Source of the DNA: Bacteroidota bacterium
GTDB taxonomy: Bacteria > Bacteroidota > Bacteroidia > AKYH767-A > 2013-40CM-41-45
DNA length: 64,000 nt
Direction of reading: 5' to 3'
NCBI GenBank assembly: GCA_004295015.1
Contig: SHNE01000024.1
Location: forward strand, 1 to 64,000
The notes under the pieces were generated by a model. That model made no database searches. It worked only from the letters and a program-made list of their open reading frames with translations, and was not told where the DNA came from. This document shows, in pieces, positions 1 to 64,000 of the stretch; within the stretch, counting starts at the first letter, position 1; every line of letters begins with the position of its first letter. Both the position numbers and the translations under genes were made by a program.

Positions 1-136
1 AATGTTTGCCGTATTTAAAAGAAAAGAGCCATATGTAAAAAATCATGTGTATAATGCAGCCTGATTTGGAAGTTAGAAGATCTTAGAATACGAATGGCAT
101 TTTAATGATAGTGTGACGAGAACAAATTTATTAAAT
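1..136. other. Non-coding window edge
   Basis: This AT-rich stretch lies downstream of the ABC exporter gene. I see no convincing reading frame, RNA gene or terminator in it. Confidence 0.5.
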
Positions 137-1963
137 TTATACGAAGGACTGTAGGTCGTATAGGCGTTTATAGATTCCGCCTTTGGCGAGAAGTGCGTCG
201 TGCTTTCCGCGTTCTACTATTTCTCCGTGTTGCATGACGATGATCTCGTCTGCATGATGAATTGTTGAAAGACGGTGTGCTATGACAAGTGTTGTTCTGT
301 TTTTCATTAGGTTGGTGAGGGCGTCTTGTACCAGTCTTTCGCTTTCTGTATCAAGTGCTGAAGTTGCCTCGTCAAGAATAAGAATTGGTGGGTTTTTCAA
401 AATCGCGCGGGCAATGCTTATTCTTTGTCTTTGTCCGCCACTCATCTTCCCTCCCCGATCGCCAATATTTGTTTGGTAGCCATCCGACATTTGTATAATG
501 AATTCATGTGCGTGTGCAATGGTGGCTGCATTAATCACGTCCGCTTCCTTGGCATCGGGCATTCCGAAGGCAATGTTGTTATAGACAGTATCATTAAACA
601 AAATACTTTCCTGCGTAACAATTCCAAACAGACCACGGAGATCTTTAAGTTTATAATCTTTTATGTTTTCTCCATCGAGAAGAATTTCTCCATTCTCCAG
701 ATCATAAAATCTCGGCAATAAATCTGCAAGGGTTGTTTTTCCACTACCGCTTTGCCCGACCAAGGCAATGGTTTTTCCTTTTTCTATTTTCAGGTTGATT
801 TTTTTCAATACCCATCCTTCACCTCCCTGGTGATAAGCGAAAGACACATCACGATATTCTATGGAATGATTGAAATCAGATATTGAAATTGCATGTTCTC
901 TATCACGTATCGTAATTTCGGCATCAAGTATCATGTTAATTCGTTCCGCAGAAGCCAAACCCTTTTGCACATTCGTATAAGCATCCGTAAACGATTTCGC
1001 AGGAGGAATCAATTGCGAAAAGATGGCTATGAATGCAATAAATACTGAAGGTTCCAAGGATTGCTCAGCTCCTAAGACAAGTTGTCCGCCGAAATACATT
1101 ACCACCACCAAAACAACTGCTCCCATGAACTCACTTAATGGTGAACTTAAATCACGCTTGCGATAAAGTCTTGTCATCAATCGACGGTATTCCTCGTTGA
1201 TTTTTCCAAATTTCAATCTGGAGAAGGCTTCCGCCGTAAATCCTTTTATTATTCTCAATCCGGAAAGCGTTTCTTCTATAGTCGACAAGAGTACACCCAT
1301 TTGTGCTTGTCCTTTTGCCGAGGTACGTCTCAGACTTTTTCCTAATTGTCCTATGAGCAACCCGGCAATCGGCAGGAGAATAAACACGAAAATCGATAGA
1401 GCAGGACTCATCAGCACCATAGTAGTAAGAAACAATACAATAGTAAGCGGATCTCTGAATATTACTTCGAGTGATTGCATGATGCTCCATTCTATTTCCT
1501 GCACATCATGAGTCATGCGCGCAATGAGATCTCCTTTTCTTTCATTTGAAAAATAAGAAAGCGGAAGTTCCAATACACGATCATGCATTTTGTTGCGGAG
1601 ATCTCTGACAATACCGTTTCTGATTGGAGCCATAAAATACATCGCCAGATACCTAAACAGGTTTTTGAAGAAAAACATCACGACGACTAATGCACAGATT
1701 AAGAACAATGTCTCCAACTTTCCATGTTCATTAATGTATTGACTCAGGAAATAATTAAAATTCGCGAGCAAAACCTTTATCGAAAAACTCCAGGGCATTT
1801 GCTGGTAATCAGAAGTCTGACTGAATAAAACATTCAGAAAGGGAGCTACCATTGTGAGCGAAAAAAGGGAGAAAATTACAGAGAGTATGTTGCAGATCAC
1901 ATTGAGGGCAGCATAGCCTTTGTAAGCTCCCACAAAACGGAGCAGTCTTAGATAATTTTTCAC
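137..1963 (-). CDS. MsbA-like ABC exporter (fused permease/ATPase)
   Basis: This is a 608-residue half-transporter that exports lipid or another hydrophobic substrate across the inner membrane as a homodimer. Residues 1-330 hold about six membrane helices of an ABC exporter domain. The ATPase follows, with a Walker A motif GQSGSGKTT near residue 405, a signature MSGGQ near 508 and a Walker B motif ILILDEATSALD near 530. The order and length match the MsbA/lipid A exporter family, but sequence alone does not separate lipid A from other substrates. The start codon is GTG. A TACCTTTA motif, one base off the Bacteroidota -7 box, ends four bases before it. The gene is divergent from rbfA. Confidence 0.9.
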   Translation of the reverse strand: MKNYLRLLRFVGAYKGYAALNVICNILSVIFSLFSLTMVAPFLNVLFSQTSDYQQMPWSFSIKVLLANFNYFLSQYINEHGKLETLFLICALVVVMFFFKNLFRYLAMYFMAPIRNGIVRDLRNKMHDRVLELPLSYFSNERKGDLIARMTHDVQEIEWSIMQSLEVIFRDPLTIVLFLTTMVLMSPALSIFVFILLPIAGLLIGQLGKSLRRTSAKGQAQMGVLLSTIEETLSGLRIIKGFTAEAFSRLKFGKINEEYRRLMTRLYRKRDLSSPLSEFMGAVVLVVVMYFGGQLVLGAEQSLEPSVFIAFIAIFSQLIPPAKSFTDAYTNVQKGLASAERINMILDAEITIRDREHAISISDFNHSIEYRDVSFAYHQGGEGWVLKKINLKIEKGKTIALVGQSGSGKTTLADLLPRFYDLENGEILLDGENIKDYKLKDLRGLFGIVTQESILFNDTVYNNIAFGMPDAKEADVINAATIAHAHEFIIQMSDGYQTNIGDRGGKMSGGQRQRISIARAILKNPPILILDEATSALDTESERLVQDALTNLMKNRTTLVIAHRLSTIHHADEIIVMQHGEIVERGKHDALLAKGGIYKRLYDLQSFV

Positions 1964-2113
1964 GGCTTAAAGGTATTCTTTTTAATTTTATTTCTTTGTA
2001 GATTATTTTTCATAAATACATATGAATGAGCTATTTACCTGGCATGTATCACAGTCTTCATCCCATATAAGGCAATTGGCAGGGCTTGTGAATTTCCGTA
2101 CATTCGCGCAATC

Positions 2114-2488
2114 ATGGATTCGACCCGACAACAGAAATACTCCCGCTTGATTCAGAAAGAGATCGGGGAGATCTTTCAAAAGGATGGCACGCTCTTTTAC
2201 GGAAAGGCTTTTGTGACGGTGACCGGTGCTAAGGTTAGTCCTGATTTGAGCATTGCCACAATTTATCTTAGCATATTTGGTGCGAAGGATAGTCAGGCTG
2301 TTATCGATCAAATTGAAAGCCATAATAAAGAAATCAGGAAGCGATTGGGAAACAGCATTCGTCACCAGGCTCGTATTATCCCTGCATTGAAATTTTTTCT
2401 GGATGATTCTCTTGATCAAGTGGAGAAGATTGAAAAATTATTGAAAGAAAGTAAAGTAATTCGTGACGATGATACAAAGCCCGAATAA
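2114..2488 (+). CDS. rbfA: 30S ribosome-binding factor A
   Basis: This 124-residue cytoplasmic protein matches RbfA, which binds the 30S subunit during late 16S rRNA maturation and cold adaptation. It opens with the typical RQQKYSRLIQKEIGEIF helix. A KH-type core follows, including the VTVTGAKVSPDLSIATIYLSIFG segment and the RKRLGNSIRHQARIIPALKFFLDDSLD motif. Length is normal for the family. A methyltransferase follows 41 bases downstream. A long antisense frame opposite the gene is a shadow. Confidence 0.93.
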   Translation: MDSTRQQKYSRLIQKEIGEIFQKDGTLFYGKAFVTVTGAKVSPDLSIATIYLSIFGAKDSQAVIDQIESHNKEIRKRLGNSIRHQARIIPALKFFLDDSLDQVEKIEKLLKESKVIRDDDTKPE

Positions 2489-2529
2489 TTTTTTGAGGTT
2501 TAGATTAATTATAGAAATTAGAATAGAAT

Positions 2530-3336
2530 ATGCAATACGATCCAATTAAGCGATCTCTGGGGAATGTATTTAACAAGAACCCGTTTTTACGAAAATTATT
2601 TTATCGCTTGCTCGATCTTTTATTATTGCGCGCCTGGCATGTGCATAAAGAACTTCGCCTATGGTCAAAAACTGCTATGAGTGATGCGAAAATACTGGAT
2701 GCAGGAGCCGGATTTGGACAATACACTTACTGGTTAAATAAAAAAGACCCGAACTGGAATATTCTTGCCTTGGATGTAAAGGAAGAACAGGTCGAAGATT
2801 GCAATCGTTTCTTTTCCGAAATTGGAGCGACTGAAGTTAAATTCGAAGTTGGCGATCTCACTAAATACACGAAAGCAAAAACATTTGACTTGGTGGTATG
2901 CGTTGATGTGATGGAACACATCCTTGAAGACGTACAAGTCTTTAAAAACTTTTACGGTTCAATGAAACCGGGAGCGATGTTACTTATCAGTACTCCTTCA
3001 GATCAGGGAGGAAGTGACGTTCATGGAGATGATGATGCCTCTTTCATTGAAGAGCATGTTCGCGACGGCTATAACATTCAGGAAATCCAGGACAAAATAA
3101 AATCTGCCGGCTTTTCGAAAGTGGAAGCAAGATATCAATATGGCAGTCCGGGTAAAATTGCCTGGAGACTTTCGATGAAATATCCAATTTTAATGCTCGG
3201 TAAAAGCAAACTTTTCTTTATCATTTTACCTTTCTACTACATCATCACCTACCCCATCGCTTTTGTGTTGAATTATTTCGATACCTATATGAAGCATAAG
3301 ACAGGGACCGGTTTGATTGTAAAGGCCTGGGCATAG
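2530..3336 (+). CDS. Class I SAM-dependent methyltransferase
   Basis: This 268-residue methyltransferase has a Rossmann-fold SAM site: motif I ILDAGAGFGQYTYWL near residue 55, an acidic LALDVKEEQ strand and a DLVVCVDVMEHI motif near residue 120. A hydrophobic stretch around residues 225-245 suggests membrane attachment, as in lipid- or quinone-type methyltransferases. The substrate cannot be read from the sequence. It probably shares a transcript with rbfA. No terminator is visible in the 269 bases that follow. Confidence 0.8.
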   Translation: MQYDPIKRSLGNVFNKNPFLRKLFYRLLDLLLLRAWHVHKELRLWSKTAMSDAKILDAGAGFGQYTYWLNKKDPNWNILALDVKEEQVEDCNRFFSEIGATEVKFEVGDLTKYTKAKTFDLVVCVDVMEHILEDVQVFKNFYGSMKPGAMLLISTPSDQGGSDVHGDDDASFIEEHVRDGYNIQEIQDKIKSAGFSKVEARYQYGSPGKIAWRLSMKYPILMLGKSKLFFIILPFYYIITYPIAFVLNYFDTYMKHKTGTGLIVKAWA

Positions 3337-3605
3337 TAATTCGTCCGGAAACGGAGGGCTCAAAGCATGGAACTCCTCAACACCTATGTAAGGATCATTC
3401 GTTGACCAATTTATTCTACTAGGCATAAGGGAGTCATTCAACAGAATTCCCCGGTTAAAGCGCGAGCATTTTCATCATTCTATGGGGAAAAATTGCTACA
3501 CTTCTTTTATTTTTAAAACAACAATTTAAAATTTGACTCATTTAAGCAGTTTGAGGCCTGGTATGGCTTTGGAGTCATTCTTGTCATAGTGTAAATAAAA
3601 AACCT

Positions 3606-4121
3606 ATGAAAAGTCTATCGAAATTACTCCTTCTACTTTTTGTTTCTGTAATGCTTGAACGAGGTGATGTTGTTGCACAGGACTATACAAACGGAATTGG
3701 AATAAGATTAGGCGGCCTTACATCCGGATTAAATTTCAAGCATAAGCTTAGCAGTGGAAATGCAATCGAAGGGATTGCCACTTTCGGTTACAGAAGTATT
3801 TTACTCACCGGATTATATGAGGTGCATAAGCCAATAGCGTCTACAAACGGCTTGCATTGGTACTATGGTTTCGGCGGACACTTAGGTGCCTTTGGACATC
3901 GAGGTGGATACTGGATCTATAAGGAACGTGGAAATCGAATTTACGTTGCAGACCCAGGGGCTACTATAGTGGTTCCCGGTGTAGATTTCATTCTGGGAAT
4001 TGAATACAAGTTTATCAATGCTCCCTTTAGCGTTGGTATAGATTTAAAACCCTTTGTCGACATAAGAAGTGTTCCTTATGCTTATATGGATGGGGCACTT
4101 AATTTAAGAATTGTATTTTGA
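3606..4121 (+). CDS. Small secreted barrel-like protein, function unknown
   Basis: This 171-residue protein has an N-terminal signal peptide that probably ends after VVAQ near residue 25. The rest alternates polar and aromatic or glycine residues (GIGIRLGGLTSGLNFKHKL, WYYGFGGHLGAFG) and ends in a phenylalanine-terminated strand LNLRIVF. That pattern is typical of small outer-membrane beta-barrels. I do not recognise a named family. It is followed at once by a strong terminator, so it is probably its own transcription unit. Confidence 0.65.
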   Translation: MKSLSKLLLLLFVSVMLERGDVVAQDYTNGIGIRLGGLTSGLNFKHKLSSGNAIEGIATFGYRSILLTGLYEVHKPIASTNGLHWYYGFGGHLGAFGHRGGYWIYKERGNRIYVADPGATIVVPGVDFILGIEYKFINAPFSVGIDLKPFVDIRSVPYAYMDGALNLRIVF

Positions 4122-4164
4122 CGCGCAGATACCACTCCCTGACTTTTCGATAATTTCTGTGCGC

Positions 4165-4199
4165 AGGATTCGTAGCCCCCCGGCTATGAATCCTTTTTT
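4165..4199 (+). terminator. Rho-independent terminator
   Basis: A 13-bp stem (one G-T pair) with the arms AGGATTCGTAGCC and GGCTATGAATCCT closes a four-base C loop. The stem is followed by six T residues. It lies 43 bases after the barrel-like gene and separates it from the two-component locus. Confidence 0.85.
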
Positions 4200-4259
4200 C
4201 ATTTACTGACCGGAATTTAATCAGAAAATAAATGACAAATAACAAAATGAATTATTAAC

Positions 4260-4655
4260 TTGGTAATCTATAATGAAGTGTTAACTAAATGCACTAAATA
4301 TGTTCTTATTGTTGATGATGAGGAAGATATTTGTTGGCTATTGTCGGATATCCTGAATAAACGGGGATATAGGTCACTTATTGCCGGCTCCATTTCATCA
4401 GGTAAAAAAATGATACAGGAATTTAATCCATTACTTGTCTTTCTTGATATTAATTTACCGGATGGTTCAAGTTTAGAAGCCTTGCAAGAATTGAAAATCA
4501 CTTCGCCGGATACAAAATTTATTGTAATGAGTTCATATGCCTCAGGAAAGGAAAAACAAAAAGCTATCGAGGATGGTGCATTAAATTTTATTACAAAACC
4601 ATTGTCCATCAGATCCGTCGAGACTGTCCTCTTAAACATTGATAAAACTTGCTGA
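4260..4655 (+). CDS. Single-domain response regulator (CheY-like)
   Basis: This 131-residue protein is a bare receiver domain. It has the acidic pair in VLIVDDEED, the phospho-acceptor aspartate in LVFLDINLPDG, the conserved serine in VMSSYAS and the lysine in FITKPLS. It has no output domain, so it probably acts as a phosphate relay or by protein contact. No in-frame ATG exists after the upstream stop at 4248. The start must be TTG at 4260 (used here) or GTG at 4278. It begins the operon with the NtrC-type regulator and the histidine kinase. Confidence 0.82.
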   Translation: MVIYNEVLTKCTKYVLIVDDEEDICWLLSDILNKRGYRSLIAGSISSGKKMIQEFNPLLVFLDINLPDGSSLEALQELKITSPDTKFIVMSSYASGKEKQKAIEDGALNFITKPLSIRSVETVLLNIDKTC

Positions 4656-4685
4656 TTTATTAACCAAGAGAAAATTGAAACACCC

Positions 4686-6077
4686 ATGAAACGCATTCTG
4701 ATAATTGATGATGATCCTGATATTTGCACCTTACTTTCAGCTTTTTTAAGAAGAAAAGATTATGAAGTAGCAACTGCTCATTCCGGGAAATCGGCAATGA
4801 AATTGATCTCCGAGAATTCATTTGACCTGATCATTTCAGATTTTCGTCTTGGTGATTATGACGGTATAAAAATTCTCGAAGAGATAAGAAAAATAAATTC
4901 TACTATTCATGTCATCATCATTACAGGATATTCTGATATCCGAACGGCCGTAAAAGTTATTAAGTCAGGTGCATTTGATTATGTCTCGAAGCCATTGATT
5001 CCGGATGAAATACTTCTTACAATACGAAAAGCTTTGGCCTCAACTACAATTGACAAAGCCGGTCAGGAAAATAAAAAAGCAAAAGAAACTAAAAATCAGG
5101 AGACATATATTACCGGTCACAGCGACTATGCCATAGAGCTTGAACGTCAGATTGATTTGGTAGCTCCAACAAACCTGAACGTAATTATTTACGGAGAAAG
5201 CGGATCAGGCAAAGAGGCAGTGGCACATAAAATTCATATGGCAAGCAGGCGAAGTGAGCAGGCTTTTGTGGCAATAGACTGTGGAGCCCTTTCGAAAGAG
5301 CTTGCAGGCAGTGAATTATTTGGCCATGAAAAAGGAGCATTCACAGGAGCTTTGCAAGCCAAGACAGGTCAATTCGAAATGGCAAACGGTGGCACCTTGT
5401 TTCTTGATGAAGTTTCCAATTTACCTTATGATGTACAAGTGTCACTTCTAAGAGTGGTACAGGAGAGAAAGCTACGAAAGTTAGGTGGAACCAAAGAAAT
5501 TCCATTTGACGTTCGCATCGTCGTTGCTTCCAATGAAGATTTATCCAGTTCATATGCTTCAGGTAAATTCAGAGAAGATTTGTATCACAGATTCAATGAA
5601 TTCAGTTTAAAAGTAGCCCCCTTGCGGGAACGGGGAAAAGATATCATCGAACTTGCAGAACATTTCTTAACAAAGGCGAATCAGGATTTGAGAAAAAACA
5701 TAAAGGGTTTTGATGAGGATACCATTAAGTGCTTTTATCAATACAGCTGGCCGGGGAACATTCGTGAATTGAAAAATGTAATCACCAGAGCGGCCCTATT
5801 GACTGACAGTGAATATATTTTTTCTAAAACTCTTCCTCTGGAAATTTCAAATCCGGAAAAGTTTAATTTTCCTCAATCCATAAATTCATCTACCTCTTCA
5901 GAATCTCCGTTAAATTTAAAAAATGCAACTAAGGATGCAGAGTATGAAATAATAATGCGTGCGATGAAACAGGCCGGAAATAATAAATCGGAAACGGCCA
6001 GAATTTTAAAGATTGACCGTAAGACTTTATACAATAAACTGAAACAGTTCAATATTGATTCTGAAGATAACGAATAA
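4686..6077 (+). CDS. Sigma-54-dependent response regulator (NtrC family)
   Basis: This 463-residue activator has three parts. A receiver domain covers residues 1-120, with IIDDDPD, acceptor [10 protein letters not shown] and SKPL. An AAA+ domain follows, with Walker A GESGSGKE near 170, the sigma-54 contact loop GAFTGA near 218 and a GGTLFLDEV Walker B. A Fis-type helix-turn-helix lies at about 430-458 ([21 protein letters not shown]). The intact GAFTGA loop predicts activation of sigma-54 promoters. It lies 30 bases after the receiver gene and 44 before the kinase gene, which is its likely partner. Its target genes are not apparent here. Confidence 0.93.
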
Positions 6078-6121
6078 ACTATCGGCCGGAATTCAGGCAG
6101 ATTCTAATCCCCTCTTTACAA

Positions 6122-8137
6122 ATGTTATTGGATCGCAAATATCACATTCCGGACAAATTCATTTGGATCATTTCAGGGGTTTGCCTTACTCCCCTTCTTC
6201 TAAACATCTTCGGAATTGATTTCGGATTTATTCAAGGTACAATTGACCCTTACCTTGCAACAGAGTTCACACAGGTTGAAAAAAGTAAAGGTATACGTGA
6301 AATCCTGAATGGAAGATATGTACACCTGATCTTCGTATCTGTATCAATCGTAATTGCCTTTCTCACTGCTTTACTGGCTCTGGTCGATTATAAAATCAAC
6401 AAAGAGATCAGTACTCCCATTGTTGGTACGGCGCTGCTATGCTCAGGGCTTTTTGAAACATTTCATCTGCTGGTTTCAACAAACCTGATAAGGCTTGAAG
6501 AACAAAACTATTTTTTTACTTCATATACATGGTTTTTTTCAAGGGTATTCCATGCAGGAATATTAATTCTGGGATCCGGATTATTTTTAATGATCAATAA
6601 ATCGAGGCACGAAAGTGTTGCTAAGCAATACAAGCGTTCGATATTTTCCATTGCCTTGCTTTTTATTCTCATCACTTTTTGTCTGATTGCATTCCTGATT
6701 TATAAACAGCAGGAAGCGGCTTTTGCCTATCCTTTCAGGAACACGGCAAAATCATTTGATCTATTACCGTTGCTGATGTATATATTTCTTGCAGCTGTAA
6801 TGCTCCCTAGATTTTACAGCAGGTATCCATCGACATTTTCTAAAACCTTACTTCTGAGTACAATTCCTGCAATCGCCGGTCAATTATATATGACTTTTGG
6901 GAGTGTAGAGCTATATGACAATAGTTTCAACATTTCTCACTTCATGATGGCTGTTGCCTTTTTTATTCCATTCACAGGCTTGGTCTTGAATTATATTGAA
7001 ACACATAAAAATGAAAAAAATATTATCACTCTGTTGCATCAGGAATTTAAAGAAAGAAAAGAAGCTGAGAATATTCTAAGCGGAGTACTCACCAGTTCAC
7101 TTAGCGCTATTCTCGCATTAGAGCCGGTTAAAAACGTCTCAGGAAATGCAGAAGATTTCATAATAAAAATTTCGAATCCTTCCACCTTGCGGATTTTTAA
7201 TCTTTCCTCTCAAGAACTAAACAACAAATTTCTGTTTACTGAAATTCCTGCGCTAAAGGAAGAGAACTGGAAAGAACATCTTATATTTGTCTTGAACACA
7301 GGAGAAAATAAAACCCTTGAGTATTATTCATCCAATTTCAAAAAATGGTTATATGTTATAATTGTCCCCCTGATGAATGGACTAGCTGTAACCATAAGCG
7401 ATATCTCCAAAAGAAAAAATGCACTTCAGCAACTGATGAATGCGGAGAAAATTGCTGTCGGAGGCAGAATTGCCAGAATGATTGCCCACGAAGTGAGAAA
7501 CCCCTTAACCAATATTAACCTTTCAGTTGATCAGATCAAATCTGAGTATCCGAAAAGTCCGGAAGAACTTCACCAATATTTAAATATTATTGAACGAAAT
7601 TCTACCAGAATAAATCAATTAATATCCGAACTGCTCCTGTCGTCCAAGCCATCACAGCTTAATTTTCAAAAATATGTTTTCAATAAAATCGTCGCTGAAG
7701 CAATCGATTTATCAATGGATAGGGCAAAGTTAAAGAATGTCCAAATAGAATATTTTGAAGATGCGCCAAATCAGATTATTCTGGTGGACAGAGAAAAAAT
7801 AAAGCTTGCAATCCTGAATTTACTAATCAATGCCATCGAAGCTGTGGAAGTAGGTAAGGGCAAGATTATAATTAAAAGTATTCTTAACACCTCAGAATTA
7901 CTATTAGTGATTGAAGATAACGGACCGGGAATATCCGAGGAAGTGATGGAACATCTTTATGAACCTTTCAATACTGACAAAGCAAAAGGGGTTGGCCTGG
8001 GCTTGACTGCAGTTCAGAATACCGTCACGGCACATGGCGGGGAAATCCGAGTTGAAAGTTCGCCCGGAACAGGTACCAGATTTTATATCACATTACCAAT
8101 AGAGACAAGAGAGACGAATACTACTGAACTTGATTAA
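6122..8137 (+). CDS. Membrane sensor histidine kinase (NtrB-like core)
   Basis: This 671-residue kinase has about seven to eight N-terminal membrane helices (residues 10-300). It then has a PAS-like region (about 320-430) and a catalytic core. His456 in AHEVRNPL is the phosphorylation site. The N box is LLINAIEAVE, and the ATP-lid motifs are EDNGPGI and GVGLGLTAV. The membrane module has buried histidines in FETFHLL, SRVFHAG and ISHFMM. It resembles the general MASE class of sensors, but I cannot assign a named one. As the third gene of the operon it should phosphorylate the NtrC-type protein and perhaps the lone receiver. Confidence 0.9.
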   Translation: MLLDRKYHIPDKFIWIISGVCLTPLLLNIFGIDFGFIQGTIDPYLATEFTQVEKSKGIREILNGRYVHLIFVSVSIVIAFLTALLALVDYKINKEISTPIVGTALLCSGLFETFHLLVSTNLIRLEEQNYFFTSYTWFFSRVFHAGILILGSGLFLMINKSRHESVAKQYKRSIFSIALLFILITFCLIAFLIYKQQEAAFAYPFRNTAKSFDLLPLLMYIFLAAVMLPRFYSRYPSTFSKTLLLSTIPAIAGQLYMTFGSVELYDNSFNISHFMMAVAFFIPFTGLVLNYIETHKNEKNIITLLHQEFKERKEAENILSGVLTSSLSAILALEPVKNVSGNAEDFIIKISNPSTLRIFNLSSQELNNKFLFTEIPALKEENWKEHLIFVLNTGENKTLEYYSSNFKKWLYVIIVPLMNGLAVTISDISKRKNALQQLMNAEKIAVGGRIARMIAHEVRNPLTNINLSVDQIKSEYPKSPEELHQYLNIIERNSTRINQLISELLLSSKPSQLNFQKYVFNKIVAEAIDLSMDRAKLKNVQIEYFEDAPNQIILVDREKIKLAILNLLINAIEAVEVGKGKIIIKSILNTSELLLVIEDNGPGISEEVMEHLYEPFNTDKAKGVGLGLTAVQNTVTAHGGEIRVESSPGTGTRFYITLPIETRETNTTELD

Positions 8138-8191
8138 GCACTTTGTTCATTCAATTTACGAATGATTAGGGGATGGATTATATTTCACTGA

Positions 8192-8842
8192 TCAAAGAAA
8201 TGAAAGGCCTATAAAAACCTGCCATACCTCTCGTTTATCATCAGGGAAATTATAATTTATGCCTTGGCCATCTGTATGCGTGTCACCTACCGGCTTCAGA
8301 CTCTTCAAATACCTCAAGCCAAAACTAAGCGTGCGGAATTCAATGGAGGCTCCTCCAATGATACCCATATCAACTTTGTTAAACCTGTCTTGCGAAATTG
8401 AAGGTGAGGTCTCTGAATCAGTCGCCGACTTCCCCTTAGCCGAACGGATGAGGTAGGAACCGTATGCGCCCACTTGCAAACTAAAATTGTCGCTTAGGTA
8501 AAATGATCCCAAAAAAGGCAGGTCTACATAATTCAAATGTACGGCTACCCGGTTGCTTTCCAGATCACCTGCATATTCTATGGTTGTGGCAGCAGTAGAA
8601 AATAATACTTCAGGTTGGAATGCAAAAATTTCAGTCAAACGTAAACGGGCGAAGGCACCAAAATGGTAGCCGATTCTGTTTTCCTTATTCTCAAATTCAT
8701 AGAGAGAAATTCTGTTAAGATTCATTCCACCTTTAATTCCGATGGTACTTTTATCTATTTGAGAATAGGCAAAATGATTTGAAAGTATCAGTACTAATAA
8801 AATCAGGGGAGCAAGGCTTAGAAAATTTTGTTTGGTTTTCAT
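8192..8842 (-). CDS. Outer-membrane beta-barrel protein (PorT/OmpA-barrel type)
   Basis: This is a 216-residue predicted outer-membrane barrel. The start is placed at the ATG at 8842 because it directly precedes a clean signal peptide (MKTKQNFLSLAPLILLVLIL, cleavage after AYSQ); the longer upstream frame lacks a signal. The mature part begins with GIKGGMNLNRI and has repeated amphipathic strands such as HFGAFARLRLTEIFAFQPEVLF, typical of the porin-like barrels common in Bacteroidota. Function is structural or unknown. It is convergent with the histidine kinase gene. Confidence 0.8.
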   Translation of the reverse strand: MKTKQNFLSLAPLILLVLILSNHFAYSQIDKSTIGIKGGMNLNRISLYEFENKENRIGYHFGAFARLRLTEIFAFQPEVLFSTAATTIEYAGDLESNRVAVHLNYVDLPFLGSFYLSDNFSLQVGAYGSYLIRSAKGKSATDSETSPSISQDRFNKVDMGIIGGASIEFRTLSFGLRYLKSLKPVGDTHTDGQGINYNFPDDKREVWQVFIGLSFL

Positions 8843-8942
8843 GATCGTATTCTTTAATAAAGATTTTATTTGTGGTGCAAGAAATGTATCGCTACGAAAA
8901 CAAAACCGTAGACGATACATTCCTGCACACTAGAAGCAAAAT

Positions 8943-9803
8943 TTATTTATCAAGCATAACCACAAGGTATTTAGAACCTGCCCAGAATTTATCCGGATCA
9001 GTAATAACCAAATCACTAACTTCTTTTCCAGAACGCTGCAGGTTGTAGCTATTCGCATCATGGTAAGTTAACAACTCTACGTTCTTTGCATGAATTGGAA
9101 TGATGCTGGTCTTTGTAACGTCTATCGTTTCAAATGCATCTTTGTTGACCACACCTTTCAATTTTTCTTCCTTACCAATACCAAGGAAACCGCCTTCTTT
9201 AACTATTACCTGCTTCTGAAGCAGCTCTTTGCTCGTACCTGTAACTACAAAAGCCTTTTGAATTTTAATAGTTTGATCTTCGATAGTTCCCTGCTTCTGT
9301 TGATTGTCTGCTGTGAGGGAATCAATATTGGTATTGAGCATATCAACCTTCGTATGTAATGAAGCGAGTTCTGTGTTTAATCCGGCTAGCTGAGCATCTT
9401 TCTCTGCAAGCTGTTCATTCAAAGAGGCAAGCATTTTATCCAGACCTTTGATTTTGTAATTCGAATTTTTCAGCTGCTTTGATAGCTCGGCAATCTTGTC
9501 TTTGTTCGATTGCATAAGTGCATTGATCGCATTAATGTTTTCACGAATTCGCTCGATCTGAGTGCTCTTTAATTCACCAGATGAAGAATTTTCTGCGATG
9601 GCATCCTGGCGTTGACTAACCTCCTTGAGATTTTCCTCAATCTCATTAAAATCTGTAAGGAAATTCGTAATTGTCGAATCTTTATAAGCCGCTGATGAGA
9701 CTAAAGATTCTCTTTCTTGTTTCAATTGCTCATTCTCTTCCTTGTAATTTTCGCAACCAACCAATAAGGCGAGTGGCAGAATGATTAACAGATAATTTTT
9801 CAT
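8943..9803 (-). CDS. Coiled-coil lipoprotein, function unknown
   Basis: This 286-residue protein has a lipobox LLVGC at residues 13-17, so it is an anchored lipoprotein. Residues 20-185 form a long heptad-rich coiled coil (KIAELSKQLKNSNYKIKGLDK and neighbours). A globular tail of about 100 residues includes GGFLGIGKEEKLKGVV and ends VVMLDK. Similar small coiled-coil lipoproteins are common in Bacteroidota, but I know of no assigned role. A periplasmic spacer or scaffold is plausible. It probably shares a transcript with the barrel gene downstream. Confidence 0.75.
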   Translation of the reverse strand: MKNYLLIILPLALLVGCENYKEENEQLKQERESLVSSAAYKDSTITNFLTDFNEIEENLKEVSQRQDAIAENSSSGELKSTQIERIRENINAINALMQSNKDKIAELSKQLKNSNYKIKGLDKMLASLNEQLAEKDAQLAGLNTELASLHTKVDMLNTNIDSLTADNQQKQGTIEDQTIKIQKAFVVTGTSKELLQKQVIVKEGGFLGIGKEEKLKGVVNKDAFETIDVTKTSIIPIHAKNVELLTYHDANSYNLQRSGKEVSDLVITDPDKFWAGSKYLVVMLDK

Positions 9804-10127
9804 GGCTTCTATTTTTTAAGTGAATATTAAAATTAATGTCAATACACTTAATGCATAATGATGCCAAATATGAAAGCCAAATAAAAAACAGAATATGGAG
9901 CAAATTGGCTCATTAAAGCAGTAAATCTGATCTGTCATAAACCTGTTCTGCGCGAAAATTACTCAACTGCGGAAATAATTCTACGATGTACGCACTATTT
10001 AAGTATTTCCCCATTTATGAAACTGTAAGAATCTGTTCGCTATTTTCGGTTAGATGGTTTCAATTGCTATATACTTGTAGAAACTGTATTATTTAAAAAT
10101 GAATACTACTTAAAGAATTTTTAACAA
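9804..10127. other. Divergent intergenic region
   Basis: This 324-bp AT-rich gap lies between the divergent coiled-coil lipoprotein gene and a T9SS cargo gene. The only signal I see is TATACTTG at 10070-10077 on the plus strand. It is one base off the TAnnTTTG box and 50 bases before the downstream ATG. I see no small gene or RNA structure. Confidence 0.45.
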
Positions 10128-11912
10128 ATGAACTCTGCTCATAAGAGTATTGTGTATGACATTTTACTTAGATTTATTCTGATACAGCTTTTGTGTTTGA
10201 ATTACTTCCAGACACATGCACAAACGAGCACTACCAGAAGCCCGACAATAGCGGTGAACAGCAACCTTATCGGTTCAAACTCATGGTCATCTCCGGGGAA
10301 TGTATATACCAATGATAATTTATCAAGCTCCGTTTCAACCCGGGGAATAAGCAATTATATATCATCATCATCTTATGCGTATGATATAGCCGGTCCAGGT
10401 AACATTACGGGAATAGCAGTAGAAGTTTTGCGTGGTTCAAGTGGGGTTCAGAATGTTGCATTGCTGGATAACTGGACGAACGGAATGACCAAAAGTATTT
10501 CTGCCGGAATAAACAGATGCCTTGTTGTAATGGTTGGATTAGAAACCGGTACTGATTTAAGAGAAGTTACTTCTATGACTTATGGTGGACAGGCAATGAC
10601 ACAAGTTGCCAATGTCGCTGCTGTTTCAGGTTTCTATGCCCGGGTGCAGACGTGGATACTAAATGAAGCAGGAATTGCAGCAGCCACATCGACAACAATT
10701 TTACCCACCTTTACCGGAGTGATACATGCAGAGTATTGTGAAAATTTCTCTGCTGCAAGTTTTATTCACGTAGATCAATATGATCCTGTCCCATCGACGG
10801 TTCAATCTTCATTGACAAGTCCCCCTTCAAATTCCTATCAAATAGGTTCTCCACTCAGTACGCTAACAGGAAGCATGTCTGTTGCAGCTGTACTTACAGG
10901 TAACCGACCCACTCCGGCGCCGGCGCCGGGAGGTGCAGGAGGATTTACTGTTAACTCCTCCTTTACTGCAGGAAGCAGTATTTATTTTGCTCATGCTTCC
11001 TTCCCCACCTCGGGGGCTAGTTTTATGACATCTCATAAAGCAAGTTCCGGAATAGGAACAGAACAACCAACATATACGTTTGATGGTACTGCAAACAGAT
11101 TTGCTGCTGTAGCAATCTCTCTCCGCAGAGCAAGAAACATGGATAATGTTGTCAGGCTTACCAAAGGCGGAACTGTAGTGGGAAGCAATATGGCAAATAG
11201 CGATGTAGAATGGCCAACAAGTAATGCCTATATCACCTATGGAGGAAATGGAAATCTGTGGGGAACTACCTGGACGATATCAGATATTAATAATACAGGA
11301 TTTGGTTCTGTCTTTTCTGCTATAGTTCAAAACGGGACAGCGAATGTTGATCATATACGCATCATCGTTTGGATGGCAAGTACTCTTCCTATCACACTCC
11401 AAAATTTTAATGCCGAGCTCTTAGATAATAATGTAATTATTGAATGGAGAACCAGCTCAGAAATTAATAATGAATACTTCACAGTGGAACGTTCTGCAAA
11501 CTCAAAAAACTGGGATGAGATTCAAAAAATTGAAGGCGCGGGAATGAGTACAAATTCCATTGACTACCAAGTAATAGATTCTTCCCCCTTAGATGGTATT
11601 TCTTACTACCGTTTAAAGCAAACAGATTACGACGGAACTTCGACCTACTCCAAAACTAAATTTGTAAATTATATCAATAAGGAAAAACAAATAGTCCTAT
11701 ATCCAAAACCCGCTTCAAATTATATTTCGATAAAGTCTGATGAAGAAGTATTAAAAATCAATATCCTGGATGCATCGGGGCAGATAATAAAAGTTTTCAC
11801 CAATTGTGCCGGCAGAATGGATATCTCAAGCATTCAACCGGGCCTTTATTATGTTGAGGTAATCAATTCCAATGATTCCTATTACCGTAAGTTGTATGTT
11901 CAAAGGTTTTGA
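10128..11912 (+). CDS. T9SS cargo protein with type A sorting domain
   Basis: This 594-residue secreted protein starts with a signal peptide ending near THAQ (residue 32). A large beta-rich region of unknown function follows (about 35-415), with a Pro/Gly linker near residue 265. A fibronectin III-like domain covers about 423-510 (VIIEWRTSSEINNEYFTVERS, SYYRLKQTDYDG). The C-terminal T9SS sorting domain is at about 520-594 (ISIKSDEEVLKINILDASGQ, LYYVEVINSN). The usual YPNP motif at the start of the sorting domain reads YPKP. The protein is probably moved across the outer membrane by T9SS and then anchored or released. Its 3' end is four bases from the convergent neighbour. Confidence 0.85.
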   Translation: MNSAHKSIVYDILLRFILIQLLCLNYFQTHAQTSTTRSPTIAVNSNLIGSNSWSSPGNVYTNDNLSSSVSTRGISNYISSSSYAYDIAGPGNITGIAVEVLRGSSGVQNVALLDNWTNGMTKSISAGINRCLVVMVGLETGTDLREVTSMTYGGQAMTQVANVAAVSGFYARVQTWILNEAGIAAATSTTILPTFTGVIHAEYCENFSAASFIHVDQYDPVPSTVQSSLTSPPSNSYQIGSPLSTLTGSMSVAAVLTGNRPTPAPAPGGAGGFTVNSSFTAGSSIYFAHASFPTSGASFMTSHKASSGIGTEQPTYTFDGTANRFAAVAISLRRARNMDNVVRLTKGGTVVGSNMANSDVEWPTSNAYITYGGNGNLWGTTWTISDINNTGFGSVFSAIVQNGTANVDHIRIIVWMASTLPITLQNFNAELLDNNVIIEWRTSSEINNEYFTVERSANSKNWDEIQKIEGAGMSTNSIDYQVIDSSPLDGISYYRLKQTDYDGTSTYSKTKFVNYINKEKQIVLYPKPASNYISIKSDEEVLKINILDASGQIIKVFTNCAGRMDISSIQPGLYYVEVINSNDSYYRKLYVQRF

Positions 11913-11916
11913 ATAC

Positions 11917-13374
11917 TTAGTTAATCCGCACAATCCATTTCACTGACTGCTGATTAAAATTGTCGGTAAAACGCACTAAGTATGCACCGGCTTCCAAATC
12001 TTCTATATCAACTTCAGTCCGAAGATCTCTTATTATAATTTCCTTGACAATTTCTCCAAGCAAAGAAACAATGTGCAATGTTCCGCCCGGTTTTTCTATG
12101 TCCAGATAAAACGATTTCTGTGCCGGATTAGGATAAACATTGATCAAACTACTCTTTTCAATACTTGCTATTCTTGTTTCTAAAAGTGTATCGCCGTATA
12201 AAACTCCATCCATAAACGAACCTATGCGCTTGGTACAGCTATAATAAAAAGCATCATCACAATATTCAATATGCCCTTGCTTGCTGTTATATACATAGTG
12301 ATAGGCAACATCAAAGGCTTCATAAATCTGGCAATTGGAAGTGTCTACAGAAGCACCACCATAATTAATCTTATAGCTTATTGAGCTGTCCTGTTCACGC
12401 AACAGACTTTCGGTAAAAGCAATATCATTAAACGAAAAATTGCTCCTCTCAGTAATAGAAAACCAATTTGTAGGTGCTTCAAGAATACTCTTATAATAAT
12501 CGACAGAAAGAATTTCAGTAACTGTATCTGTCCAGTGAGTTCCCGTAGGTAATTGAAAGTGTTGACGAATACTTTGGTACATGAGTGAGTCCGTTGTAAT
12601 TGTAACACTAATAATGGAGTCTCTGAAATAATGGTAGGTAGATGGGTAAGGAAAGTATGGATGGCTTTCCGTTAGCCAGTTCAAAATATCACCGACCTTA
12701 TATGGGAAGAAATCCAGATAAGTTGGTGCTTGAAAACCATAATTACCAAGTGAATCATTCAAACCAATCAAATGATGCTCTTCTTTGTTGTGATATTGCA
12801 AGTTGAGAAACTCAAGGTAATCAAGCAAACCGTAAGTTTTACTCAACCTGATGACAAAACCGGATAATGGTGAATTGTAAAGATTAGCACCATCATATGT
12901 TGATAAAGTAAACTCTTTTACTGAATCAGTGACACCTAAAAACGATTGAACTGAAATAGAAGTGCAAGTAAATTCTATATCGGTAAAACCATTTCGAGAT
13001 GGACCTGAAATGCGCCACGACTCGCCTAGGTTCTTTAGAGGTAAAAAATACAATTCCGGAGAAAAAATAATTGTATCCCCTGAATAAACCAATGAATCGA
13101 ATTCGTTATTGAGCCAATACCAGTACACTAAAGAGTAATCAACTACTTCATCATAACAGAGTCCGTATTCGTATCCCGAAGACTTCCGATTAGGAAACGT
13201 AGATTCAAAACCACTTCGTTGAACAACCGAATCAAATGCAACCAAATTAATTCTCTCATATCCCGAATATGGAATTGAATAATAACTTTTCTGATTCAAT
13301 GGAAATAAATCCCAATCGGCTTTTACTGAATGAAATGTTAAGCACAAAAGAAATAAAATATAAAGTCGTTTCAT
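11917..13374 (-). CDS. T9SS cargo protein, tandem paralog 1
   Basis: This 485-residue secreted protein has a signal peptide of about 19 residues (MKRLYILFLLCLTFHSVKA). A body of about 380 residues shares many motifs with the next gene: ADWDLFPLNQKSYY at the N-terminus, PTYLDFFPYK in the middle and SFMDGVLYGDT near 395. A type A sorting domain ends it, with the standard VYPNPAQKSFYLDI, AGAYLVRF and a basic tail. I do not recognise the body. It lies 16 bases from the second paralog and is probably in the same operon. Confidence 0.82.
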   Translation of the reverse strand: MKRLYILFLLCLTFHSVKADWDLFPLNQKSYYSIPYSGYERINLVAFDSVVQRSGFESTFPNRKSSGYEYGLCYDEVVDYSLVYWYWLNNEFDSLVYSGDTIIFSPELYFLPLKNLGESWRISGPSRNGFTDIEFTCTSISVQSFLGVTDSVKEFTLSTYDGANLYNSPLSGFVIRLSKTYGLLDYLEFLNLQYHNKEEHHLIGLNDSLGNYGFQAPTYLDFFPYKVGDILNWLTESHPYFPYPSTYHYFRDSIISVTITTDSLMYQSIRQHFQLPTGTHWTDTVTEILSVDYYKSILEAPTNWFSITERSNFSFNDIAFTESLLREQDSSISYKINYGGASVDTSNCQIYEAFDVAYHYVYNSKQGHIEYCDDAFYYSCTKRIGSFMDGVLYGDTLLETRIASIEKSSLINVYPNPAQKSFYLDIEKPGGTLHIVSLLGEIVKEIIIRDLRTEVDIEDLEAGAYLVRFTDNFNQQSVKWIVRIN

Positions 13375-13390
13375 AGAGTTTTATTAAAAA

Positions 13391-14881
13391 TCAGTGTTGC
13401 ACAACAAACTTTTTCCTCCCTACTTTCTTGCTTACCGGATCAGATACTGTTATGAAATAAAATCCATTCGCAAACTGAGCAATATTTATTTCTTTCGAGC
13501 AGGTGGATTCTGAAAGCTCTGCTATGTCGGAGTAGACTATCGATCCGGATAGATTTGTTATCTCGATTTTAGCTTTTTGCGCTGATCTTGTTAAAAGCGA
13601 AATGCATAATTTATTGATTGCAGGATTTGGAGATATGTCAAGTAAGTTTTCCAATGAGACTTGTTCAATTCCGGTTACAAAATTTGTATCACCGTACAGA
13701 ACTCCATCCATATAGGAGCCGATTAATTTTGTGCAATTATAGTGGAAGGCATCATTACAGTATTCAGTAAATCCCTGTTTGGTATTGTATATGAAGTGTT
13801 GGCCCACATCGATGTATTGCCCAAGCTGACACATATTCGTGTCAACATAATGCCCTTCTTGGTTAATTCTATAAGAAATTGAACTGTCTTGTTCCAAGAC
13901 ATATGACGTCGAAAAAGAAATATCAGAATTTGCCAAATTGGCTTGAGAACTTAATACCAACCAATTGCTTGGACATTCTGTGATTCCTTTGAAATACTCA
14001 ACCGCATAGGCAATTTCCGCAGTGTCGCTGGAATAATATCCGTTGCCGGGATTATATCCTTGTCTATAGCTCGTGTATTTGAGCGTGTCAGCAGTTATGA
14101 GCACACTCAATATTAACTCGTGTGAATATAAGGTTGTTGAAGGACTCCATGGAGGCAAATCCTGAAATTTCCAATTTAATACATCGCCTGCTTTGTAGGG
14201 AAAAAAATCCAGATAAGTTGGTGGCTGAAAACCATAAGTACCTGTAGAATCTGAAAGTCCTGTTAACAAATGTGACTCTTTAAAATGATGTTCAAGCAAA
14301 TAAAACGAAGGATAATCCAGCAAACCGTAATTCTTACTTAGTTTAATGACGTAAGCGCTAAGTGATGAATTAACAAGTGTTGTTCCATCATAGGTTGAAA
14401 GTGTAAACTCCTTTACAGAATCTGTAATGCCGAGAAAGGACTGCAGAGTTAAGGATGTACAGGTAAATTCAACATCTGTAACTCCGTTATACAAAGCACC
14501 GGAGATACGCCAGGATTCACCAACAGAAACTTTTGGTAAAAAATAAAGTTTCGAAGAATAACGAACGGTATCACCTGAATAAATCAATGAATCGATTTCA
14601 GTGTCCATCCATCCATATCCCGCTACAAAATTATTTACATCTGTTACTGCTTCATAGCATTGCTCCAATCCATTGCCCGAATATTTTCGGTTCATAAATG
14701 CAGATTGAAATCCGGACCGTTGAACAATAGTATCTATAGCAATTAAATTAATTTGCTCGATGTTGTCATGGTAGTCAGTATAGCGATAATATGATTTCTG
14801 ATTCAATGGAAACAAATCCCAATCGGCCTTGGCTGATTCTACAGTGATACAAAGAATAATAAAAACGTAAAGTTTATTCAT
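13391..14881 (-). CDS. T9SS cargo protein, tandem paralog 2
   Basis: This 496-residue paralog of the preceding gene has the same layout: signal peptide, ADWDLFPLNQKSYY, PTYLDFFPYKAGDVLNW and SYMDGVLYGDT. Its C-terminal sorting domain is much less like that of its partner than the body is. It reads ISPNPAINKLCISL and NGFYFITVSDP, and ends RKKFVVQH. This suggests the duplication is old or that the sorting domain was exchanged. The function of the body is unknown. It is the first gene of the pair. TATCTTGT, two bases off the -7 consensus, lies about 30 bases upstream. Confidence 0.82.
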   Translation of the reverse strand: MNKLYVFIILCITVESAKADWDLFPLNQKSYYRYTDYHDNIEQINLIAIDTIVQRSGFQSAFMNRKYSGNGLEQCYEAVTDVNNFVAGYGWMDTEIDSLIYSGDTVRYSSKLYFLPKVSVGESWRISGALYNGVTDVEFTCTSLTLQSFLGITDSVKEFTLSTYDGTTLVNSSLSAYVIKLSKNYGLLDYPSFYLLEHHFKESHLLTGLSDSTGTYGFQPPTYLDFFPYKAGDVLNWKFQDLPPWSPSTTLYSHELILSVLITADTLKYTSYRQGYNPGNGYYSSDTAEIAYAVEYFKGITECPSNWLVLSSQANLANSDISFSTSYVLEQDSSISYRINQEGHYVDTNMCQLGQYIDVGQHFIYNTKQGFTEYCNDAFHYNCTKLIGSYMDGVLYGDTNFVTGIEQVSLENLLDISPNPAINKLCISLLTRSAQKAKIEITNLSGSIVYSDIAELSESTCSKEINIAQFANGFYFITVSDPVSKKVGRKKFVVQH

Positions 14882-15089
14882 GCAGAAAGGATCTAATAGT
14901 ATACAAGATAATGATTTTCAGTCCTGATGATAGTCCCTTGGACAAAATTTTACATTAACAATAATTCCAATGAGTCTCTGCTGCCATATTTTACTTTTTG
15001 ACTGCAAAAAGCATATTGTTTGAATAGATTTACTGTTGAAACTTGCCAATTAAAGAACGCAAACACAAGCCCTCATCCCCCAATTTTCA

Positions 15090-15097
15090 TAACTTTG
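15090..15097 (+). promoter_or_regulatory. Bacteroidota -7 promoter box TAACTTTG
   Basis: TAACTTTG matches TAnnTTTG and lies 24 bases before the ATG of the permease gene. No clear -33 TTTG element is seen at the expected distance. Confidence 0.5.
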
Positions 15098-15121
15098 GCC
15101 TAGCTTCCGGAAAGCACATTT

Positions 15122-16363
15122 ATGAACCTTGCTCCTTTTATTGCCCGTCGGTATTTCTTCTCAAAAAAATCCCAAAGAGCCATCAATATTATATCGATGA
15201 TCTCAGTGGTGGGTGTGACCATAGGCACTGCTGCATTGATCATCGTGCTTTCTGTTTTCAATGGTTTTGAAAACCTCATCCTTCGCTTATACAATTCTTT
15301 TGATCCGGATTTGAAAATATCTAAGGTTGAAGGAAAGTCTTTTGATTTGAAGACCTTTCCTTTACATGAGATTAAAAATCTTGAAGGAGTACTTTACCTG
15401 ACTGAAGTATTAGAAGAAAATGCCTTGGTTAAATACAGGGACAAACAAACCATCGTGAGCATTAAAGGTGTCAGTGATGTTTTTGAAAAGATGACCGGAA
15501 TAGACACGATGATTAGTGAAGGAGAATTTCTGTTGAAAAAAGGAGATTTGAATTTTGCTGTGGTAGGAGGTGGTATTGCATATAATCTTCAACTAAACCT
15601 GAATGATTTATTGTCCCAAATGGAAATTTATGCGCCAAGAAAAAATTCTGCTTCCTTACTGAATGCCGAAGAGGCCTTCAACCGCCGCTTTCTTAGTCCC
15701 TCAGGTGTTTTTTCCATACAACAGGAGTTTGACACAAAATATATTATCGTGCCCATTCGCTTCGCCTATGAAATACTGGAAAAAGATTCACAGGTTTCCT
15801 CCATTGAACTTGGCTTAAAACCCGGAGTAAAATCAGACGAGATTCAGGCCGGGATTAAAACTCTCCTTGGAAATTCATACGAAGTTAAAAATCGCTATGA
15901 GCAGCATGAACTGATCTACAAGATAATGAAATCAGAAAAGTGGGCGGTATTTCTCATCCTGACTTTCATTCTTATCATTGCAACCTTTAACGTAATAAGC
16001 TCACTCACCATGTTGGTGATCGAGAAAAAGAAGGACATTACCATTTTGCACAGCCTTGGTGCCAACTCATCCTTACTTCGAAAAATATTTTTAGTAGAAG
16101 GGATTTTTATCACATCCATGGGAGCATTTATCGGACTGGCGCTTGGATTTATTATTTGCTTCCTGCAAGAACGATATGGCTTGATACAATTAGGAGGAAG
16201 CGGCTCATTTGTGATTGATGCCTACCCTGTAAAAATGGAAGCGGCAGATTTCTTCTATGTAACGGCAACTGTCTTTGTTATTGGTTTCATTGCTGCCTGG
16301 TATCCAAGCAAAAGATTGATTGGCGGCATTGTAAACCTAAGCGAAGTAAAAGCAGACGAGTAA
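15122..16363 (+). CDS. LolC/E-like FtsX-family ABC permease
   Basis: This 413-residue inner-membrane permease has the MacB/LolE layout. The first helix is at about 22-48 (NIISMISVVGVTIGTAALIIVLSVFNG), followed by a large periplasmic domain (about 55-265). Three C-terminal helices carry the FtsX domain (about 275-400), with EKKKDITILHSLGAN as the coupling helix. It probably works in lipoprotein release to the outer membrane with a separate ATPase not found here. From my knowledge of Bacteroidota gene order, this permease often follows rbfA; here it lies 13 kb away. The start is supported by a TAACTTTG box 24 bases upstream. Confidence 0.87.
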   Translation: MNLAPFIARRYFFSKKSQRAINIISMISVVGVTIGTAALIIVLSVFNGFENLILRLYNSFDPDLKISKVEGKSFDLKTFPLHEIKNLEGVLYLTEVLEENALVKYRDKQTIVSIKGVSDVFEKMTGIDTMISEGEFLLKKGDLNFAVVGGGIAYNLQLNLNDLLSQMEIYAPRKNSASLLNAEEAFNRRFLSPSGVFSIQQEFDTKYIIVPIRFAYEILEKDSQVSSIELGLKPGVKSDEIQAGIKTLLGNSYEVKNRYEQHELIYKIMKSEKWAVFLILTFILIIATFNVISSLTMLVIEKKKDITILHSLGANSSLLRKIFLVEGIFITSMGAFIGLALGFIICFLQERYGLIQLGGSGSFVIDAYPVKMEAADFFYVTATVFVIGFIAAWYPSKRLIGGIVNLSEVKADE

Positions 16364-16398
16364 GTACAACTTAAGAGTACTCTTCCGTAAAAAACATT

Positions 16399-17430
16399 CT
16401 ATTCTCCGCTAAATTGCTTCAGGAAGCGAACATCATTTTCAGAAAAGAGTCTCAGGTCTTTTACATCATGACGAAGCATGGCAATACGTTCTATGCCCAT
16501 GCCAAAAGCGAAACCCGTATACTTTTCAGCATCGATGCCGCAATTCGTCAAAACATTCGGATCAACCATACCACAGCCTAATATTTCCAGCCAGCCGGTA
16601 TACTTGCACACATTGCATCCTTTGCCTTTGCAAATACTGCATGTCACATCCATCTCGGCGGAAGGTTCTGTAAAAGGAAAATAAGAGGGACGCAAACGGA
16701 TTTTTGTTTCAGCACCAAACATCTCTCTTGAAAAATAAAGTAAAGTCTGCTTCATATCAGCAAAAGAAACTCCTTCGTCAATATATAATCCTTCAACCTG
16801 ATGAAAAAAACAATGAGCGCGTGCAGAAATAGCTTCATTCCGGTAAACTCTTCCCGGTGCTAAAATCCTGATTGGCGGCTTGGTTGTTTCCATCACTCTG
16901 ACTTGTATGGAGGAGGTGTGTGTCCTTAAGGCAATCGAATCGGTTCCTTCACGCTGTTCGATGAAGAAAGTATCCTGCATATCTCTTGCCGGATGATTCT
17001 CCGGAAAATTCAGAGCCGTAAAATTATGCCAGTCATCTTCGATCTCCGGACCTTGTGCGACCGTAAAACCAATGCGTCCAAAAATACTTAGTATGCGGTT
17101 TCGGGTAATTGAGATTGGATGTCGCGATCCCAAAACGTAAGGCTCGGCAGGTAAACTCAGGTCAAGGTCAGAGTGCCCACCTGAATCGCTGACTGATTCG
17201 AGGCCGGTCATTGCCAGCTGAAATTTTTCCTCCGCTTTCGTCTTTAGCTCATTAACCAGGAGTCCAAAATCTTTGCGATGCTCGACCGGTATATTCTTCA
17301 TCTCAGAGAAAAGATCAGTAAGCACCCCCTTTTTCGACAAATACTTTAAGCGAAAAGCTTCCAGTTGATCCTTGGTTGAGGCCACATAATTGTCAACTTC
17401 TGAAATAAGTTGCTTTATCTTATCCTGCAT
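16399..17430 (-). CDS. pheS: Phenylalanine-tRNA ligase, alpha subunit
   Basis: This 343-residue class II synthetase subunit charges tRNA-Phe together with PheT, which is not in the window. It has an N-terminal coiled-coil tRNA-binding arm (residues 1-90). The catalytic core includes GPEIEDDWHNFTALNFPENHPARD, motif 2 RVYRNEAISARAHCFFHQVEG and the C-terminal motif 3 GFAFGMGIERIAML. A CSICKGKGCNVCKYTG zinc-ribbon-like stretch is typical of many bacterial PheS. Length is normal. It lies 66 bases from the upstream cyclophilin gene on the same strand. Confidence 0.96.
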   Translation of the reverse strand: MQDKIKQLISEVDNYVASTKDQLEAFRLKYLSKKGVLTDLFSEMKNIPVEHRKDFGLLVNELKTKAEEKFQLAMTGLESVSDSGGHSDLDLSLPAEPYVLGSRHPISITRNRILSIFGRIGFTVAQGPEIEDDWHNFTALNFPENHPARDMQDTFFIEQREGTDSIALRTHTSSIQVRVMETTKPPIRILAPGRVYRNEAISARAHCFFHQVEGLYIDEGVSFADMKQTLLYFSREMFGAETKIRLRPSYFPFTEPSAEMDVTCSICKGKGCNVCKYTGWLEILGCGMVDPNVLTNCGIDAEKYTGFAFGMGIERIAMLRHDVKDLRLFSENDVRFLKQFSGE

Positions 17431-17496
17431 AATGATTGTAAAAAATCAAAATTGACGTCTAAATCCGAAGAAATAACCGTATAAAATGATTGAGAA

Positions 17497-18231
17497 TTAG
17501 TTTTTCTTTGTTTTTTTAGATCCCATATCCTCTATCAGCGGTTCAGGTTTGATGAGAGTTATTTTCATGCGCACATCCTGCAAAGGTCGGTGATCATTTG
17601 GACGAATTTGAACATTTGCAATTTTATCAATGACATCCAAGCCTTCGATTACTTGTCCGAAAACAGTATAGCTATTATCTAAAGGTGGATATCCACCAAC
17701 TGTCGAATAAGTACTCTTTTTCAAGTCTGAAAGTTTAACTCCTTGCTGTAAAGCCATCATATCAAGCTGCTCCGGTTGGAAAGTTTGCCCCTGAACTATA
17801 TAAAACTGACAGCCACTTGAATTTTTCAAAGGGTTGTTTTCACCGAATCGCGCGGCAGCCAAAGCTCCTTTTCGATGAAACAAGGTATCATTGAACTCAG
17901 CCGGAACAGTGTAACCGACATCTCCCATCCCTAAGCCTTGTTCCGGCGGAGCATTTTTAGAAAGTGGATCTCCTCCTTGAATCATGAAATTTTTAATAAC
18001 CCGATGAAATAAGAGGCTATCATAAAATCCGGTTTCAACGAGCTTTATAAAATTATCCCGGTGTTTTGGGGTGACGTCATATAATAAGACCTTCATATCC
18101 CCGAATTCCGTGTGGATTAGCACCATTTGACCTTTAAGTGCTGTATCTGATGGAGCCGTTCCGTCTTTTTGTGCAAAAAGTGAAACACTCAACATCATAA
18201 AGAGCGTACTAATGGCAGTGTAATACTTCAT
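17497..18231 (-). CDS. Exported cyclophilin-type peptidyl-prolyl isomerase
   Basis: This 244-residue protein catalyses cis-trans isomerisation of prolyl bonds in the periplasm. The start at 18231 is chosen because it begins a clear signal peptide (MKYYTAISTLFMMLSVSLFAQ). The cyclophilin fold follows from about residue 37, with FHRVIKNFMIQGGD, an NSSGCQFYIV core and YTVFGQVIEGLDVIDKI. The family arginine of FHRV is present. The insert between the Phe/Gln core and the TVFG strand is longer than in minimal cyclophilins. It is divergent from a small lipoprotein gene. Confidence 0.92.
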   Translation of the reverse strand: MKYYTAISTLFMMLSVSLFAQKDGTAPSDTALKGQMVLIHTEFGDMKVLLYDVTPKHRDNFIKLVETGFYDSLLFHRVIKNFMIQGGDPLSKNAPPEQGLGMGDVGYTVPAEFNDTLFHRKGALAAARFGENNPLKNSSGCQFYIVQGQTFQPEQLDMMALQQGVKLSDLKKSTYSTVGGYPPLDNSYTVFGQVIEGLDVIDKIANVQIRPNDHRPLQDVRMKITLIKPEPLIEDMGSKKTKKN

Positions 18232-18286
18232 ATTTTCTAGTATTTTTGTATTGTTCGGCTGTGGCTGCAATATTAACCAAAATCAA

Positions 18287-18655
18287 ATGAATAAAGAAAA
18301 AAGCGGTCGGCTTGCAGGATTGATAATGCTTGGATTTTTTCTCTCTCTGAGTTTTTTTTCCTGTAAGAAAGATGGTCCGACAAAAGCAGTTATTTCTGTT
18401 GTCGATTCAATAAATCGTCCGGTGCAAGGTGCTCAGGTAATCTTATGGCAGGATACAGCCGTGAATAAAACCAATGGTGTTGCCTCTGATTTAAGAGTAG
18501 TTAAAACAAGTGATGCAGCCGGAAAAGCTGAATTCGAATTTCAACTTGAGGCTTTTTTAAATATTGACGTTATTTATAATGCGGATACAAGCAGAAGTTT
18601 TATCCGATTGAAAGAACATGAAACGGTAAACAAAACTGTCGTCATTTCTCTCTGA
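18287..18655 (+). CDS. Small lipoprotein with Ig/carboxypeptidase-regulatory-like domain
   Basis: This 122-residue lipoprotein has a lipobox LSFFSC at about residues 22-27, followed by CKKDG. The mature part is one beta-sandwich-like domain (AVISVVDSINRPVQGAQVILWQD, TSDAAGKAEFEF), typical of carboxypeptidase-regulatory or Big-type folds. I chose the ATG at 18287 because the longer upstream frame lacks a signal peptide. The function is unknown. Confidence 0.7.
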   Translation: MNKEKSGRLAGLIMLGFFLSLSFFSCKKDGPTKAVISVVDSINRPVQGAQVILWQDTAVNKTNGVASDLRVVKTSDAAGKAEFEFQLEAFLNIDVIYNADTSRSFIRLKEHETVNKTVVISL

Positions 18656-18699
18656 GGATTTCAATTATTTTCAACTGATTCATCCTTGATACCAATTAA

Positions 18700-19065
18700 T
18701 CAAAGATCAATTCGGATTCCAATTTCTAATTCAAAGTATTCAATAGCTGCCTGCTTAAGCAGCAAATCTTGCTCGCGTAACGTCAGAGGCGGTAATTTCT
18801 TTTGCATTTCCCATGAAGGCCAACCCTGCTCGTCCTGTCCTACCAAGTGATAGTATCCGAAGTTGCTGAGCAATCGACAAACAGCGATATGCATTAAATC
18901 CTGCTTTTCATCCTTAGAATATTTCATAGGGCCTTTGCCTAACTCCTGGACTCCTATTAAAAACAGAATGGTTTGTAAATCAGGCGCTTCTCCGAACTGC
19001 TCAGCAAGATGAGCCGTGAGACGTTCCCATTTATCTTTTAAAACCTGCAAATCTACCTGATCCAT
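18700..19065 (-). CDS. Conserved-looking cytoplasmic protein, function unknown
   Basis: This 121-residue protein is mostly helical with no signal peptide, and I do not recognise the family. Segments such as DLQTILFLIGVQELGKGPMKYSKDEKQDLMHIAVCRLL and FGYYHLVGQDEQGWPSWEM look conserved. The start at 19065 is preferred over the longer frame because a perfect TACCTTTG box lies seven bases upstream of it, inside the longer frame. The transcript would have almost no leader. It is divergent from the interrupted von Willebrand gene. Confidence 0.65.
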   Translation of the reverse strand: MDQVDLQVLKDKWERLTAHLAEQFGEAPDLQTILFLIGVQELGKGPMKYSKDEKQDLMHIAVCRLLSNFGYYHLVGQDEQGWPSWEMQKKLPPLTLREQDLLLKQAAIEYFELEIGIRIDL

Positions 19066-19072
19066 ATTGCTG

Positions 19073-19080
19073 CAAAGGTA
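19073..19080 (-). promoter_or_regulatory. Bacteroidota -7 promoter box TACCTTTG (minus)
   Basis: On the minus strand this reads TACCTTTG. It ends seven bases before the ATG at 19065, which predicts a leaderless or nearly leaderless transcript. Confidence 0.55.
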
Positions 19081-19101
19081 TTCACTATTTTCGGGGATTG
19101 C

Positions 19102-19109
19102 TACCTTTG
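19102..19109 (+). promoter_or_regulatory. Bacteroidota -7 promoter box TACCTTTG (plus)
   Basis: TACCTTTG on the plus strand lies 29 bases before the GTG at 19139. It supports that start over the TTG at 19067, which is upstream of the box. Confidence 0.5.
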
Positions 19110-19138
19110 CCAGCCTTGCCATAAATGCTCTCAACCCT

Positions 19139-20284
19139 GTGTATAAAAGAATTTTAATCACTTTTATTTCCATCCTCATATTCATCCTCGGCTTGGGATT
19201 CAATCCTGCGCAAGGCCAGCAAAAAACAGGGCAAGCGGTAGACATCGTATTTTGTCTGGATTTAAGCAGCAGCGCCAATGGATTGATCGACCAAATGCGG
19301 AATCACTTATGGGATTATTGGTACTTCCTTTCCTGATGTCAGCCTGTTCCTGATTACCGAATCAGCGTTGTAGCTTATTCACGCTTTAGCTATGGACAAA
19401 AAACCGGCTATGTGAAAGTGATAAAAGACCTGAGTACAGAATTTGATTTGCTAAGCGCATTGCTTTATAAAATTCCTTCCCGAATAGAAAAAGGCGACCA
19501 GTATGTAGGATCTGCATTGAATCAGTGCCTGCGCAAATTAAGCTGGTCAAAAGACCCGAATGCGCTGAAAATAATTTTTCTTGTCGGTAACGGAGATATA
19601 AAACTTGGCCCTGACGATATCGACCGTGTAACAGAAAAACTTGTATCAAATGGTGTAATCATCAACACGGTTTATTGTACTGTGCCGGGTGAGCGGAAAG
19701 CTATTCGTGGATGGAGTCGATTAGCGGAACTGGGTAATGGAAAAATGTCTGTTATCTCCCTGCGCAACCGTTATTTCGACAGACTGAATGGTTTTGACTT
19801 ACAACGCTTCCGTGCCTTAAATAGAAAATTTAATAATACTTATTTGCATTATGGTCCCGGAGGTTACAAGCGATGGAAACTATTGACGAATGAAGATAAT
19901 CACATATTTATCACCAATACTGAAGGATACCGTTACCGCGCTCTTTACAAAATATCTGATGACTATCAGAAAAAGAATTTTTCATGGGATCTGGTAGATC
20001 TTTATTACAAAAACCCCGTTGGATTTATGGATGCCGACAGGAAACTGATGAATGATTCCTGTAAAAGGATGAGTGCAGAAAAATTAAAAGGCTATATTGT
20101 TTATAAAAAATACGAACGTAAAAAACTCAGCGCAATGATTGCTGATATGGTAGCGGAGAAAGAGTTGAAAGACCGCATCAATGGAAAGGTCATAGAAAAA
20201 AGTATGGCGACTTTTGATATTGTTACCATGCACATGTTGCGTGACCTATTGGTTGCAAGAAATATAACTTGTCCGGTTTATTAA
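19139..20284 (+). pseudogene. von Willebrand A domain protein interrupted by an in-frame TGA
   Basis: Read from GTG 19139, the frame gives a signal peptide (VYKRILITFISILIFILGLG, AQGQQ). A vWA domain follows with the metal-site motif DLSSS, then TGA at 19334-19336. The same frame resumes at once as CQPVPDYRISVVAYSRFSYG and runs to 20284 with the rest of the domain and a long C-terminal region (GGYKRWKLLTNEDN). The domain on both sides is well preserved, so the lesion is recent, a sequencing error or a read-through. The residues just before the stop (DYWYFLS) do not look like the expected amphipathic helix, so two compensating indels are possible. If intact it would be a secreted or surface adhesion-type protein of about 380 residues. 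Confidence 0.72.
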
Positions 20285-20317
20285 GGTTATTAAATAGAAA
20301 ATTAAAGAAATTGTTCG

Positions 20318-21031
20318 ATGAAGAGTTGGAATAAATGGATTTTTGGTGGTCTCGGTTGGGCAATTGGCGGTCCCATTGGAGGGATTCTTGGTTTTGCACT
20401 TGGATCGATAACTGAAGAAAGCCAAAAGGCATACAAAACAGGACGACCGGTTCTCTCTAACGACTTCAGTGCGGTACTGTTGGTGCTTTGTGCGGCAGTT
20501 ATGAAAGCAGATCAACGTGTAATGCGCACCGAACTTGATTTCGTTAAAAATTATTTCTTACGACAATTTGGAGAATCTCACACCCGTGAGCGAATGCAGC
20601 TCTTTCGGGAAATACTCAAGCAGGACATTCCACTTGCTCAAGTATGCCAACAAGTGCGACAGCATCTTGATCCGGCTTCAAGATTGCAATTACTTCATCT
20701 GCTTTTTGGTTTGGCCGGATCCGATGGAACTGTAGGTGAGGCTGAACTAACGGTGCTCGGACAAATTTCTTCCCTGATAGGTATAGGTCAGAAAGATTTT
20801 GAAAGTATCAAAGCCATGTTTGTAAAAGATACTGAGTCTGCCTATAAGATTCTTGAAATTGATCGCTCTGCAACAAACGAAGAAGTGAAAAAGGCTTACA
20901 GAAGAATGGCTGTTAAATTCCATCCCGATAAAGTACATCATCTCGGTGCAGAGTTTCAACAAGATGCGCAGGAAAAATTCAAGAAGATCAATGAAGCTCA
21001 TGAAGCCATCAAGAAAGAAAGAGGACTTTAA
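20318..21031 (+). CDS. DjlA-like co-chaperone (TerB-like plus J domain)
   Basis: This 237-residue protein starts with a Gly-rich hydrophobic segment (FGGLGWAIGGPIGGILGFALG) that could insert in the membrane, as in DjlA. A TerB-like helical domain follows (about 45-150). A C-terminal J domain covers about 170-237 with the HPD motif in KFHPDKVHHLG. The HPD motif predicts stimulation of DnaK ATPase. It is shorter than enterobacterial DjlA. The upstream gene ends 33 bases away. Confidence 0.85.
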   Translation: MKSWNKWIFGGLGWAIGGPIGGILGFALGSITEESQKAYKTGRPVLSNDFSAVLLVLCAAVMKADQRVMRTELDFVKNYFLRQFGESHTRERMQLFREILKQDIPLAQVCQQVRQHLDPASRLQLLHLLFGLAGSDGTVGEAELTVLGQISSLIGIGQKDFESIKAMFVKDTESAYKILEIDRSATNEEVKKAYRRMAVKFHPDKVHHLGAEFQQDAQEKFKKINEAHEAIKKERGL

Positions 21032-21101
21032 TATTTTTTTTTAAAACAAGTTTAGAATATTTTCGTACACGATTGAAAGCCTTTTATTTTATTAAATCAT
21101 T

Positions 21102-21608
21102 ATGCTTGATATCATCCTAGCTGCACTACTCATTATAGGAATTATCAGAGGATTTCTAAAGGGATTTATTTTTGAAGTTGCTATCCTTGGGGTTTTTTTT
21201 CTTGGAATGTGGGCAGGATTTAAATTCGCCGGCTTCGCTACGCCATACGTTTTAAAAGTAATAAAGCCCGACCCGCAAACTCTTTATTACATTTCTTCTT
21301 TTATTATGTTCCTTGTTATTTCAACAGCTGTTATACTATTGGCAAAACTTTTTACCGGTCTGGTTAATATGGCCGCTCTCGGAATATTTAATAAACTTGG
21401 AGGAGCCATTTTAGGTGGAATGAAATATGCACTTGTTTTGAGTATAGTGATATTCTATTTCAACAAACTCGACACAAAGTACAAATGGTTATCACCTGAT
21501 GTAAAAGCAGAGTCCTATTTGTATTACCCCTTGGCAAAAATTTCACCCTTTGTGTTGCCGGTAATTGAAGGTGCAAAAGATAAATGGGATCAATTCAAGT
21601 CAGAGTAG
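21102..21608 (+). CDS. CvpA family membrane protein
   Basis: This 168-residue inner-membrane protein has four predicted helices. It opens with MLDIILAALLIIGIIRGFLKGF, the typical CvpA start. An internal NKLGGAILGGMKYALVLS segment also matches the family. CvpA proteins are linked to colicin V production and envelope maintenance; the molecular role is not settled. It is convergent with the CorC-type gene, with a 29-base gap and no clear terminator. Confidence 0.8.
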   Translation: MLDIILAALLIIGIIRGFLKGFIFEVAILGVFFLGMWAGFKFAGFATPYVLKVIKPDPQTLYYISSFIMFLVISTAVILLAKLFTGLVNMAALGIFNKLGGAILGGMKYALVLSIVIFYFNKLDTKYKWLSPDVKAESYLYYPLAKISPFVLPVIEGAKDKWDQFKSE

Positions 21609-21637
21609 TTCAGAGCCGGTAACTTCCCTCTCTACTT

Positions 21638-22927
21638 TTATGACAGGTCCCGTAACTGTATCAGGAGAATTGAATTTTTATTTTTCTTCAAAACCGTAAA
21701 TTCATAATCATCGAAAATTATTTTGTCGTTTGTGCCCGGGATTTTCCCGAATTTCAATATCAAACAACCTGCCAGCGTGTTGTAATCCCCGTCTTTTTTT
21801 ATTTCGTGTGGCAATTGTTTATTAATATCATCCAGTGATGCTGAAGCCACTGCTGTATACATCTTATCTCCTGTCTTCTCAACAATTGGTACTTCCTTGT
21901 CGAATTCATCCTGAATTTCCCCGACAAGTTCTTCGAGAATATCTTCCATAGTTACTATTCCAATGGTTGCGCCATACTCATTCACAACGATGGCCATCTG
22001 TTGATGCCTTACTTGAAAATCTTTTAGTAACTGACCAATACGTTTGGTCTCCGGAACAGTAAGAACCGGTCTCATCAGTTCTCTGATAAGGGCCTTTTCG
22101 TTTTTTCTCAACTTCAACAATAAATCTTTAAGATAAACAACACCTACTACATTGTCCAAATTATTTTCAAAGCAGGGAATTCTGGAATAATTCTCTTCAA
22201 TAATTTCTTCTATGGTCGCTTCATTGAAATCATTCAGATCAATGGCCAACACCTGGGTTCGGGGAACCATCACTTGTTTTGCCGTACGTTCAGAAAAATC
22301 AAATGCATTTTTGATAATGTCATAATCTGATTCTTCAATCGCACCACTTTCTCGTCCTTGCCTCACAATATATTTTAACTCGTCACTGCTGTGAATTTCA
22401 GATCCGTGAATAGAAGATATCCCGACCGATTTTAAAAGAAAATTAGCAATCCCGTTTAAAACCCAGATGAATGGTTTAAACAAGAGGTAAAAAAACTGGA
22501 GCGGATAAGCAATGTAAAGGGTGGTTTTCTCCGAACGTTGAATGGCGATGGATTTTGGAGCAAGCTCTCCGAAAACGATATGAAGCACAGTGATTACGCC
22601 AAATGCAATGGGGAGAGCTATATCATGAGCCAGTTCAGGGTCGATTGACACGCCCAGGAGGCCCATAAGTTTCAATATAAATTTCGAAACTACAGGTTCG
22701 CCTATCCAACCTAAACCCAAACTGGCAAGCGTAATACCTAATTGTGTTGCTGCCAGGTATCCATCGAGGTGTGACGTAATATGTTTTGACAGTGTCGCCG
22801 CACGATTTCCGGTCCGTGCTTTTATTTCCAGTTGTGATGTGCGCACTTTAACGATGGCAAATTCTGCCGCTACAAAGAATCCATTTAAAAAAACCAATAA
22901 AAAGGTAATTAGAAGATCAATAAGCAT
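21638..22927 (-). CDS. CNNM/CorC-type transporter-like protein (hemolysin family)
   Basis: This 429-residue protein has an N-terminal CNNM (DUF21) membrane domain of about 190 residues with four helices, starting LLITFLLVFLNGFFVAAEFAIVK. A CBS pair follows (about 200-335; MVPRTQVLAIDL, GVVYLKDLL, VVNEYGATIGIVTMEDILEELVGEI). A C-terminal CorC/HlyC transporter-associated domain covers about 345-425. The family is tied to magnesium or cobalt efflux. In Bacteroidota one member is GldE, but nothing here favours that assignment. Confidence 0.87.
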   Translation of the reverse strand: MLIDLLITFLLVFLNGFFVAAEFAIVKVRTSQLEIKARTGNRAATLSKHITSHLDGYLAATQLGITLASLGLGWIGEPVVSKFILKLMGLLGVSIDPELAHDIALPIAFGVITVLHIVFGELAPKSIAIQRSEKTTLYIAYPLQFFYLLFKPFIWVLNGIANFLLKSVGISSIHGSEIHSSDELKYIVRQGRESGAIEESDYDIIKNAFDFSERTAKQVMVPRTQVLAIDLNDFNEATIEEIIEENYSRIPCFENNLDNVVGVVYLKDLLLKLRKNEKALIRELMRPVLTVPETKRIGQLLKDFQVRHQQMAIVVNEYGATIGIVTMEDILEELVGEIQDEFDKEVPIVEKTGDKMYTAVASASLDDINKQLPHEIKKDGDYNTLAGCLILKFGKIPGTNDKIIFDDYEFTVLKKNKNSILLIQLRDLS

Positions 22928-23010
22928 CGTCGTTTTTTCTAAAAATATATATTTAATTTGTAATACTAATCAATCCTTCCAACAAAAGTTCATTTAACTA
23001 ATCAAAATAA

Positions 23011-24198
23011 TCAGACTTTTTCTTTCACGACTTTCCGCAGTAGAAGCAGCAATCCCATCCCAATAACTGTGATAGCGACCAATCCGTACCATGTCATTTC
23101 AAATCCAAACAAGTGAATCGATTGCATTCCGGCATTGTGGCTGAAAACATGTGATACGGAAAACGCTATGCTATATAATGCCATGTATTCACCACGCTTT
23201 CCTCTCTTGGAATATTCCATAGCAAAGGAATTTGAAAAAGGGAAGACCAACATTTCTCCAACACTCATCAGTACCAAGGCAAGAATGAGAATTCCATTCC
23301 AGGCACTCAAATTAAAGGCCAGGAAACTCAATCCAAGTAAGAGCATTCCAATGAACATGAGCCATATCCTTGAAAAATTTCTTTTCTCCAGAGCATGGAC
23401 CAATGGCATCTCCAACAAAAATACTATCAGACCATTCAGTCCGATCAGCAAACCGATTTGTGCTTCAGTTAAAAAGTGAACGTCTTTATAATACAGAGGC
23501 ACAGTAGAGAAATACTGAAGAAACACAAAACCAAATAGTATGGTTGACAAAATAAATATCCAATAATGACCATCGCTGTATGCAGAGCGGGAATTTGTAA
23601 AAATTTCTTCGTCGATAGTCCTTGCTTTCTTTGGATGCAGGAGCTGCAATAAGGCTAAACCGGCAAACAAGGAAGTTAAGCCATCAATCCAAAACAAACC
23701 TCCATACCCTAATGTGACAATAATCAATCCGCCTGCTGCGGGTCCTGCTGCGAAGCCAAGATTAATAGCGAGGCGTACAAGGGTAACGGAACGTGTTTTA
23801 TTTTCAGGTTTGCTGTATGCATTTAATGCGACAAACATGGCCGGACGGAAGGCATCCGCTACACACATAAGAAGAAAAATGCCTGCACAAAGACTCACGA
23901 ATGAATCGAGATATTGTAAACTCACAAAAAACGCGCTGGAGAGAAGTAAACTTCCGGCCATCGTTTTATAATAACCTATCCGGTCTGTTAACTTGCCTCC
24001 AAGCCAGGAACCGACCACAGAACCAAGACCAAAAAAACTCATGATCCATCCCACCTGAGCAAGACTGTATCCTTTGTCTTTAGTTAGATACAGTGACAAA
24101 AATGGAATCACCATTGTTCCTGCTCTGTTGATAAGAGTTATCAAACTAAGATACCAGACTTCACGGGAGAGACCTAAATAGGAGCTTCTAAAAAGCAT
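23011..24198 (-). CDS. Major facilitator superfamily transporter
   Basis: This 395-residue protein has about 12 hydrophobic helices. The MFS loop 2-3 signature is present in GSWLGGKLTDRIGYYKTM. A charged central loop lies near 190-205 (HPKKARTIDEE). The profile is that of DHA1-type drug or metabolite exporters, but the substrate cannot be read. I see no regulator next to it. It is transcribed with the same orientation as pgk and the CorC-type gene. Confidence 0.85.
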   Translation of the reverse strand: MLFRSSYLGLSREVWYLSLITLINRAGTMVIPFLSLYLTKDKGYSLAQVGWIMSFFGLGSVVGSWLGGKLTDRIGYYKTMAGSLLLSSAFFVSLQYLDSFVSLCAGIFLLMCVADAFRPAMFVALNAYSKPENKTRSVTLVRLAINLGFAAGPAAGGLIIVTLGYGGLFWIDGLTSLFAGLALLQLLHPKKARTIDEEIFTNSRSAYSDGHYWIFILSTILFGFVFLQYFSTVPLYYKDVHFLTEAQIGLLIGLNGLIVFLLEMPLVHALEKRNFSRIWLMFIGMLLLGLSFLAFNLSAWNGILILALVLMSVGEMLVFPFSNSFAMEYSKRGKRGEYMALYSIAFSVSHVFSHNAGMQSIHLFGFEMTWYGLVAITVIGMGLLLLLRKVVKEKV

Positions 24199-24255
24199 TT
24201 AAATCAAATCTGTAATCATGAAAAAATAAGATTGCAAGATACCTGCATCCTCCGG

Positions 24256-25467
24256 CTATTCATTGATGGCTATTACTCCGGGCAGCTCTTTACCTTCAAA
24301 ATATTCTAACAAAGCTCCGCCTCCTGTCGATACATAACTGACCTTATCGGCATAGCCAAACTGAGTAACAGCGGCTGCCGAATCTCCTCCGCCAATGAGT
24401 GAATAGGCACCATGAGAAGTTGCTTCTGCAATAGCCTCCGCCATAATCCGTGTACCGCTTTCAAACTTTTTCATTTCAAAAACGCCCATAGGACCGTTCC
24501 ACAATATTGTTTTAGAATTTTTAATTACTGAAACAAACTCTTTTGTGGCAACCGGACCAATATCAAGCCCCATCCAGGCATCAGGGATATTCATGTTGTC
24601 AGATATATTTGTATTGGCGTCCTTATCAAATTTATCGGCGATGACTGAGTCTACAGGGAGAAATAAATTGCAACCTGCTTTCTTTGCTTTATCAATGAGT
24701 TGAAGAGCCAAATCCAAACGATCTTCTTCAACCAATGAATTACCAATACTTCCACCTTGCGCTTTAAAGAACGTATAAGCCATGCCACCTCCGATAATAA
24801 TATTATCAGCCCTTGTCAGTAGGTTTTCAATGATGAGAATCTTATCGCTTACTTTCGCTCCGCCCATCACAGCGGTGAAAGGTTTTTGGGCTTTATGCAT
24901 CACCAAATCCGCATTCTCCAATTCGGATGCCATGAGTAAACCCATGCATTTTTTACCCGGGAAAAATTTTGCGATAATAGCCGTAGAAGCATGGGCACGA
25001 TGTGCGGTTCCAAAAGCATCATTGACATAATAATCGCCATGCAAGGAGAGGGCTTTTGCAAATGATTCGTCGCCCTTCTCTTCTTCTTTGTGAAAACGAA
25101 GATTTTCGAGCAATAAAACATTTCCTGCTTTGAGTGAAGAAGAGGCTTTTATAGCCTCATCTCCTATGCAGTTATCAGTAAATTGAACAGTTGTTCCAAT
25201 CAATTGGTTAATCCTCTCTACGAGATGCCTTAGTGTAAATTTCCCAAAATCAATGCTTCCATCCTCCTTGAGCTTTTTAAGAGGCCTACCCAAATGACTC
25301 ATGAGTACAACACTTCCGCCATCATCAATGATTTTTTTTATCGTGGGAATGGCTAAACGAATCCGGCTATCGTCTGTTATATTGAACTGTTTATCAAGTG
25401 GAACATTGAAATCAACACGAATCAATGCCCTAATACCTTTGAAGTTTATGTCTTTGATGTTTTTCAT
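24256..25467 (-). CDS. pgk: Phosphoglycerate kinase
   Basis: This 403-residue glycolytic enzyme transfers phosphate from 1,3-bisphosphoglycerate to ADP. Diagnostic motifs are the N-terminal RVDFNVPLD, MSHLGRP, the FGTAHRAHAS segment, GGAKVSDKI, NGPMGVFE and the C-terminal GGGDSAAAV. Length is normal. The promoter is a perfect TATCTTTG box seven bases before the ATG, facing away from a matching box for holB. Confidence 0.97.
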   Translation of the reverse strand: MKNIKDINFKGIRALIRVDFNVPLDKQFNITDDSRIRLAIPTIKKIIDDGGSVVLMSHLGRPLKKLKEDGSIDFGKFTLRHLVERINQLIGTTVQFTDNCIGDEAIKASSSLKAGNVLLLENLRFHKEEEKGDESFAKALSLHGDYYVNDAFGTAHRAHASTAIIAKFFPGKKCMGLLMASELENADLVMHKAQKPFTAVMGGAKVSDKILIIENLLTRADNIIIGGGMAYTFFKAQGGSIGNSLVEEDRLDLALQLIDKAKKAGCNLFLPVDSVIADKFDKDANTNISDNMNIPDAWMGLDIGPVATKEFVSVIKNSKTILWNGPMGVFEMKKFESGTRIMAEAIAEATSHGAYSLIGGGDSAAAVTQFGYADKVSYVSTGGGALLEYFEGKELPGVIAINE

Positions 25468-25474
25468 GCGGACA

Positions 25475-25482
25475 CAAAGATA
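25475..25482 (-). promoter_or_regulatory. pgk promoter -7 box TATCTTTG (minus)
   Basis: This is a perfect TAnnTTTG match on the minus strand. Only seven bases separate it from the pgk ATG, so the mRNA should be leaderless or nearly so. Confidence 0.6.
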
Positions 25483-25533
25483 GATGAATTCGGAAATTAG
25501 AACGAAGGGAGAAGCTGAATCTGTGAATTAGAT

Positions 25534-25541
25534 TATCTTTG
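25534..25541 (+). promoter_or_regulatory. holB promoter -7 box TATCTTTG (plus)
   Basis: This is a perfect TAnnTTTG match on the plus strand. It ends four bases before the holB ATG and predicts a leaderless mRNA. It is identical to the pgk box on the other strand. Confidence 0.6.
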
Positions 25542-25545
25542 TCAG

Positions 25546-26676
25546 ATGCAATTCGCAAAGGTTGTAGGACATGATGAAGTAAAGAGCCGACTGGTCACAA
25601 GTGCCAATGAAGGCCGTATAAGTCATGCCCAATTGTTTTTAGGCCCTGAAGGTGCCGGAAATCTGGCTATGGCGATTGCCTACGCACAATATCTGTTTTG
25701 TGAAAACAAGAGCCTTGATGATAGCTGTGGCCTTTGCTCTTCCTGCATCAAAATACAGAAACTCATCCATCCGGATTTGACCTTTAGCTATCCGGTAGCA
25801 CCGAGAGACAAAATAAAAGAACCACGCAGCGTGGATTTTATAAGTGAATGGAGGGAGGCTGTTATTGCAAATCCTTACATCGGATATCAGGAGTGGATAG
25901 AACATCTGGATGTTGAGAATAAGCAGGGATTAATTTCTGTTCACGAAGCGAATGACATTTTAGGTAGGCTAAGTTTAAAAAGTGTTGAGGGTGGTTATAA
26001 AATCGTGATCATTTGGCTCGCGGAAACAATGAATGCTCCTGCCGCAAATAAATTATTAAAAATCATAGAGGAGCCACCTGACCATACTATATTTCTGATG
26101 GTCGCTGAAGATTACGAACAAATTATTCCAACAATCGCTTCGCGGACTCAATTGGTAAAAATAAACCGATTGAATGAAAACGAAATGATTGCTGCATTAG
26201 TTAAGATGCATGGTTTAGAGCATCAGGCAGCAAGGCACATGGCGCACCGGGCAAATGGAGATTATAATGAAGCACTGAAATTAATACGCAACGATGAATC
26301 GGATGCAGATTTGAATCAATGGTTTTTACTGTGGATGCGTGCGTGTTATTCCGGAAATGTTGGTCAAATTGTAGAATTCACAAACAACTTCGCAGCTGAA
26401 TCGAGAGAAAAACAGAAAGGATATTTGCATCACTCTTTAAATGTTGCCAGAGAATGTCTCCTGATTAATTATGGCGACCGATCGATGATCCACTTTGAAG
26501 GCAAAGAGCTGGAAGATTTGGGAAAATTTGCACCCTTTGTTCATCTTGACAATGCTGAAGAATTTATCTCCAAGTTGAGCGAAGCCACGTATCACATTGA
26601 GCGGAATGCCAATTCCAAACTACTTTTTACAGATCTTTCCTTAAGCATACAAGGAATCTTGCACAAGAAGAATTAA
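25546..26676 (+). CDS. holB: DNA polymerase III delta-prime subunit
   Basis: This 376-residue clamp-loader subunit has a RuvB-like AAA fold. The zinc module cysteines are at about 52, 61, 64 and 67 (CENKSLDDSCGLCSSC). A sensor-type segment APAANKLLKIIEEPPDHTIFLM and the SRTQLV arginine motif follow. The P-loop reads GPEGAGN, lacking the Walker A lysine, which fits delta-prime as a non-hydrolysing subunit. It begins the holB-ricT-gldH block. A 190-base gap with its own promoter box precedes ricT. Confidence 0.92.
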   Translation: MQFAKVVGHDEVKSRLVTSANEGRISHAQLFLGPEGAGNLAMAIAYAQYLFCENKSLDDSCGLCSSCIKIQKLIHPDLTFSYPVAPRDKIKEPRSVDFISEWREAVIANPYIGYQEWIEHLDVENKQGLISVHEANDILGRLSLKSVEGGYKIVIIWLAETMNAPAANKLLKIIEEPPDHTIFLMVAEDYEQIIPTIASRTQLVKINRLNENEMIAALVKMHGLEHQAARHMAHRANGDYNEALKLIRNDESDADLNQWFLLWMRACYSGNVGQIVEFTNNFAAESREKQKGYLHHSLNVARECLLINYGDRSMIHFEGKELEDLGKFAPFVHLDNAEEFISKLSEATYHIERNANSKLLFTDLSLSIQGILHKKN

Positions 26677-26773
26677 TCAACTTCTTCCCTCTCACCTTCC
26701 ATAACCCGGACATTTCTCTGTAGCCTCATGTATTGACTTGATTATCAATGGCAAATAAGTCAGCCCTTTTCAC

Positions 26774-26781
26774 TAATTTTG
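26774..26781 (+). promoter_or_regulatory. Candidate -7 box TAATTTTG before ricT
   Basis: TAATTTTG matches TAnnTTTG and lies 85 bases before the ricT ATG. No -33 element is obvious, so support is moderate. Confidence 0.4.
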
Positions 26782-26866
26782 CATTCCTAAAAATTAAATT
26801 CTTTTATTATTAAAGGTGCTTATTTCTCTTTAGATTAGCGAAAAGCACACATAATCCTCAAATCAA

Positions 26867-28363
26867 ATGGCTTGTAATTCCTGCAGTACGGAAAAAGACG
26901 GAAAGCCCGGAGGTTGCCGAAGCAATGGCACCTGTGGCACCGGCGGATGCAACAAGCTGAATGTATACAATTGGCTTAGCGACATGGTCCTGCCTCACGG
27001 GCAAAAACCATTCGATATCATAGAAGTACGATTCAAGGGTAGTCGTAAAGAATTTTTTCACAACAAAGAAGGTGTAGATCTTCGGGTGGGTGATGTAGTT
27101 ACGGTTGATGCTTCGCCGGGACATGATGTTGGAGTTGTTTCTATGGTTGGTGAATTGGTACGATTTCAGCTTAACAAAAGACATCTCAAAGAAGATTCTG
27201 ATCAGATCAAAACTTTCTACAGAAAGGCGAAACCCAATGAAATAGAAAAATGGATTGAAGTCAAGGATAAAGAAACCTCTACACTTCATCGCACAAGAGA
27301 AATTATTCAATCGCTTAAACTTTCAATGAAATTAAGTGATGTGGAATATCAGGGTGACGGTAAAAAGGCAACATTTTTCTATACTGCGGAAGAGCGTGTC
27401 GATTTTCGTGAGCTAATTAAAAAACTTGCTGATGAGTTTCGGATGCGCATAGACATGCGGCAAATCGGAATGCGTCAGGAAGCCAGTCGTCTTGGTGGAT
27501 TAGGTGTGTGTGGACGAGAACTTTGTTGTTCGACATGGCTGACAGATTTCAAAACCGTATCAACAAGTACAGCCCGTTATCAAAACCTTGCCTTGAATCC
27601 CGCTAAGCTTGCCGGACAATGCGGTAAATTAAAATGTTGTCTCAACTACGAACTCGATTCGTATGTAGATGCATTAAAAGACTTTCCTTCGACAAATACG
27701 ACTCTTGAAACTGAGCATGGTCGTGCATTTCATCGCAAGACAGACATCTTTAAAAGAATGATGTGGTTTGCCTTTCATGAACACGACCGCAAAGAAAACT
27801 CCGAATCAGGAGAAGGTGGTGGAGATGGAAACTGGATTGCTTTACCTGTTGACAGGGTGAATGAAATCATTGGGTTGAATAAACAAAAAATTAAGCCTGC
27901 TGAATTACGCAGCAAGCAAATGGAAGAGGAAGAATCTGCCCTCGTGGTTGAACCGGACTATGCCAATGTTGTCGGACAAGACCGCATCGACAGGATGGAT
28001 CACATGAAAAAGAAGAAGAAAAAGAAGAAGAAAAAATCAGGGAATAAACCCGGTTCAGAGTCTCAACAAAACCAATCTCTTCAACCTTCAAATCCTCCGC
28101 AGGCTAAAGGGCCGCGTCCTCAAAATCCACCGCAAAAACAAGCGAACAGGCAGGGACAAAATTCCGGACAGCAAGACAAGCCAAGAACCCAAGTACCGCC
28201 ACGAAAAGCTGATTCGCCAGGGCAAAATCCGGGTCAGCCTAATCAAAATGCCGCGTCCGGCCGTGACGATAAAAACAGGAACGACAGAAATAGAAATCGA
28301 GGCCCAAGGCCACCTCGCACCTCAGCAGGAGGATCCGAATCTTCAGCTAAACCAACTGAATAA
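26867..28363 (+). CDS. ricT: PSP1/RicT family protein with polylysine and disordered tail
   Basis: This 498-residue protein has three parts. The N-terminus is cysteine-rich (residues 3-28; CNSCS, GGC, TCGTGGC). The PSP1 domain has the conserved cysteine motifs GRELCCSTW and QCGKLKCC (about 215-265). A tail of about 120 residues is disordered and rich in Lys, Pro, Asn, Gln and Arg, starting with a run of ten lysines near residue 383. In Bacillus the RicT homolog YaaT acts in an Fe-S complex affecting RNA maturation; the role in Bacteroidota is unproven. The stop codon overlaps the gldH start (TAATG), so the two are translationally coupled. Confidence 0.87.
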   Translation: MACNSCSTEKDGKPGGCRSNGTCGTGGCNKLNVYNWLSDMVLPHGQKPFDIIEVRFKGSRKEFFHNKEGVDLRVGDVVTVDASPGHDVGVVSMVGELVRFQLNKRHLKEDSDQIKTFYRKAKPNEIEKWIEVKDKETSTLHRTREIIQSLKLSMKLSDVEYQGDGKKATFFYTAEERVDFRELIKKLADEFRMRIDMRQIGMRQEASRLGGLGVCGRELCCSTWLTDFKTVSTSTARYQNLALNPAKLAGQCGKLKCCLNYELDSYVDALKDFPSTNTTLETEHGRAFHRKTDIFKRMMWFAFHEHDRKENSESGEGGGDGNWIALPVDRVNEIIGLNKQKIKPAELRSKQMEEEESALVVEPDYANVVGQDRIDRMDHMKKKKKKKKKKSGNKPGSESQQNQSLQPSNPPQAKGPRPQNPPQKQANRQGQNSGQQDKPRTQVPPRKADSPGQNPGQPNQNAASGRDDKNRNDRNRNRGPRPPRTSAGGSESSAKPTE

Positions 28364-28842
28364 TGTTTAAAATATATTCATATATAGTATCTGTTAGTTT
28401 ACTATTATATATTTTCTCGTTAATGGCATGTGATAGCAATGCTGTGTTTGAGAAAAACATTAAACTCGATGATAATCGGTGGTATCAGGAAAACGTGATC
28501 AGACTTGAAACAGAGATCAACGATACAATTAGTCCGATGAATTTGTATATCAATGTGCGAAATGCGAGTGGCTATCAATTCAGAAATCTTTTTGTTTTTC
28601 TTACCACAACTACTCCTGAAAATACCAAATCACGTGATACCCTGGAATTAATCCTTGCAGATGATGCCGGGAAATGGTTAGGTGAAGGCATGGGAGATAT
28701 TTGGGATAATCGAATACTCTTCAAGAAAAATTTTCAATTCCCTTCTGCAGGGAAGTATACATTTGAATTGGAACAAGCCATGCGTGTTAATCCTTTGCCT
28801 CAGATCATGGATGCAGGTATAAGGATTGAGAAGGCTCAATAA
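28363..28842 (+). CDS. gldH: Gliding motility lipoprotein GldH
   Basis: This 159-residue lipoprotein has a lipobox LMAC at about residues 20-23. The mature beta-rich domain includes LETEINDTISPMNLYINVRNASGYQFRNLFVFL and DIWDNRILFKKNFQFPSAGKY, which match GldH. Known GldH proteins are needed for gliding and T9SS-linked surface protein movement in Flavobacterium. The one-base overlap with ricT, and that order itself, is the standard Bacteroidota context. Confidence 0.88.
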   Translation: MFKIYSYIVSVSLLLYIFSLMACDSNAVFEKNIKLDDNRWYQENVIRLETEINDTISPMNLYINVRNASGYQFRNLFVFLTTTTPENTKSRDTLELILADDAGKWLGEGMGDIWDNRILFKKNFQFPSAGKYTFELEQAMRVNPLPQIMDAGIRIEKAQ

Positions 28843-28969
28843 GTATTACTTTCTGTATGATTCTGAGATCATTAAACCGTGCAGAGCATAATGACTATTC
28901 TTTAATAGAAAATTATTTGAACGCATCTCCTTTCGGTAGACCTGATGTTAAAATTTTATCAAGCCGGGT

Positions 28970-29473
28970 TCAGGCACCTCCGGCAAAATACTTCCTGTGG
29001 ATTCGATAGAAAATCCAGGAACAAAAAATTCCGAGCAGAAAATAAATCCAGGAACTTCTTCGGGAAATGGAATTAGTCAACTTTGCTTTTTCTTTTTCCA
29101 ATTGTGCTAACTGTTTTACCAGAGTGTCCTGATTGCGCTCGTAGTTTTTCAATTGTTCTGCATATTGGTTAACATCATAAGACATCGTTTGCTTTTCAAA
29201 CTTTGAATAATCCAGTAGCTGTCTCAGGCGGGCCATAATCTTGTTATCAACCTCAACAATATTTTTCAACCTGTCATGTGTTGCACGTAAATCGTTCTTC
29301 GTTTTCTGCCCAAAGAAACCACTCTTCTTTTTCAAGGAAGCAGAATAGGAATCGAACAACTCTTGTCTTTCCTCGACCAGTTTCATCAGTTCATTCCTTT
29401 CCTGTCGGCTCTGCGCAGAAACACAAATCCGAAAGACCAGAAACAAGAAAATAATAGCTGTAAATCGCATCAT
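28970..29473 (-). CDS. Signal-anchored coiled-coil protein, function unknown
   Basis: This 167-residue protein has a signal peptide (MMRFTAIIFLFLVFRICVSAQ). A charged coiled coil spans about 22-135 (RQERNELMKLVEERQELF, LAQLEKEKAKL). A C-terminal membrane helix WIYFLLGIFCSWIFYRIH with a short basic tail follows, so the coil should face the periplasm. I placed the start at the double ATG (29470-29473) because it opens the signal peptide. I do not recognise the family. It sits between gldH and the M16 genes on the opposite strand. Confidence 0.65.
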   Translation of the reverse strand: MMRFTAIIFLFLVFRICVSAQSRQERNELMKLVEERQELFDSYSASLKKKSGFFGQKTKNDLRATHDRLKNIVEVDNKIMARLRQLLDYSKFEKQTMSYDVNQYAEQLKNYERNQDTLVKQLAQLEKEKAKLTNSISRRSSWIYFLLGIFCSWIFYRIHRKYFAGGA

Positions 29474-29705
29474 TGTCGCCAAAAATAAACGAAAATACCC
29501 GGTAATATATTCTTTCTTGTCAGCAATACTATGATTAACTGAAAATTTCAGCAATAAAATCCGGGTGATTGAGGTTCGGAATTTCATAGTAAATTCATCA
29601 AAGCAAAGAGATTAGAGTAAAAATCAAAAAGCACAAAATAAACAGGATTTCATCTGTTAAATACAGTTAAGGAAGCCGTATCTCCTTTCCTTTCTCGCCT
29701 TAAAA

Positions 29706-29739
29706 GGATACTTTCGTATCCATGAAAAAACTACTATGA
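29706..29739 (+). promoter_or_regulatory. Hairpin and five-codon leader ORF before the M16 gene
   Basis: A perfect six-bp inverted repeat GGATAC-TTTC-GTATCC (29706-29721) is followed directly by ATG and a five-codon frame (MKKLL). Its TGA (29737-29739) overlaps the ATG of the protease gene as ATGA. The hairpin also contains TACTTTCG, one base off the -7 box, so it may instead be the promoter. Confidence 0.4.
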
Positions 29740-31094
29740 AAAAGATACTGATGATCCTGACGGTGATCTTATTTTCCGTCGCAAACAATTACACAACTGC
29801 CGGTGAAGGCACAGAAGGAAAAGTTTTGCCTTATCCTATCTACCAGAAAAAAATGGCTAACGGACTTAACGTTGTAACGGTTCCTTATGATAGTCCGGGA
29901 CTCGCCGCATTCTACATTGTTGTTCGCACGGGCTCACGCGATGAAATCGAACCGGGGAAATCCGGTTTTGCACACTTCTTCGAGCACATGATGTTTCGCG
30001 GTACTGACAAATATCCAAAGGACAAGTACAGCGAAGTATTAAAATCAACAGGCGCAAGTGCCAATGCGAATACGAGTCTGGACCGAACTGTTTATCACAT
30101 GACAGGAAGCTCTGACAAACTTGAAACAATGTTTGAATTGGAAAGTGACCGTTTCATGAATCTGAAATATTCTATTCAGGGTTTCAAAACTGAAGCGGGT
30201 GCCGTTAAGGGAGAATACACAAAGAACTCTGCAAGTCCTTACTCACAACTGAATGAAAAAGTTCAGGAGACAGCCTTCGATAAGCATACCTATAAGCATA
30301 CGACGATGGGGTTCTTTGCCGACATCGTTGATATGCCTAACCAATATGATTATTCTATCGAATTTTTCCGCCGATTCTACCGTCCGGAATATTCAACAAT
30401 CATCGTTGTAGGTGATGTTACTCCTGAAAATGTTCAGGCATTGGCAGAGAAATATTTTTCTACTTGGAAGCGCGGTGATTATGTGAGTAATATCCCTGAA
30501 GAACCAGTTCAAACAGCTGCACGTTATGTACACATCCAAAAACCCGGCTTCCCTCCTTTTCTGGATCTTAATTACAAAGGACCGGCATTTAGCGACAAAG
30601 CAATTGATATGCCTGCCCTTGATGTTCTGAACTCTATTTTACTTTCCGACAAATCTGAACTATACAAGAAGCTGGTAATCGACGAACAAAAATGTCGTTT
30701 TCTTGGAGGCGGTGCTCAGGATTCACGCGACCCTTATCTCATCAGCATTAGTGCATCTTTGATAAATGCCTCCGACATGCAATACGTAAAGGATGCAATT
30801 GTTGCAGCATACGAAAAAGCAAAGACAACTCCGGTAGATGCACAGTTATTAAAGGACACCAAGACTCATTTGAAATACAGTTTCGCGATGAACATTGATA
30901 ACCCTACTTCTATTGCTGAATCTCTTAGTGCATACACATGGCTGACTAATGATCCTGAATCATTGAACAGATTATATGCTTTGTATGATAAGGTTACTGC
31001 AGAAGACCTTATGATGGTTGCGAAGAAATATATTCTTCCAACGACATTGACCATCGGAACAATTTCACCGAATGAAAAAGAAACACTTCAGTAA
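29736..31094 (+). CDS. M16 zinc metallopeptidase (catalytic subunit)
   Basis: This 452-residue exported protease has a signal peptide of about 22 residues. The inverted zinc motif is HFFEH (His80, Glu83, His84), with the third ligand Glu160 in AVKGEY, exactly 76 residues later. Its length is that of one two-domain M16B subunit, and pairs like this form heterodimers with an inactive partner. The partner gene follows 35 bases later. The start overlaps the stop of a tiny leader frame. Confidence 0.9.
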   Translation: MKKILMILTVILFSVANNYTTAGEGTEGKVLPYPIYQKKMANGLNVVTVPYDSPGLAAFYIVVRTGSRDEIEPGKSGFAHFFEHMMFRGTDKYPKDKYSEVLKSTGASANANTSLDRTVYHMTGSSDKLETMFELESDRFMNLKYSIQGFKTEAGAVKGEYTKNSASPYSQLNEKVQETAFDKHTYKHTTMGFFADIVDMPNQYDYSIEFFRRFYRPEYSTIIVVGDVTPENVQALAEKYFSTWKRGDYVSNIPEEPVQTAARYVHIQKPGFPPFLDLNYKGPAFSDKAIDMPALDVLNSILLSDKSELYKKLVIDEQKCRFLGGGAQDSRDPYLISISASLINASDMQYVKDAIVAAYEKAKTTPVDAQLLKDTKTHLKYSFAMNIDNPTSIAESLSAYTWLTNDPESLNRLYALYDKVTAEDLMMVAKKYILPTTLTIGTISPNEKETLQ

Positions 31095-31129
31095 TCAGTT
31101 TCAATTACCTCAATTTTAATCTACCCACG

Positions 31130-32728
31130 ATGAAATCATATATAAAAACTATACTCACATTTTGTTTTGTAGCTCTACTCGCCTCAGGAAGTTCAGCCCA
31201 AGAATTAGTGGAACTAAAACTTCCAAAATCAAACAAGGTCGTTATTCAACTGATGTTTCGTAATGGAAGCATTTGTGATCCTGCCGGCAAAGAAGGCTTG
31301 ACAGCATTGACCTCAAGCCTCGTTTCTGAAGGAGGGGCCGGAACTCTCAGTGCAACGGATATCAAAGATAAAATCTATCCTTACTCGGCATCATATGGCA
31401 GTTCATGTGATAAAGAAGTCAGCAATTTTTACTTTGAAGTTCCGGCAGATTACCTGAATGAATTTTATCCGATCTTAAAGGACCTGATGCTTAACCCTTC
31501 ATTTAAAGAAGATGATTTTGAAAGAGTGAAATCAAATCAACAGAACTACGTTGATCAGCTAATTCGTCAGTCTTCAGATGAAGAGTATGGTAAAAAATAT
31601 CTTGAAGATGTTTTGTTTCGTGGTACAAATTACCAGTACATGACAAGCGGAACAAGTGAAGGAGTAAAGAGCATCACTCTTGACGACGTAAAAAATCAGT
31701 ATAAGAATTTTTTCACGCGTAACAATCTCACGATCGGCTTAGCCGGAAATTATTCTGATGAATTTGTCACCCGTATCAAGACAGATTTGAAAGGAATGTC
31801 ATCGGTGGTTCCTGTGATTCCAACTCCAGGTAAAGCAGCAATGGCCGAAGGCTTAAATGTAGAAATCGTAGCTAAAGACAATGCACTCGGTTCAGCGATC
31901 TCTGCGGGTTTTCCATTAGCTATAACCAGATCGAATGATGATTTCGTTGCCTTAATGATTGCAAACTCATGGTTAGGTGAACACCGCAAATCATATTCCA
32001 GGTTATATCAAAAGATACGTGAAGCCCGTTCCATGAATTATGGCGACTACACCTATATCGAATGGTATGAGTCAGGAGGATCGAACATGTTACCTCCCGC
32101 AGGTACTCCACGTTCATCAAATTATTTCAGCATATGGATCAGACCTGTACAAACAGCTTCCGGATTAAAGGGACAATATGAAGAGTTGAAAAGCATTGAG
32201 ATAGGACATGCACATTTTGCTTTAAGAATGGCATTGAAAGAAATGGATGCGCTTATTAAAAACGGAATGACTGAAGAAGATTTTATTAAAACCCGTGATT
32301 TCCTTCGTAGCTATACAAAGCTTTATATTCAGTCTCCTGCAAGTCAACTCGGTTATTTGATGGATGCCAGATTCTACGGTCGCAAAGACTGGATCAAAGA
32401 GCTGGATGCCTTACTCAGTGGAATGACTTTAGATCAGGTTAACAAAGCGATAAAAAAATACTGGCAGACGCAAAATATGAATATCGTAATTATAACTGAT
32501 AAGTCGGAAGCTGAACCATTAGCGAAAAGCTTAAGAAACAACTCCCCTTCTCCGATGAGTTATTCAGACGGACTCAAGGCATCATTATCACCGGATATTC
32601 TTAATGAAGACCGTACGGTTGAATCATATCCAATGCCGGTGAAAAAAGTGTCTATTGTGGAATCAGAATCTACTTTCCGTAAATCTGTTCCGTCGGACAA
32701 CAAAGGAATATTGAAAATCCAGAAATAA
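31130..32728 (+). CDS. M16 family protein, non-catalytic partner
   Basis: This 532-residue exported protein has a signal peptide ending near SSAQ (residue 24). It has the M16 fold but not the zinc motif: the region that should carry HxxEH reads GLTALTSSLVSEGG. It has the family Arg/Tyr-type segment SRLYQKIREARSMNYGDY in the C-terminal half. It is the expected partner of the preceding catalytic subunit, and they probably form a periplasmic peptide-degrading chamber. A strong terminator follows. Confidence 0.88.
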   Translation: MKSYIKTILTFCFVALLASGSSAQELVELKLPKSNKVVIQLMFRNGSICDPAGKEGLTALTSSLVSEGGAGTLSATDIKDKIYPYSASYGSSCDKEVSNFYFEVPADYLNEFYPILKDLMLNPSFKEDDFERVKSNQQNYVDQLIRQSSDEEYGKKYLEDVLFRGTNYQYMTSGTSEGVKSITLDDVKNQYKNFFTRNNLTIGLAGNYSDEFVTRIKTDLKGMSSVVPVIPTPGKAAMAEGLNVEIVAKDNALGSAISAGFPLAITRSNDDFVALMIANSWLGEHRKSYSRLYQKIREARSMNYGDYTYIEWYESGGSNMLPPAGTPRSSNYFSIWIRPVQTASGLKGQYEELKSIEIGHAHFALRMALKEMDALIKNGMTEEDFIKTRDFLRSYTKLYIQSPASQLGYLMDARFYGRKDWIKELDALLSGMTLDQVNKAIKKYWQTQNMNIVIITDKSEAEPLAKSLRNNSPSPMSYSDGLKASLSPDILNEDRTVESYPMPVKKVSIVESESTFRKSVPSDNKGILKIQK

Positions 32729-32746
32729 GAAAAACCAATATAAACG

Positions 32747-32777
32747 AAAAGCGCGGAATTAATTCCGCGCTTTTTTT
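32747..32777 (+). terminator. Rho-independent terminator after the M16 pair
   Basis: The 20-bp perfect palindrome GCGCGGAATTAATTCCGCGC (32751-32770) is flanked by four A residues before and seven T residues after. It can stop transcription in both directions. It serves the M16 operon and possibly the convergent T9SS gene. Confidence 0.9.
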
Positions 32778-32822
32778 ATGTCATGACCAGATCAAAATGA
32801 TCGCTCTGACCACAAATCATTT

Positions 32823-33419
32823 TCAGTCAACAAAAAAAGCCTTCACCACTGATTCCCTTGATCCCGTTCGCACTTCAAGGTAGTACAAACCCCTTGGTAA
32901 ATCATCACGCCTTAGTTCAAAAAAATTGCCTCTGACACCTTCAACTTCTCTTAATATCCTTCCAAAGCGGTCGTTGATACGGTAGGAAGATATATCCGCA
33001 TTGGTCGTTTGTAAATAAACCGAAGCTGTATGTACTAAGGGATTCGGATATAATAAAAGTTGATTGTTGCCAAAGTATATATAGCGAATGTTGATGGTAC
33101 TTGTATAACCGAGGGTAATTAAATCCAGCTTATAATAATTAACTGCATTGGGAACAGGATTTGTATCGGTATAAGAATAGAAAACATCTTCCGTTGAGCT
33201 TCCGCAAATCCCGGCAATATCACCAATCGGGTTAAAGTAGACCCCGTCTGTAGAACGTAAAACATTGATACCATTACAGATATTTCCGCCGGCAATCACG
33301 ATGTTGAGTTCAATTTTATCATTCTGTTGTATGGCGGAAAAGTTCGCCAGAAACTGCGCAGGGCTAACCATTGCATGAAGCAAGAAAAACAGGAAAGTAA
33401 GATTCCGGAGAAAAGACAT
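32823..33419 (-). CDS. Small T9SS cargo protein with type A sorting domain
   Basis: This 198-residue secreted protein has a signal peptide (MSFLRNLTFLFFLLHAMVSPAQ). I chose the start at 33419 because it opens that signal. A FnIII-like domain follows (about 22-110; IELNIVIAGG, NYYKLDLITLGY). The T9SS sorting domain is at about 120-198 (LLYPNPLVHTASVYLQTT, RGLYYLEVRTGS). The small cargo domain has no recognised activity. It is divergent from the penicillin-binding protein gene. Confidence 0.8.
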   Translation of the reverse strand: MSFLRNLTFLFFLLHAMVSPAQFLANFSAIQQNDKIELNIVIAGGNICNGINVLRSTDGVYFNPIGDIAGICGSSTEDVFYSYTDTNPVPNAVNYYKLDLITLGYTSTINIRYIYFGNNQLLLYPNPLVHTASVYLQTTNADISSYRINDRFGRILREVEGVRGNFFELRRDDLPRGLYYLEVRTGSRESVVKAFFVD

Positions 33420-33536
33420 TAGGGTCAATTTATAAAATTTCCAGCTAATAACCTTAAACAACTCAGTCGGAAAACGGTTTTAGCCCCTTAAAATTTTATT
33501 ACTTTTACAGCATTCCTTCCAATTTTAGGAGCTTTT

Positions 33537-35741
33537 ATGCCAAAATCAAAAAATAAGTTCGGTAAGTACCTCCTCATCTTCTGGGGACTATTTATTACTC
33601 CCTTTCTGCTACTCATCATTATCATGTTTATGGCCTCCAAAGGCTGGATTGGTGAACAGCTTCCCTCCTTCGAAGAATTGGAAAACCCGAAGAGCAATCT
33701 TGCCTCCGAGGTAATATCCAGCGATCAAAACGTTCTTGGGAAATATTATGTAGAAAACAGGACTAATATCCATTATTATGACCTGAGTCAAAATGTAGTC
33801 AATGCCTTAAAGGCAACTGAAGATATACGTTTCGAAGATCATAGCGGAATTGATCCAAAGGGGCTTCTGCGAGCAGTGTTTCGGGCAGGCAAGGCAGGAG
33901 GAGGTAGTACCATAACTCAGCAGCTGGCGAAAAATCTTTTCCATGAAAAGCCGGATACCAAGACTGAACGGGTCATTCAAAAGCTTCAGGAATGGATTAT
34001 TGCGATTCAACTTGAACGGAGATACACGAAGGAAGAAATTATCGCGATGTATCTCAACACGGTTGAATTCAGCAGCAATGCTTATGGAATTAAATCTGCT
34101 TCCAGAACCTATTTCAACCAAACTCCGGATTCATTAAGTGTTCAGGAAGCTGCAGTACTTATCGGAATGCTTCAGGCACCTACACGCTTTAATCCGGCGC
34201 GAAATCCTGATCGTGCATTGGCGCGAAGAAATATCGTGTTGAGTCAAATGAATAAATACGATTTCATCAGTGATGAACATATTGATTCAATCATAGCCTT
34301 ACCCATAGAATTAAATTTTCAGGTTGAAGACCACAATTTCGGACTTGCCACCTACTTTCGTGAATCATTGCGGAATGATTTATTGAAATGGTGCAAAGAG
34401 CATATTAATAATGCAACCGGAAAACCCTATAACTTATATACTGACGGTCTTAAAATTTATACGACGATTGATTCCAGAATGCAGCGTTATGCCGAAGAAG
34501 CCATGCGCGAGCACATGACTGAGATACAGAAAAAATTTACCGAGCACTGGAAGAACAAAGAGCCTTGGGAAGATCACAGAGAAATATTAGAAGAAGGTAA
34601 AAAACGTTCCGACCGGTATATCAGAATGAAGGCTGCCGGAGCGAGTACTAAACAAATTGACAGTGCCTTTGCAGCCAAAACAAAAATGCAGCTCTTCTCC
34701 TGGAAAGGGGATATTGATACCATTATCTCTCCGATGGACAGTATAAAGTATTTCAAGAAAATGCTGCAACTCGGTTTTATGTCAATGGAACCTCAAAGCG
34801 GATATATCAGAGCCTGGGTTGGTGGAAATGATTACCGGTATTTTCAGTACGATCATGTGAAAGAAGGGAAGAGACAAGTGGGATCAACATTCAAACCTTT
34901 TCTCTACACTTTAGCGATGCAGGAAGGATATTCTCCTTGCTATAAAATTCCAAACATTCGTGTGACTTTTGATTTACCCACAGGAGATCAGTGGTCACCC
35001 GTGAATGCGGATGGTAAATATGGTGGCATGTTAACCTTGAAGGAAGGCCTTGCTGAATCAGTGAATGCTATTTCTGCCTATCTCATGAAACAATTCGGTC
35101 CACAGGCGATGATCGAGATTGCACGTAAGATGGGAATCACTTCACCCATAGATCCGGTTCCTGCTATTTGCCTGGGAACTCCCGATGTTTCAGTCTTTGA
35201 AATGGTAGGTGCCTACTCGACATTTGCAAACAAAGGTGTTTGGACTCAACCAATTTACCTCACACGAATAGAAGATAAGAATGGCAATATCCTTCAGGAA
35301 TTTGTTCCTCGTAAAGTAGAAGCCATTAGTGAAGAAACTGCCTATCTGATGCTAAGTCTTATGCAGGGAGTTGTGCAATTTGGAACCGGCGGTCGCTTGC
35401 GCGGACAATATAAACTTGGCATGCCAATAGCAGGAAAAACAGGAACCACACAAAATCAAAGTGATGGCTGGTTTATGGGTATAACACCGGAACTTGTTAG
35501 CGGTTGTTGGGTCGGTTGTGAAGACAGGCTGGTGCATTTCCGCACGCTTGAATTGGGACAAGGAGCAAGAACTGCAATGCCTATATGGGCCTTGTATATG
35601 CAGAAATTATATGCCGACAAAAGTCTTAATTTATACAAAGGTGATTTTGAGGCACCCAAAGATCCGCTCAATGTTATTCTGGATTGCGACAAATATGTGC
35701 AACCGGGAGATAACAAAACTTCCTTCGACAGAGATTTTTAA
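33537..35741 (+). CDS. Penicillin-binding protein 1A (transglycosylase/transpeptidase)
   Basis: This 734-residue bifunctional peptidoglycan synthase has a cytoplasmic tail and one membrane helix (about 10-33). A GT51 transglycosylase follows, with catalytic Glu95 in EDIRFEDHSG and GGSTITQQLAKNL. The transpeptidase has the SxxK motif VGSTFKPF near 450, SVNA and KTGT (in AGKTGTTQNQSDGWFMG). Length is typical for PBP1A. From my knowledge of Bacteroidota gene order it often follows gldH; here four genes intervene. An AGGAG sequence before the ATG may act as a ribosome site. Confidence 0.93.
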   Translation: MPKSKNKFGKYLLIFWGLFITPFLLLIIIMFMASKGWIGEQLPSFEELENPKSNLASEVISSDQNVLGKYYVENRTNIHYYDLSQNVVNALKATEDIRFEDHSGIDPKGLLRAVFRAGKAGGGSTITQQLAKNLFHEKPDTKTERVIQKLQEWIIAIQLERRYTKEEIIAMYLNTVEFSSNAYGIKSASRTYFNQTPDSLSVQEAAVLIGMLQAPTRFNPARNPDRALARRNIVLSQMNKYDFISDEHIDSIIALPIELNFQVEDHNFGLATYFRESLRNDLLKWCKEHINNATGKPYNLYTDGLKIYTTIDSRMQRYAEEAMREHMTEIQKKFTEHWKNKEPWEDHREILEEGKKRSDRYIRMKAAGASTKQIDSAFAAKTKMQLFSWKGDIDTIISPMDSIKYFKKMLQLGFMSMEPQSGYIRAWVGGNDYRYFQYDHVKEGKRQVGSTFKPFLYTLAMQEGYSPCYKIPNIRVTFDLPTGDQWSPVNADGKYGGMLTLKEGLAESVNAISAYLMKQFGPQAMIEIARKMGITSPIDPVPAICLGTPDVSVFEMVGAYSTFANKGVWTQPIYLTRIEDKNGNILQEFVPRKVEAISEETAYLMLSLMQGVVQFGTGGRLRGQYKLGMPIAGKTGTTQNQSDGWFMGITPELVSGCWVGCEDRLVHFRTLELGQGARTAMPIWALYMQKLYADKSLNLYKGDFEAPKDPLNVILDCDKYVQPGDNKTSFDRDF

Positions 35742-35791
35742 TACCCGAAGTCGAATTCTACCAGTGTAAAATAATTTAACAATCCATTACC

Positions 35792-36490
35792 ATGAACAAA
35801 GTTGTAGCTAATGCCGATGAAGCCATTCGAGATATAAAAGATGGTATGACGCTTCTTCTTGGAGGCTTTGGCCTCTGTGGCATTCCTGAAAATTGTATTG
35901 CTGCATTGGTCAGAAAAAATGTGCGCGATTTAACATGCGTGTCAAACAATGCCGGAGTTGATGGTTTCGGACTTGGTTTGCTTTTGCAAAAGAAACAGAT
36001 CAGGAAAATGATATCTTCCTATGTAGGAGAAAATGCAGAATTTGAAAGACAAATGTTGAGTGGAGAGCTACAGGTAGATCTCATTCCTCAGGGAACCTTA
36101 GCAACAAGATGCCTTGCATCCGGCTATGGAATGCCTGCAATATTTACTCCTGCAGGAGTGGGCACTGAAGTAGCAGAAGGAAAAGAAATCAGAAATTTTA
36201 ACGGGAAGGATTATCTTCTGGAATATGCTTTTGATGCAGACTTCGCCATGGTGAAAGCATGGAAAGGTGACACACATGGAAACCTGATTTTCAAGGCCAC
36301 CTCAAGAAATTTTAATCCCTTGATGGCTATGGCCGGAAAAATTACCATTGCTGAAGTGGAACATTTAGTTCCTGCGGGAGAATTGGATCCGAATGAAATT
36401 CATACACCCGGAATTTATATTCAACGAATATTTCAAGGTGCAGCTTACGAAAAAAGAATTGAGCAATTGACAGTCCAAAAACGAAATTAA
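35792..36490 (+). CDS. 3-oxoacid CoA-transferase, subunit A
   Basis: This 232-residue subunit belongs to the class I CoA-transferases that move CoA from succinyl-CoA (or acetyl-CoA) to a 3-oxoacid such as acetoacetate. Motifs include [18 protein letters not shown] near the start and [18 protein letters not shown] at the end, both typical of ScoA/AtoD-type subunits. It is followed after 57 bases by subunit B, the usual operon. The exact donor and acceptor cannot be read. Confidence 0.9.
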
Positions 36491-36547
36491 AAAACCTTAT
36501 CGCTTTCTTGAGAATTACAAATACCCATTTCAGAAAAATAATTTAAG

Positions 36548-37207
36548 ATGCTCGACAAAAACGGAATTGCAAAACGAATTGCAAAGGAATTAAAAGATGG
36601 CTACTATGTAAATTTAGGGATTGGCATTCCGACGCTTGTAGCAAATTATATTCCCAAAGGGATGAATGTTGTACTGCAATCTGAAAATGGTTTACTCGGA
36701 ATGGGGCCATTCCCCTTCGAAGGAGAAGAAGATCCTGATCTTATCAATGCAGGAAAACAAACAATTACAACTGTCCCCGGATCAGCATTCTTTGATTCTG
36801 CGATGAGCTTTGGAATGATTCGTTCAGGCAAGGTGAACCTGACGATTCTTGGAGCGATGGAAGTAGATGAGAACGGAGACATCGCCAACTGGAAAATACC
36901 CGGGAAGATGGTGAAAGGGATGGGGGGAGCTATGGACCTGGTTGCTTCTGCAAAAAATATTATTGTCGCGATGCAGCATGTGAATAAAGCAGGAGAATCA
37001 AAATTACTTCCGAAATGCACCTTACCACTTACAGGAATTCGTTGCGTTAAAAAAATTGTAACTGAATTGGCGGTACTCGATGTTATGGAATCAGGTGGTT
37101 TTCGATTATTAGAAAGAGCTCCGGGTGTGAGTGTGGATCACATTGTTAAATCAACAGCCGGAAGACTTCTTGTTGAAGGAGAAATTCCGGAGATGCAAAT
37201 TGATTAA
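36548..37207 (+). CDS. 3-oxoacid CoA-transferase, subunit B
   Basis: This 219-residue catalytic subunit has the nucleophile Glu46 in the motif QSENGLLGMGPFP, which forms the enzyme-CoA thioester. It has the NLGIGIPTLVANYIP glycine motif at about 22-36. It works as a heterodimer or tetramer with subunit A. The gene ends eight bases before a convergent lipoprotein gene, with no obvious terminator. Confidence 0.92.
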   Translation: MLDKNGIAKRIAKELKDGYYVNLGIGIPTLVANYIPKGMNVVLQSENGLLGMGPFPFEGEEDPDLINAGKQTITTVPGSAFFDSAMSFGMIRSGKVNLTILGAMEVDENGDIANWKIPGKMVKGMGGAMDLVASAKNIIVAMQHVNKAGESKLLPKCTLPLTGIRCVKKIVTELAVLDVMESGGFRLLERAPGVSVDHIVKSTAGRLLVEGEIPEMQID

Positions 37208-37215
37208 ACGTTGAA

Positions 37216-37722
37216 TTACTTTTCGTAGAAATGGATGTCGAAATCATCTGCATCCACTGTTTTATTACTCCGATTCCATAGGAACATTTTTACAGTATAA
37301 TCAGGCAGCATTCCTTCCGGAAGATCATATGTAAAAAAGAGTCTTGTCCATTCTCCCGGTTTAGGTGATGCCGATTCTGTATCGATAGCCTGCCAAAATA
37401 CAGTGCTGTCCTTTGACTCTATGCTCAATACGAGCCTTGCCGTTGCTGTCGGTTCAGAAATACGAACCCATGCACCCATGTCGATTCTTCGGATTGGATT
37501 TTGGGTAATGTCAGCCATTTTCAAGGCAAAAGTTTGGCCATATTCCACCCCCGCTCCCGTATGGGTAAAATAGGCTCCTGAATGACCCTTTCCTTTGTTG
37601 AGCTTGGATGTGTCAAACCAACCTGCTACATTTTCAAAATCCTGACTTACACTATGCTTCGAAGCATTTCTACAGGAAACTGAAATACTAATTATCAGAA
37701 GAATGGAAAATAATGTTCTCAT
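37216..37722 (-). CDS. Lipoprotein with jelly-roll-like domain
   Basis: This 168-residue lipoprotein has a lipobox SISVSC at about residues 12-17. The single mature domain has the pattern GAWVRISEPTATARLVLSIES, TVFWQ, WTRLFFTYDLP and a final VKMFLWNRSNKTVDADDFDI. The same pattern (FW, then a Trp strand, then LWNRS and a DD strand) occurs twice in the membrane-anchored protein at 44549-46822. It therefore probably belongs to the same surface or glycan system. A carbohydrate-binding-like fold is plausible but not shown. Confidence 0.65.
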   Translation of the reverse strand: MRTLFSILLIISISVSCRNASKHSVSQDFENVAGWFDTSKLNKGKGHSGAYFTHTGAGVEYGQTFALKMADITQNPIRRIDMGAWVRISEPTATARLVLSIESKDSTVFWQAIDTESASPKPGEWTRLFFTYDLPEGMLPDYTVKMFLWNRSNKTVDADDFDIHFYEK

Positions 37723-37965
37723 GGTTTAATTTAAGACTCAAAAGTAGAAGAAGATTTTGATTAAGCCTTCAATCAATGAAAAATTGATACAAAGTTTAAA
37801 TGTAAGACGATTATAAAACTCAACTCACCTTATGTAATGCGTATTTTAGACTCAAAGAGCATGCAATTTTTCATTATTATTGCAAGCGATTTATAATTTA
37901 ATAAATTGACCAAGGACCCGATTTTTAAGTTAATTGTCTTGAAATAAGCCTCTCTTAATAAGAAT

Positions 37966-39729
37966 ATGAGTTTTACAAAAATTATTGATTCTACGAGGGA
38001 CTTACTGAGAAACGATCCGAATAAGCGCTGGCTGAAAATCCTTTTGCTGATAGGTATCGGATGTCATCTTTTGTATTTGTCTATCCGTATCCTTCCATCA
38101 TACCCTAATGGTGATGGTCCGGAATACGTTTTAATGACTGAAGCGCTATATAATCATGCTTCACCTGATATCAGGATTTCAGATATAGAGTCCTTTAAAA
38201 AAGCAGCAACAAGATCGCATAAGTGGGATCAGGTTGGCAGGTTCTATGACTTCAATGATTATGAAGCGTTTCTTAAAAAAGAAAGTCATCCTTTTATGGA
38301 TTATCATAAGGGAATGTTTGTATCAAAAGACAATAAATTCTATTTCTATCACTTTTACACGTATTCACTTCTGAACGTACCTCTGCGTTTCATTTCACAG
38401 ATCAATAATTTTACCCCACTTCGTATCTACCAGGTTACAAATGCCATTATTATTATTGTAACCTGTTTCATTCTCTTATTTTATTCTTCGTATAAACCCT
38501 GGCCGACTATATTCATTGCACTCTCTTACGTTTTCTCCTCTGTCTATTGGTATATGGGATGGCCGTCTCCTGAAGTGCTGAGTATATCACTTGTAACACT
38601 TTCATTTTGGTTTTTCTTTCAGGGAAAAAGATTCCTTCCGATATTTTTACTGGCTTTCGCCGGAATGCAAAATCAGCCTTTAGCTATCCTTGCCATTTAC
38701 ATTTCTCTTGTAGTAATATTTGAACAAGGAATAAAAATCAAGCCTATTGCACGCTTATTTTTTGCCAATTTACTTTTTATTCTTCCTCCCGTATTTTACT
38801 ATTATCACTTCGGAACTGCCAATCTGATTAAAGATACAGGTATTCTGGATTGGGGGGTAGTTACGCCGAACAGAATCCTTGGATTTTTTACAGATTTGAA
38901 TCAAGGGATGATTCTTGTGATCCCCTTACTCTTACTGACCTACCCTCTTCTTTGGATAAGGGAATTAATTGCTGCAATAAAAACCCGGGATTTCAGACAC
39001 CATTTATTAATTCCATTTTTTCTGATTGGGATGATTAGCATTTTCTGCACCATGATTAACTGGAACCATGGTATGGCAGTAATAAATCGCTATGCAACCT
39101 GGAGTAGTGCTGTATTGATGATCCATGCCTTTTATATGCTAAAGGGATTTAGCCTCGTAAAACAAACCCTTATCATTACTGCATGTTTTATCGTTCAGCT
39201 TGCTTCGGTTTTATTTAATAATAAATATTATAACCATTTAGATTGGGATCAAAATCTAAATAAGCCTTGGGCAATATGGGTTTATGAAAATATTCCATGG
39301 ATCTACAATCCTGATCCAAACATATTTTTTGTGCGGACTTCCAAGAGCTATAACTTTATCCCTGAAGAAAGCCCTGTTGTCTATTTGGACAAAGCCGGGG
39401 TTCTTTGTAAAATACTGGTTCACAAAGACCACTTGAATAAATTGACACAATGGGGAGTTCCTGCCGATAAATTGGACTCACTTAGTCAAACACGTTGCTA
39501 TACAAATGGCTGGGCATATTTCAATAAGGGTGAAATTGTATCCGATTATTCAGCAGCCGAACTCCTGAACGTAAAAAAGGAAGCCAGGATAAAAATACTC
39601 ATTGAAGATATGCTTCGAAGTACTGAATGGTATAAGGAGATACAAAAGAAAGCAATTCAAAACAATGTGAGTGTGGAAGAAATGATGCGCCGTGATGCAA
39701 TATATCTTTACAGTCTGGAAACTAATTAA
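37966..39729 (+). CDS. Polytopic membrane protein, probable GT-C glycosyltransferase
   Basis: This 587-residue protein has about ten membrane helices (residues 22-415). A soluble C-terminal region of about 160 residues follows. The first outside loop starts with NGDGPEYVLMTEALY, an acidic motif placed where GT-C enzymes carry their catalytic Asp/Glu. These enzymes use polyprenyl-phosphate sugars on the periplasmic side. It begins an operon with a UbiA-type phosphoribosyltransferase gene 14 bases downstream, which could supply its donor. I do not recognise the exact family. Confidence 0.6.
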   Translation: MSFTKIIDSTRDLLRNDPNKRWLKILLLIGIGCHLLYLSIRILPSYPNGDGPEYVLMTEALYNHASPDIRISDIESFKKAATRSHKWDQVGRFYDFNDYEAFLKKESHPFMDYHKGMFVSKDNKFYFYHFYTYSLLNVPLRFISQINNFTPLRIYQVTNAIIIIVTCFILLFYSSYKPWPTIFIALSYVFSSVYWYMGWPSPEVLSISLVTLSFWFFFQGKRFLPIFLLAFAGMQNQPLAILAIYISLVVIFEQGIKIKPIARLFFANLLFILPPVFYYYHFGTANLIKDTGILDWGVVTPNRILGFFTDLNQGMILVIPLLLLTYPLLWIRELIAAIKTRDFRHHLLIPFFLIGMISIFCTMINWNHGMAVINRYATWSSAVLMIHAFYMLKGFSLVKQTLIITACFIVQLASVLFNNKYYNHLDWDQNLNKPWAIWVYENIPWIYNPDPNIFFVRTSKSYNFIPEESPVVYLDKAGVLCKILVHKDHLNKLTQWGVPADKLDSLSQTRCYTNGWAYFNKGEIVSDYSAAELLNVKKEARIKILIEDMLRSTEWYKEIQKKAIQNNVSVEEMMRRDAIYLYSLETN

Positions 39730-39743
39730 TCTAATTGTCCTTC

Positions 39744-40610
39744 ATGAAAATTTATATTCGTTTGATTCGCCTGAATCAATGGGCTAAAAACCTCTTGCTT
39801 TTTGCTCCATTATTCTTTGCGGGACATTTCACAGAAGTAGATTTATTTATCAACGCTGTTTATGGTTTTGTTCTGTTCAGTTTGCTGGCAAGCTCGATCT
39901 ATATATTTAATGACTACAATGATATTGAAAAAGATCGGCTGCATCCTGTAAAGAAAAACAGACCACTTGCCAGCGGTGAGATCAGCATTCGCTCTGCGCT
40001 CATGTTGGCCCTTTTCTTGTTTGTCGGCTCTCTTTCAATGGCCTGGTTACTAAATCCTGTTTTTTTTTACATCCTTTTAACGTATGGGATAATTAACATC
40101 CTCTATTCGCTTGGAATGAAAAACCTGTCACTCCTTGATATTTTTATAGTTTCAAGTGGATTTGTGCTTCGGGTTTATGCAGGTGGTGTTTTGACTGCTA
40201 CCCCTGTTTCTCAATGGTTATTTATTATGAGTTTTCTTCTGGCCTTATTCATTGCTTTCGCAAAAAGACGTGATGATGTATTGATAAAACTCGGAACGGG
40301 TGTTGAGATACGTACTGCAGTAAAGGGTTACAATCTCGAATTTATAAGCAGTTCGATCAGTATACTGTGCGGGATTCTTGTGGTGACCTATTTACTTTAT
40401 GTAACAAGCCCTGATGTAGAGATGCGTTTTCCCGACAAACCAATTTACATTTCAGCTTTATTCGTTTTATTGGGAATTCTGCGTTACCTTCAGATTACAT
40501 TAGTTGATGGCAAGAGCGGTTCTCCAACCCGTGTATTTTATACGGATCGTTTTATACAAATTGTTTTGCTTTTATGGGTCATGTTCTTTGTATTCCTAAT
40601 CTATCTTTGA
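39744..40610 (+). CDS. UbiA-family polyprenyl-phosphate phosphoribosyltransferase
   Basis: This 288-residue integral membrane enzyme has about eight to nine helices. The first aspartate motif is NDYNDIEKD (Asn56-Asp64), followed by RLHPVKKNRPLASG. The second is AKRRDDVLIKLG near 172. Both fit the decaprenyl-phosphate 5-phosphoribosyltransferase branch of UbiA better than the quinone branch. It should join phosphoribose to a polyprenyl phosphate. I chose ATG 39744 over the upstream TTG. A HAD phosphatase gene two genes downstream fits the next step of that pathway. Confidence 0.8.
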   Translation: MKIYIRLIRLNQWAKNLLLFAPLFFAGHFTEVDLFINAVYGFVLFSLLASSIYIFNDYNDIEKDRLHPVKKNRPLASGEISIRSALMLALFLFVGSLSMAWLLNPVFFYILLTYGIINILYSLGMKNLSLLDIFIVSSGFVLRVYAGGVLTATPVSQWLFIMSFLLALFIAFAKRRDDVLIKLGTGVEIRTAVKGYNLEFISSSISILCGILVVTYLLYVTSPDVEMRFPDKPIYISALFVLLGILRYLQITLVDGKSGSPTRVFYTDRFIQIVLLLWVMFFVFLIYL

Positions 40611-40615
40611 ACTGA

Positions 40616-41260
40616 ATGACGAGCACTAAGGAAATTATCAAGTACCTCTCCTCTGTTTCTGTGGACTGCAGTAAAATAGATTTACTGAAAATAAAATACC
40701 GCCCTCTTATTTGTCCTTTTGATAAATTGCTGCAATATGCTGATACAGCAGAATCTGCTTTTGATATTGGTTGTGGCTCCGGACAGTTTTGTTCGCTCCT
40801 GGCAAAATTCAGTCCGGTAAAAAAAATATTTGGAATAGAAATTAGTGAAACTTTAGTCAGCAATGCCAGGGAATTAAACAAATCATTCGCCGGACAAAAG
40901 GAAATACGGTTCGAAGTCTTCGACGGAAAAACATTACCGGCTGAAATTGGAGAATATGATTTGGTATATATGAATGATGTATATCATCATGTACCTTCCG
41001 CCGACCAACAGCAAATGATCCGTACTATATATAAATCAATGAAAAGTGGTGGCCGACTAATCATGAAGGATATTAATGCGAAGCATCCGTTTGTAATTTT
41101 CAATAAGCTTCATGATCTTGTTTTCGCAGGTGAAATTGGAAAAGAGACAGGGTTCGAAAACATGAAAAATCTGCTTACAGAAAGCGGGTTTAAAATTGAA
41201 GACGCTTTTACTCAAACAATTTTTGTTTATCCGCACTATCTTATCGTAGCCCGAAAGTAA
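40616..41260 (+). CDS. Class I SAM-dependent methyltransferase
   Basis: This 214-residue enzyme has motif I AFDIGCGSGQFCSLLAKF near residue 50, an acidic strand FGIEIS and the motif YDLVYMNDVYHHV near 122. These are typical of the methyltransferase 11/25 group. The substrate is unknown; its position between the phosphoribosyltransferase and the phosphatase suggests a sugar or lipid-linked intermediate. Its stop overlaps the next start by one base (TAATG). Confidence 0.8.
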   Translation: MTSTKEIIKYLSSVSVDCSKIDLLKIKYRPLICPFDKLLQYADTAESAFDIGCGSGQFCSLLAKFSPVKKIFGIEISETLVSNARELNKSFAGQKEIRFEVFDGKTLPAEIGEYDLVYMNDVYHHVPSADQQQMIRTIYKSMKSGGRLIMKDINAKHPFVIFNKLHDLVFAGEIGKETGFENMKNLLTESGFKIEDAFTQTIFVYPHYLIVARK

Positions 41261-41847
41261 TGAAAAGCATTGCCTTTTTTGATTTCGATGGTACGGTTAG
41301 TCGTTCAGACACTTTTCCGGCTTACATTATATTTACCAAAGGATACCTGAGTTTTATTTTGGCTTCATTACTATTTGTTCCAAGGTTGATCTATTCAAAA
41401 ATATTTAACAGTGACCAGGGGAAAATTAAAGAAAGATGGTTGGCTTACCATTTTAAAGGTGTAAAAAAGAAAACATTAAGCGAGTGGGCTGATCAATTTG
41501 TCAAGCACCTTCATGAATCGGGTGGCTTTCGAAGTGATATGGTAAAAACGATCAAAAGCCTCCAGAAAGAGAATATAGAATGCGTAATCGTTTCTGCTTC
41601 ACCTGATCTCTGGATTGCTTCCATTAGCCGATCATTGCAAATGGCTTATATTTGTACTGAACTCGAATTCAAGGAAGACAAATTTACCGGGAAATTCAGC
41701 AAGCCTAATTGCAAAGGACCTGAAAAAAAGAATCGAATTAAAGAAAAGTATAATTTATCGGAATATTCCAGAATCATTGTCTATGGCGACTCTTCAGGAG
41801 ATGAAGAAATGATGGCACTAGCAACTGAGAAACACTGGATAAAGTAA
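41260..41847 (+). CDS. HAD-IB family phosphatase
   Basis: This 195-residue phosphatase has the HAD nucleophile motif FFDFDGTVS (Asp8, Asp10). Motif II is CVIVSASPD near 110, and motif III/IV is YGDSSGDEEMM near 175, with a helical cap between. It resembles SerB-like HAD-IB enzymes. In polyprenyl-ribose pathways a phosphatase removes the 5-phosphate from the product of the UbiA enzyme, and this gene sits where such an enzyme is expected. It is coupled to the methyltransferase gene by a one-base overlap. Confidence 0.8.
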   Translation: MKSIAFFDFDGTVSRSDTFPAYIIFTKGYLSFILASLLFVPRLIYSKIFNSDQGKIKERWLAYHFKGVKKKTLSEWADQFVKHLHESGGFRSDMVKTIKSLQKENIECVIVSASPDLWIASISRSLQMAYICTELEFKEDKFTGKFSKPNCKGPEKKNRIKEKYNLSEYSRIIVYGDSSGDEEMMALATEKHWIK

Positions 41848-41856
41848 AAAAATATA

Positions 41857-42600
41857 ATGCTAACCGAACTTTCTATGCAAGAATTTAAAAAACTTTCAAT
41901 TGTTATTCCTTGCTTCAATGAAGAAAGAACGATTCATTTACTTCTTGATAGAGTTTTAAAGGTTCAACTCATCCACAATATTCAAAAAGAAATTATCCTG
42001 GTTGATGATTGTTCAACTGATAATACATCCGAAGTACTTCAAAAGTATCTTGAAAAAAATTCACATGCCAACTTTATACTTTTAAAACATGCGGTGAATC
42101 AGGGAAAAGGTGCAGCTATTCACACAGGGATAGCTAAAGCTTCAGGTGATTACCTGATCATTCAGGATGCTGATCTTGAATATAATCCTGATGAATATAA
42201 TCTTATCATTCAGCCCGTACTAGATGGATTTGCGGATGTGGTCTTTGGTTCCAGGTTTATCGGAGGAAATCCGCACCGAATTCTTTTCTTCTGGCATTCT
42301 GTAGGAAATAAATTTCTCACCTTTCTGTCCAATGTGTTTACGAATTTAAACCTGACGGATATGGAGACCTGTTACAAACTTTTTCGAACTGATATCATTC
42401 AAAAAATTAAACTCAAAGAAAAACGATTTGGCTTCGAGCCGGAAGTGACTGCACGTGTTGCTAAAATAAAAGATATACGTATTTATGAAGTAGGAATCAG
42501 CTATTATGGCCGTACTTATGAAGAAGGTAAAAAGATCGGCTGGAAAGATGGCTTCAGAGCTATCTGGTGCATTTTAAAGTATAACCTTTTTGTAAAATAA
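41857..42600 (+). CDS. GT2 glycosyltransferase (polyprenyl-phosphate sugar synthase type)
   Basis: This 247-residue enzyme has a GT-A fold: [13 protein letters not shown] near 15, [10 protein letters not shown] near 47, [12 protein letters not shown] and the metal motif [12 protein letters not shown] near 103. It has no membrane helices. These features match the dolichol/undecaprenyl-phosphate glycosyltransferase branch, which makes lipid-linked sugars in the cytoplasm. It ends the plus-strand operon, five bases from the convergent GH16-like gene. Confidence 0.87.
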
Positions 42601-42605
42601 TTTTT

Positions 42606-44546
42606 TTATTCTATTACCACTTCATAAATCTCTCCAAAAATATCGTTGAGAGGAAATGGAATATTGCTTTGCTGATACGGAGATCCTGGCCACCATTTTG
42701 TATTGTGAAACTCCTGTGTAATTATCATTACCATTTGATTATTGGGAATGCTTGTTACCTTATCATTCATATAACCAACCACACGCATCCGATCTGCTTC
42801 GGGTCCAATTCTCCAAATAATTTCTGTAGGTCTCCAGTCAATTTCAAAATAATAATAATCGGAACCGAATAGCGAATCATCAGGCGCATAGGTTTTTTCA
42901 GTCAATGCTCTGTACCAATGATCCCATCGATGCAAATCGAAGGTTTGATCTTTATATGATATAGTATTACATCCTACACCAAACTTTTCCGGTTCCCAGC
43001 AAGCCATGTCCCAATTCGTACATGCAACAGTTATATCGCCATCATGTGCCATAATTTCGTCCGGCCAGCTTACATTCCAGGAAGCTTCATCATAAGGATT
43101 CGGAACCGGCAATTTGTAAACAGGGGGAAAAGTTTGTTCAGGACAATAGGCAGGAGTCTTAAGAATTTCAAAATCAATTTCTGAATAGCCTACACGGTTT
43201 ACCCGCTTATCGTTTCTTCCGCCCCAATATGTTGCCATGTAGCCTTCTTTTCTGCAAGCACGACGAAGATTCCAATCTCCTTCACCTTCCTGATTGATCA
43301 TCCAAATGGCATTCGTTAAGCCATTCCACATATTATCCTTATTGAGCAATTCAGTAAGTTTTGCCTTTACTCTTACTTTACCGTAAGCCATTCCATGTCT
43401 TGAAATAATTCCTACATTTTCTTTTCGCCATTTTCCGGGTTCGCTCTTCGGATTATGTATAACAATTTTATTATTGACCGGATCTGAATAAACGGTTTGG
43501 CAAGGTACTGATGCTGTTCTTGGAGTAGTTGAAATAAGATCTTCCCGGGAATAAAAACTTCTATTCCAATTATAATCTCTTTTGGTATAATTACCGTGAA
43601 GTACATCTTTAATTTCAGGTATATTCTCCAGGTTAGTTGAAGCATCTATATAGTGAATAAACTGGGCAAAAGCTGCTGTGCGAAAAAGAGCAGTATCACT
43701 TGCACAATCACTCCTGGAATATGCATTCAAGGTATCTTCATTAAAATGACCTCCTTTGATATACATTCCGGAACCTAGATCAGGTCGTGCAATTACTTTT
43801 AATGATGTTTTGGAAAATTGAGTGAGAACAGATTTGGATTTTGCTCCATTTCCATGGTTGAAAAAATAGTATGGAGATTGGTACTTATTCCCATCCTGAA
43901 GACATATGTTTTTAATATGTGCAGGAATCGTGTTCAATGATGTTGAATCTGATAATGAAACTGCAAGAAGAAAGCCGTAAGTTCCAACTCGTGGATTTCT
44001 CTTCCAACGCTTATTAACTCCATGATCAAAACACATTTCTTCATTTCTTGGATTCCCAACGATACGAATTGAATCAGATATCTGATGAAATTCTCCATCA
44101 GCAGGAATTGAACCGGTAATTTTAAATTCAATCGTAGAATCTTCCCATGATCCGTAAAAGTTTTCGTGTGCGTACTCATGTTCCTTTCCTGTCAGAGAAT
44201 CGATTTCCTGAAACTTATATGATTCATTCTGATAATAAATTTTGTAAGCATACTTCTGTGATTTATCGCTTTTGTTTTTTACAGAGAAGCTAAATGTAAA
44301 ATACCCTCCTGAAATTTGTCTGCCGGTCGGAATGATAAATCCCTCATCCATCGCATTAAAATAATCCAACTCTATGCTTTTAAGCTCCTTTTTATTTTCA
44401 GGTTGATAGTTGGTAAGCACATCAAAATCAGATAAAACAAAAAAATCGTTTTCTCCGGCTAATTTTGAAGAGGAATTTGGTTTGCAGGCATGAATTATAC
44501 ATGTCAGAAATAAAATCAAATACAGGCAAAGCGTCTTAGAATTCAT
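42606..44546 (-). CDS. GH16-like lipoprotein
   Basis: This 646-residue lipoprotein has a lipobox IIHAC near residue 20. The first 330 residues are an unrecognised beta-rich region. The C-terminal half looks like a glycoside hydrolase 16 domain: GKVRVKAKL, NGLTNAIWMINQEGEGDW, the catalytic-type motif SEIDFEIL (ExDxE pattern) near 470, and the strand YFEIDWRPTEIIWRIG. GH16 enzymes cut or rearrange beta-glucans and galactans, and some act as transglycosylases. A large insert after the catalytic strand (about 60 residues) is unusual. It is last in the minus-strand glycan operon, two bases after the propeller gene. Confidence 0.7.
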   Translation of the reverse strand: MNSKTLCLYLILFLTCIIHACKPNSSSKLAGENDFFVLSDFDVLTNYQPENKKELKSIELDYFNAMDEGFIIPTGRQISGGYFTFSFSVKNKSDKSQKYAYKIYYQNESYKFQEIDSLTGKEHEYAHENFYGSWEDSTIEFKITGSIPADGEFHQISDSIRIVGNPRNEEMCFDHGVNKRWKRNPRVGTYGFLLAVSLSDSTSLNTIPAHIKNICLQDGNKYQSPYYFFNHGNGAKSKSVLTQFSKTSLKVIARPDLGSGMYIKGGHFNEDTLNAYSRSDCASDTALFRTAAFAQFIHYIDASTNLENIPEIKDVLHGNYTKRDYNWNRSFYSREDLISTTPRTASVPCQTVYSDPVNNKIVIHNPKSEPGKWRKENVGIISRHGMAYGKVRVKAKLTELLNKDNMWNGLTNAIWMINQEGEGDWNLRRACRKEGYMATYWGGRNDKRVNRVGYSEIDFEILKTPAYCPEQTFPPVYKLPVPNPYDEASWNVSWPDEIMAHDGDITVACTNWDMACWEPEKFGVGCNTISYKDQTFDLHRWDHWYRALTEKTYAPDDSLFGSDYYYFEIDWRPTEIIWRIGPEADRMRVVGYMNDKVTSIPNNQMVMIITQEFHNTKWWPGSPYQQSNIPFPLNDIFGEIYEVVIE

Positions 44547-44548
44547 CC

Positions 44549-46822
44549 TTAGTAATATAATTTCAGATCATACAATTGAATTTGATCAGGCAAATCCGGA
44601 CTCCCCCCATAGGTCGAACAGGAATTTCCGTCATACTTCTTATCTGCACAATTATTTAATACCATCAATATGTTGTGATGATTAGTATCTGTAAACTTCC
44701 CGACAAGCGGCTTAACAATTTCATAGTACTTTGGGTTGCATGAATTCTGATAGCCTTTAAAGTCTACACTCGACGATACATAAAAGCCTTTCGAATCACA
44801 GTCAATCAGTTTCATATCAAACTGCCAGTTCCGGTTAAATATCAAAAGTTCATCTTGCACATCATCATCCACATTCGTATTGAATAATTTCATTCCGGAA
44901 CTGAATATTTGTGTCAGATAAAGATCTTTAGGTCCCGAAATTTCTTTAAAGCTATTGGTGATCTTGTTAAACTCAAATACAAGACAAGCATCTTTCAAAT
45001 TATCATCGTAAGCAATAAGTAATTGAGTGTTTTTATTCGAAGGAATAAAATGCCCTGCAGAAACGGCGGAAGTTCGGGAGAAGCAGTTCACAGGAAAATT
45101 TCCGCTTGCCAGAATGACCCAGCCTTTATTTTGAAAATTTATTAAGTCCCATTTTTGACTGCTAATATCCACAGATAGTATATCCTCTTTTCCATCGCCG
45201 TTAAAATCATTCACAAGGAGATAATTATCAGAATCGAATTCCCCTTCCCAGACCACGTTGCAGGAAAGATTATCGAGAGTATTTGAACAAGATGAAGATG
45301 ATGTAGGATTCAATTTATATAAACTGCTTTTGGTTTCATTCACCGCCAGTACTTCCGAGCTTCCATCTCCGTCATGGTCAATACTAAACAATTTTGTACT
45401 CTTTTCAAGCAATGCAAATGGATTGGATTGGCCAAGAAAAATAAACTTTGCAGCTTCTGCGCACCAACGAAACAATTCAAATTTATTATTCGAAATACTT
45501 AGGAGTAAATCACTTTGAATAATTGCAGAGTTTAGTGTAATAATTTCGTCTGTCGGAAAAAAGTTTCCAAACTTTTGATTCCCATCCTTGACCAAATACC
45601 CGGTATTGTTTAACTGAATATTGTTCAGATAATTGATTCTAAAAGGACCATGCAGTCTGTCAAAAGTATAATTCTCCCGACTGCTTAGATTCATATCAGC
45701 ATATGGTAACAAGCCACGCTTTGTCAGTTCGTCACCATATACAATTTCCAAATCATCAGCGTACACTTTAATTGGACTCCGATTCCATAAATAAATAACC
45801 ACCTCATCATCCGGTTTTATCTCTTTCCTTTTGTCAGGCGGGATAGCAATTTCCGCATTGTACTTTTGCCACTTCTTTGCGCTAAACTCCAGCTTCTCCG
45901 AAGATCGCCCCTCCCAAAAAACTGTCTGCCCTGAAGCATTTTTAATGGTCACAACCAGCATCAGGAAGGGATTTTTTTGCTCGGGATAAATCCAGACTCC
46001 AAGAGATACGCGTCGCAATGTGTCTTCTGTAATTTCCCTAATTGTTTTAGTGAATGAATTACTATAAGAATCATTCCCTTTAAGGAATGTGGAACGGTTA
46101 CCTGTTCTGGCAATATCTTCAGTAATACAACCTTCATCTGTGAGCTCCTCGCCTTCCTCATAGCTCAAAAAATAATTGACTTTTTTAAAGTCCCGATTGC
46201 TGCTTCTTATCCCGGAAGCTGTACCGATAAGCCTAAGATTAATGTTATCAATCCAAAGCGATTTCAGACTTTTATTCCAGGGATAAAATTTCAGGCTATG
46301 GGAAGAATTTAAATGTTCGATAGGCAGAGCAAAGGAAAATTCGAGCGTATCCCAATTGTGTTTTCCCGGAGCTATCAACACCGAATTCCAAAATAGAATC
46401 TTTTGAGCCTGATCCCTTATTTCCAAGACCCATTGTGCTTCGCCTGCATCTTCTGTTAATACCGCTGCAGAAATTTTTGCCTCAAGCAAATTTGAACCAC
46501 CGGGAATATTCTCAAGAGGAAACTCCAAATTTATACCATACTCAATTTCAGGATTCATCTCTGAACTTTGCGTCCCTGAACATGCAACAGATTTACTGAT
46601 GAGTCCGGGATTTACAATTCCGTCTAATTTTTCAAGGTCATACTCTTTTCGAAAAATTGTAACAAGAGGCCCGGTAGGCTGATTTTGCTGAACGAAATTT
46701 TCAACACTACTTTCTTTTTCTTTCTTCTCTCTTTTTTTTCCGGTATTGAAAAAGTACCAGCCGGCTATAACTACAATTATAGAAAGCAGGAGAAAAACAA
46801 TGCTTTTACCTTTCCCAACCAT
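44549..46822 (-). CDS. Membrane-anchored protein with two jelly-roll-like domains and an FG-GAP-like region
   Basis: This 757-residue protein has an N-terminal signal anchor (SIVFLLLSIIVVIAGWYFF). Two domains follow at about 50-200 and 215-370 with the shared pattern FW, Trp strand, then PWNKS or YLWNRS and an acidic strand. The C-terminal part has calcium-loop-like Asp motifs DHDGDGSSEVL, DFNGDGKEDIL and NVDDDVQDELL, which mark an FG-GAP/VCBS-type propeller. The mature protein should face the periplasm or surface and bind polymer. The gene lies between the STELLO-type and GH16-like genes. No catalytic motif is seen. Confidence 0.7.
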   Translation of the reverse strand: MVGKGKSIVFLLLSIIVVIAGWYFFNTGKKREKKEKESSVENFVQQNQPTGPLVTIFRKEYDLEKLDGIVNPGLISKSVACSGTQSSEMNPEIEYGINLEFPLENIPGGSNLLEAKISAAVLTEDAGEAQWVLEIRDQAQKILFWNSVLIAPGKHNWDTLEFSFALPIEHLNSSHSLKFYPWNKSLKSLWIDNINLRLIGTASGIRSSNRDFKKVNYFLSYEEGEELTDEGCITEDIARTGNRSTFLKGNDSYSNSFTKTIREITEDTLRRVSLGVWIYPEQKNPFLMLVVTIKNASGQTVFWEGRSSEKLEFSAKKWQKYNAEIAIPPDKRKEIKPDDEVVIYLWNRSPIKVYADDLEIVYGDELTKRGLLPYADMNLSSRENYTFDRLHGPFRINYLNNIQLNNTGYLVKDGNQKFGNFFPTDEIITLNSAIIQSDLLLSISNNKFELFRWCAEAAKFIFLGQSNPFALLEKSTKLFSIDHDGDGSSEVLAVNETKSSLYKLNPTSSSSCSNTLDNLSCNVVWEGEFDSDNYLLVNDFNGDGKEDILSVDISSQKWDLINFQNKGWVILASGNFPVNCFSRTSAVSAGHFIPSNKNTQLLIAYDDNLKDACLVFEFNKITNSFKEISGPKDLYLTQIFSSGMKLFNTNVDDDVQDELLIFNRNWQFDMKLIDCDSKGFYVSSSVDFKGYQNSCNPKYYEIVKPLVGKFTDTNHHNILMVLNNCADKKYDGNSCSTYGGSPDLPDQIQLYDLKLYY

Positions 46823-46889
46823 TTAGCAGTTCTTAGGAAATAAACAAAAGAATGGAAGAAAAAATGTCCGCGTTTTCATTTCAACAATT

Positions 46890-47906
46890 TCAGGAAGATG
46901 AAATATCATTGATCCAGGCTTCAACGAGAGGAAGTTCGGCTTCTCCAATATATTTATTCGCTGTTAGCATTTTGTAGCAGCGCATTAAATTTTCTGTCAG
47001 ATTCGCCGTGCCATCCCTCAAGTCTAATGCTTCCAGATCCTTGCAGATTTTTGAGTTATTCAGATAGCCCGGAACTTCGTCGGCAAAATCTTTGAGAAGG
47101 TTATGTGCATTTCGCTCCTGCCATACTGTGGAATTGTGAAACGAAATATTCCAGCCACAAGTCCAAGCGATACGCTGAGCAACAAAGCTACGCCAGATAT
47201 CTGTCATTCTGAAGCTGCAATAAGAAGGAAGATACATCAATGGAAAAGCCTCCTTAAACCAGGTTGTATTTTGACTGTTAAACGGACACCATGTTCCTGC
47301 ACCGAGAGCCAGGGAATCTTCTTTGTCAAAATCTATCGGCAGTTTCATTGTCATACGATATACTGCATCAACGTCCGGATTTTCATCTGCGAGGCCTTGT
47401 TGAATAGGACAAAGTGAAGGAGTTTTCTTATTCGGATCCCGTTTAAATTTAATATGCTTTTGTTTCTCTGCATTTTCTTCCTGAATATTTTCCAATGGAA
47501 AACCTCTGGGCCAAATTCTTTCTTTAGAAAAGGATTCATACACATTGAACCAACCTTTGTTTAGCAAGACTTCAGCCTCAATCATCCTCTCCCGTTGAGC
47601 CCAAAATTCATCGCGTGGAAAATTATCGTCATCAGTTTCGATTATCAAGTCGCAATTTCTGGCAAGGAGGTATCCGAGGTTCTTTCTGCCATAATGTTTT
47701 TTGGGAAGAATCTTAGCGAGCTTGAATGGCAGTTTTTCCTGTTCCTCAATCTGATAAAAATCACATCCATCAATATAAAAATCAGGAGGCGAAATAACAT
47801 CACCCATAACTATAAAACGAAAATCATGTTGCTTTGCACCTTCGGCACATTTTCTTAACACCGGATTTGGTGCAGCTATTGATGTTATAACAAGCGCTTT
47901 TGTCAT
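46890..47906 (-). CDS. STELLO/DUF288-type glycosyltransferase
   Basis: This 338-residue soluble protein has TKALVITSIAAPNPVLRKCA at the start, FIVMGDVISPPDFY near 35 and YGRKNLGYLLARNCDLIIETDDDN near 75-100. The RKNxGYL followed by a TDDDN metal motif is the hallmark of the STELLO (DUF288) family, known from plant Golgi proteins linked to cellulose synthase and from some bacteria. The rest (WRSFVAQRIAWTCGW) also fits. The sugar is unknown. It is seven bases after a GT2 gene in the same operon. Confidence 0.75.
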   Translation of the reverse strand: MTKALVITSIAAPNPVLRKCAEGAKQHDFRFIVMGDVISPPDFYIDGCDFYQIEEQEKLPFKLAKILPKKHYGRKNLGYLLARNCDLIIETDDDNFPRDEFWAQRERMIEAEVLLNKGWFNVYESFSKERIWPRGFPLENIQEENAEKQKHIKFKRDPNKKTPSLCPIQQGLADENPDVDAVYRMTMKLPIDFDKEDSLALGAGTWCPFNSQNTTWFKEAFPLMYLPSYCSFRMTDIWRSFVAQRIAWTCGWNISFHNSTVWQERNAHNLLKDFADEVPGYLNNSKICKDLEALDLRDGTANLTENLMRCYKMLTANKYIGEAELPLVEAWINDISSS

Positions 47907-47913
47907 TGTTTAC

Positions 47914-48648
47914 TTAGATAGATGGTGCACGAAAAGTTATTCTTTTCCAGAAATAATAAAGAAGTGCATTGATAGAATTTTTTATTGCTTTTTTTGAAAC
48001 GCTGGGAGAAGGAGCTTTGTAATGAATCGGAAGTTCGACATGCTTTCTCTTGCGTAACAAGTAACGAATTTCAGTCTGATAAAAATGTGCTTTTGATTTC
48101 AGTGGATAGAAGGCGAATTGCTGCACAATTTCTCTTTTGAAACCCTGATAGCCTGAAGTCATGTCTTTCAATTTTGTTCCGAGAAGAATTGTAGATAAAA
48201 TTGTTCCTGTCTTGGAAAGCGACTGTCGTTCTGCAGGTGAGTCGCCCATGGAACCGCCTTCAATAAACCGGCTCCCGAACACACATTCTACTTTACCGTT
48301 TACCAGTGGCTCTAAAAAATGAGGCAGGCTAGCCGGGTCGTGGGATAATCCGGCATCCATCTCAATAATAAATTGGTGATCCGACTTTAGGGCTTCTCTA
48401 TATCCTCGGATATAAGCGTCAACGACATTTCTGTTCTCCGGGGCCCAAACGGTAATAAATCGATTATCCCGGGAAGACAATGTCTTACACAATTCCAGTG
48501 TGCGGTCTTTGGAGACATTATCTACAACAAGATATGCAGTCCCGGACCCAATTTTATCCAAGGCAGCTTTCAGTGCATCGATAAAAGGATTAAAATCCGG
48601 CTCCTCATTGGCCATAGGAATAACCACGGCCCAGTTTGAATTCTGCAT
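47914..48648 (-). CDS. GT2 glycosyltransferase (DPM1-like)
   Basis: This 244-residue enzyme has WAVVIPMANEEPDFNPFI, LVVDNVSKDRT, the metal motif EMDAGLSHDP near 97 and the DPM-type sequence VFGSRFIEGGSMG. It ends ALLYYFWKRITF with no membrane helix. It matches soluble dolichol-phosphate mannosyltransferase-like enzymes, so it probably makes a polyprenyl-phosphate hexose. It is the first gene of the minus-strand glycan operon. Confidence 0.87.
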   Translation of the reverse strand: MQNSNWAVVIPMANEEPDFNPFIDALKAALDKIGSGTAYLVVDNVSKDRTLELCKTLSSRDNRFITVWAPENRNVVDAYIRGYREALKSDHQFIIEMDAGLSHDPASLPHFLEPLVNGKVECVFGSRFIEGGSMGDSPAERQSLSKTGTILSTILLGTKLKDMTSGYQGFKREIVQQFAFYPLKSKAHFYQTEIRYLLRKRKHVELPIHYKAPSPSVSKKAIKNSINALLYYFWKRITFRAPSI

Positions 48649-48722
48649 AAATCTATAGAATCGACAAGAGTCGCAAGGTAAAAAAATTGAAGATTATATG
48701 CTCACAATTGCTCCTTTTTAAG

Positions 48723-50510
48723 TCATTCGGAAACAGAAGGTCTTTTTTTCAAAAATGACCTGTCCGGCTGTGAAGCGGGAATGGCAGCAATGAGTCTTTT
48801 GGTATAGTCTGATTTAGGACTTGCGTATATATCATCCGGATTACCCATTTCTTCTATCTTGCCTTTATTCATCACAATCATTCTATCACTCATAAACTTG
48901 ACCACCGAAAGGTCGTGGGAAATGAATATATAAGTAAAGCCAAAATCCCTTTTCAGCTCATTCAATAAATTTAATACCTGAGCCTGAATGGACACGTCCA
49001 GTGCAGAGACAGATTCATCACAAATAATAAATTCGGGCTCGAGAGAAAGGGCACGTGCGATACACACTCTTTGCCTTTGTCCGCCACTGAATTCATGAGG
49101 GTATCTGTCAAAATGTTCCTGCTTCAATCCAACCCGTTCGAGAAGTTCCATGACCTTTTCTTTTCTCACAGCATTGTTAGGATGCAAATGATGCACTGTC
49201 ATTGGTTCGAAAATGGCATTTCCAACGGTCATTCTCGGGTTAAGTGACGAATAAGGGTCCTGAAAGATAATCTGAATATGCTTACGCATTTTCCGCAATG
49301 TGCTTCCATCCAGAGAGGCAAAATCCTTCTCTCTGAAAATTACTTTTCCGTGGGTCGGTTCGATTAAACGTATGATTGTCCTGCCAAGAGTGGTTTTTCC
49401 ACAACCCGATTCCCCTACAAGTCCGAGTGTTTCTCCCGGATAAACATCAAAGCTCACGTCGTCAACAGCACGAATATATTCCGACACGCGACCAAACAAA
49501 CCCTTGCTTACCGGAAACCAGGTTTTCAGGTTCTCGACTTTGAGAATTGGTTTTTGTTTGTAAAGTTCCTCATGCCGAAGCCGGGTTTCAGCAGGAGAAA
49601 TTTCGGTTGCATGCAGGGCTTCAGACAAAGTTCTTTTGATTTCTGTAAAAGAACCGTCCGCCTCTTCCTTCATAAAATCACTTATAGTCGGTAGGGTATG
49701 AAGTCTTTTTGTCAATGGAGGCCGACATGCAAGTAATCCTTTGGTATATGGGTGCCGGGGATTGGAAAAAATATCTTCGACATTTCCTTCCTCTACAACT
49801 CTTCCTTTATACATCACCATCACACGGTCGGCTATCTCGGCAATTACTCCCAAATCGTGTGTAATGAAAAGCAATCCCATTCCGTTCTCCTCCTGCAAAT
49901 TCCGCATCAGCTCTAGAATTCGGGCTTGAACGGTGACATCCAATGCAGTAGTTGGTTCGTCAGCAATGAGGATTTGTGGACTGCAACTCATTGCCATGGC
50001 AATCATTACTCTTTGTTTTTGTCCACCACTGATCTGATGCGGGTAGGCAGAAAACATTTGGTTAGGCCTGGGTAATTCGACTTTTTCGAAGAGAGCAATC
50101 GTTTGGAGCTTAGCCTCTTTCTTTGATAGTTTTTTATGTAAAATCAAAGCCTCCGCTACCTGATCTCCACAGGTAAACACAGGATTCAAGGAAGTCATTG
50201 GCTCCTGAAAAATCATCGCGATCTCATTGCCGCGGAATGATCTCATTTCATTTTCCTTCAATCCGAGTAAATTCACACGACCCTTCTCTCGTGAATTATA
50301 GAATATCTCGCCGGCAGAAATTATCCCGGGAGAAGAAATTAAACGCATTACAGAAAGAGACGTTACTGATTTACCGGATCCGGATTCCCCTACGATTCCC
50401 AGTGTTTCACCTTTCCTTAGAATAAAGCTGACATCCTTCACTGCAGGATTCCTGCCTTCTTCGGTTATAAACTCCGTACGTAAACTCTTTACCTCTAATA
50501 ATTGATCCAT
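48723..50510 (-). CDS. Peptide/nickel-type ABC transporter, dual ATPase
   Basis: This 595-residue cytoplasmic protein has two fused ABC domains. The first has GESGSGKSVTSL near 40, SGGQKQR and ILIADEPTTALD. The second has GESGCGKTTLGRT near 370, SGGQRQR and FIICDESVSALD. This DppD-DppF fusion (YejF/GsiA type) powers import of oligopeptides or similar substrates. The matching permeases and binding protein are not next to it. A perfect TACATTTG box lies 41 bases upstream of the ATG. Confidence 0.92.
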   Translation of the reverse strand: MDQLLEVKSLRTEFITEEGRNPAVKDVSFILRKGETLGIVGESGSGKSVTSLSVMRLISSPGIISAGEIFYNSREKGRVNLLGLKENEMRSFRGNEIAMIFQEPMTSLNPVFTCGDQVAEALILHKKLSKKEAKLQTIALFEKVELPRPNQMFSAYPHQISGGQKQRVMIAMAMSCSPQILIADEPTTALDVTVQARILELMRNLQEENGMGLLFITHDLGVIAEIADRVMVMYKGRVVEEGNVEDIFSNPRHPYTKGLLACRPPLTKRLHTLPTISDFMKEEADGSFTEIKRTLSEALHATEISPAETRLRHEELYKQKPILKVENLKTWFPVSKGLFGRVSEYIRAVDDVSFDVYPGETLGLVGESGCGKTTLGRTIIRLIEPTHGKVIFREKDFASLDGSTLRKMRKHIQIIFQDPYSSLNPRMTVGNAIFEPMTVHHLHPNNAVRKEKVMELLERVGLKQEHFDRYPHEFSGGQRQRVCIARALSLEPEFIICDESVSALDVSIQAQVLNLLNELKRDFGFTYIFISHDLSVVKFMSDRMIVMNKGKIEEMGNPDDIYASPKSDYTKRLIAAIPASQPDRSFLKKRPSVSE

Positions 50511-50551
50511 GGTACTAACTGAGTAATTGACCTTTCAATATCTTATCTCAA

Positions 50552-50559
50552 CAAATGTA
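50552..50559 (-). promoter_or_regulatory. -7 box TACATTTG for the ABC ATPase gene
   Basis: TACATTTG on the minus strand is a perfect TAnnTTTG match 41 bases before the ATG at 50510. Confidence 0.45.
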
Positions 50560-50674
50560 AAAAAAGTCAATTTGCCATTAACAGGTGAATAAGAGAGATA
50601 TAAAATGTTGTGAACAGTAAATTCTCAGGGCTGAATGAGTCAGGGATTCAGCCATTGAATAGGATCAAATCAAT

Positions 50675-50764
50675 CCACTTGTTCTGAAATTATACCAATT
50701 ATCCGAAATTAGAACCACTTATGCATTGCATGTAACAATGCAGCCCTCTGATGTCGTTTCTTTG
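50675..50764 (+). promoter_or_regulatory. Phased control element, copy 1 (3 x CCACTT plus TTTCTTTG)
   Basis: Octamers start at exactly 20-bp steps: CCACTTGT at 50675, CCAATTAT at 50695 and CCACTTAT at 50715. TTTCTTTG (a variant of the -7 box) starts at 50757, 42 bases after the start of the last octamer. The same layout with the same spacing is found before the paralogous gene at 51965. Two-turn spacing suggests a protein binding one face of the DNA. Confidence 0.6.
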
Positions 50765-50811
50765 AGTAAGAATTCAAACAATAAAAAATTCACCCTTTAA
50801 TTCTGAAAGCC

Positions 50812-51549
50812 ATGAAAAATCTTCTTCACCTCCGCAACAACAAGATGAACACTTCACTTCGTTCAATCCTTGCCACCTCCCTGATCGCTCTTACTATGAT
50901 GAGCTGCTCGAAAGAAGATATTCAACCGGCAACTTCTGTTAATTCATTAGAAAATGCACGTACTCGTTCTACTGCATCAATGCAAGACAATGGAGCTATC
51001 GCTGCTAATAATGACCAGGCCTTAATAGCAATTCAAATAGCTGCAACTGCCAATGAAGCTTCCGCCAGAATAATTATAAGCACAGACGGCTTGGTTAACA
51101 TAAGTACAAAAGGCGAAAAAGCAAATCAGTTCAGTCAATACAGAATAGATGCTTCTTCTCTCACTCATTTGCTTGACATGTTACAAACTTCCGCAAACAC
51201 TGACCAGGCTTATACTTCTTCTAACAATCAGGGATTTCGGAACAACCAATCCGAAGCATACCATGCAACTAATAAGAATGCTTACTTACATAAAGTTCAT
51301 GCCGAAGGATACAATGCAACTACAAACAATGCCTTCCTCAATAACCAGTCTGAAGCGTACTCTGCAACTAACTCCCTTGCATCAATCATCACAGAAGTAC
51401 AATACCGTTCTTGCAGCACTTGCAACCCTATCGTTTTCACTAATGATGATGCCCAGGCACGCACACGCTCTAACACATTCATTGCTGACCTTGATCGGAT
51501 CATTAACCTTCATGCCCTTTTAAACAATCACAGAGCTGCAAACAAATAG
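50812..51549 (+). CDS. Asn/Ala/Ser-rich repeat lipoprotein, paralog 1
   Basis: This 245-residue lipoprotein has a lipobox LTMMSC at about residues 27-32, with CSKED directly after it. That acidic-plus-lysine pattern resembles the lipoprotein export signal that sends Bacteroidota lipoproteins to the cell surface. A conserved region follows (NARTRS, ALIAIQIAATANEAS, DGLVNISTKG). Degenerate 16-17-residue repeats cover about 135-190 (NNQSEAYHATNKNAYLH). A C-terminal YRSCSTCNPIVF with two cysteines is followed by a helical tail. I do not recognise the family. ATG 50812 and ATG 50845 are both conserved in the paralog; either could start the signal peptide. Confidence 0.7.
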   Translation: MKNLLHLRNNKMNTSLRSILATSLIALTMMSCSKEDIQPATSVNSLENARTRSTASMQDNGAIAANNDQALIAIQIAATANEASARIIISTDGLVNISTKGEKANQFSQYRIDASSLTHLLDMLQTSANTDQAYTSSNNQGFRNNQSEAYHATNKNAYLHKVHAEGYNATTNNAFLNNQSEAYSATNSLASIITEVQYRSCSTCNPIVFTNDDAQARTRSNTFIADLDRIINLHALLNNHRAANK

Positions 51550-51562
51550 TCAATCCCAAAAT

Positions 51563-51591
51563 TATCTTCTTCATACCCTGAAAAGAAGATA
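51563..51591 (+). other. Stem-loop in the 3' untranslated region
   Basis: A perfect 9-bp inverted repeat TATCTTCTT/AAGAAGATA with an 11-base loop lies 14 bases after the lipoprotein stop. It has no T tract, and a true terminator lies about 85 bases further on. It may protect the mRNA or be a small RNA structure. Confidence 0.45.
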
Positions 51592-51676
51592 GAGAGCTTA
51601 ACACAGAAAGCAAGATCATCAACTGCGGTCACATGAAACACAACACTTGTTTTCAAGTTTAAATTTTTCAAGCTCC

Positions 51677-51713
51677 AATGCCGGCACCCCTGAATGTGCC
51701 GGCATTATTTTTT
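51677..51713 (+). terminator. Rho-independent terminator of paralog 1
   Basis: A perfect 11-bp stem AATGCCGGCAC/GTGCCGGCATT with an 8-base loop is followed by TATTTTTT-like sequence. It lies 128 bases after the stop, which gives a long 3' untranslated region. The rest of the 415-base gap to the next gene holds the phased element at 51830-51919 and no gene. Confidence 0.9.
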
Positions 51714-51829
51714 GCAATTAATTTTAACTCTTAACCCCGACATCTATTGAGTGCACTGTGACGGTGTGCTGTATACGGTTTAGATTTAATAAGCAGCCAG
51801 GGTGATTTAGGATTTGAAAGATCAACCAA

Positions 51830-51919
51830 CCACTTGTCGCAGTTTACCGCCACTTGTCCAAAAGTGTGGCCACTTATACAGTGCCTGTATCAAAGCAGCC
51901 CCCGGAAGTCGTTTCTTTG
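51830..51919 (+). promoter_or_regulatory. Phased control element, copy 2 (3 x CCACTT plus TTTCTTTG)
   Basis: CCACTTGT at 51830, CCACTTGT at 51850 and CCACTTAT at 51870 are exactly 20 bp apart. TTTCTTTG starts at 51912, again 42 bases after the start of the last octamer. The sequences between the elements differ from copy 1 in the upstream half, so the elements themselves appear to be under selection. The gene start is 95 bases after the last octamer (97 in copy 1). Confidence 0.65.
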
Positions 51920-51964
51920 ACTAAGAAATCAAACAAGAAAAATAACCCTCTAAAAATAACAGCC

Positions 51965-52795
51965 ATGAAAAATCTACTCAACCTCCGCAACAACCAGATG
52001 AACACTTCTCTTCGTTCCATCTTTGCCTCTTCTCTCATAGCTCTTACAATGATGAGCTGCTCAAAAGAAGACATCCAACCAACTACTTCTTATAATTCAT
52101 TGGAAAATGCACGTACTCGTTCTACCGCTTCTCAAATGAACAATGAAGCAACAGCAGCTAATAACGACCAGGCCTTGATAGCTATCCAAATAGCTGCAAC
52201 TGCCAATGAAGCTTCTTCAAGAATAATCATCACTACAGACGGTTTAGTTAATATCAGTACAAACGGTCAAAAGGCAAATCAATTCAGTCAGTACAGAATA
52301 GATCCTTCTTCTTTCACTCATTTGCTTGATCTTTTACAAACTTCTGCAAATACTGACCAGGCTTATTCTGCATCTAATAATCAGGCTTTCCAAAATAACC
52401 AGTCAGAAGCTTACAGTGCATCAAATAACAATGCGTTCCAGGCTAACCAATCAGAAGCTTACAGTGCATCAAATAACAATGCGTTCCAAGCTAACCAATC
52501 TGAAGCCTACAGTGCATCAAATAACAATGCGTTCCAGGCTAACCAATCTGAAGCTTACAGTGCATCGAATAACAATGCTTTCCGGGCTAATCAATCTGAA
52601 GCATATACTGCAACTAACTCACTAGCCTCATCAATCACAGAAGTTCAGTACCGCTCTTGCAGCACTTGCAATCCAATCGTTTTCAATAATGATAATTCAC
52701 AGGCTCGCACACGTTCCAATACATTCATCAATGACGTTGATCGCACTATCAATTTAAACGCACTTTTAAATCTTCACAGATCTGCAATTAAATAA
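51965..52795 (+). CDS. Asn/Ala/Ser-rich repeat lipoprotein, paralog 2 (expanded repeats)
   Basis: This 276-residue lipoprotein is a clear tandem paralog of the gene at 50812. It shares the MKNLLNLRNN start, the lipobox LTMMSC with CSKED after it, the ALIAIQIAATANEAS core, YRSCSTCNPIVF and the helical tail. It differs in the middle, where four nearly identical units NQSEAYSASNNNAFQA replace the worn repeats of paralog 1. I chose ATG 51965 because it aligns with paralog 1, and the frame upstream of it is promoter DNA. The function is unknown. A surface fibre or adhesin-like role is a guess from the regular low-complexity repeats. Confidence 0.72.
   Translation: MKNLLNLRNNQMNTSLRSIFASSLIALTMMSCSKEDIQPTTSYNSLENARTRSTASQMNNEATAANNDQALIAIQIAATANEASSRIIITTDGLVNISTNGQKANQFSQYRIDPSSFTHLLDLLQTSANTDQAYSASNNQAFQNNQSEAYSASNNNAFQANQSEAYSASNNNAFQANQSEAYSASNNNAFQANQSEAYSASNNNAFRANQSEAYTATNSLASSITEVQYRSCSTCNPIVFNNDNSQARTRSNTFINDVDRTINLNALLNLHRSAIK
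52397..52588 (+). repeat. Four tandem 48-bp coding repeats
   Basis: Four head-to-tail 48-bp units start at 52397, 52445, 52493 and 52541. They encode NQSEAYSASNNNAFQA three times and NQSEAYSASNNNAFRA once. Partial, older units flank both sides. The units differ mostly at synonymous or near-synonymous sites, which points to recent expansion or gene conversion. Confidence 0.93.
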
Positions 52796-52836
52796 AATAT
52801 TCATATTGAGGGTATGAATCGATAAAGGTTGAGTAT

Positions 52837-52874
52837 AAAAAAACCGGTAATCAAAATGATTGCCGGTTTTTTTT
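52837..52874. terminator. Bidirectional terminator
   Basis: A 12-bp stem AACCGGTAATCA/TGATTGCCGGTT (one G-T pair) with a three-A loop has an A run before it and eight T residues at the 3' side. It serves the lipoprotein gene on the plus strand and the convergent exonuclease gene on the minus strand. Confidence 0.9.
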
Positions 52875-52881
52875 GTGCCTA

Positions 52882-53598
52882 TTATTGCTTAACGATTTCG
52901 ATATCTTCCTCGTGGATTAATTCTTCCCGCCTGAATTTTCGAATTATCTGCGCAATTGTCAGAACATCTTTTTGGCAGTACCTGCTTATCCTTTCAAGAT
53001 CGTTTTCCTTCCAATATACTTCTCCGACCTGGCTCCCGTCAATATCATCCTTAGGTGTAGGAATATCGAAAACGGCTGCAAGAAGTGCTAAGGATGTGTA
53101 GGATTTATAATCACCGAATTTCCATAACTCCATTGTATCGAGATGATTCACCTCCCAGGGTTTTTTCCCGGGTGTATTAAGTACATCAGGAAGACTGATT
53201 CCATGAATCAAAAGTCTTCTGGACAAAAACGGAAAATCGAACTCTTTTCCATTGTGAGCACATAGCTGCTTTTGACTTGAACTACAGAAATCATCAGCTA
53301 CGGCAGCAAACTTTTTGAGAATATCATACTCATCATGACCTGCAAAGGAAGTGAGTCTGAATATTTTTTCTTTTGTAAAAAAACCGCAACTAATACATAC
53401 TATTTTACCAAACTCAGCATAAATTCCGGCCCTTTGGTAACTTATCGATGGATCCTCTTCGGGATTGGTTCGGAATGTTTGTGCTTTCTTTTCCCAAAGT
53501 ATTTTGACCTTTTCAGGGAGTTGTTCAAAGCTTGCATACTGAGGCACTGTTTCAATATCAAGAAAAAGAATGTTGGATAGATTTAGATTTTCGAGCAT
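52882..53598 (-). CDS. Predicted 3'-5' exonuclease (DEDD, PolB-like)
   Basis: This 238-residue nuclease has an RNase H-like fold. The first acidic motif is ILFLDIETVPQY near residue 12, the second is LCAHNGKEFDFPFLSRRLL near 125, and the third is RYCQKDVLTIAQII near 210. All DEDD residues are present. It resembles the family of stand-alone exonucleases related to DNA polymerase B proofreading domains. I chose ATG 53598 because the residues before it do not fit the fold. The target may be DNA or RNA. Confidence 0.85.
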   Translation of the reverse strand: MLENLNLSNILFLDIETVPQYASFEQLPEKVKILWEKKAQTFRTNPEEDPSISYQRAGIYAEFGKIVCISCGFFTKEKIFRLTSFAGHDEYDILKKFAAVADDFCSSSQKQLCAHNGKEFDFPFLSRRLLIHGISLPDVLNTPGKKPWEVNHLDTMELWKFGDYKSYTSLALLAAVFDIPTPKDDIDGSQVGEVYWKENDLERISRYCQKDVLTIAQIIRKFRREELIHEEDIEIVKQ

Positions 53599-53745
53599 GA
53601 ATAGGATGATTAAATTTTTCAAAAAAAATCAAGGACATCCAAAATAACAATGCAATACTCACATATACAATTTAATATATGTGGTGTTTTGACAAGTAAT
53701 CTGATTTGGTTCGAAATTATTCAGAAAACAAATAAATATCATTCT

Positions 53746-54300
53746 CTAATCAACGCTCTGACGATCCCAAATTTCTCCATTCCATTTTTCAAAGCGAAGC
53801 ATTCCGGTATGTTTACCGTACCAGATTTTTCGAATGGAAGGTGATAAGCTGGCATCATCGGTGGAATCAACCATTGTATTTCTAAAAGATTGAGTATTGA
53901 TTTCAATAGTAATGAAAGAATTTTCGATTATATTATATTTAAATACCTCCTGAGAACCCAGACTTAAACTAAGATAGCGTGAGCTTTCAATTCCATTATC
54001 ATGCTGAAGGAAGGCATTGAACTGTATTCCATCAGGCAGGCGCCATAACTGGTTCATTGCCTGATTTCCTATTCGATCACATTCATCTTCGGTAATAGGC
54101 ATAATGGAATATACCGGAGAATTTACATAAACATAATCGGAATCGCCGAATTGATTTTTATAAAGAAAAGAATGGGGTGAAGACAAGTAATACTTTTTTT
54201 CTTCATCATTTAAAGGGCCGTCCAATAGATTTGGACAATGCTTTGTACATGCTGAAAGAAGGAAAATACAAAGGCCTGCAATAAATGCTACTTTTTTCAT
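53746..54300 (-). CDS. Lipoprotein, function unknown
   Basis: This 184-residue lipoprotein has a lipobox LLSAC at about residues 14-18 and CTKHCPNLL after it. The mature part is a single beta-rich domain (SDYVYVNSPVYSIMPITEDECDRIG, YLSLSLGSQEVFKYNI, RKIWYGKHTGMLRFEKWNG). I do not recognise it. An 8-bp inverted repeat CACATATA/TATATGTG (53660-53683) lies after its stop. It has no strong T tract on the gene's strand, so it is only a weak terminator candidate. Confidence 0.65.
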   Translation of the reverse strand: MKKVAFIAGLCIFLLSACTKHCPNLLDGPLNDEEKKYYLSSPHSFLYKNQFGDSDYVYVNSPVYSIMPITEDECDRIGNQAMNQLWRLPDGIQFNAFLQHDNGIESSRYLSLSLGSQEVFKYNIIENSFITIEINTQSFRNTMVDSTDDASLSPSIRKIWYGKHTGMLRFEKWNGEIWDRQSVD

Positions 54301-54519
54301 GGAGATACCAATTACCCTTACACTGTCGGACCGGGAAATTTAAGGAGGAAATATAGTAAAAAGCCCTGAAAACCGCGCTATTAGCCGGATAACTTAGAAC
54401 AAAGAAGAAGCTAAATTACGGGAACGGCTATTAATACTTGACAAAAACAGACCAAATTTAACAGGGATCAGAAAAACACCTGTAGTCGGGAAGGTCAAAA
54501 ACTCTTGCCCGGGATTCAT

Positions 54520-54924
54520 TTACTGTATCATCACCCCTCTTTTATTCAGAATAGGAATAAGGGTGAGATTTTCTTCGCGAATGCTCTCAGGCAGAAAAAC
54601 ATATTTCTTATCATAGATCTGCTTGTCTTTATAAAAGCTTACCCAATACTCATTGCTCAGGCCAATGAGATCTTCCATAAGAGGTTCAATTTTTGCATAT
54701 TCCTGCGGCTCTACAGTACCAATCAAGTGACGTAAAACACTGGTTTTTACTTCGCGGCCTTCGAAATTTCCATAACCTTTGGAACTTACAAGCACCCCAT
54801 AAATTTCTTCTTCGTAAAGATTAATAAGGTATACATTCCACATGAGAGTATTGGCTTCATCCTCCTCTTGCACAATGGCAACAACTATCTTCTCAACTAT
54901 CAGTTTTGGAATATCCTTAAGCAT
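54520..54924 (-). CDS. Small cytoplasmic protein, function unknown
   Basis: This 134-residue acidic protein has no signal peptide. It has an alternating strand and helix pattern (IVVAIVQEEDEANTLMWNVYLINLYEEEIYGVLVSSKGYG, then EYWVSFYKDKQIYDKKYVFLPESI). I do not recognise the family. A perfect TATCTTTG box eight bases before the ATG, with TTG 18 bases before the box, gives a complete promoter and supports this as a real gene with a nearly leaderless mRNA. Confidence 0.7.
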   Translation of the reverse strand: MLKDIPKLIVEKIVVAIVQEEDEANTLMWNVYLINLYEEEIYGVLVSSKGYGNFEGREVKTSVLRHLIGTVEPQEYAKIEPLMEDLIGLSNEYWVSFYKDKQIYDKKYVFLPESIREENLTLIPILNKRGVMIQ

Positions 54925-54932
54925 AAACTAAG

Positions 54933-54940
54933 CAAAGATA
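54933..54940 (-). promoter_or_regulatory. Promoter: TTG, 18 bases, then TATCTTTG
   Basis: TATCTTTG on the minus strand ends eight bases before the ATG at 54924. TTG lies 18 bases before the box on the same strand, near the expected -33 position. Confidence 0.6.
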
Positions 54941-54955
54941 AAAAAAATCAATGTG

Positions 54956-56134
54956 TCACAATGAATCCCTGACCTGACAAAAACCATCTAATACGCCATC
55001 CACATAAGCGATGAGGTCTGTATAGTGACCATTGGGGAGTTTCTCTCCACGCTTATTTCCCAGTCGGACCATTATTAATCTTTGCTCCGGAATAACTAAA
55101 ATATATTGTCCCAAAATTCCTCTTGCATAAAAAATCTTATGGTTTTTATGATTGAGCAACCACCATTGATATCCATAATAATCAACAGCTTTTCCGGTTT
55201 CATCAGGAATTCCTATCGGACTGAGTGATTCCTGGACATATTCTTTTGAAAGAACCCGAGTGTTATTCCACATTCCACTATCTAACATCAATTTTCCAAC
55301 CCGTGCGAAATCTCGAGCGGTAGAATAAAAACAACAATATGCTTTTTCTACGCCTCCTCGTTTATCCAAAGACCAAAAAGCAGGGTGAACCGCTCCAATC
55401 GGCTCCCATAATTTTTGGGATGCGTAATCAGATATTGACTGTCCGCTTACTTTCTGCAATATTTTGGCAAGGAGAAGAGAATTGCAACTCATGTAGTTAA
55501 ACTTTTTCCCTGGCTCCTGAACTACTTCCAGGTCTGCCATAATTTTTTCCAGATCATTTCCATAATATGCTTCAGTAGTTTTGGAAAAAAGGCTGGTGTA
55601 ACTTTCATCCCAGTTCAATCCGGAACTCATGGTGAGCAAATTGCGGATTGTCAATTGGGCATTCAATCCTTCTGAAAACTCAGGAAGGTATTTTGAGACA
55701 GGATCATTTATGTCTAATAGTTTTTCATCCTGAGCTATTCCAATAAGTATCCCAACAATACTCTTAGCAACCGAAAATGAGTTGCTTACTGTATTCTCGT
55801 TGTGCTTATCCCAATATTCTTCATAACGGATTGAGTCATTTTTTACAACAAGAAATGCCTCGCTTACTGTCTCAAGTAAGACTTGTCCGATAGCCGGATT
55901 TAATTTTACCGAGTTGTAATCTTTGCCTTCCGGCCATTTCAGTGAGGATGAACTCTGAATAACACTTGAATCAAAAATATCAAGGTCATCGATATCAGGG
56001 TAGGTATAAATGAGTGTTTTGTAAATATAAGTATAGCCGGTAATCCAAATTGCAATATGTAAACTCAATAAAACAAAGACAAGGCCCCAGATTAACTTGG
56101 CCCAGATAGAAATGCGTATTGGTTTTTTATCCAT
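54956..56134 (-). CDS. Serine hydrolase of the class C beta-lactamase fold
   Basis: This 392-residue protein has an N-terminal membrane anchor (about 10-33), so the enzyme faces the periplasm. The nucleophile motif is Ser121-Val-Ala-Lys124 in SFSVAKSIVG. The second motif is around Tyr214 in FNYMSCNSLLLAKIL; it reads Y-x-S rather than the Y-x-N of true class C lactamases, as in nylon-oligomer hydrolase and esterase relatives. A GYQWWLL segment near 320 fits the family. The substrate is unknown, and antibiotic resistance should not be assumed. Confidence 0.85.
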   Translation of the reverse strand: MDKKPIRISIWAKLIWGLVFVLLSLHIAIWITGYTYIYKTLIYTYPDIDDLDIFDSSVIQSSSSLKWPEGKDYNSVKLNPAIGQVLLETVSEAFLVVKNDSIRYEEYWDKHNENTVSNSFSVAKSIVGILIGIAQDEKLLDINDPVSKYLPEFSEGLNAQLTIRNLLTMSSGLNWDESYTSLFSKTTEAYYGNDLEKIMADLEVVQEPGKKFNYMSCNSLLLAKILQKVSGQSISDYASQKLWEPIGAVHPAFWSLDKRGGVEKAYCCFYSTARDFARVGKLMLDSGMWNNTRVLSKEYVQESLSPIGIPDETGKAVDYYGYQWWLLNHKNHKIFYARGILGQYILVIPEQRLIMVRLGNKRGEKLPNGHYTDLIAYVDGVLDGFCQVRDSL

Positions 56135-56276
56135 CGAACTGCAAGATAATAGTAAAGCCCTTACAAGAACCGATTAATGATTCAATTTATCATACCAATT
56201 TGTTAAAGATCGTCTGCTGCTTATAATTCAGGCCAGCCGGAAAAGGGAAACCTGAGAAAAATCATCATCACAAATA

Positions 56277-57011
56277 CTAATAAGCAAGCGGCACAGAATT
56301 TAAATCCATTTCAAAAAGACGGGCAATATGGTTTTTGAGTAAAAACTTTATCTCTTGAACATTCTGTTTCCTGCCGAGCTCCTTCTCCATGGAGGTCACT
56401 GATTTTTCTGTGATGCCGCATGGAATTATGTAATTGAAATAATTAAGTTCAGTATTGACATTGAAAGCAAAGCCATGCATTGTCACCCAGCGAGAACAAC
56501 GAACACCAAGAGCGCATATTTTCCTGGCCTTAAGGGGGTCATCGGCATCGAGCCAGACACCGGTAAATCCCGGATACCTTCCTGCCGTTATTCCATATTC
56601 TGACAAAGTCAATATTACGGCTTCTTCCAGCAGGCGCAAATATTTATGAATATCAGTGAAGAAAAGATCCATGTCCAAAATCGGATAGCCAACAATTTGA
56701 CCGGGACCGTGGTAGGTAATATCTCCTCCCCTGTTGTTCTTATAAAAAGATGCATTGATCGCTTTTAGCTCCTCGGAATTTACAAGCAGGTTCTTTTCTT
56801 CTCCGCTTCTGCCGAGTGTAAATACGTGGGGATGTTCACAAAAAAGTAAATAGTGCTTTTGAATTTCCAGAGCTTCCGGTGAAGCTGTTCGATTCCTTAG
56901 TTTAAGGTCAATGAGTTCCTGAAACAGTTTTTCCTGATAGTCCCAGGCTTGTTTGTAGTCGATTAATCCAAGATCAAGAAAATTTACCTTTTGCATTTCG
57001 TAGCAGTGCAT
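56277..57011 (-). CDS. lipB: Octanoyltransferase
   Basis: This 244-residue enzyme moves octanoate from acyl carrier protein to lipoyl domains. Motifs are RGGDITYHGPGQIVGYPI near 95, Lys164 in RKICALGVR, and Cys198 in IIPCGITEKSVTSM; the Lys-Cys pair is the catalytic dyad. The MHGFAFNVNTEL segment is also typical. A second in-frame ATG at 56996 (MQKVNFLDLG) would also give a good start. The gene is 41 bases after the sugar isomerase gene on the same strand. Confidence 0.95.
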   Translation of the reverse strand: MHCYEMQKVNFLDLGLIDYKQAWDYQEKLFQELIDLKLRNRTASPEALEIQKHYLLFCEHPHVFTLGRSGEEKNLLVNSEELKAINASFYKNNRGGDITYHGPGQIVGYPILDMDLFFTDIHKYLRLLEEAVILTLSEYGITAGRYPGFTGVWLDADDPLKARKICALGVRCSRWVTMHGFAFNVNTELNYFNYIIPCGITEKSVTSMEKELGRKQNVQEIKFLLKNHIARLFEMDLNSVPLAY

Positions 57012-57052
57012 TTTGATGAAGGCCGGATTAGCAGAAACTATTCACGGTGCGT

Positions 57053-58045
57053 TCAGATTTTTGCCAACTCCCCTTTGAGGTGATTGATAATATTGATTTC
57101 TGAGGAATCAACCTCTCTCTTGTCAGCCAAAAAGCAGGAAACCCAATCAGTAAGATGAATCAAGTATAAAGAGCATTCCAGCTGAGAATTTCCTTTAGAC
57201 CAAAGCTCTCTTGTATGTGGAGTATATTTCGCAAAGACAACTTTAGAAATTTCCATTCGAGCCTGTGTACGGCTGAAATCAGAAGTATTGCGCATAAGGA
57301 GTACAGCACAATTATGATGGTTCTCAGTCCAACCAACAAGTTCATTATGATTCATCTCCGGAAGGATGTTGTGCCAACAAAGCATTTTAGAATTTTCGTT
57401 TATCTGCTGACGAAAGCGGGTAGCCACACCGTTATATCCATCGGATATGTACAGGATAGGTATTTTATTCAGAAGAAAATCTGAAATCGACATCGCTTCC
57501 TCCTGAATTGACTTTTGCTCCTTTTCCAATAATTTAATTGTTGAATCCAGTTCCTCTCTGAAATTCATTGTTATTAATTCCAACCCTTCAAGAACATAAA
57601 AAAGCTGAGTCAAGGAGTAACCCAGACAAGCTCTTGGCGGCATACCTGCGGGGATAAGAATCAGGTCAAGCTTTTCCTTTCGGGCAGTTTCTTCCACCTT
57701 TCCTCCTGAAGTAACACAAACAACCTTAGCCTTCATATTGAGGGCTTGATTCATGGCCTGAAGTGTTTCTTCTGTATTTCCTGAATACGATGAAACAATA
57801 ACAAGACTATGCTCATTGACAAAAGAGGGAAGGAAGTAATCTTTATTCACAAGGATTGGAACAGTACAATTGGAAGCAACTACTTCAGAAACAATAGTAC
57901 CTCCTATTCCTGAACCACCGAGACCGGTTATAACAACATTGCGAATAGAGTTTTTTGCTTTTGTGAGAACAGCTTTTTCTCCAATTTGAATGGCCTCTTT
58001 CAACTGTTGTGGAAAGTTCTGTACCAGATCGTTCATACTCTTCAT
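57053..58045 (-). CDS. Bifunctional phosphoglucose/phosphomannose isomerase
   Basis: This 330-residue enzyme has two SIS domains. The first has VVITGLGGSGIGGTIVSEVV, PILVNKDYFLP and IVSSYSGNTEETL; the second includes PILYISDGYNGVATRFRQQINENSK and EMNHNELVGW. These match the short bifunctional isomerase family found in archaea and some Bacteroidota, which interconverts glucose-6-P or mannose-6-P with fructose-6-P. TATTTTTG lies 20 bases before the ATG. It is divergent from lysS. Confidence 0.9.
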   Translation of the reverse strand: MKSMNDLVQNFPQQLKEAIQIGEKAVLTKAKNSIRNVVITGLGGSGIGGTIVSEVVASNCTVPILVNKDYFLPSFVNEHSLVIVSSYSGNTEETLQAMNQALNMKAKVVCVTSGGKVEETARKEKLDLILIPAGMPPRACLGYSLTQLFYVLEGLELITMNFREELDSTIKLLEKEQKSIQEEAMSISDFLLNKIPILYISDGYNGVATRFRQQINENSKMLCWHNILPEMNHNELVGWTENHHNCAVLLMRNTSDFSRTQARMEISKVVFAKYTPHTRELWSKGNSQLECSLYLIHLTDWVSCFLADKREVDSSEINIINHLKGELAKI

Positions 58046-58065
58046 AATTCGGTGGTTTTATTCTG

Positions 58066-58073
58066 CAAAAATA
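58066..58073 (-). promoter_or_regulatory. -7 box TATTTTTG for the isomerase gene
   Basis: TATTTTTG on the minus strand matches TAnnTTTG and ends 20 bases before the ATG at 58045. It faces away from the lysS box. Confidence 0.45.
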
Positions 58074-58211
58074 GTTTAAAATGCCATACGACCATACATC
58101 AGAAGGCTGAGACTATAAGAATTTCTCCCTGAATAATCTTCTAAGGGTAAAAATTGAGCGTTCTATGCAACATAAGCCTAAAATGAATAGCGGCGATGGC
58201 AAGGCTTTTTT

Positions 58212-58219
58212 TATCTTTG
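58212..58219 (+). promoter_or_regulatory. lysS promoter -7 box TATCTTTG
   Basis: TATCTTTG is a perfect TAnnTTTG match 20 bases before ATG 58240. It lies downstream of the alternative ATG at 58165 and so argues against that longer start. Confidence 0.55.
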
Positions 58220-58239
58220 GGCTCGCAATTTACAATACT

Positions 58240-59769
58240 ATGGAACTGAACGAACAAGAACTCATACGAAGACAAAAAATTGAAGAGTTAAATGCGCATG
58301 GAATAAACCCTTATCCGGCTGAACTCTGGGAGGTAAATTGTAGTTCTTCAGAAATACTGAATGAATCAGACAGTAATCCTGACAAATTCAAGGATATAAA
58401 TTTTGCCGGTCGTATCATGAGTGTAAGGGATATGGGCAAGGCCGCTTTTGCCGTTCTCCAGGATTCAGTTGGTCGTATCCAGATCTATGTTCGTCGTGAT
58501 GATATTTGTCCGGGCGATGATAAAAGCGATTATGATTTTCTTTTTAAGAAGATGCTTGACATCGGTGATATCATAGGAGTAAAAGGCTATGTCTTCAAGA
58601 CCAAAACCGGCGAGACATCCATACATGTAAGCACGCTTAAACTGTTGAGCAAAGCTTTAAGGCCTTTGCCAGTGGTCAAACAAGATGCTGATGGTCAGGT
58701 ACACGATGCATTTACTGACCCGGAACAAAGATACCGCCAGCGTTATGTCGATTTAATTGTTAACCCGGAAGTGAAAGAAGCATTTCTAAAGAGAACCCAA
58801 CTTACAAATACGATGCGTCAGTATTTGAATGAGAAGGGCTATCTGGAAGTTGAAACTCCTATCCTTCAACCGTTATATGGTGGTGCTGCAGCTCGTCCTT
58901 TTAAAACGCATCACAATACACTCGATATGACTTTGTATTTGCGAATTGCAAATGAGTTATATCTTAAACGTCTTATTGTTGGAGGTTTTGACGGTGTCTA
59001 TGAGTTCGCCAAAGATTTCAGAAATGAAGGTATGTCGCGTTTTCACAATCCTGAATTTACCCAGGTTGAATTATATGTGGCCTACAAGGATTATGAATGG
59101 ATGATGAACCTTGTAGAAGAGATGGTTGAGAAAATTGCCATCGCTTTACATGGCACCACCGAAGTGACGGTTGGAAAACATAAAATCAATTTCAAGCGTC
59201 CATGGAAAAGATTTACGATGTACGAATCCATTCAACATTTTACAGGCGTTGATATTTCAGAAATGAATGAGCAGGAAATGGCTGCTGCTGCTAAAAAAAT
59301 GGGGATACATGTTGATTCATCCATGGGGCGTGGTAAAATAATCGATGAGATTTTCGGTGAAAAAGTTGAAGCCGATTTAATTCAGCCAACTTTTATAACA
59401 GATTATCCTGTAGAGATGAGTCCTCTTGCAAAAAAACACCGTAGCAAACCGGGACTTGTAGAAAGGTTTGAAGCTGTATGTAATGGAAAGGAAATATGCA
59501 ATGCTTTCTCCGAGTTGAACGACCCTATTGATCAAAGAATGCGTTTTGAGGAGCAGCTGGAGCTGGGAAAACGTGGTGATGAAGAAGCGATGCAGCTCGA
59601 CGAGGATTTTCTTCGCTCTCTGGAATATGGAATGCCACCAACAGCTGGATTAGGAATTGGTATAGACAGATTAACAATGATTATGACCAATTCTGCTTCC
59701 ATACAAGATGTATTATTCTTCCCTCAAATGCGGCCTGAAAAGCAAGTAGTAACAGAGACGCAAGAATAA
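58240..59769 (+). CDS. lysS: Lysine-tRNA ligase, class II
   Basis: This 509-residue synthetase has an N-terminal OB-fold anticodon domain (about 50-150; [26 protein letters not shown]). The class II core has motif 1 near 215, motif 2 [20 protein letters not shown] near 265 and motif 3 [12 protein letters not shown] near 475. I chose ATG 58240 because [17 protein letters not shown] is the normal family start and because the promoter box lies just upstream. The M28 peptidase gene follows after 32 bases. Confidence 0.96.
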
Positions 59770-59801
59770 ATTTACTCACATTATTAAATAAATTTTATCT
59801 G

Positions 59802-61493
59802 ATGCATTTCATCAATCGTATTCTATTACTATTTGTTTTTTCTTTCTGGCTTGTTTCCTGTTCGACAAGTAGCAAAGTACCCCTTACCAATGATGAGCTT
59901 TCATCGAAACTGAAAACTCATATATTAACTTTGGCTTCAGATGAGTTTGAAGGAAGGGAGGCCGGAACAGAAGGTGAAAAAAAAGCCTCTGATTATATCT
60001 CCAAAGAATTTAAAAAAATTGGACTCTCTAAAAAAGGTACTGACGGCTATCTTCAGGAATTTTCATTTACTGAAGGAGCTAAACTTGGGAGCAGTAACCA
60101 ATTAATCGTAAATGTAAAAAGATATAGCCTCAATAATGATTTCTATCCTTTACCATATTCTTCCAATGGTATAATTACCGGATATGTTGTTCGCGTAGGT
60201 CATGGTATCGTAGACGAACAACTGAAGAGAAATGATTATTTGGGAACCGGAAATATTAATAAGAAAATATTTGTGATTGAATCCGGAACACCGGATGGGA
60301 ATAACCCACATGGGAAATTTGGGGAATGGACAGACCTTCGAAAGAAAATCGATGTCGCTATTGCAAAAGGTGCCCTGGCGGTTATTTTTATTAATTCTGA
60401 CTCCACTCAGGAGAACCCAAAAGCAGACTGGAATTTTCGTATCAGTCCTTCAACGATCCCTGTATTATTCGCAAAAGGAGAGGCCGCGAAAGTTCTTAAA
60501 GACAGCATTGTAACAAACTGTACTTTAGGAACTGAAATTGAAAAAGTCGAGAAGAAAGGTCATAACGTAATCGGTTATGTGGATAATGGCGCGGCTCACA
60601 CGATCGTGATTGGAGCGCATTATGATCATCTTGGATACGGTGATGAAGGATCGCTTTACAGAGGAGAAAAAGCCATTCATAATGGAGCTGACGATAATGC
60701 CAGCGGAACCGGTGCGCTCATTGAACTTGCGCGTTATGTGAAAGCATCAGGAATGAAAAACAATAATTATCTTTTCATGGCTTTCTCAGGTGAAGAGAAA
60801 GGATTGCTTGGTTCCAACTATTTTGTAAAACATCCAACAATAGATCTTAAATCTGTTTCGTACATGCTCAATATGGATATGGTAGGAAGACTAAAGCCTG
60901 ACGAGAAGATTCTTATTATAAACGGAAGCGGTACTACTCCACGTTGGAAAGGGTTGTTGGATTCGGTCACAGTTGATAATATCAAATTAAAAGAAACTGA
61001 ATCCGGTGTAGGTCCGAGTGATCATACCTCCTTTTATCTGCAGGACATTCCGGTGCTACACTTTTTTAGTGGAACACATCCGGATTATCACAAGCCAAGT
61101 GACGACGAAGATAAAATCAATTACCCGGGTGCGGTTTCTATCACCAACATCATCAAAAACATTTTGCAAAAAACAGATTCCCCTGATAAGCTTGTTTTTT
61201 CCAAGACCAATGACAGCAATAACGAGGACGCTCCGAAATTCAAAGTTACTCTCGGCGTAGTTCCTGATTATGCTTTCGAAGGAGAGGGAATGAGAATTGA
61301 CGGAGTGACTGATGATCGTCCGGCTGCGAAGGCAGGTTTAGAACCCGGAGATGTAGTTATTCAGCTGGGCGAACACAAAGTCCTTGACATGATGAGTTAT
61401 ATGAAAGCGTTGAGCAAATTTTCAAAAGGCGAAACGACAAAAGTCAAAGTAATACGTAATCATCAGGAAATAGAAAAGGATATTACTTTTTAA
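59802..61493 (+). CDS. M28 family metallopeptidase with PDZ domain
   Basis: This 563-residue lipoprotein has a lipobox LVSC at about residues 17-20. A protease-associated insert lies near 130-250. The M28 zinc core has AHYDHLG, GADDNASGTG, FSGEEKGLLGS, MLNMDMVGRL and THPDYHKPSDDEDKINY, with all expected zinc ligands. A C-terminal PDZ domain covers about 480-560 (RPAAKAGLEPGDVVIQLGEHKV). It probably acts as a periplasmic or surface aminopeptidase. gpsA follows three bases later, so the genes are in one operon. Confidence 0.92.
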   Translation: MHFINRILLLFVFSFWLVSCSTSSKVPLTNDELSSKLKTHILTLASDEFEGREAGTEGEKKASDYISKEFKKIGLSKKGTDGYLQEFSFTEGAKLGSSNQLIVNVKRYSLNNDFYPLPYSSNGIITGYVVRVGHGIVDEQLKRNDYLGTGNINKKIFVIESGTPDGNNPHGKFGEWTDLRKKIDVAIAKGALAVIFINSDSTQENPKADWNFRISPSTIPVLFAKGEAAKVLKDSIVTNCTLGTEIEKVEKKGHNVIGYVDNGAAHTIVIGAHYDHLGYGDEGSLYRGEKAIHNGADDNASGTGALIELARYVKASGMKNNNYLFMAFSGEEKGLLGSNYFVKHPTIDLKSVSYMLNMDMVGRLKPDEKILIINGSGTTPRWKGLLDSVTVDNIKLKETESGVGPSDHTSFYLQDIPVLHFFSGTHPDYHKPSDDEDKINYPGAVSITNIIKNILQKTDSPDKLVFSKTNDSNNEDAPKFKVTLGVVPDYAFEGEGMRIDGVTDDRPAAKAGLEPGDVVIQLGEHKVLDMMSYMKALSKFSKGETTKVKVIRNHQEIEKDITF

Positions 61494-61496
61494 ATA

Positions 61497-62495
61497 ATGA
61501 ACAAAGTAAAAAGTGTTTCTGTAATAGGTGGTGGAAGCTGGGCAACAGCTCTTGTGAAAATACTGTCAAACAATGTAGACAGAATAAATTGGTGGGTAAG
61601 AAACGAGGAAACAGCGTCATTTATTCGTAAGTATAAACACAATCCGAATTACCTGACTGATGTAGAAATTAACTTAGAAAAAGTTCAAGTTGGGTCCAAT
61701 TTACCTGCCGCAATTGCCTCTTCAGAAATTATTATTCTTGCAGTTCCATCTGCTTTTTTAAAAGACACCTTAAAGAATATAACATCGGTAGATTTTAAAA
61801 ATAAATTGGTTGTATCTGCCATAAAGGGAATTATTCCTGACGATCTTTTGATTGTGGGGGATTTTCTCCAACAAAAATTCTCTATTCCCGTTTCTTCAAT
61901 TGGAGTAATCACGGGTCCCTGTCACGCTGAAGAAGTAGCAATGGAACGCCTCTCCTATCTGACCATTGCCTGTCAGGATACAGAAAACGCAGAAATAATT
62001 TCAAAGCAGCTGGCATGCAGGTACATCAAAACAAAAGTCAGTGATGATATTTTCGGAACGGAATACTCTGCAGTATTAAAAAATGTTATTGCGATTGCCA
62101 GCGGAATTTGCCATGGTGTTGGCTATGGCGACAATTACCAGGCTGTCCTTATTTCAAATGCCATTCAGGAGATTAAACGATTCGTAGATGCTGTTCATCC
62201 AATTAATCGTGACATCAACGACTCGGCCTATCTCGGTGATTTATTGGTTACTGCTTATTCCTCTTTCAGTCGAAACCGTATGTTCGGAACAATGGTAGGT
62301 AAAGGCTATTCGGTAAAATTCGCTCAACTTGAAATGAACATGATTGCTGAAGGGTATTATGCAACACAATGTATATATGAAATAAATAAAAAGTACAACG
62401 TAGACATGCCCATAACCTCAGCTGTATACAGGGTGCTTTATGAAAAAATTTCCCCCCGGATTGAAATGAAGCTTTTATCTGATCAGCTAAGCTGA
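61497..62495 (+). CDS. gpsA: Glycerol-3-phosphate dehydrogenase (NAD(P)+)
   Basis: This 332-residue enzyme makes sn-glycerol-3-phosphate for phospholipids. It has the nucleotide-binding motif VIGGGSWATAL at residues 9-19, GPCHAEEVAMERLSYLT, the catalytic-type lysine in EYSAVLKNVIAIASGI and YLGDLLVTAYSSFSRNRMFG near 250. Length is normal. Its last nine bases overlap the end of the convergent uvrC gene. Confidence 0.95.
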   Translation: MNKVKSVSVIGGGSWATALVKILSNNVDRINWWVRNEETASFIRKYKHNPNYLTDVEINLEKVQVGSNLPAAIASSEIIILAVPSAFLKDTLKNITSVDFKNKLVVSAIKGIIPDDLLIVGDFLQQKFSIPVSSIGVITGPCHAEEVAMERLSYLTIACQDTENAEIISKQLACRYIKTKVSDDIFGTEYSAVLKNVIAIASGICHGVGYGDNYQAVLISNAIQEIKRFVDAVHPINRDINDSAYLGDLLVTAYSSFSRNRMFGTMVGKGYSVKFAQLEMNMIAEGYYATQCIYEINKKYNVDMPITSAVYRVLYEKISPRIEMKLLSDQLS

Positions 62496-64000
62496 TTTAT
62501 TTTCTGTGTCTGTTTTTTGTGACGGATTAAAATACTGGTAGACTTTCACTGCTTTCGACTTACCGATAATCTCAGAAAGCTGTGCCTCATCGGCTTCCTT
62601 TATTTGTTTAACCGATTTAAAGTGTCTTAATAATTCCGACGCTGTCGTCTCCCCTATTCCAGTTATTTGAGACAGCTCGGTTTTAACCACGCCTTTGCTT
62701 CTACGGTTTCTATGGTGTGTAATGCCAAAACGATGAACCTCATCACGCAACTGCTGAATGATCCGCAATGATTCACTTTTCTTATCGATATAAAGAGGAA
62801 CTGAATCACCGGGAAAATATATCTCTTCAAGCTTTTTCGCAATTCCGATGATTGCCATCTTCCCCCGTAAGCCCAGTTTATCCAGACTATTCATAGCTGC
62901 ACTTAATTGTCCTTTTCCACCGTCAATTACAATCAGTTGAGGAAGAGGTAATGCTTCATCTATCATACGTTTATATCTTCGGTAAATAACTTCCTCCATA
63001 GATGCAAAATCGTCGGGGCCTTCAACTGTTTTAATATTGTAATGACGATACTCTTTCTTTGCCGGTTTAGCGTTGATGAAAACACTCATAGCAGCCACCG
63101 CATAATCACCCTGTATATTTGAATTGTCAAAACATTCAATCCGGCGGGGAAGTTCTGTGAGCCGCAAATCCTTCTTCAGTTGTTCAAGTGTACGAAGTGT
63201 GCGGTTCTCCGGATTCAGTTTCTCCAGTTGTAAATTCTTTTCGCGCAGGTAATTTTTTACATTAGATTCGGAAAGAGACAGTAGATGTTTCTTATCACCT
63301 ATCTTCGGAACCGTGAATGTGACTTGGTCCAGACCCATGTCCAGCTCAAATGGGACAATGATTTCTGTTGAATCACTTTGAAAACGGGTACGCAAATCAG
63401 CAATAGCAATTTCTAATAATTCCTCAGCAGTCTCATCGAGCTTTCTTTTTAATTCGACTGTATGCCCTTGAATGATGGAACCACTCATAATCCTAAGAAA
63501 ATTTACATAGGCGGTGTCTTCTTCCATAATGATGGAATAAACATCGGTGTTATGAATAGATGGATTGACTACAACCGACTTGGATTTGAATTTTTCAAGC
63601 AACTCGATTTTTTCCTTGGTGAGATGAGCATTTTCAAAATCAAAATTTTCACTGAAGCTAAGCATCAGGTCCTTCAAATGCTGAATGACCATGTTGATAT
63701 TTCCCTTTAATATATGTCTGATCTGTCGTATACTTTCATCATAATCTTCCTGATCCTGTAAACCAGCACAGGGACCTTTGCAATTTCCCATGTGATACTC
63801 AAGACAAAATTTGAATTTTTTCTTTTCTATATTTTCCCGCGAAAGAACATAGTTACAATTCCTTAGTTTATGCAACTGAGCCGTGAGTTCGAGCAAGGTA
63901 TTAATCATTCTCACGGGAGTATAAGGTCCGAAATACTCAGAACCATCACGAATCACTTTGCGTGTTGAAAACACGCGGGGGAATCGTTCATTCTTTATAC
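62487..64000 (-). CDS. uvrC: Excinuclease ABC subunit C, partial (5' end outside window)
   Basis: This fragment of about 504 residues is open at the window edge; the frame continues upstream through KNERFPRVF to base 64000. It lacks only the GIY-YIG nuclease domain, which should lie outside. Visible parts are the DGSEYFGPY segment, the cysteine-rich CLEYHMGNCKGPC, a UVR-type helix pair, the RNase H-like endonuclease (RIECFDNSNIQG, VIDGGKGQ, HRNRRSKG) and a C-terminal helix-hairpin-helix (LSQITGIGETTASELLRHFKS). UvrC makes both incisions in nucleotide excision repair. GTG 63974 is an internal valine codon, not the start. Confidence 0.95.
   Translation of the reverse strand, partial: IKNERFPRVFSTRKVIRDGSEYFGPYTPVRMINTLLELTAQLHKLRNCNYVLSRENIEKKKFKFCLEYHMGNCKGPCAGLQDQEDYDESIRQIRHILKGNINMVIQHLKDLMLSFSENFDFENAHLTKEKIELLEKFKSKSVVVNPSIHNTDVYSIIMEEDTAYVNFLRIMSGSIIQGHTVELKRKLDETAEELLEIAIADLRTRFQSDSTEIIVPFELDMGLDQVTFTVPKIGDKKHLLSLSESNVKNYLREKNLQLEKLNPENRTLRTLEQLKKDLRLTELPRRIECFDNSNIQGDYAVAAMSVFINAKPAKKEYRHYNIKTVEGPDDFASMEEVIYRRYKRMIDEALPLPQLIVIDGGKGQLSAAMNSLDKLGLRGKMAIIGIAKKLEEIYFPGDSVPLYIDKKSESLRIIQQLRDEVHRFGITHHRNRRSKGVVKTELSQITGIGETTASELLRHFKSVKQIKEADEAQLSEIIGKSKAVKVYQYFNPSQKTDTENKSA

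Follow-up and report, generated by a model that had tools for sequence, protein, structure and literature searches.

Putative LytTR-type operator and promoter arrays upstream of two duplicated lipoprotein genes in a Bacteroidota bacterium

The two lipoprotein paralogues encoded in the window analyzed here (the whole stretch of 64,000 nt from contig SHNE01000024.1) are each preceded by three octamers that are very probably docking sites for a response regulator of the LytTR family, with a constant distance separating them from a Bacteroidota promoter. It is likely that each array serves as operator and promoter for a LytTR response regulator, most probably a 242-aa protein encoded on contig C9, which would activate the lipoprotein genes. 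This reading rests on sequence, in which the repeats, their spacing, their linkage to LytTR genes and their register with a promoter box were observed; from these we infer binding by the C9 protein, its phosphorylation, activation rather than repression, and the choice among the four LytTR proteins of this genome. The site appears to be of a known kind, the new aspects being its three half-sites, the Bacteroidota promoter, and a small RNA and lipoproteins as putative targets; no defined operator for receiver-LytTR proteins of Bacteroidota was found in the literature searched. With the half-site, the spacing and the promoter distance, LytTR regulons can be read directly from sequence, and the arrays tie the regulator both to lipoproteins outside the known families and to a small-RNA candidate that is conserved. 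The features of the two window arrays and their genes are as follows:

50675..50682, + strand, half-site 1 of array 1, CCACTTGT, putative LytTR site before lipoprotein gene 1
50695..50702, + strand, half-site 2 of array 1, CCAATTAT, putative LytTR site
50715..50722, + strand, half-site 3 of array 1, CCACTTAT, putative LytTR site, promoter-proximal
50731..50734, + strand, possible –33 element TGTA of array 1, tentative, from the alignment of family copies
50757..50764, + strand, TTTCTTTG of array 1, predicted –7 promoter element of TAnnTTTG type, +42 from half-site 3
50812..51549, + strand, lipoprotein paralogue 1, 245 aa, putative target
51677..51706, + strand, terminator-like hairpin 3′ of paralogue 1
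51830..51837, + strand, half-site 1 of array 2, CCACTTGT, putative LytTR site before lipoprotein gene 2
51850..51857, + strand, half-site 2 of array 2, CCACTTGT, putative LytTR site
51870..51877, + strand, half-site 3 of array 2, CCACTTAT, putative LytTR site
51886..51889, + strand, possible –33 element TGTA of array 2, tentative
51912..51919, + strand, TTTCTTTG of array 2, predicted –7 promoter element, +42 from half-site 3
51965..52795, + strand, lipoprotein paralogue 2, 276 aa, tandem 16-aa repeats, putative target
52837..52873, + strand, probable terminator 3′ of paralogue 2, inverted repeat with T-run

The octamer starts given by the first-pass annotation were correct to the base, and its placement of TTTCTTTG at +42 and of the start codons at 95–97 in both copies was exact, the distance from the start of octamer 3 being 97 nt to the ATG at 50812 and 95 nt to the ATG at 51965. 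Both arrays are parts of one tandem duplication of the lipoprotein gene, with flanks and genes about 77–84% identical; therefore, they are not independent and their mutual agreement is weak evidence. The poor conservation reported between the octamers held for spacer 1, which diverged almost completely between the two copies, and only in part for spacer 2. The presence of a terminator-like hairpin after each paralogue indicated that each lipoprotein gene is its own transcription unit. Neither lipoprotein matched a Pfam or NCBIfam family above cut-off, and a search of 79 other genomes gave no homologue at E≤0.001. In paralogue 2, 48-nt (16-aa) units of EAYSASNNNAFQANQS type are repeated in tandem (window 52361-52600), whereas paralogue 1 has them in degenerate form only.

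The search for further copies of the triple-octamer pattern revealed, with up to three mismatches, four matches in the window versus 0.21 expected from shuffles, the two exact ones being the window arrays. The scan of the whole 3.86-Mb genome that had been proposed along with the original observation returned, with up to two mismatches allowed, three matches, all of them exact, namely the window pair and a third copy on another contig (C20:48166-48213, minus strand), while the reversed control of the pattern gave 0 matches in the same 3.86 Mb. The C20 array is found in unrelated DNA, downstream of an smc-like gene, and presents TTTCTTTG at +41 from its last octamer, thus supplying the first independent support for the window pattern. 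Behind it (L003, minus strand, ~1285-1460), only a 16-codon frame, MKTRTQINRFRNSEVP, and a strong terminator were observed, so that its product looks like a short RNA or a tiny protein. A two-octamer pattern with one mismatch matched 41 times in this genome versus 31 in the control, mostly by chance, and five loci from an octamer scan of all species genomes (L038, L088, L103, L118, and L124) were plain tandem repeats and were set aside. Moreover, in the congener G001, the syntenic locus, with the same ABC-transporter and exonuclease-like neighbors, carries a strongly diverged lipoprotein gene (34% identical over 118 aa), located only via its array, upstream of which CCAATTAT/CCATATAT, spaced 20 bp apart, are preserved together with TTTCTTTA at +42. 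The octamers and the box were, in this way, conserved while their surroundings diverged.

In 90 LytTR-gene loci (301 kb), which were chosen for the LytTR gene and not for the octamer and some of which overlap, all 15 CCANTTRT pairs at spacings of 12–39 (15/15) sit at 20 or 21 nt, part of the genomes having been picked for arrays elsewhere and the family relatives not. The reversed CCANTTRT gave 0 pairs at the same spacings in these 90 loci. LytTR sites in general consist of repeats of 9–11 nt separated by spacers of 11–13 nt (PMC4847170), and the array copies, with half-sites of 8–9 nt and gaps of 12–13 nt between octamers (steps of 20 and 21), agree with this rule. For example, the published repeats are ACCACTTAT-12 bp-ACCGCTTAT for BrsR of S. 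mutans, ACCACTTAC-12 bp-ACCACTTGC in S. pneumoniae, and ACCACTTAT-11 bp-GCCACTTAT, i.e., a 20-bp step, in Treponema bryantii (PMC6193735). The CCACTTAT and CCACTTGT octamers resemble the published ACCACTTAT, ACCACTTAC, and ACCACTTGC (PMC6193735 Tables 2 and 3); in fact, once the A or G that usually stands before it is included, the window octamer forms the same word, repeated at the same step. The earlier proposal, in which a protein contacts direct repeats on a single helix face adjacent to a promoter, is supported as the best reading, and the accompanying statement that no Bacteroidota regulator was known for the site is superseded by the probable identity of the octamer as a LytTR half-site.

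This genome (G000) encodes four LytTR proteins, on contigs C9, C10, C19, and C1, in a family whose members carry 1–15 such regulators per genome, with up to 76 in one genome of the same class; LytTR regulators are thus numerous in Bacteroidota. The C9 protein (74084-74809; 242 aa) is composed of receiver and LytTR domains (PF00072, 71.6 bits with a cut-off of 30.2; PF04397, 61.2 bits with a cut-off of 22.6), which places it in the receiver-LytTR class, and its best NCBIfam match was the BtsR model (2e-34, although its 119 bits fall short of the cut-off of 246). Directly 3′ of its gene lies CCACTTAT-13 nt-CCACTTAT, in an array whose third half-site (CCGGCTGC) and box (CATTTTTG) are both weak, while no octamers were found alongside the LytTR genes of C10, C19, and C1. 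Because four LytTR proteins are present, it is the position of its gene only that singles out the C9 protein as the probable acting regulator. Similarly, octamer arrays begin no more than some tens of bases 3′ of the LytTR orthologues of G000, G001, G005, G006, and G010, the C9 orthologues being 58% (G005), 66% (G006), and 55% (G010) identical. Conservation in relatives, when checked, thus extended to copies beside a LytTR regulator gene in several genera: arrays immediately 3′ of such a gene occur not just in this genome and that of its congener but also in further genera of the family and the order and in Flavobacterium. In Flavobacterium microcysteis, a triple detected by an octamers-only scan (L109) lies 56 bp behind a sensor-kinase/LytTR-regulator pair whose regulator matches PF04397. 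A profile built from the sequence of seven arrays was searched in 43 genomes, and, with the training arrays left out of the counts, 7 of the 79 matches listed were located ≤250 bp 3′ of a LytTR regulator on the same strand, versus 0.004 expected by a simple Poisson estimate; several order-level matches had poor E-values when taken alone.

In G001, a frameshift, which may reflect either real loss or an error of sequencing, divides the linked regulator (L143 5380-6113, C5) into two frames, while the genes of G000, G005, and G006 are intact; G009 has a regulator homologue without octamers alongside. In neither this genome nor G001 does a histidine kinase adjoin the linked regulator. Behind the C9 regulator gene, the next large gene, on the opposite strand, encodes a receiver protein with a C-terminal hydrophobic stretch. 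Such a protein was observed head-on beside the small-RNA locus in both congeners (L155 2093-2590; L143 6376-6873), and it is possible that it is a partner of the linked regulator.

Regarding the promoter, the steps and box distance are 20, 20, +42 in the window arrays and 20, 20, +41 in C20, and 21, 20, +41 in the regulator-linked arrays of G000, G001, G005, and G006 and in a separate G006 site; the rigid 20-bp step and +42 box first described are valid for the window arrays, but elsewhere the values are 20 or 21 and +41 or +42. The box is TTTCTTTG in most arrays (exact at +41 also in G005, at two G006 sites and in C20), TTACTTTG in G001, and CATTTTTG at the C9 gene, and the forms TATCTTAG and TATCATTG occur at +42 before G006 peptides and a G002 lipoprotein. 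It matches the Bacteroidota –7 consensus TAnnTTTG at five of six positions; in Bacteroides, including B. thetaiotaomicron, the –7 box is TATCTTTG (PMC6193735 Table 3). In 17 distinct Flavobacteriaceae arrays found by their octamers alone, the TAnnTTTG score, computed at 80 offsets, peaked exactly at +41 (z 4.3; next best 2.0), which indicates that TTTCTTTG corresponds to the –7 element and places the last half-site at about –50. This is the usual position of an activator. Therefore, of the initial view of TTTCTTTG as a control element, the association with the promoter stands but the separate box does not, since it is most simply the –7 element of a Bacteroidota promoter, and transcription from array 1 would be expected to start a few bases 3′ of TTTCTTTG at 50757-50764. 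TG(T/C) is found in most copies 26 nt before the box start, i.e., with a 22-bp spacer, the –33 rule being about 19–21 bp before –7. Many triple octamer arrays were also observed in Flavobacteriaceae (Polaribacter, Flavobacterium; L041, L060, L064, L083, L086, L094, L096, L109, L110, and others), often before secreted proteins, some of them with partly conserved spacers (TCCAATATATG).

In the mechanism proposed, the phosphorylated C9 regulator would bind three CCANTTRT half-sites that lie on the same side of the DNA at intervals of 20–21 bp, and would recruit or stabilize the RNA polymerase–sigma complex at TTTCTTTG (–7), located 41–42 bp beyond half-site 3, so that the lipoprotein genes would be switched on. 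The C20 short transcript and the small-RNA candidate directly behind the regulator's own gene would be driven by it as well.

The LytTR assignment was made because of the linkage, the 20/21 spacing, the published repeats, the promoter register, and the octamers at the diverged G001 locus. The likeliest of the rival explanations keeps the sites as LytTR sites but has the C10, C19, or C1 protein, or several, acting on the window arrays; the presence of four such proteins, the frameshift in the regulator gene linked to the congener's array and the ability of related LytTR proteins to use common half-sites, known for HdrR and BrsR (PMC6193735), are in its favor, but the octamers adjoin the C9 gene only, which makes it unlikely. 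A LytTR protein could also repress the promoter; nevertheless, the half-sites lie upstream of the –33/–7 region without overlapping it, as in LytTR-activated promoters, where the repeats are ~10 bp upstream of –35 (PMC6193735), and the want of a good –33 consensus is what an activator-dependent promoter would present, so that repression seems improbable.

Several regulator families rely on direct repeats with helical spacing ahead of a promoter, which would leave room for, e.g., a winged-helix protein of OmpR/PhoB type. The repeated adjacency to LytTR genes in independent genomes and the near-identity with published LytTR repeats (PMC6193735) render this highly improbable. The idea that the octamers are functionless relics of a 20-bp tandem repeat that was copied together with the duplicated gene draws on the window arrays being duplicates and on some matches of the collection scan being plain 20-bp or 10-bp tandem repeats (L038, L088, L118, and L124). 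It is hardly tenable against the retention of the octamers while the spacers differ between copies, the unrelated third copy on C20 with its box at +41, the alternation of the spacing between 20 and 21, and the octamers kept at the diverged syntenic locus of G001.

The regulator-linked arrays precede, in four genomes, a structured small-RNA candidate. In G000, G001, G005, and G006, a hairpin with an invariant GGGTCGCAGCG was found 3′ of the regulator gene, and in G009 such a hairpin follows a separate site (L180 2383-2424, in C9 of G000; L143 6276-6317; L181 1292-1333, minus strand; L182 1300-1341, minus strand; L274 5336-5377), lying between the octamer array and a terminator-like hairpin. 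Seven of the nine pairs of its stem are changed on both sides, and only 2 of 500 shuffles reached the observed percentage paired and 3 of 500 the covariation score. The hairpin is a candidate for a previously undescribed small-RNA family; no Rfam family scored above its gathering score at the small-RNA loci, and a search of the window for a pairing target of the invariant GGGTCGCAGCG loop gave nothing above chance. A further GGGTCGCAGCG hairpin in G001 (L308, C1:95402) has no octamers nearby.

Several known systems resemble the arrays in part. Those of HdrR/BrsR in S. mutans share a near-identical half-site, ACCACTTAT, a 20–21 bp step, repeats upstream of the promoter, and linkage to the regulator gene, but have two half-sites instead of three and a sigma-70 –35/–10 promoter (PMC6193735). 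Moreover, they involve small LytTR regulators with a membrane inhibitor and an array upstream of the regulator operon, whereas here the protein is a receiver-LytTR one and the array lies behind its gene. Streptococcal-type LytTR Regulatory Systems are recognized by the absence of a receiver and an operon with a membrane inhibitor, and the C9 protein, which has a receiver, falls outside them. BtsR and YpdB of the LytS/LytTR two-component systems of E. coli combine receiver and LytTR domains and use direct repeats, as here, but with two repeats, a paired membrane LytS-type kinase, and pyruvate-responsive transporter genes as targets; the YpdB half-site, GGCATTTCAT, differs from the octamer (PMC4847170). 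The LRS-like operons of Bacteroides also have Bacteroidota LytTR regulators and repeats upstream of a TATCTTTG –7 promoter, but present two 11-bp repeats, TCCGGTATTCA, with an 11-bp spacer, and membrane-bound LytTR proteins (PMC6193735 Table 3).

In S. aureus, the candidate RNA also has a parallel in logic, as the LytTR response regulator AgrA activates a nearby regulatory RNA, RNAIII, by means of direct repeats. The candidate was compared with RNAIII through the Rfam scan; here, no quorum-sensing operon was seen and the RNA candidate is placed directly behind the regulator gene. A broader reading, for which the balance is about even, is that Bacteroidota possess an AgrA-RNAIII-like logic in which a LytTR regulator, through a three-half-site promoter behind its own gene, would drive a new family of structured small RNA (a covarying stem topped by the invariant GGGTCGCAGCG and followed by a terminator) together with lipoproteins, and in relatives also surface proteins and peptides of the double-glycine type; three half-sites with a –7 box at +41 would then be a general LytTR promoter architecture across the class Bacteroidia.

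In this genome, the arrays are followed by the two lipoproteins, the C20 short transcript and the region 3′ of the C9 gene, and arrays were also found before lipoproteins in G002 and G009. In G006, two array sites precede small peptides; at one of them (C58; L271 5179-5717, minus strand), tandem 45–47-aa peptides with a double-glycine-type leader, KLSKAEAKAITGG, lie behind the octamer site and gave a weak bacteriocin-like leader match in NCBIfam, below cut-off, so that these peptides are possibly bacteriocin-like and under LytTR control. In another family of the order (G025, G032, and G036; L279, L278, and L280), the regulator and the array are followed by a large surface-type protein. These surface-type proteins share a CCxxxQPCxCxAGVxxxGGxPPY-like start.
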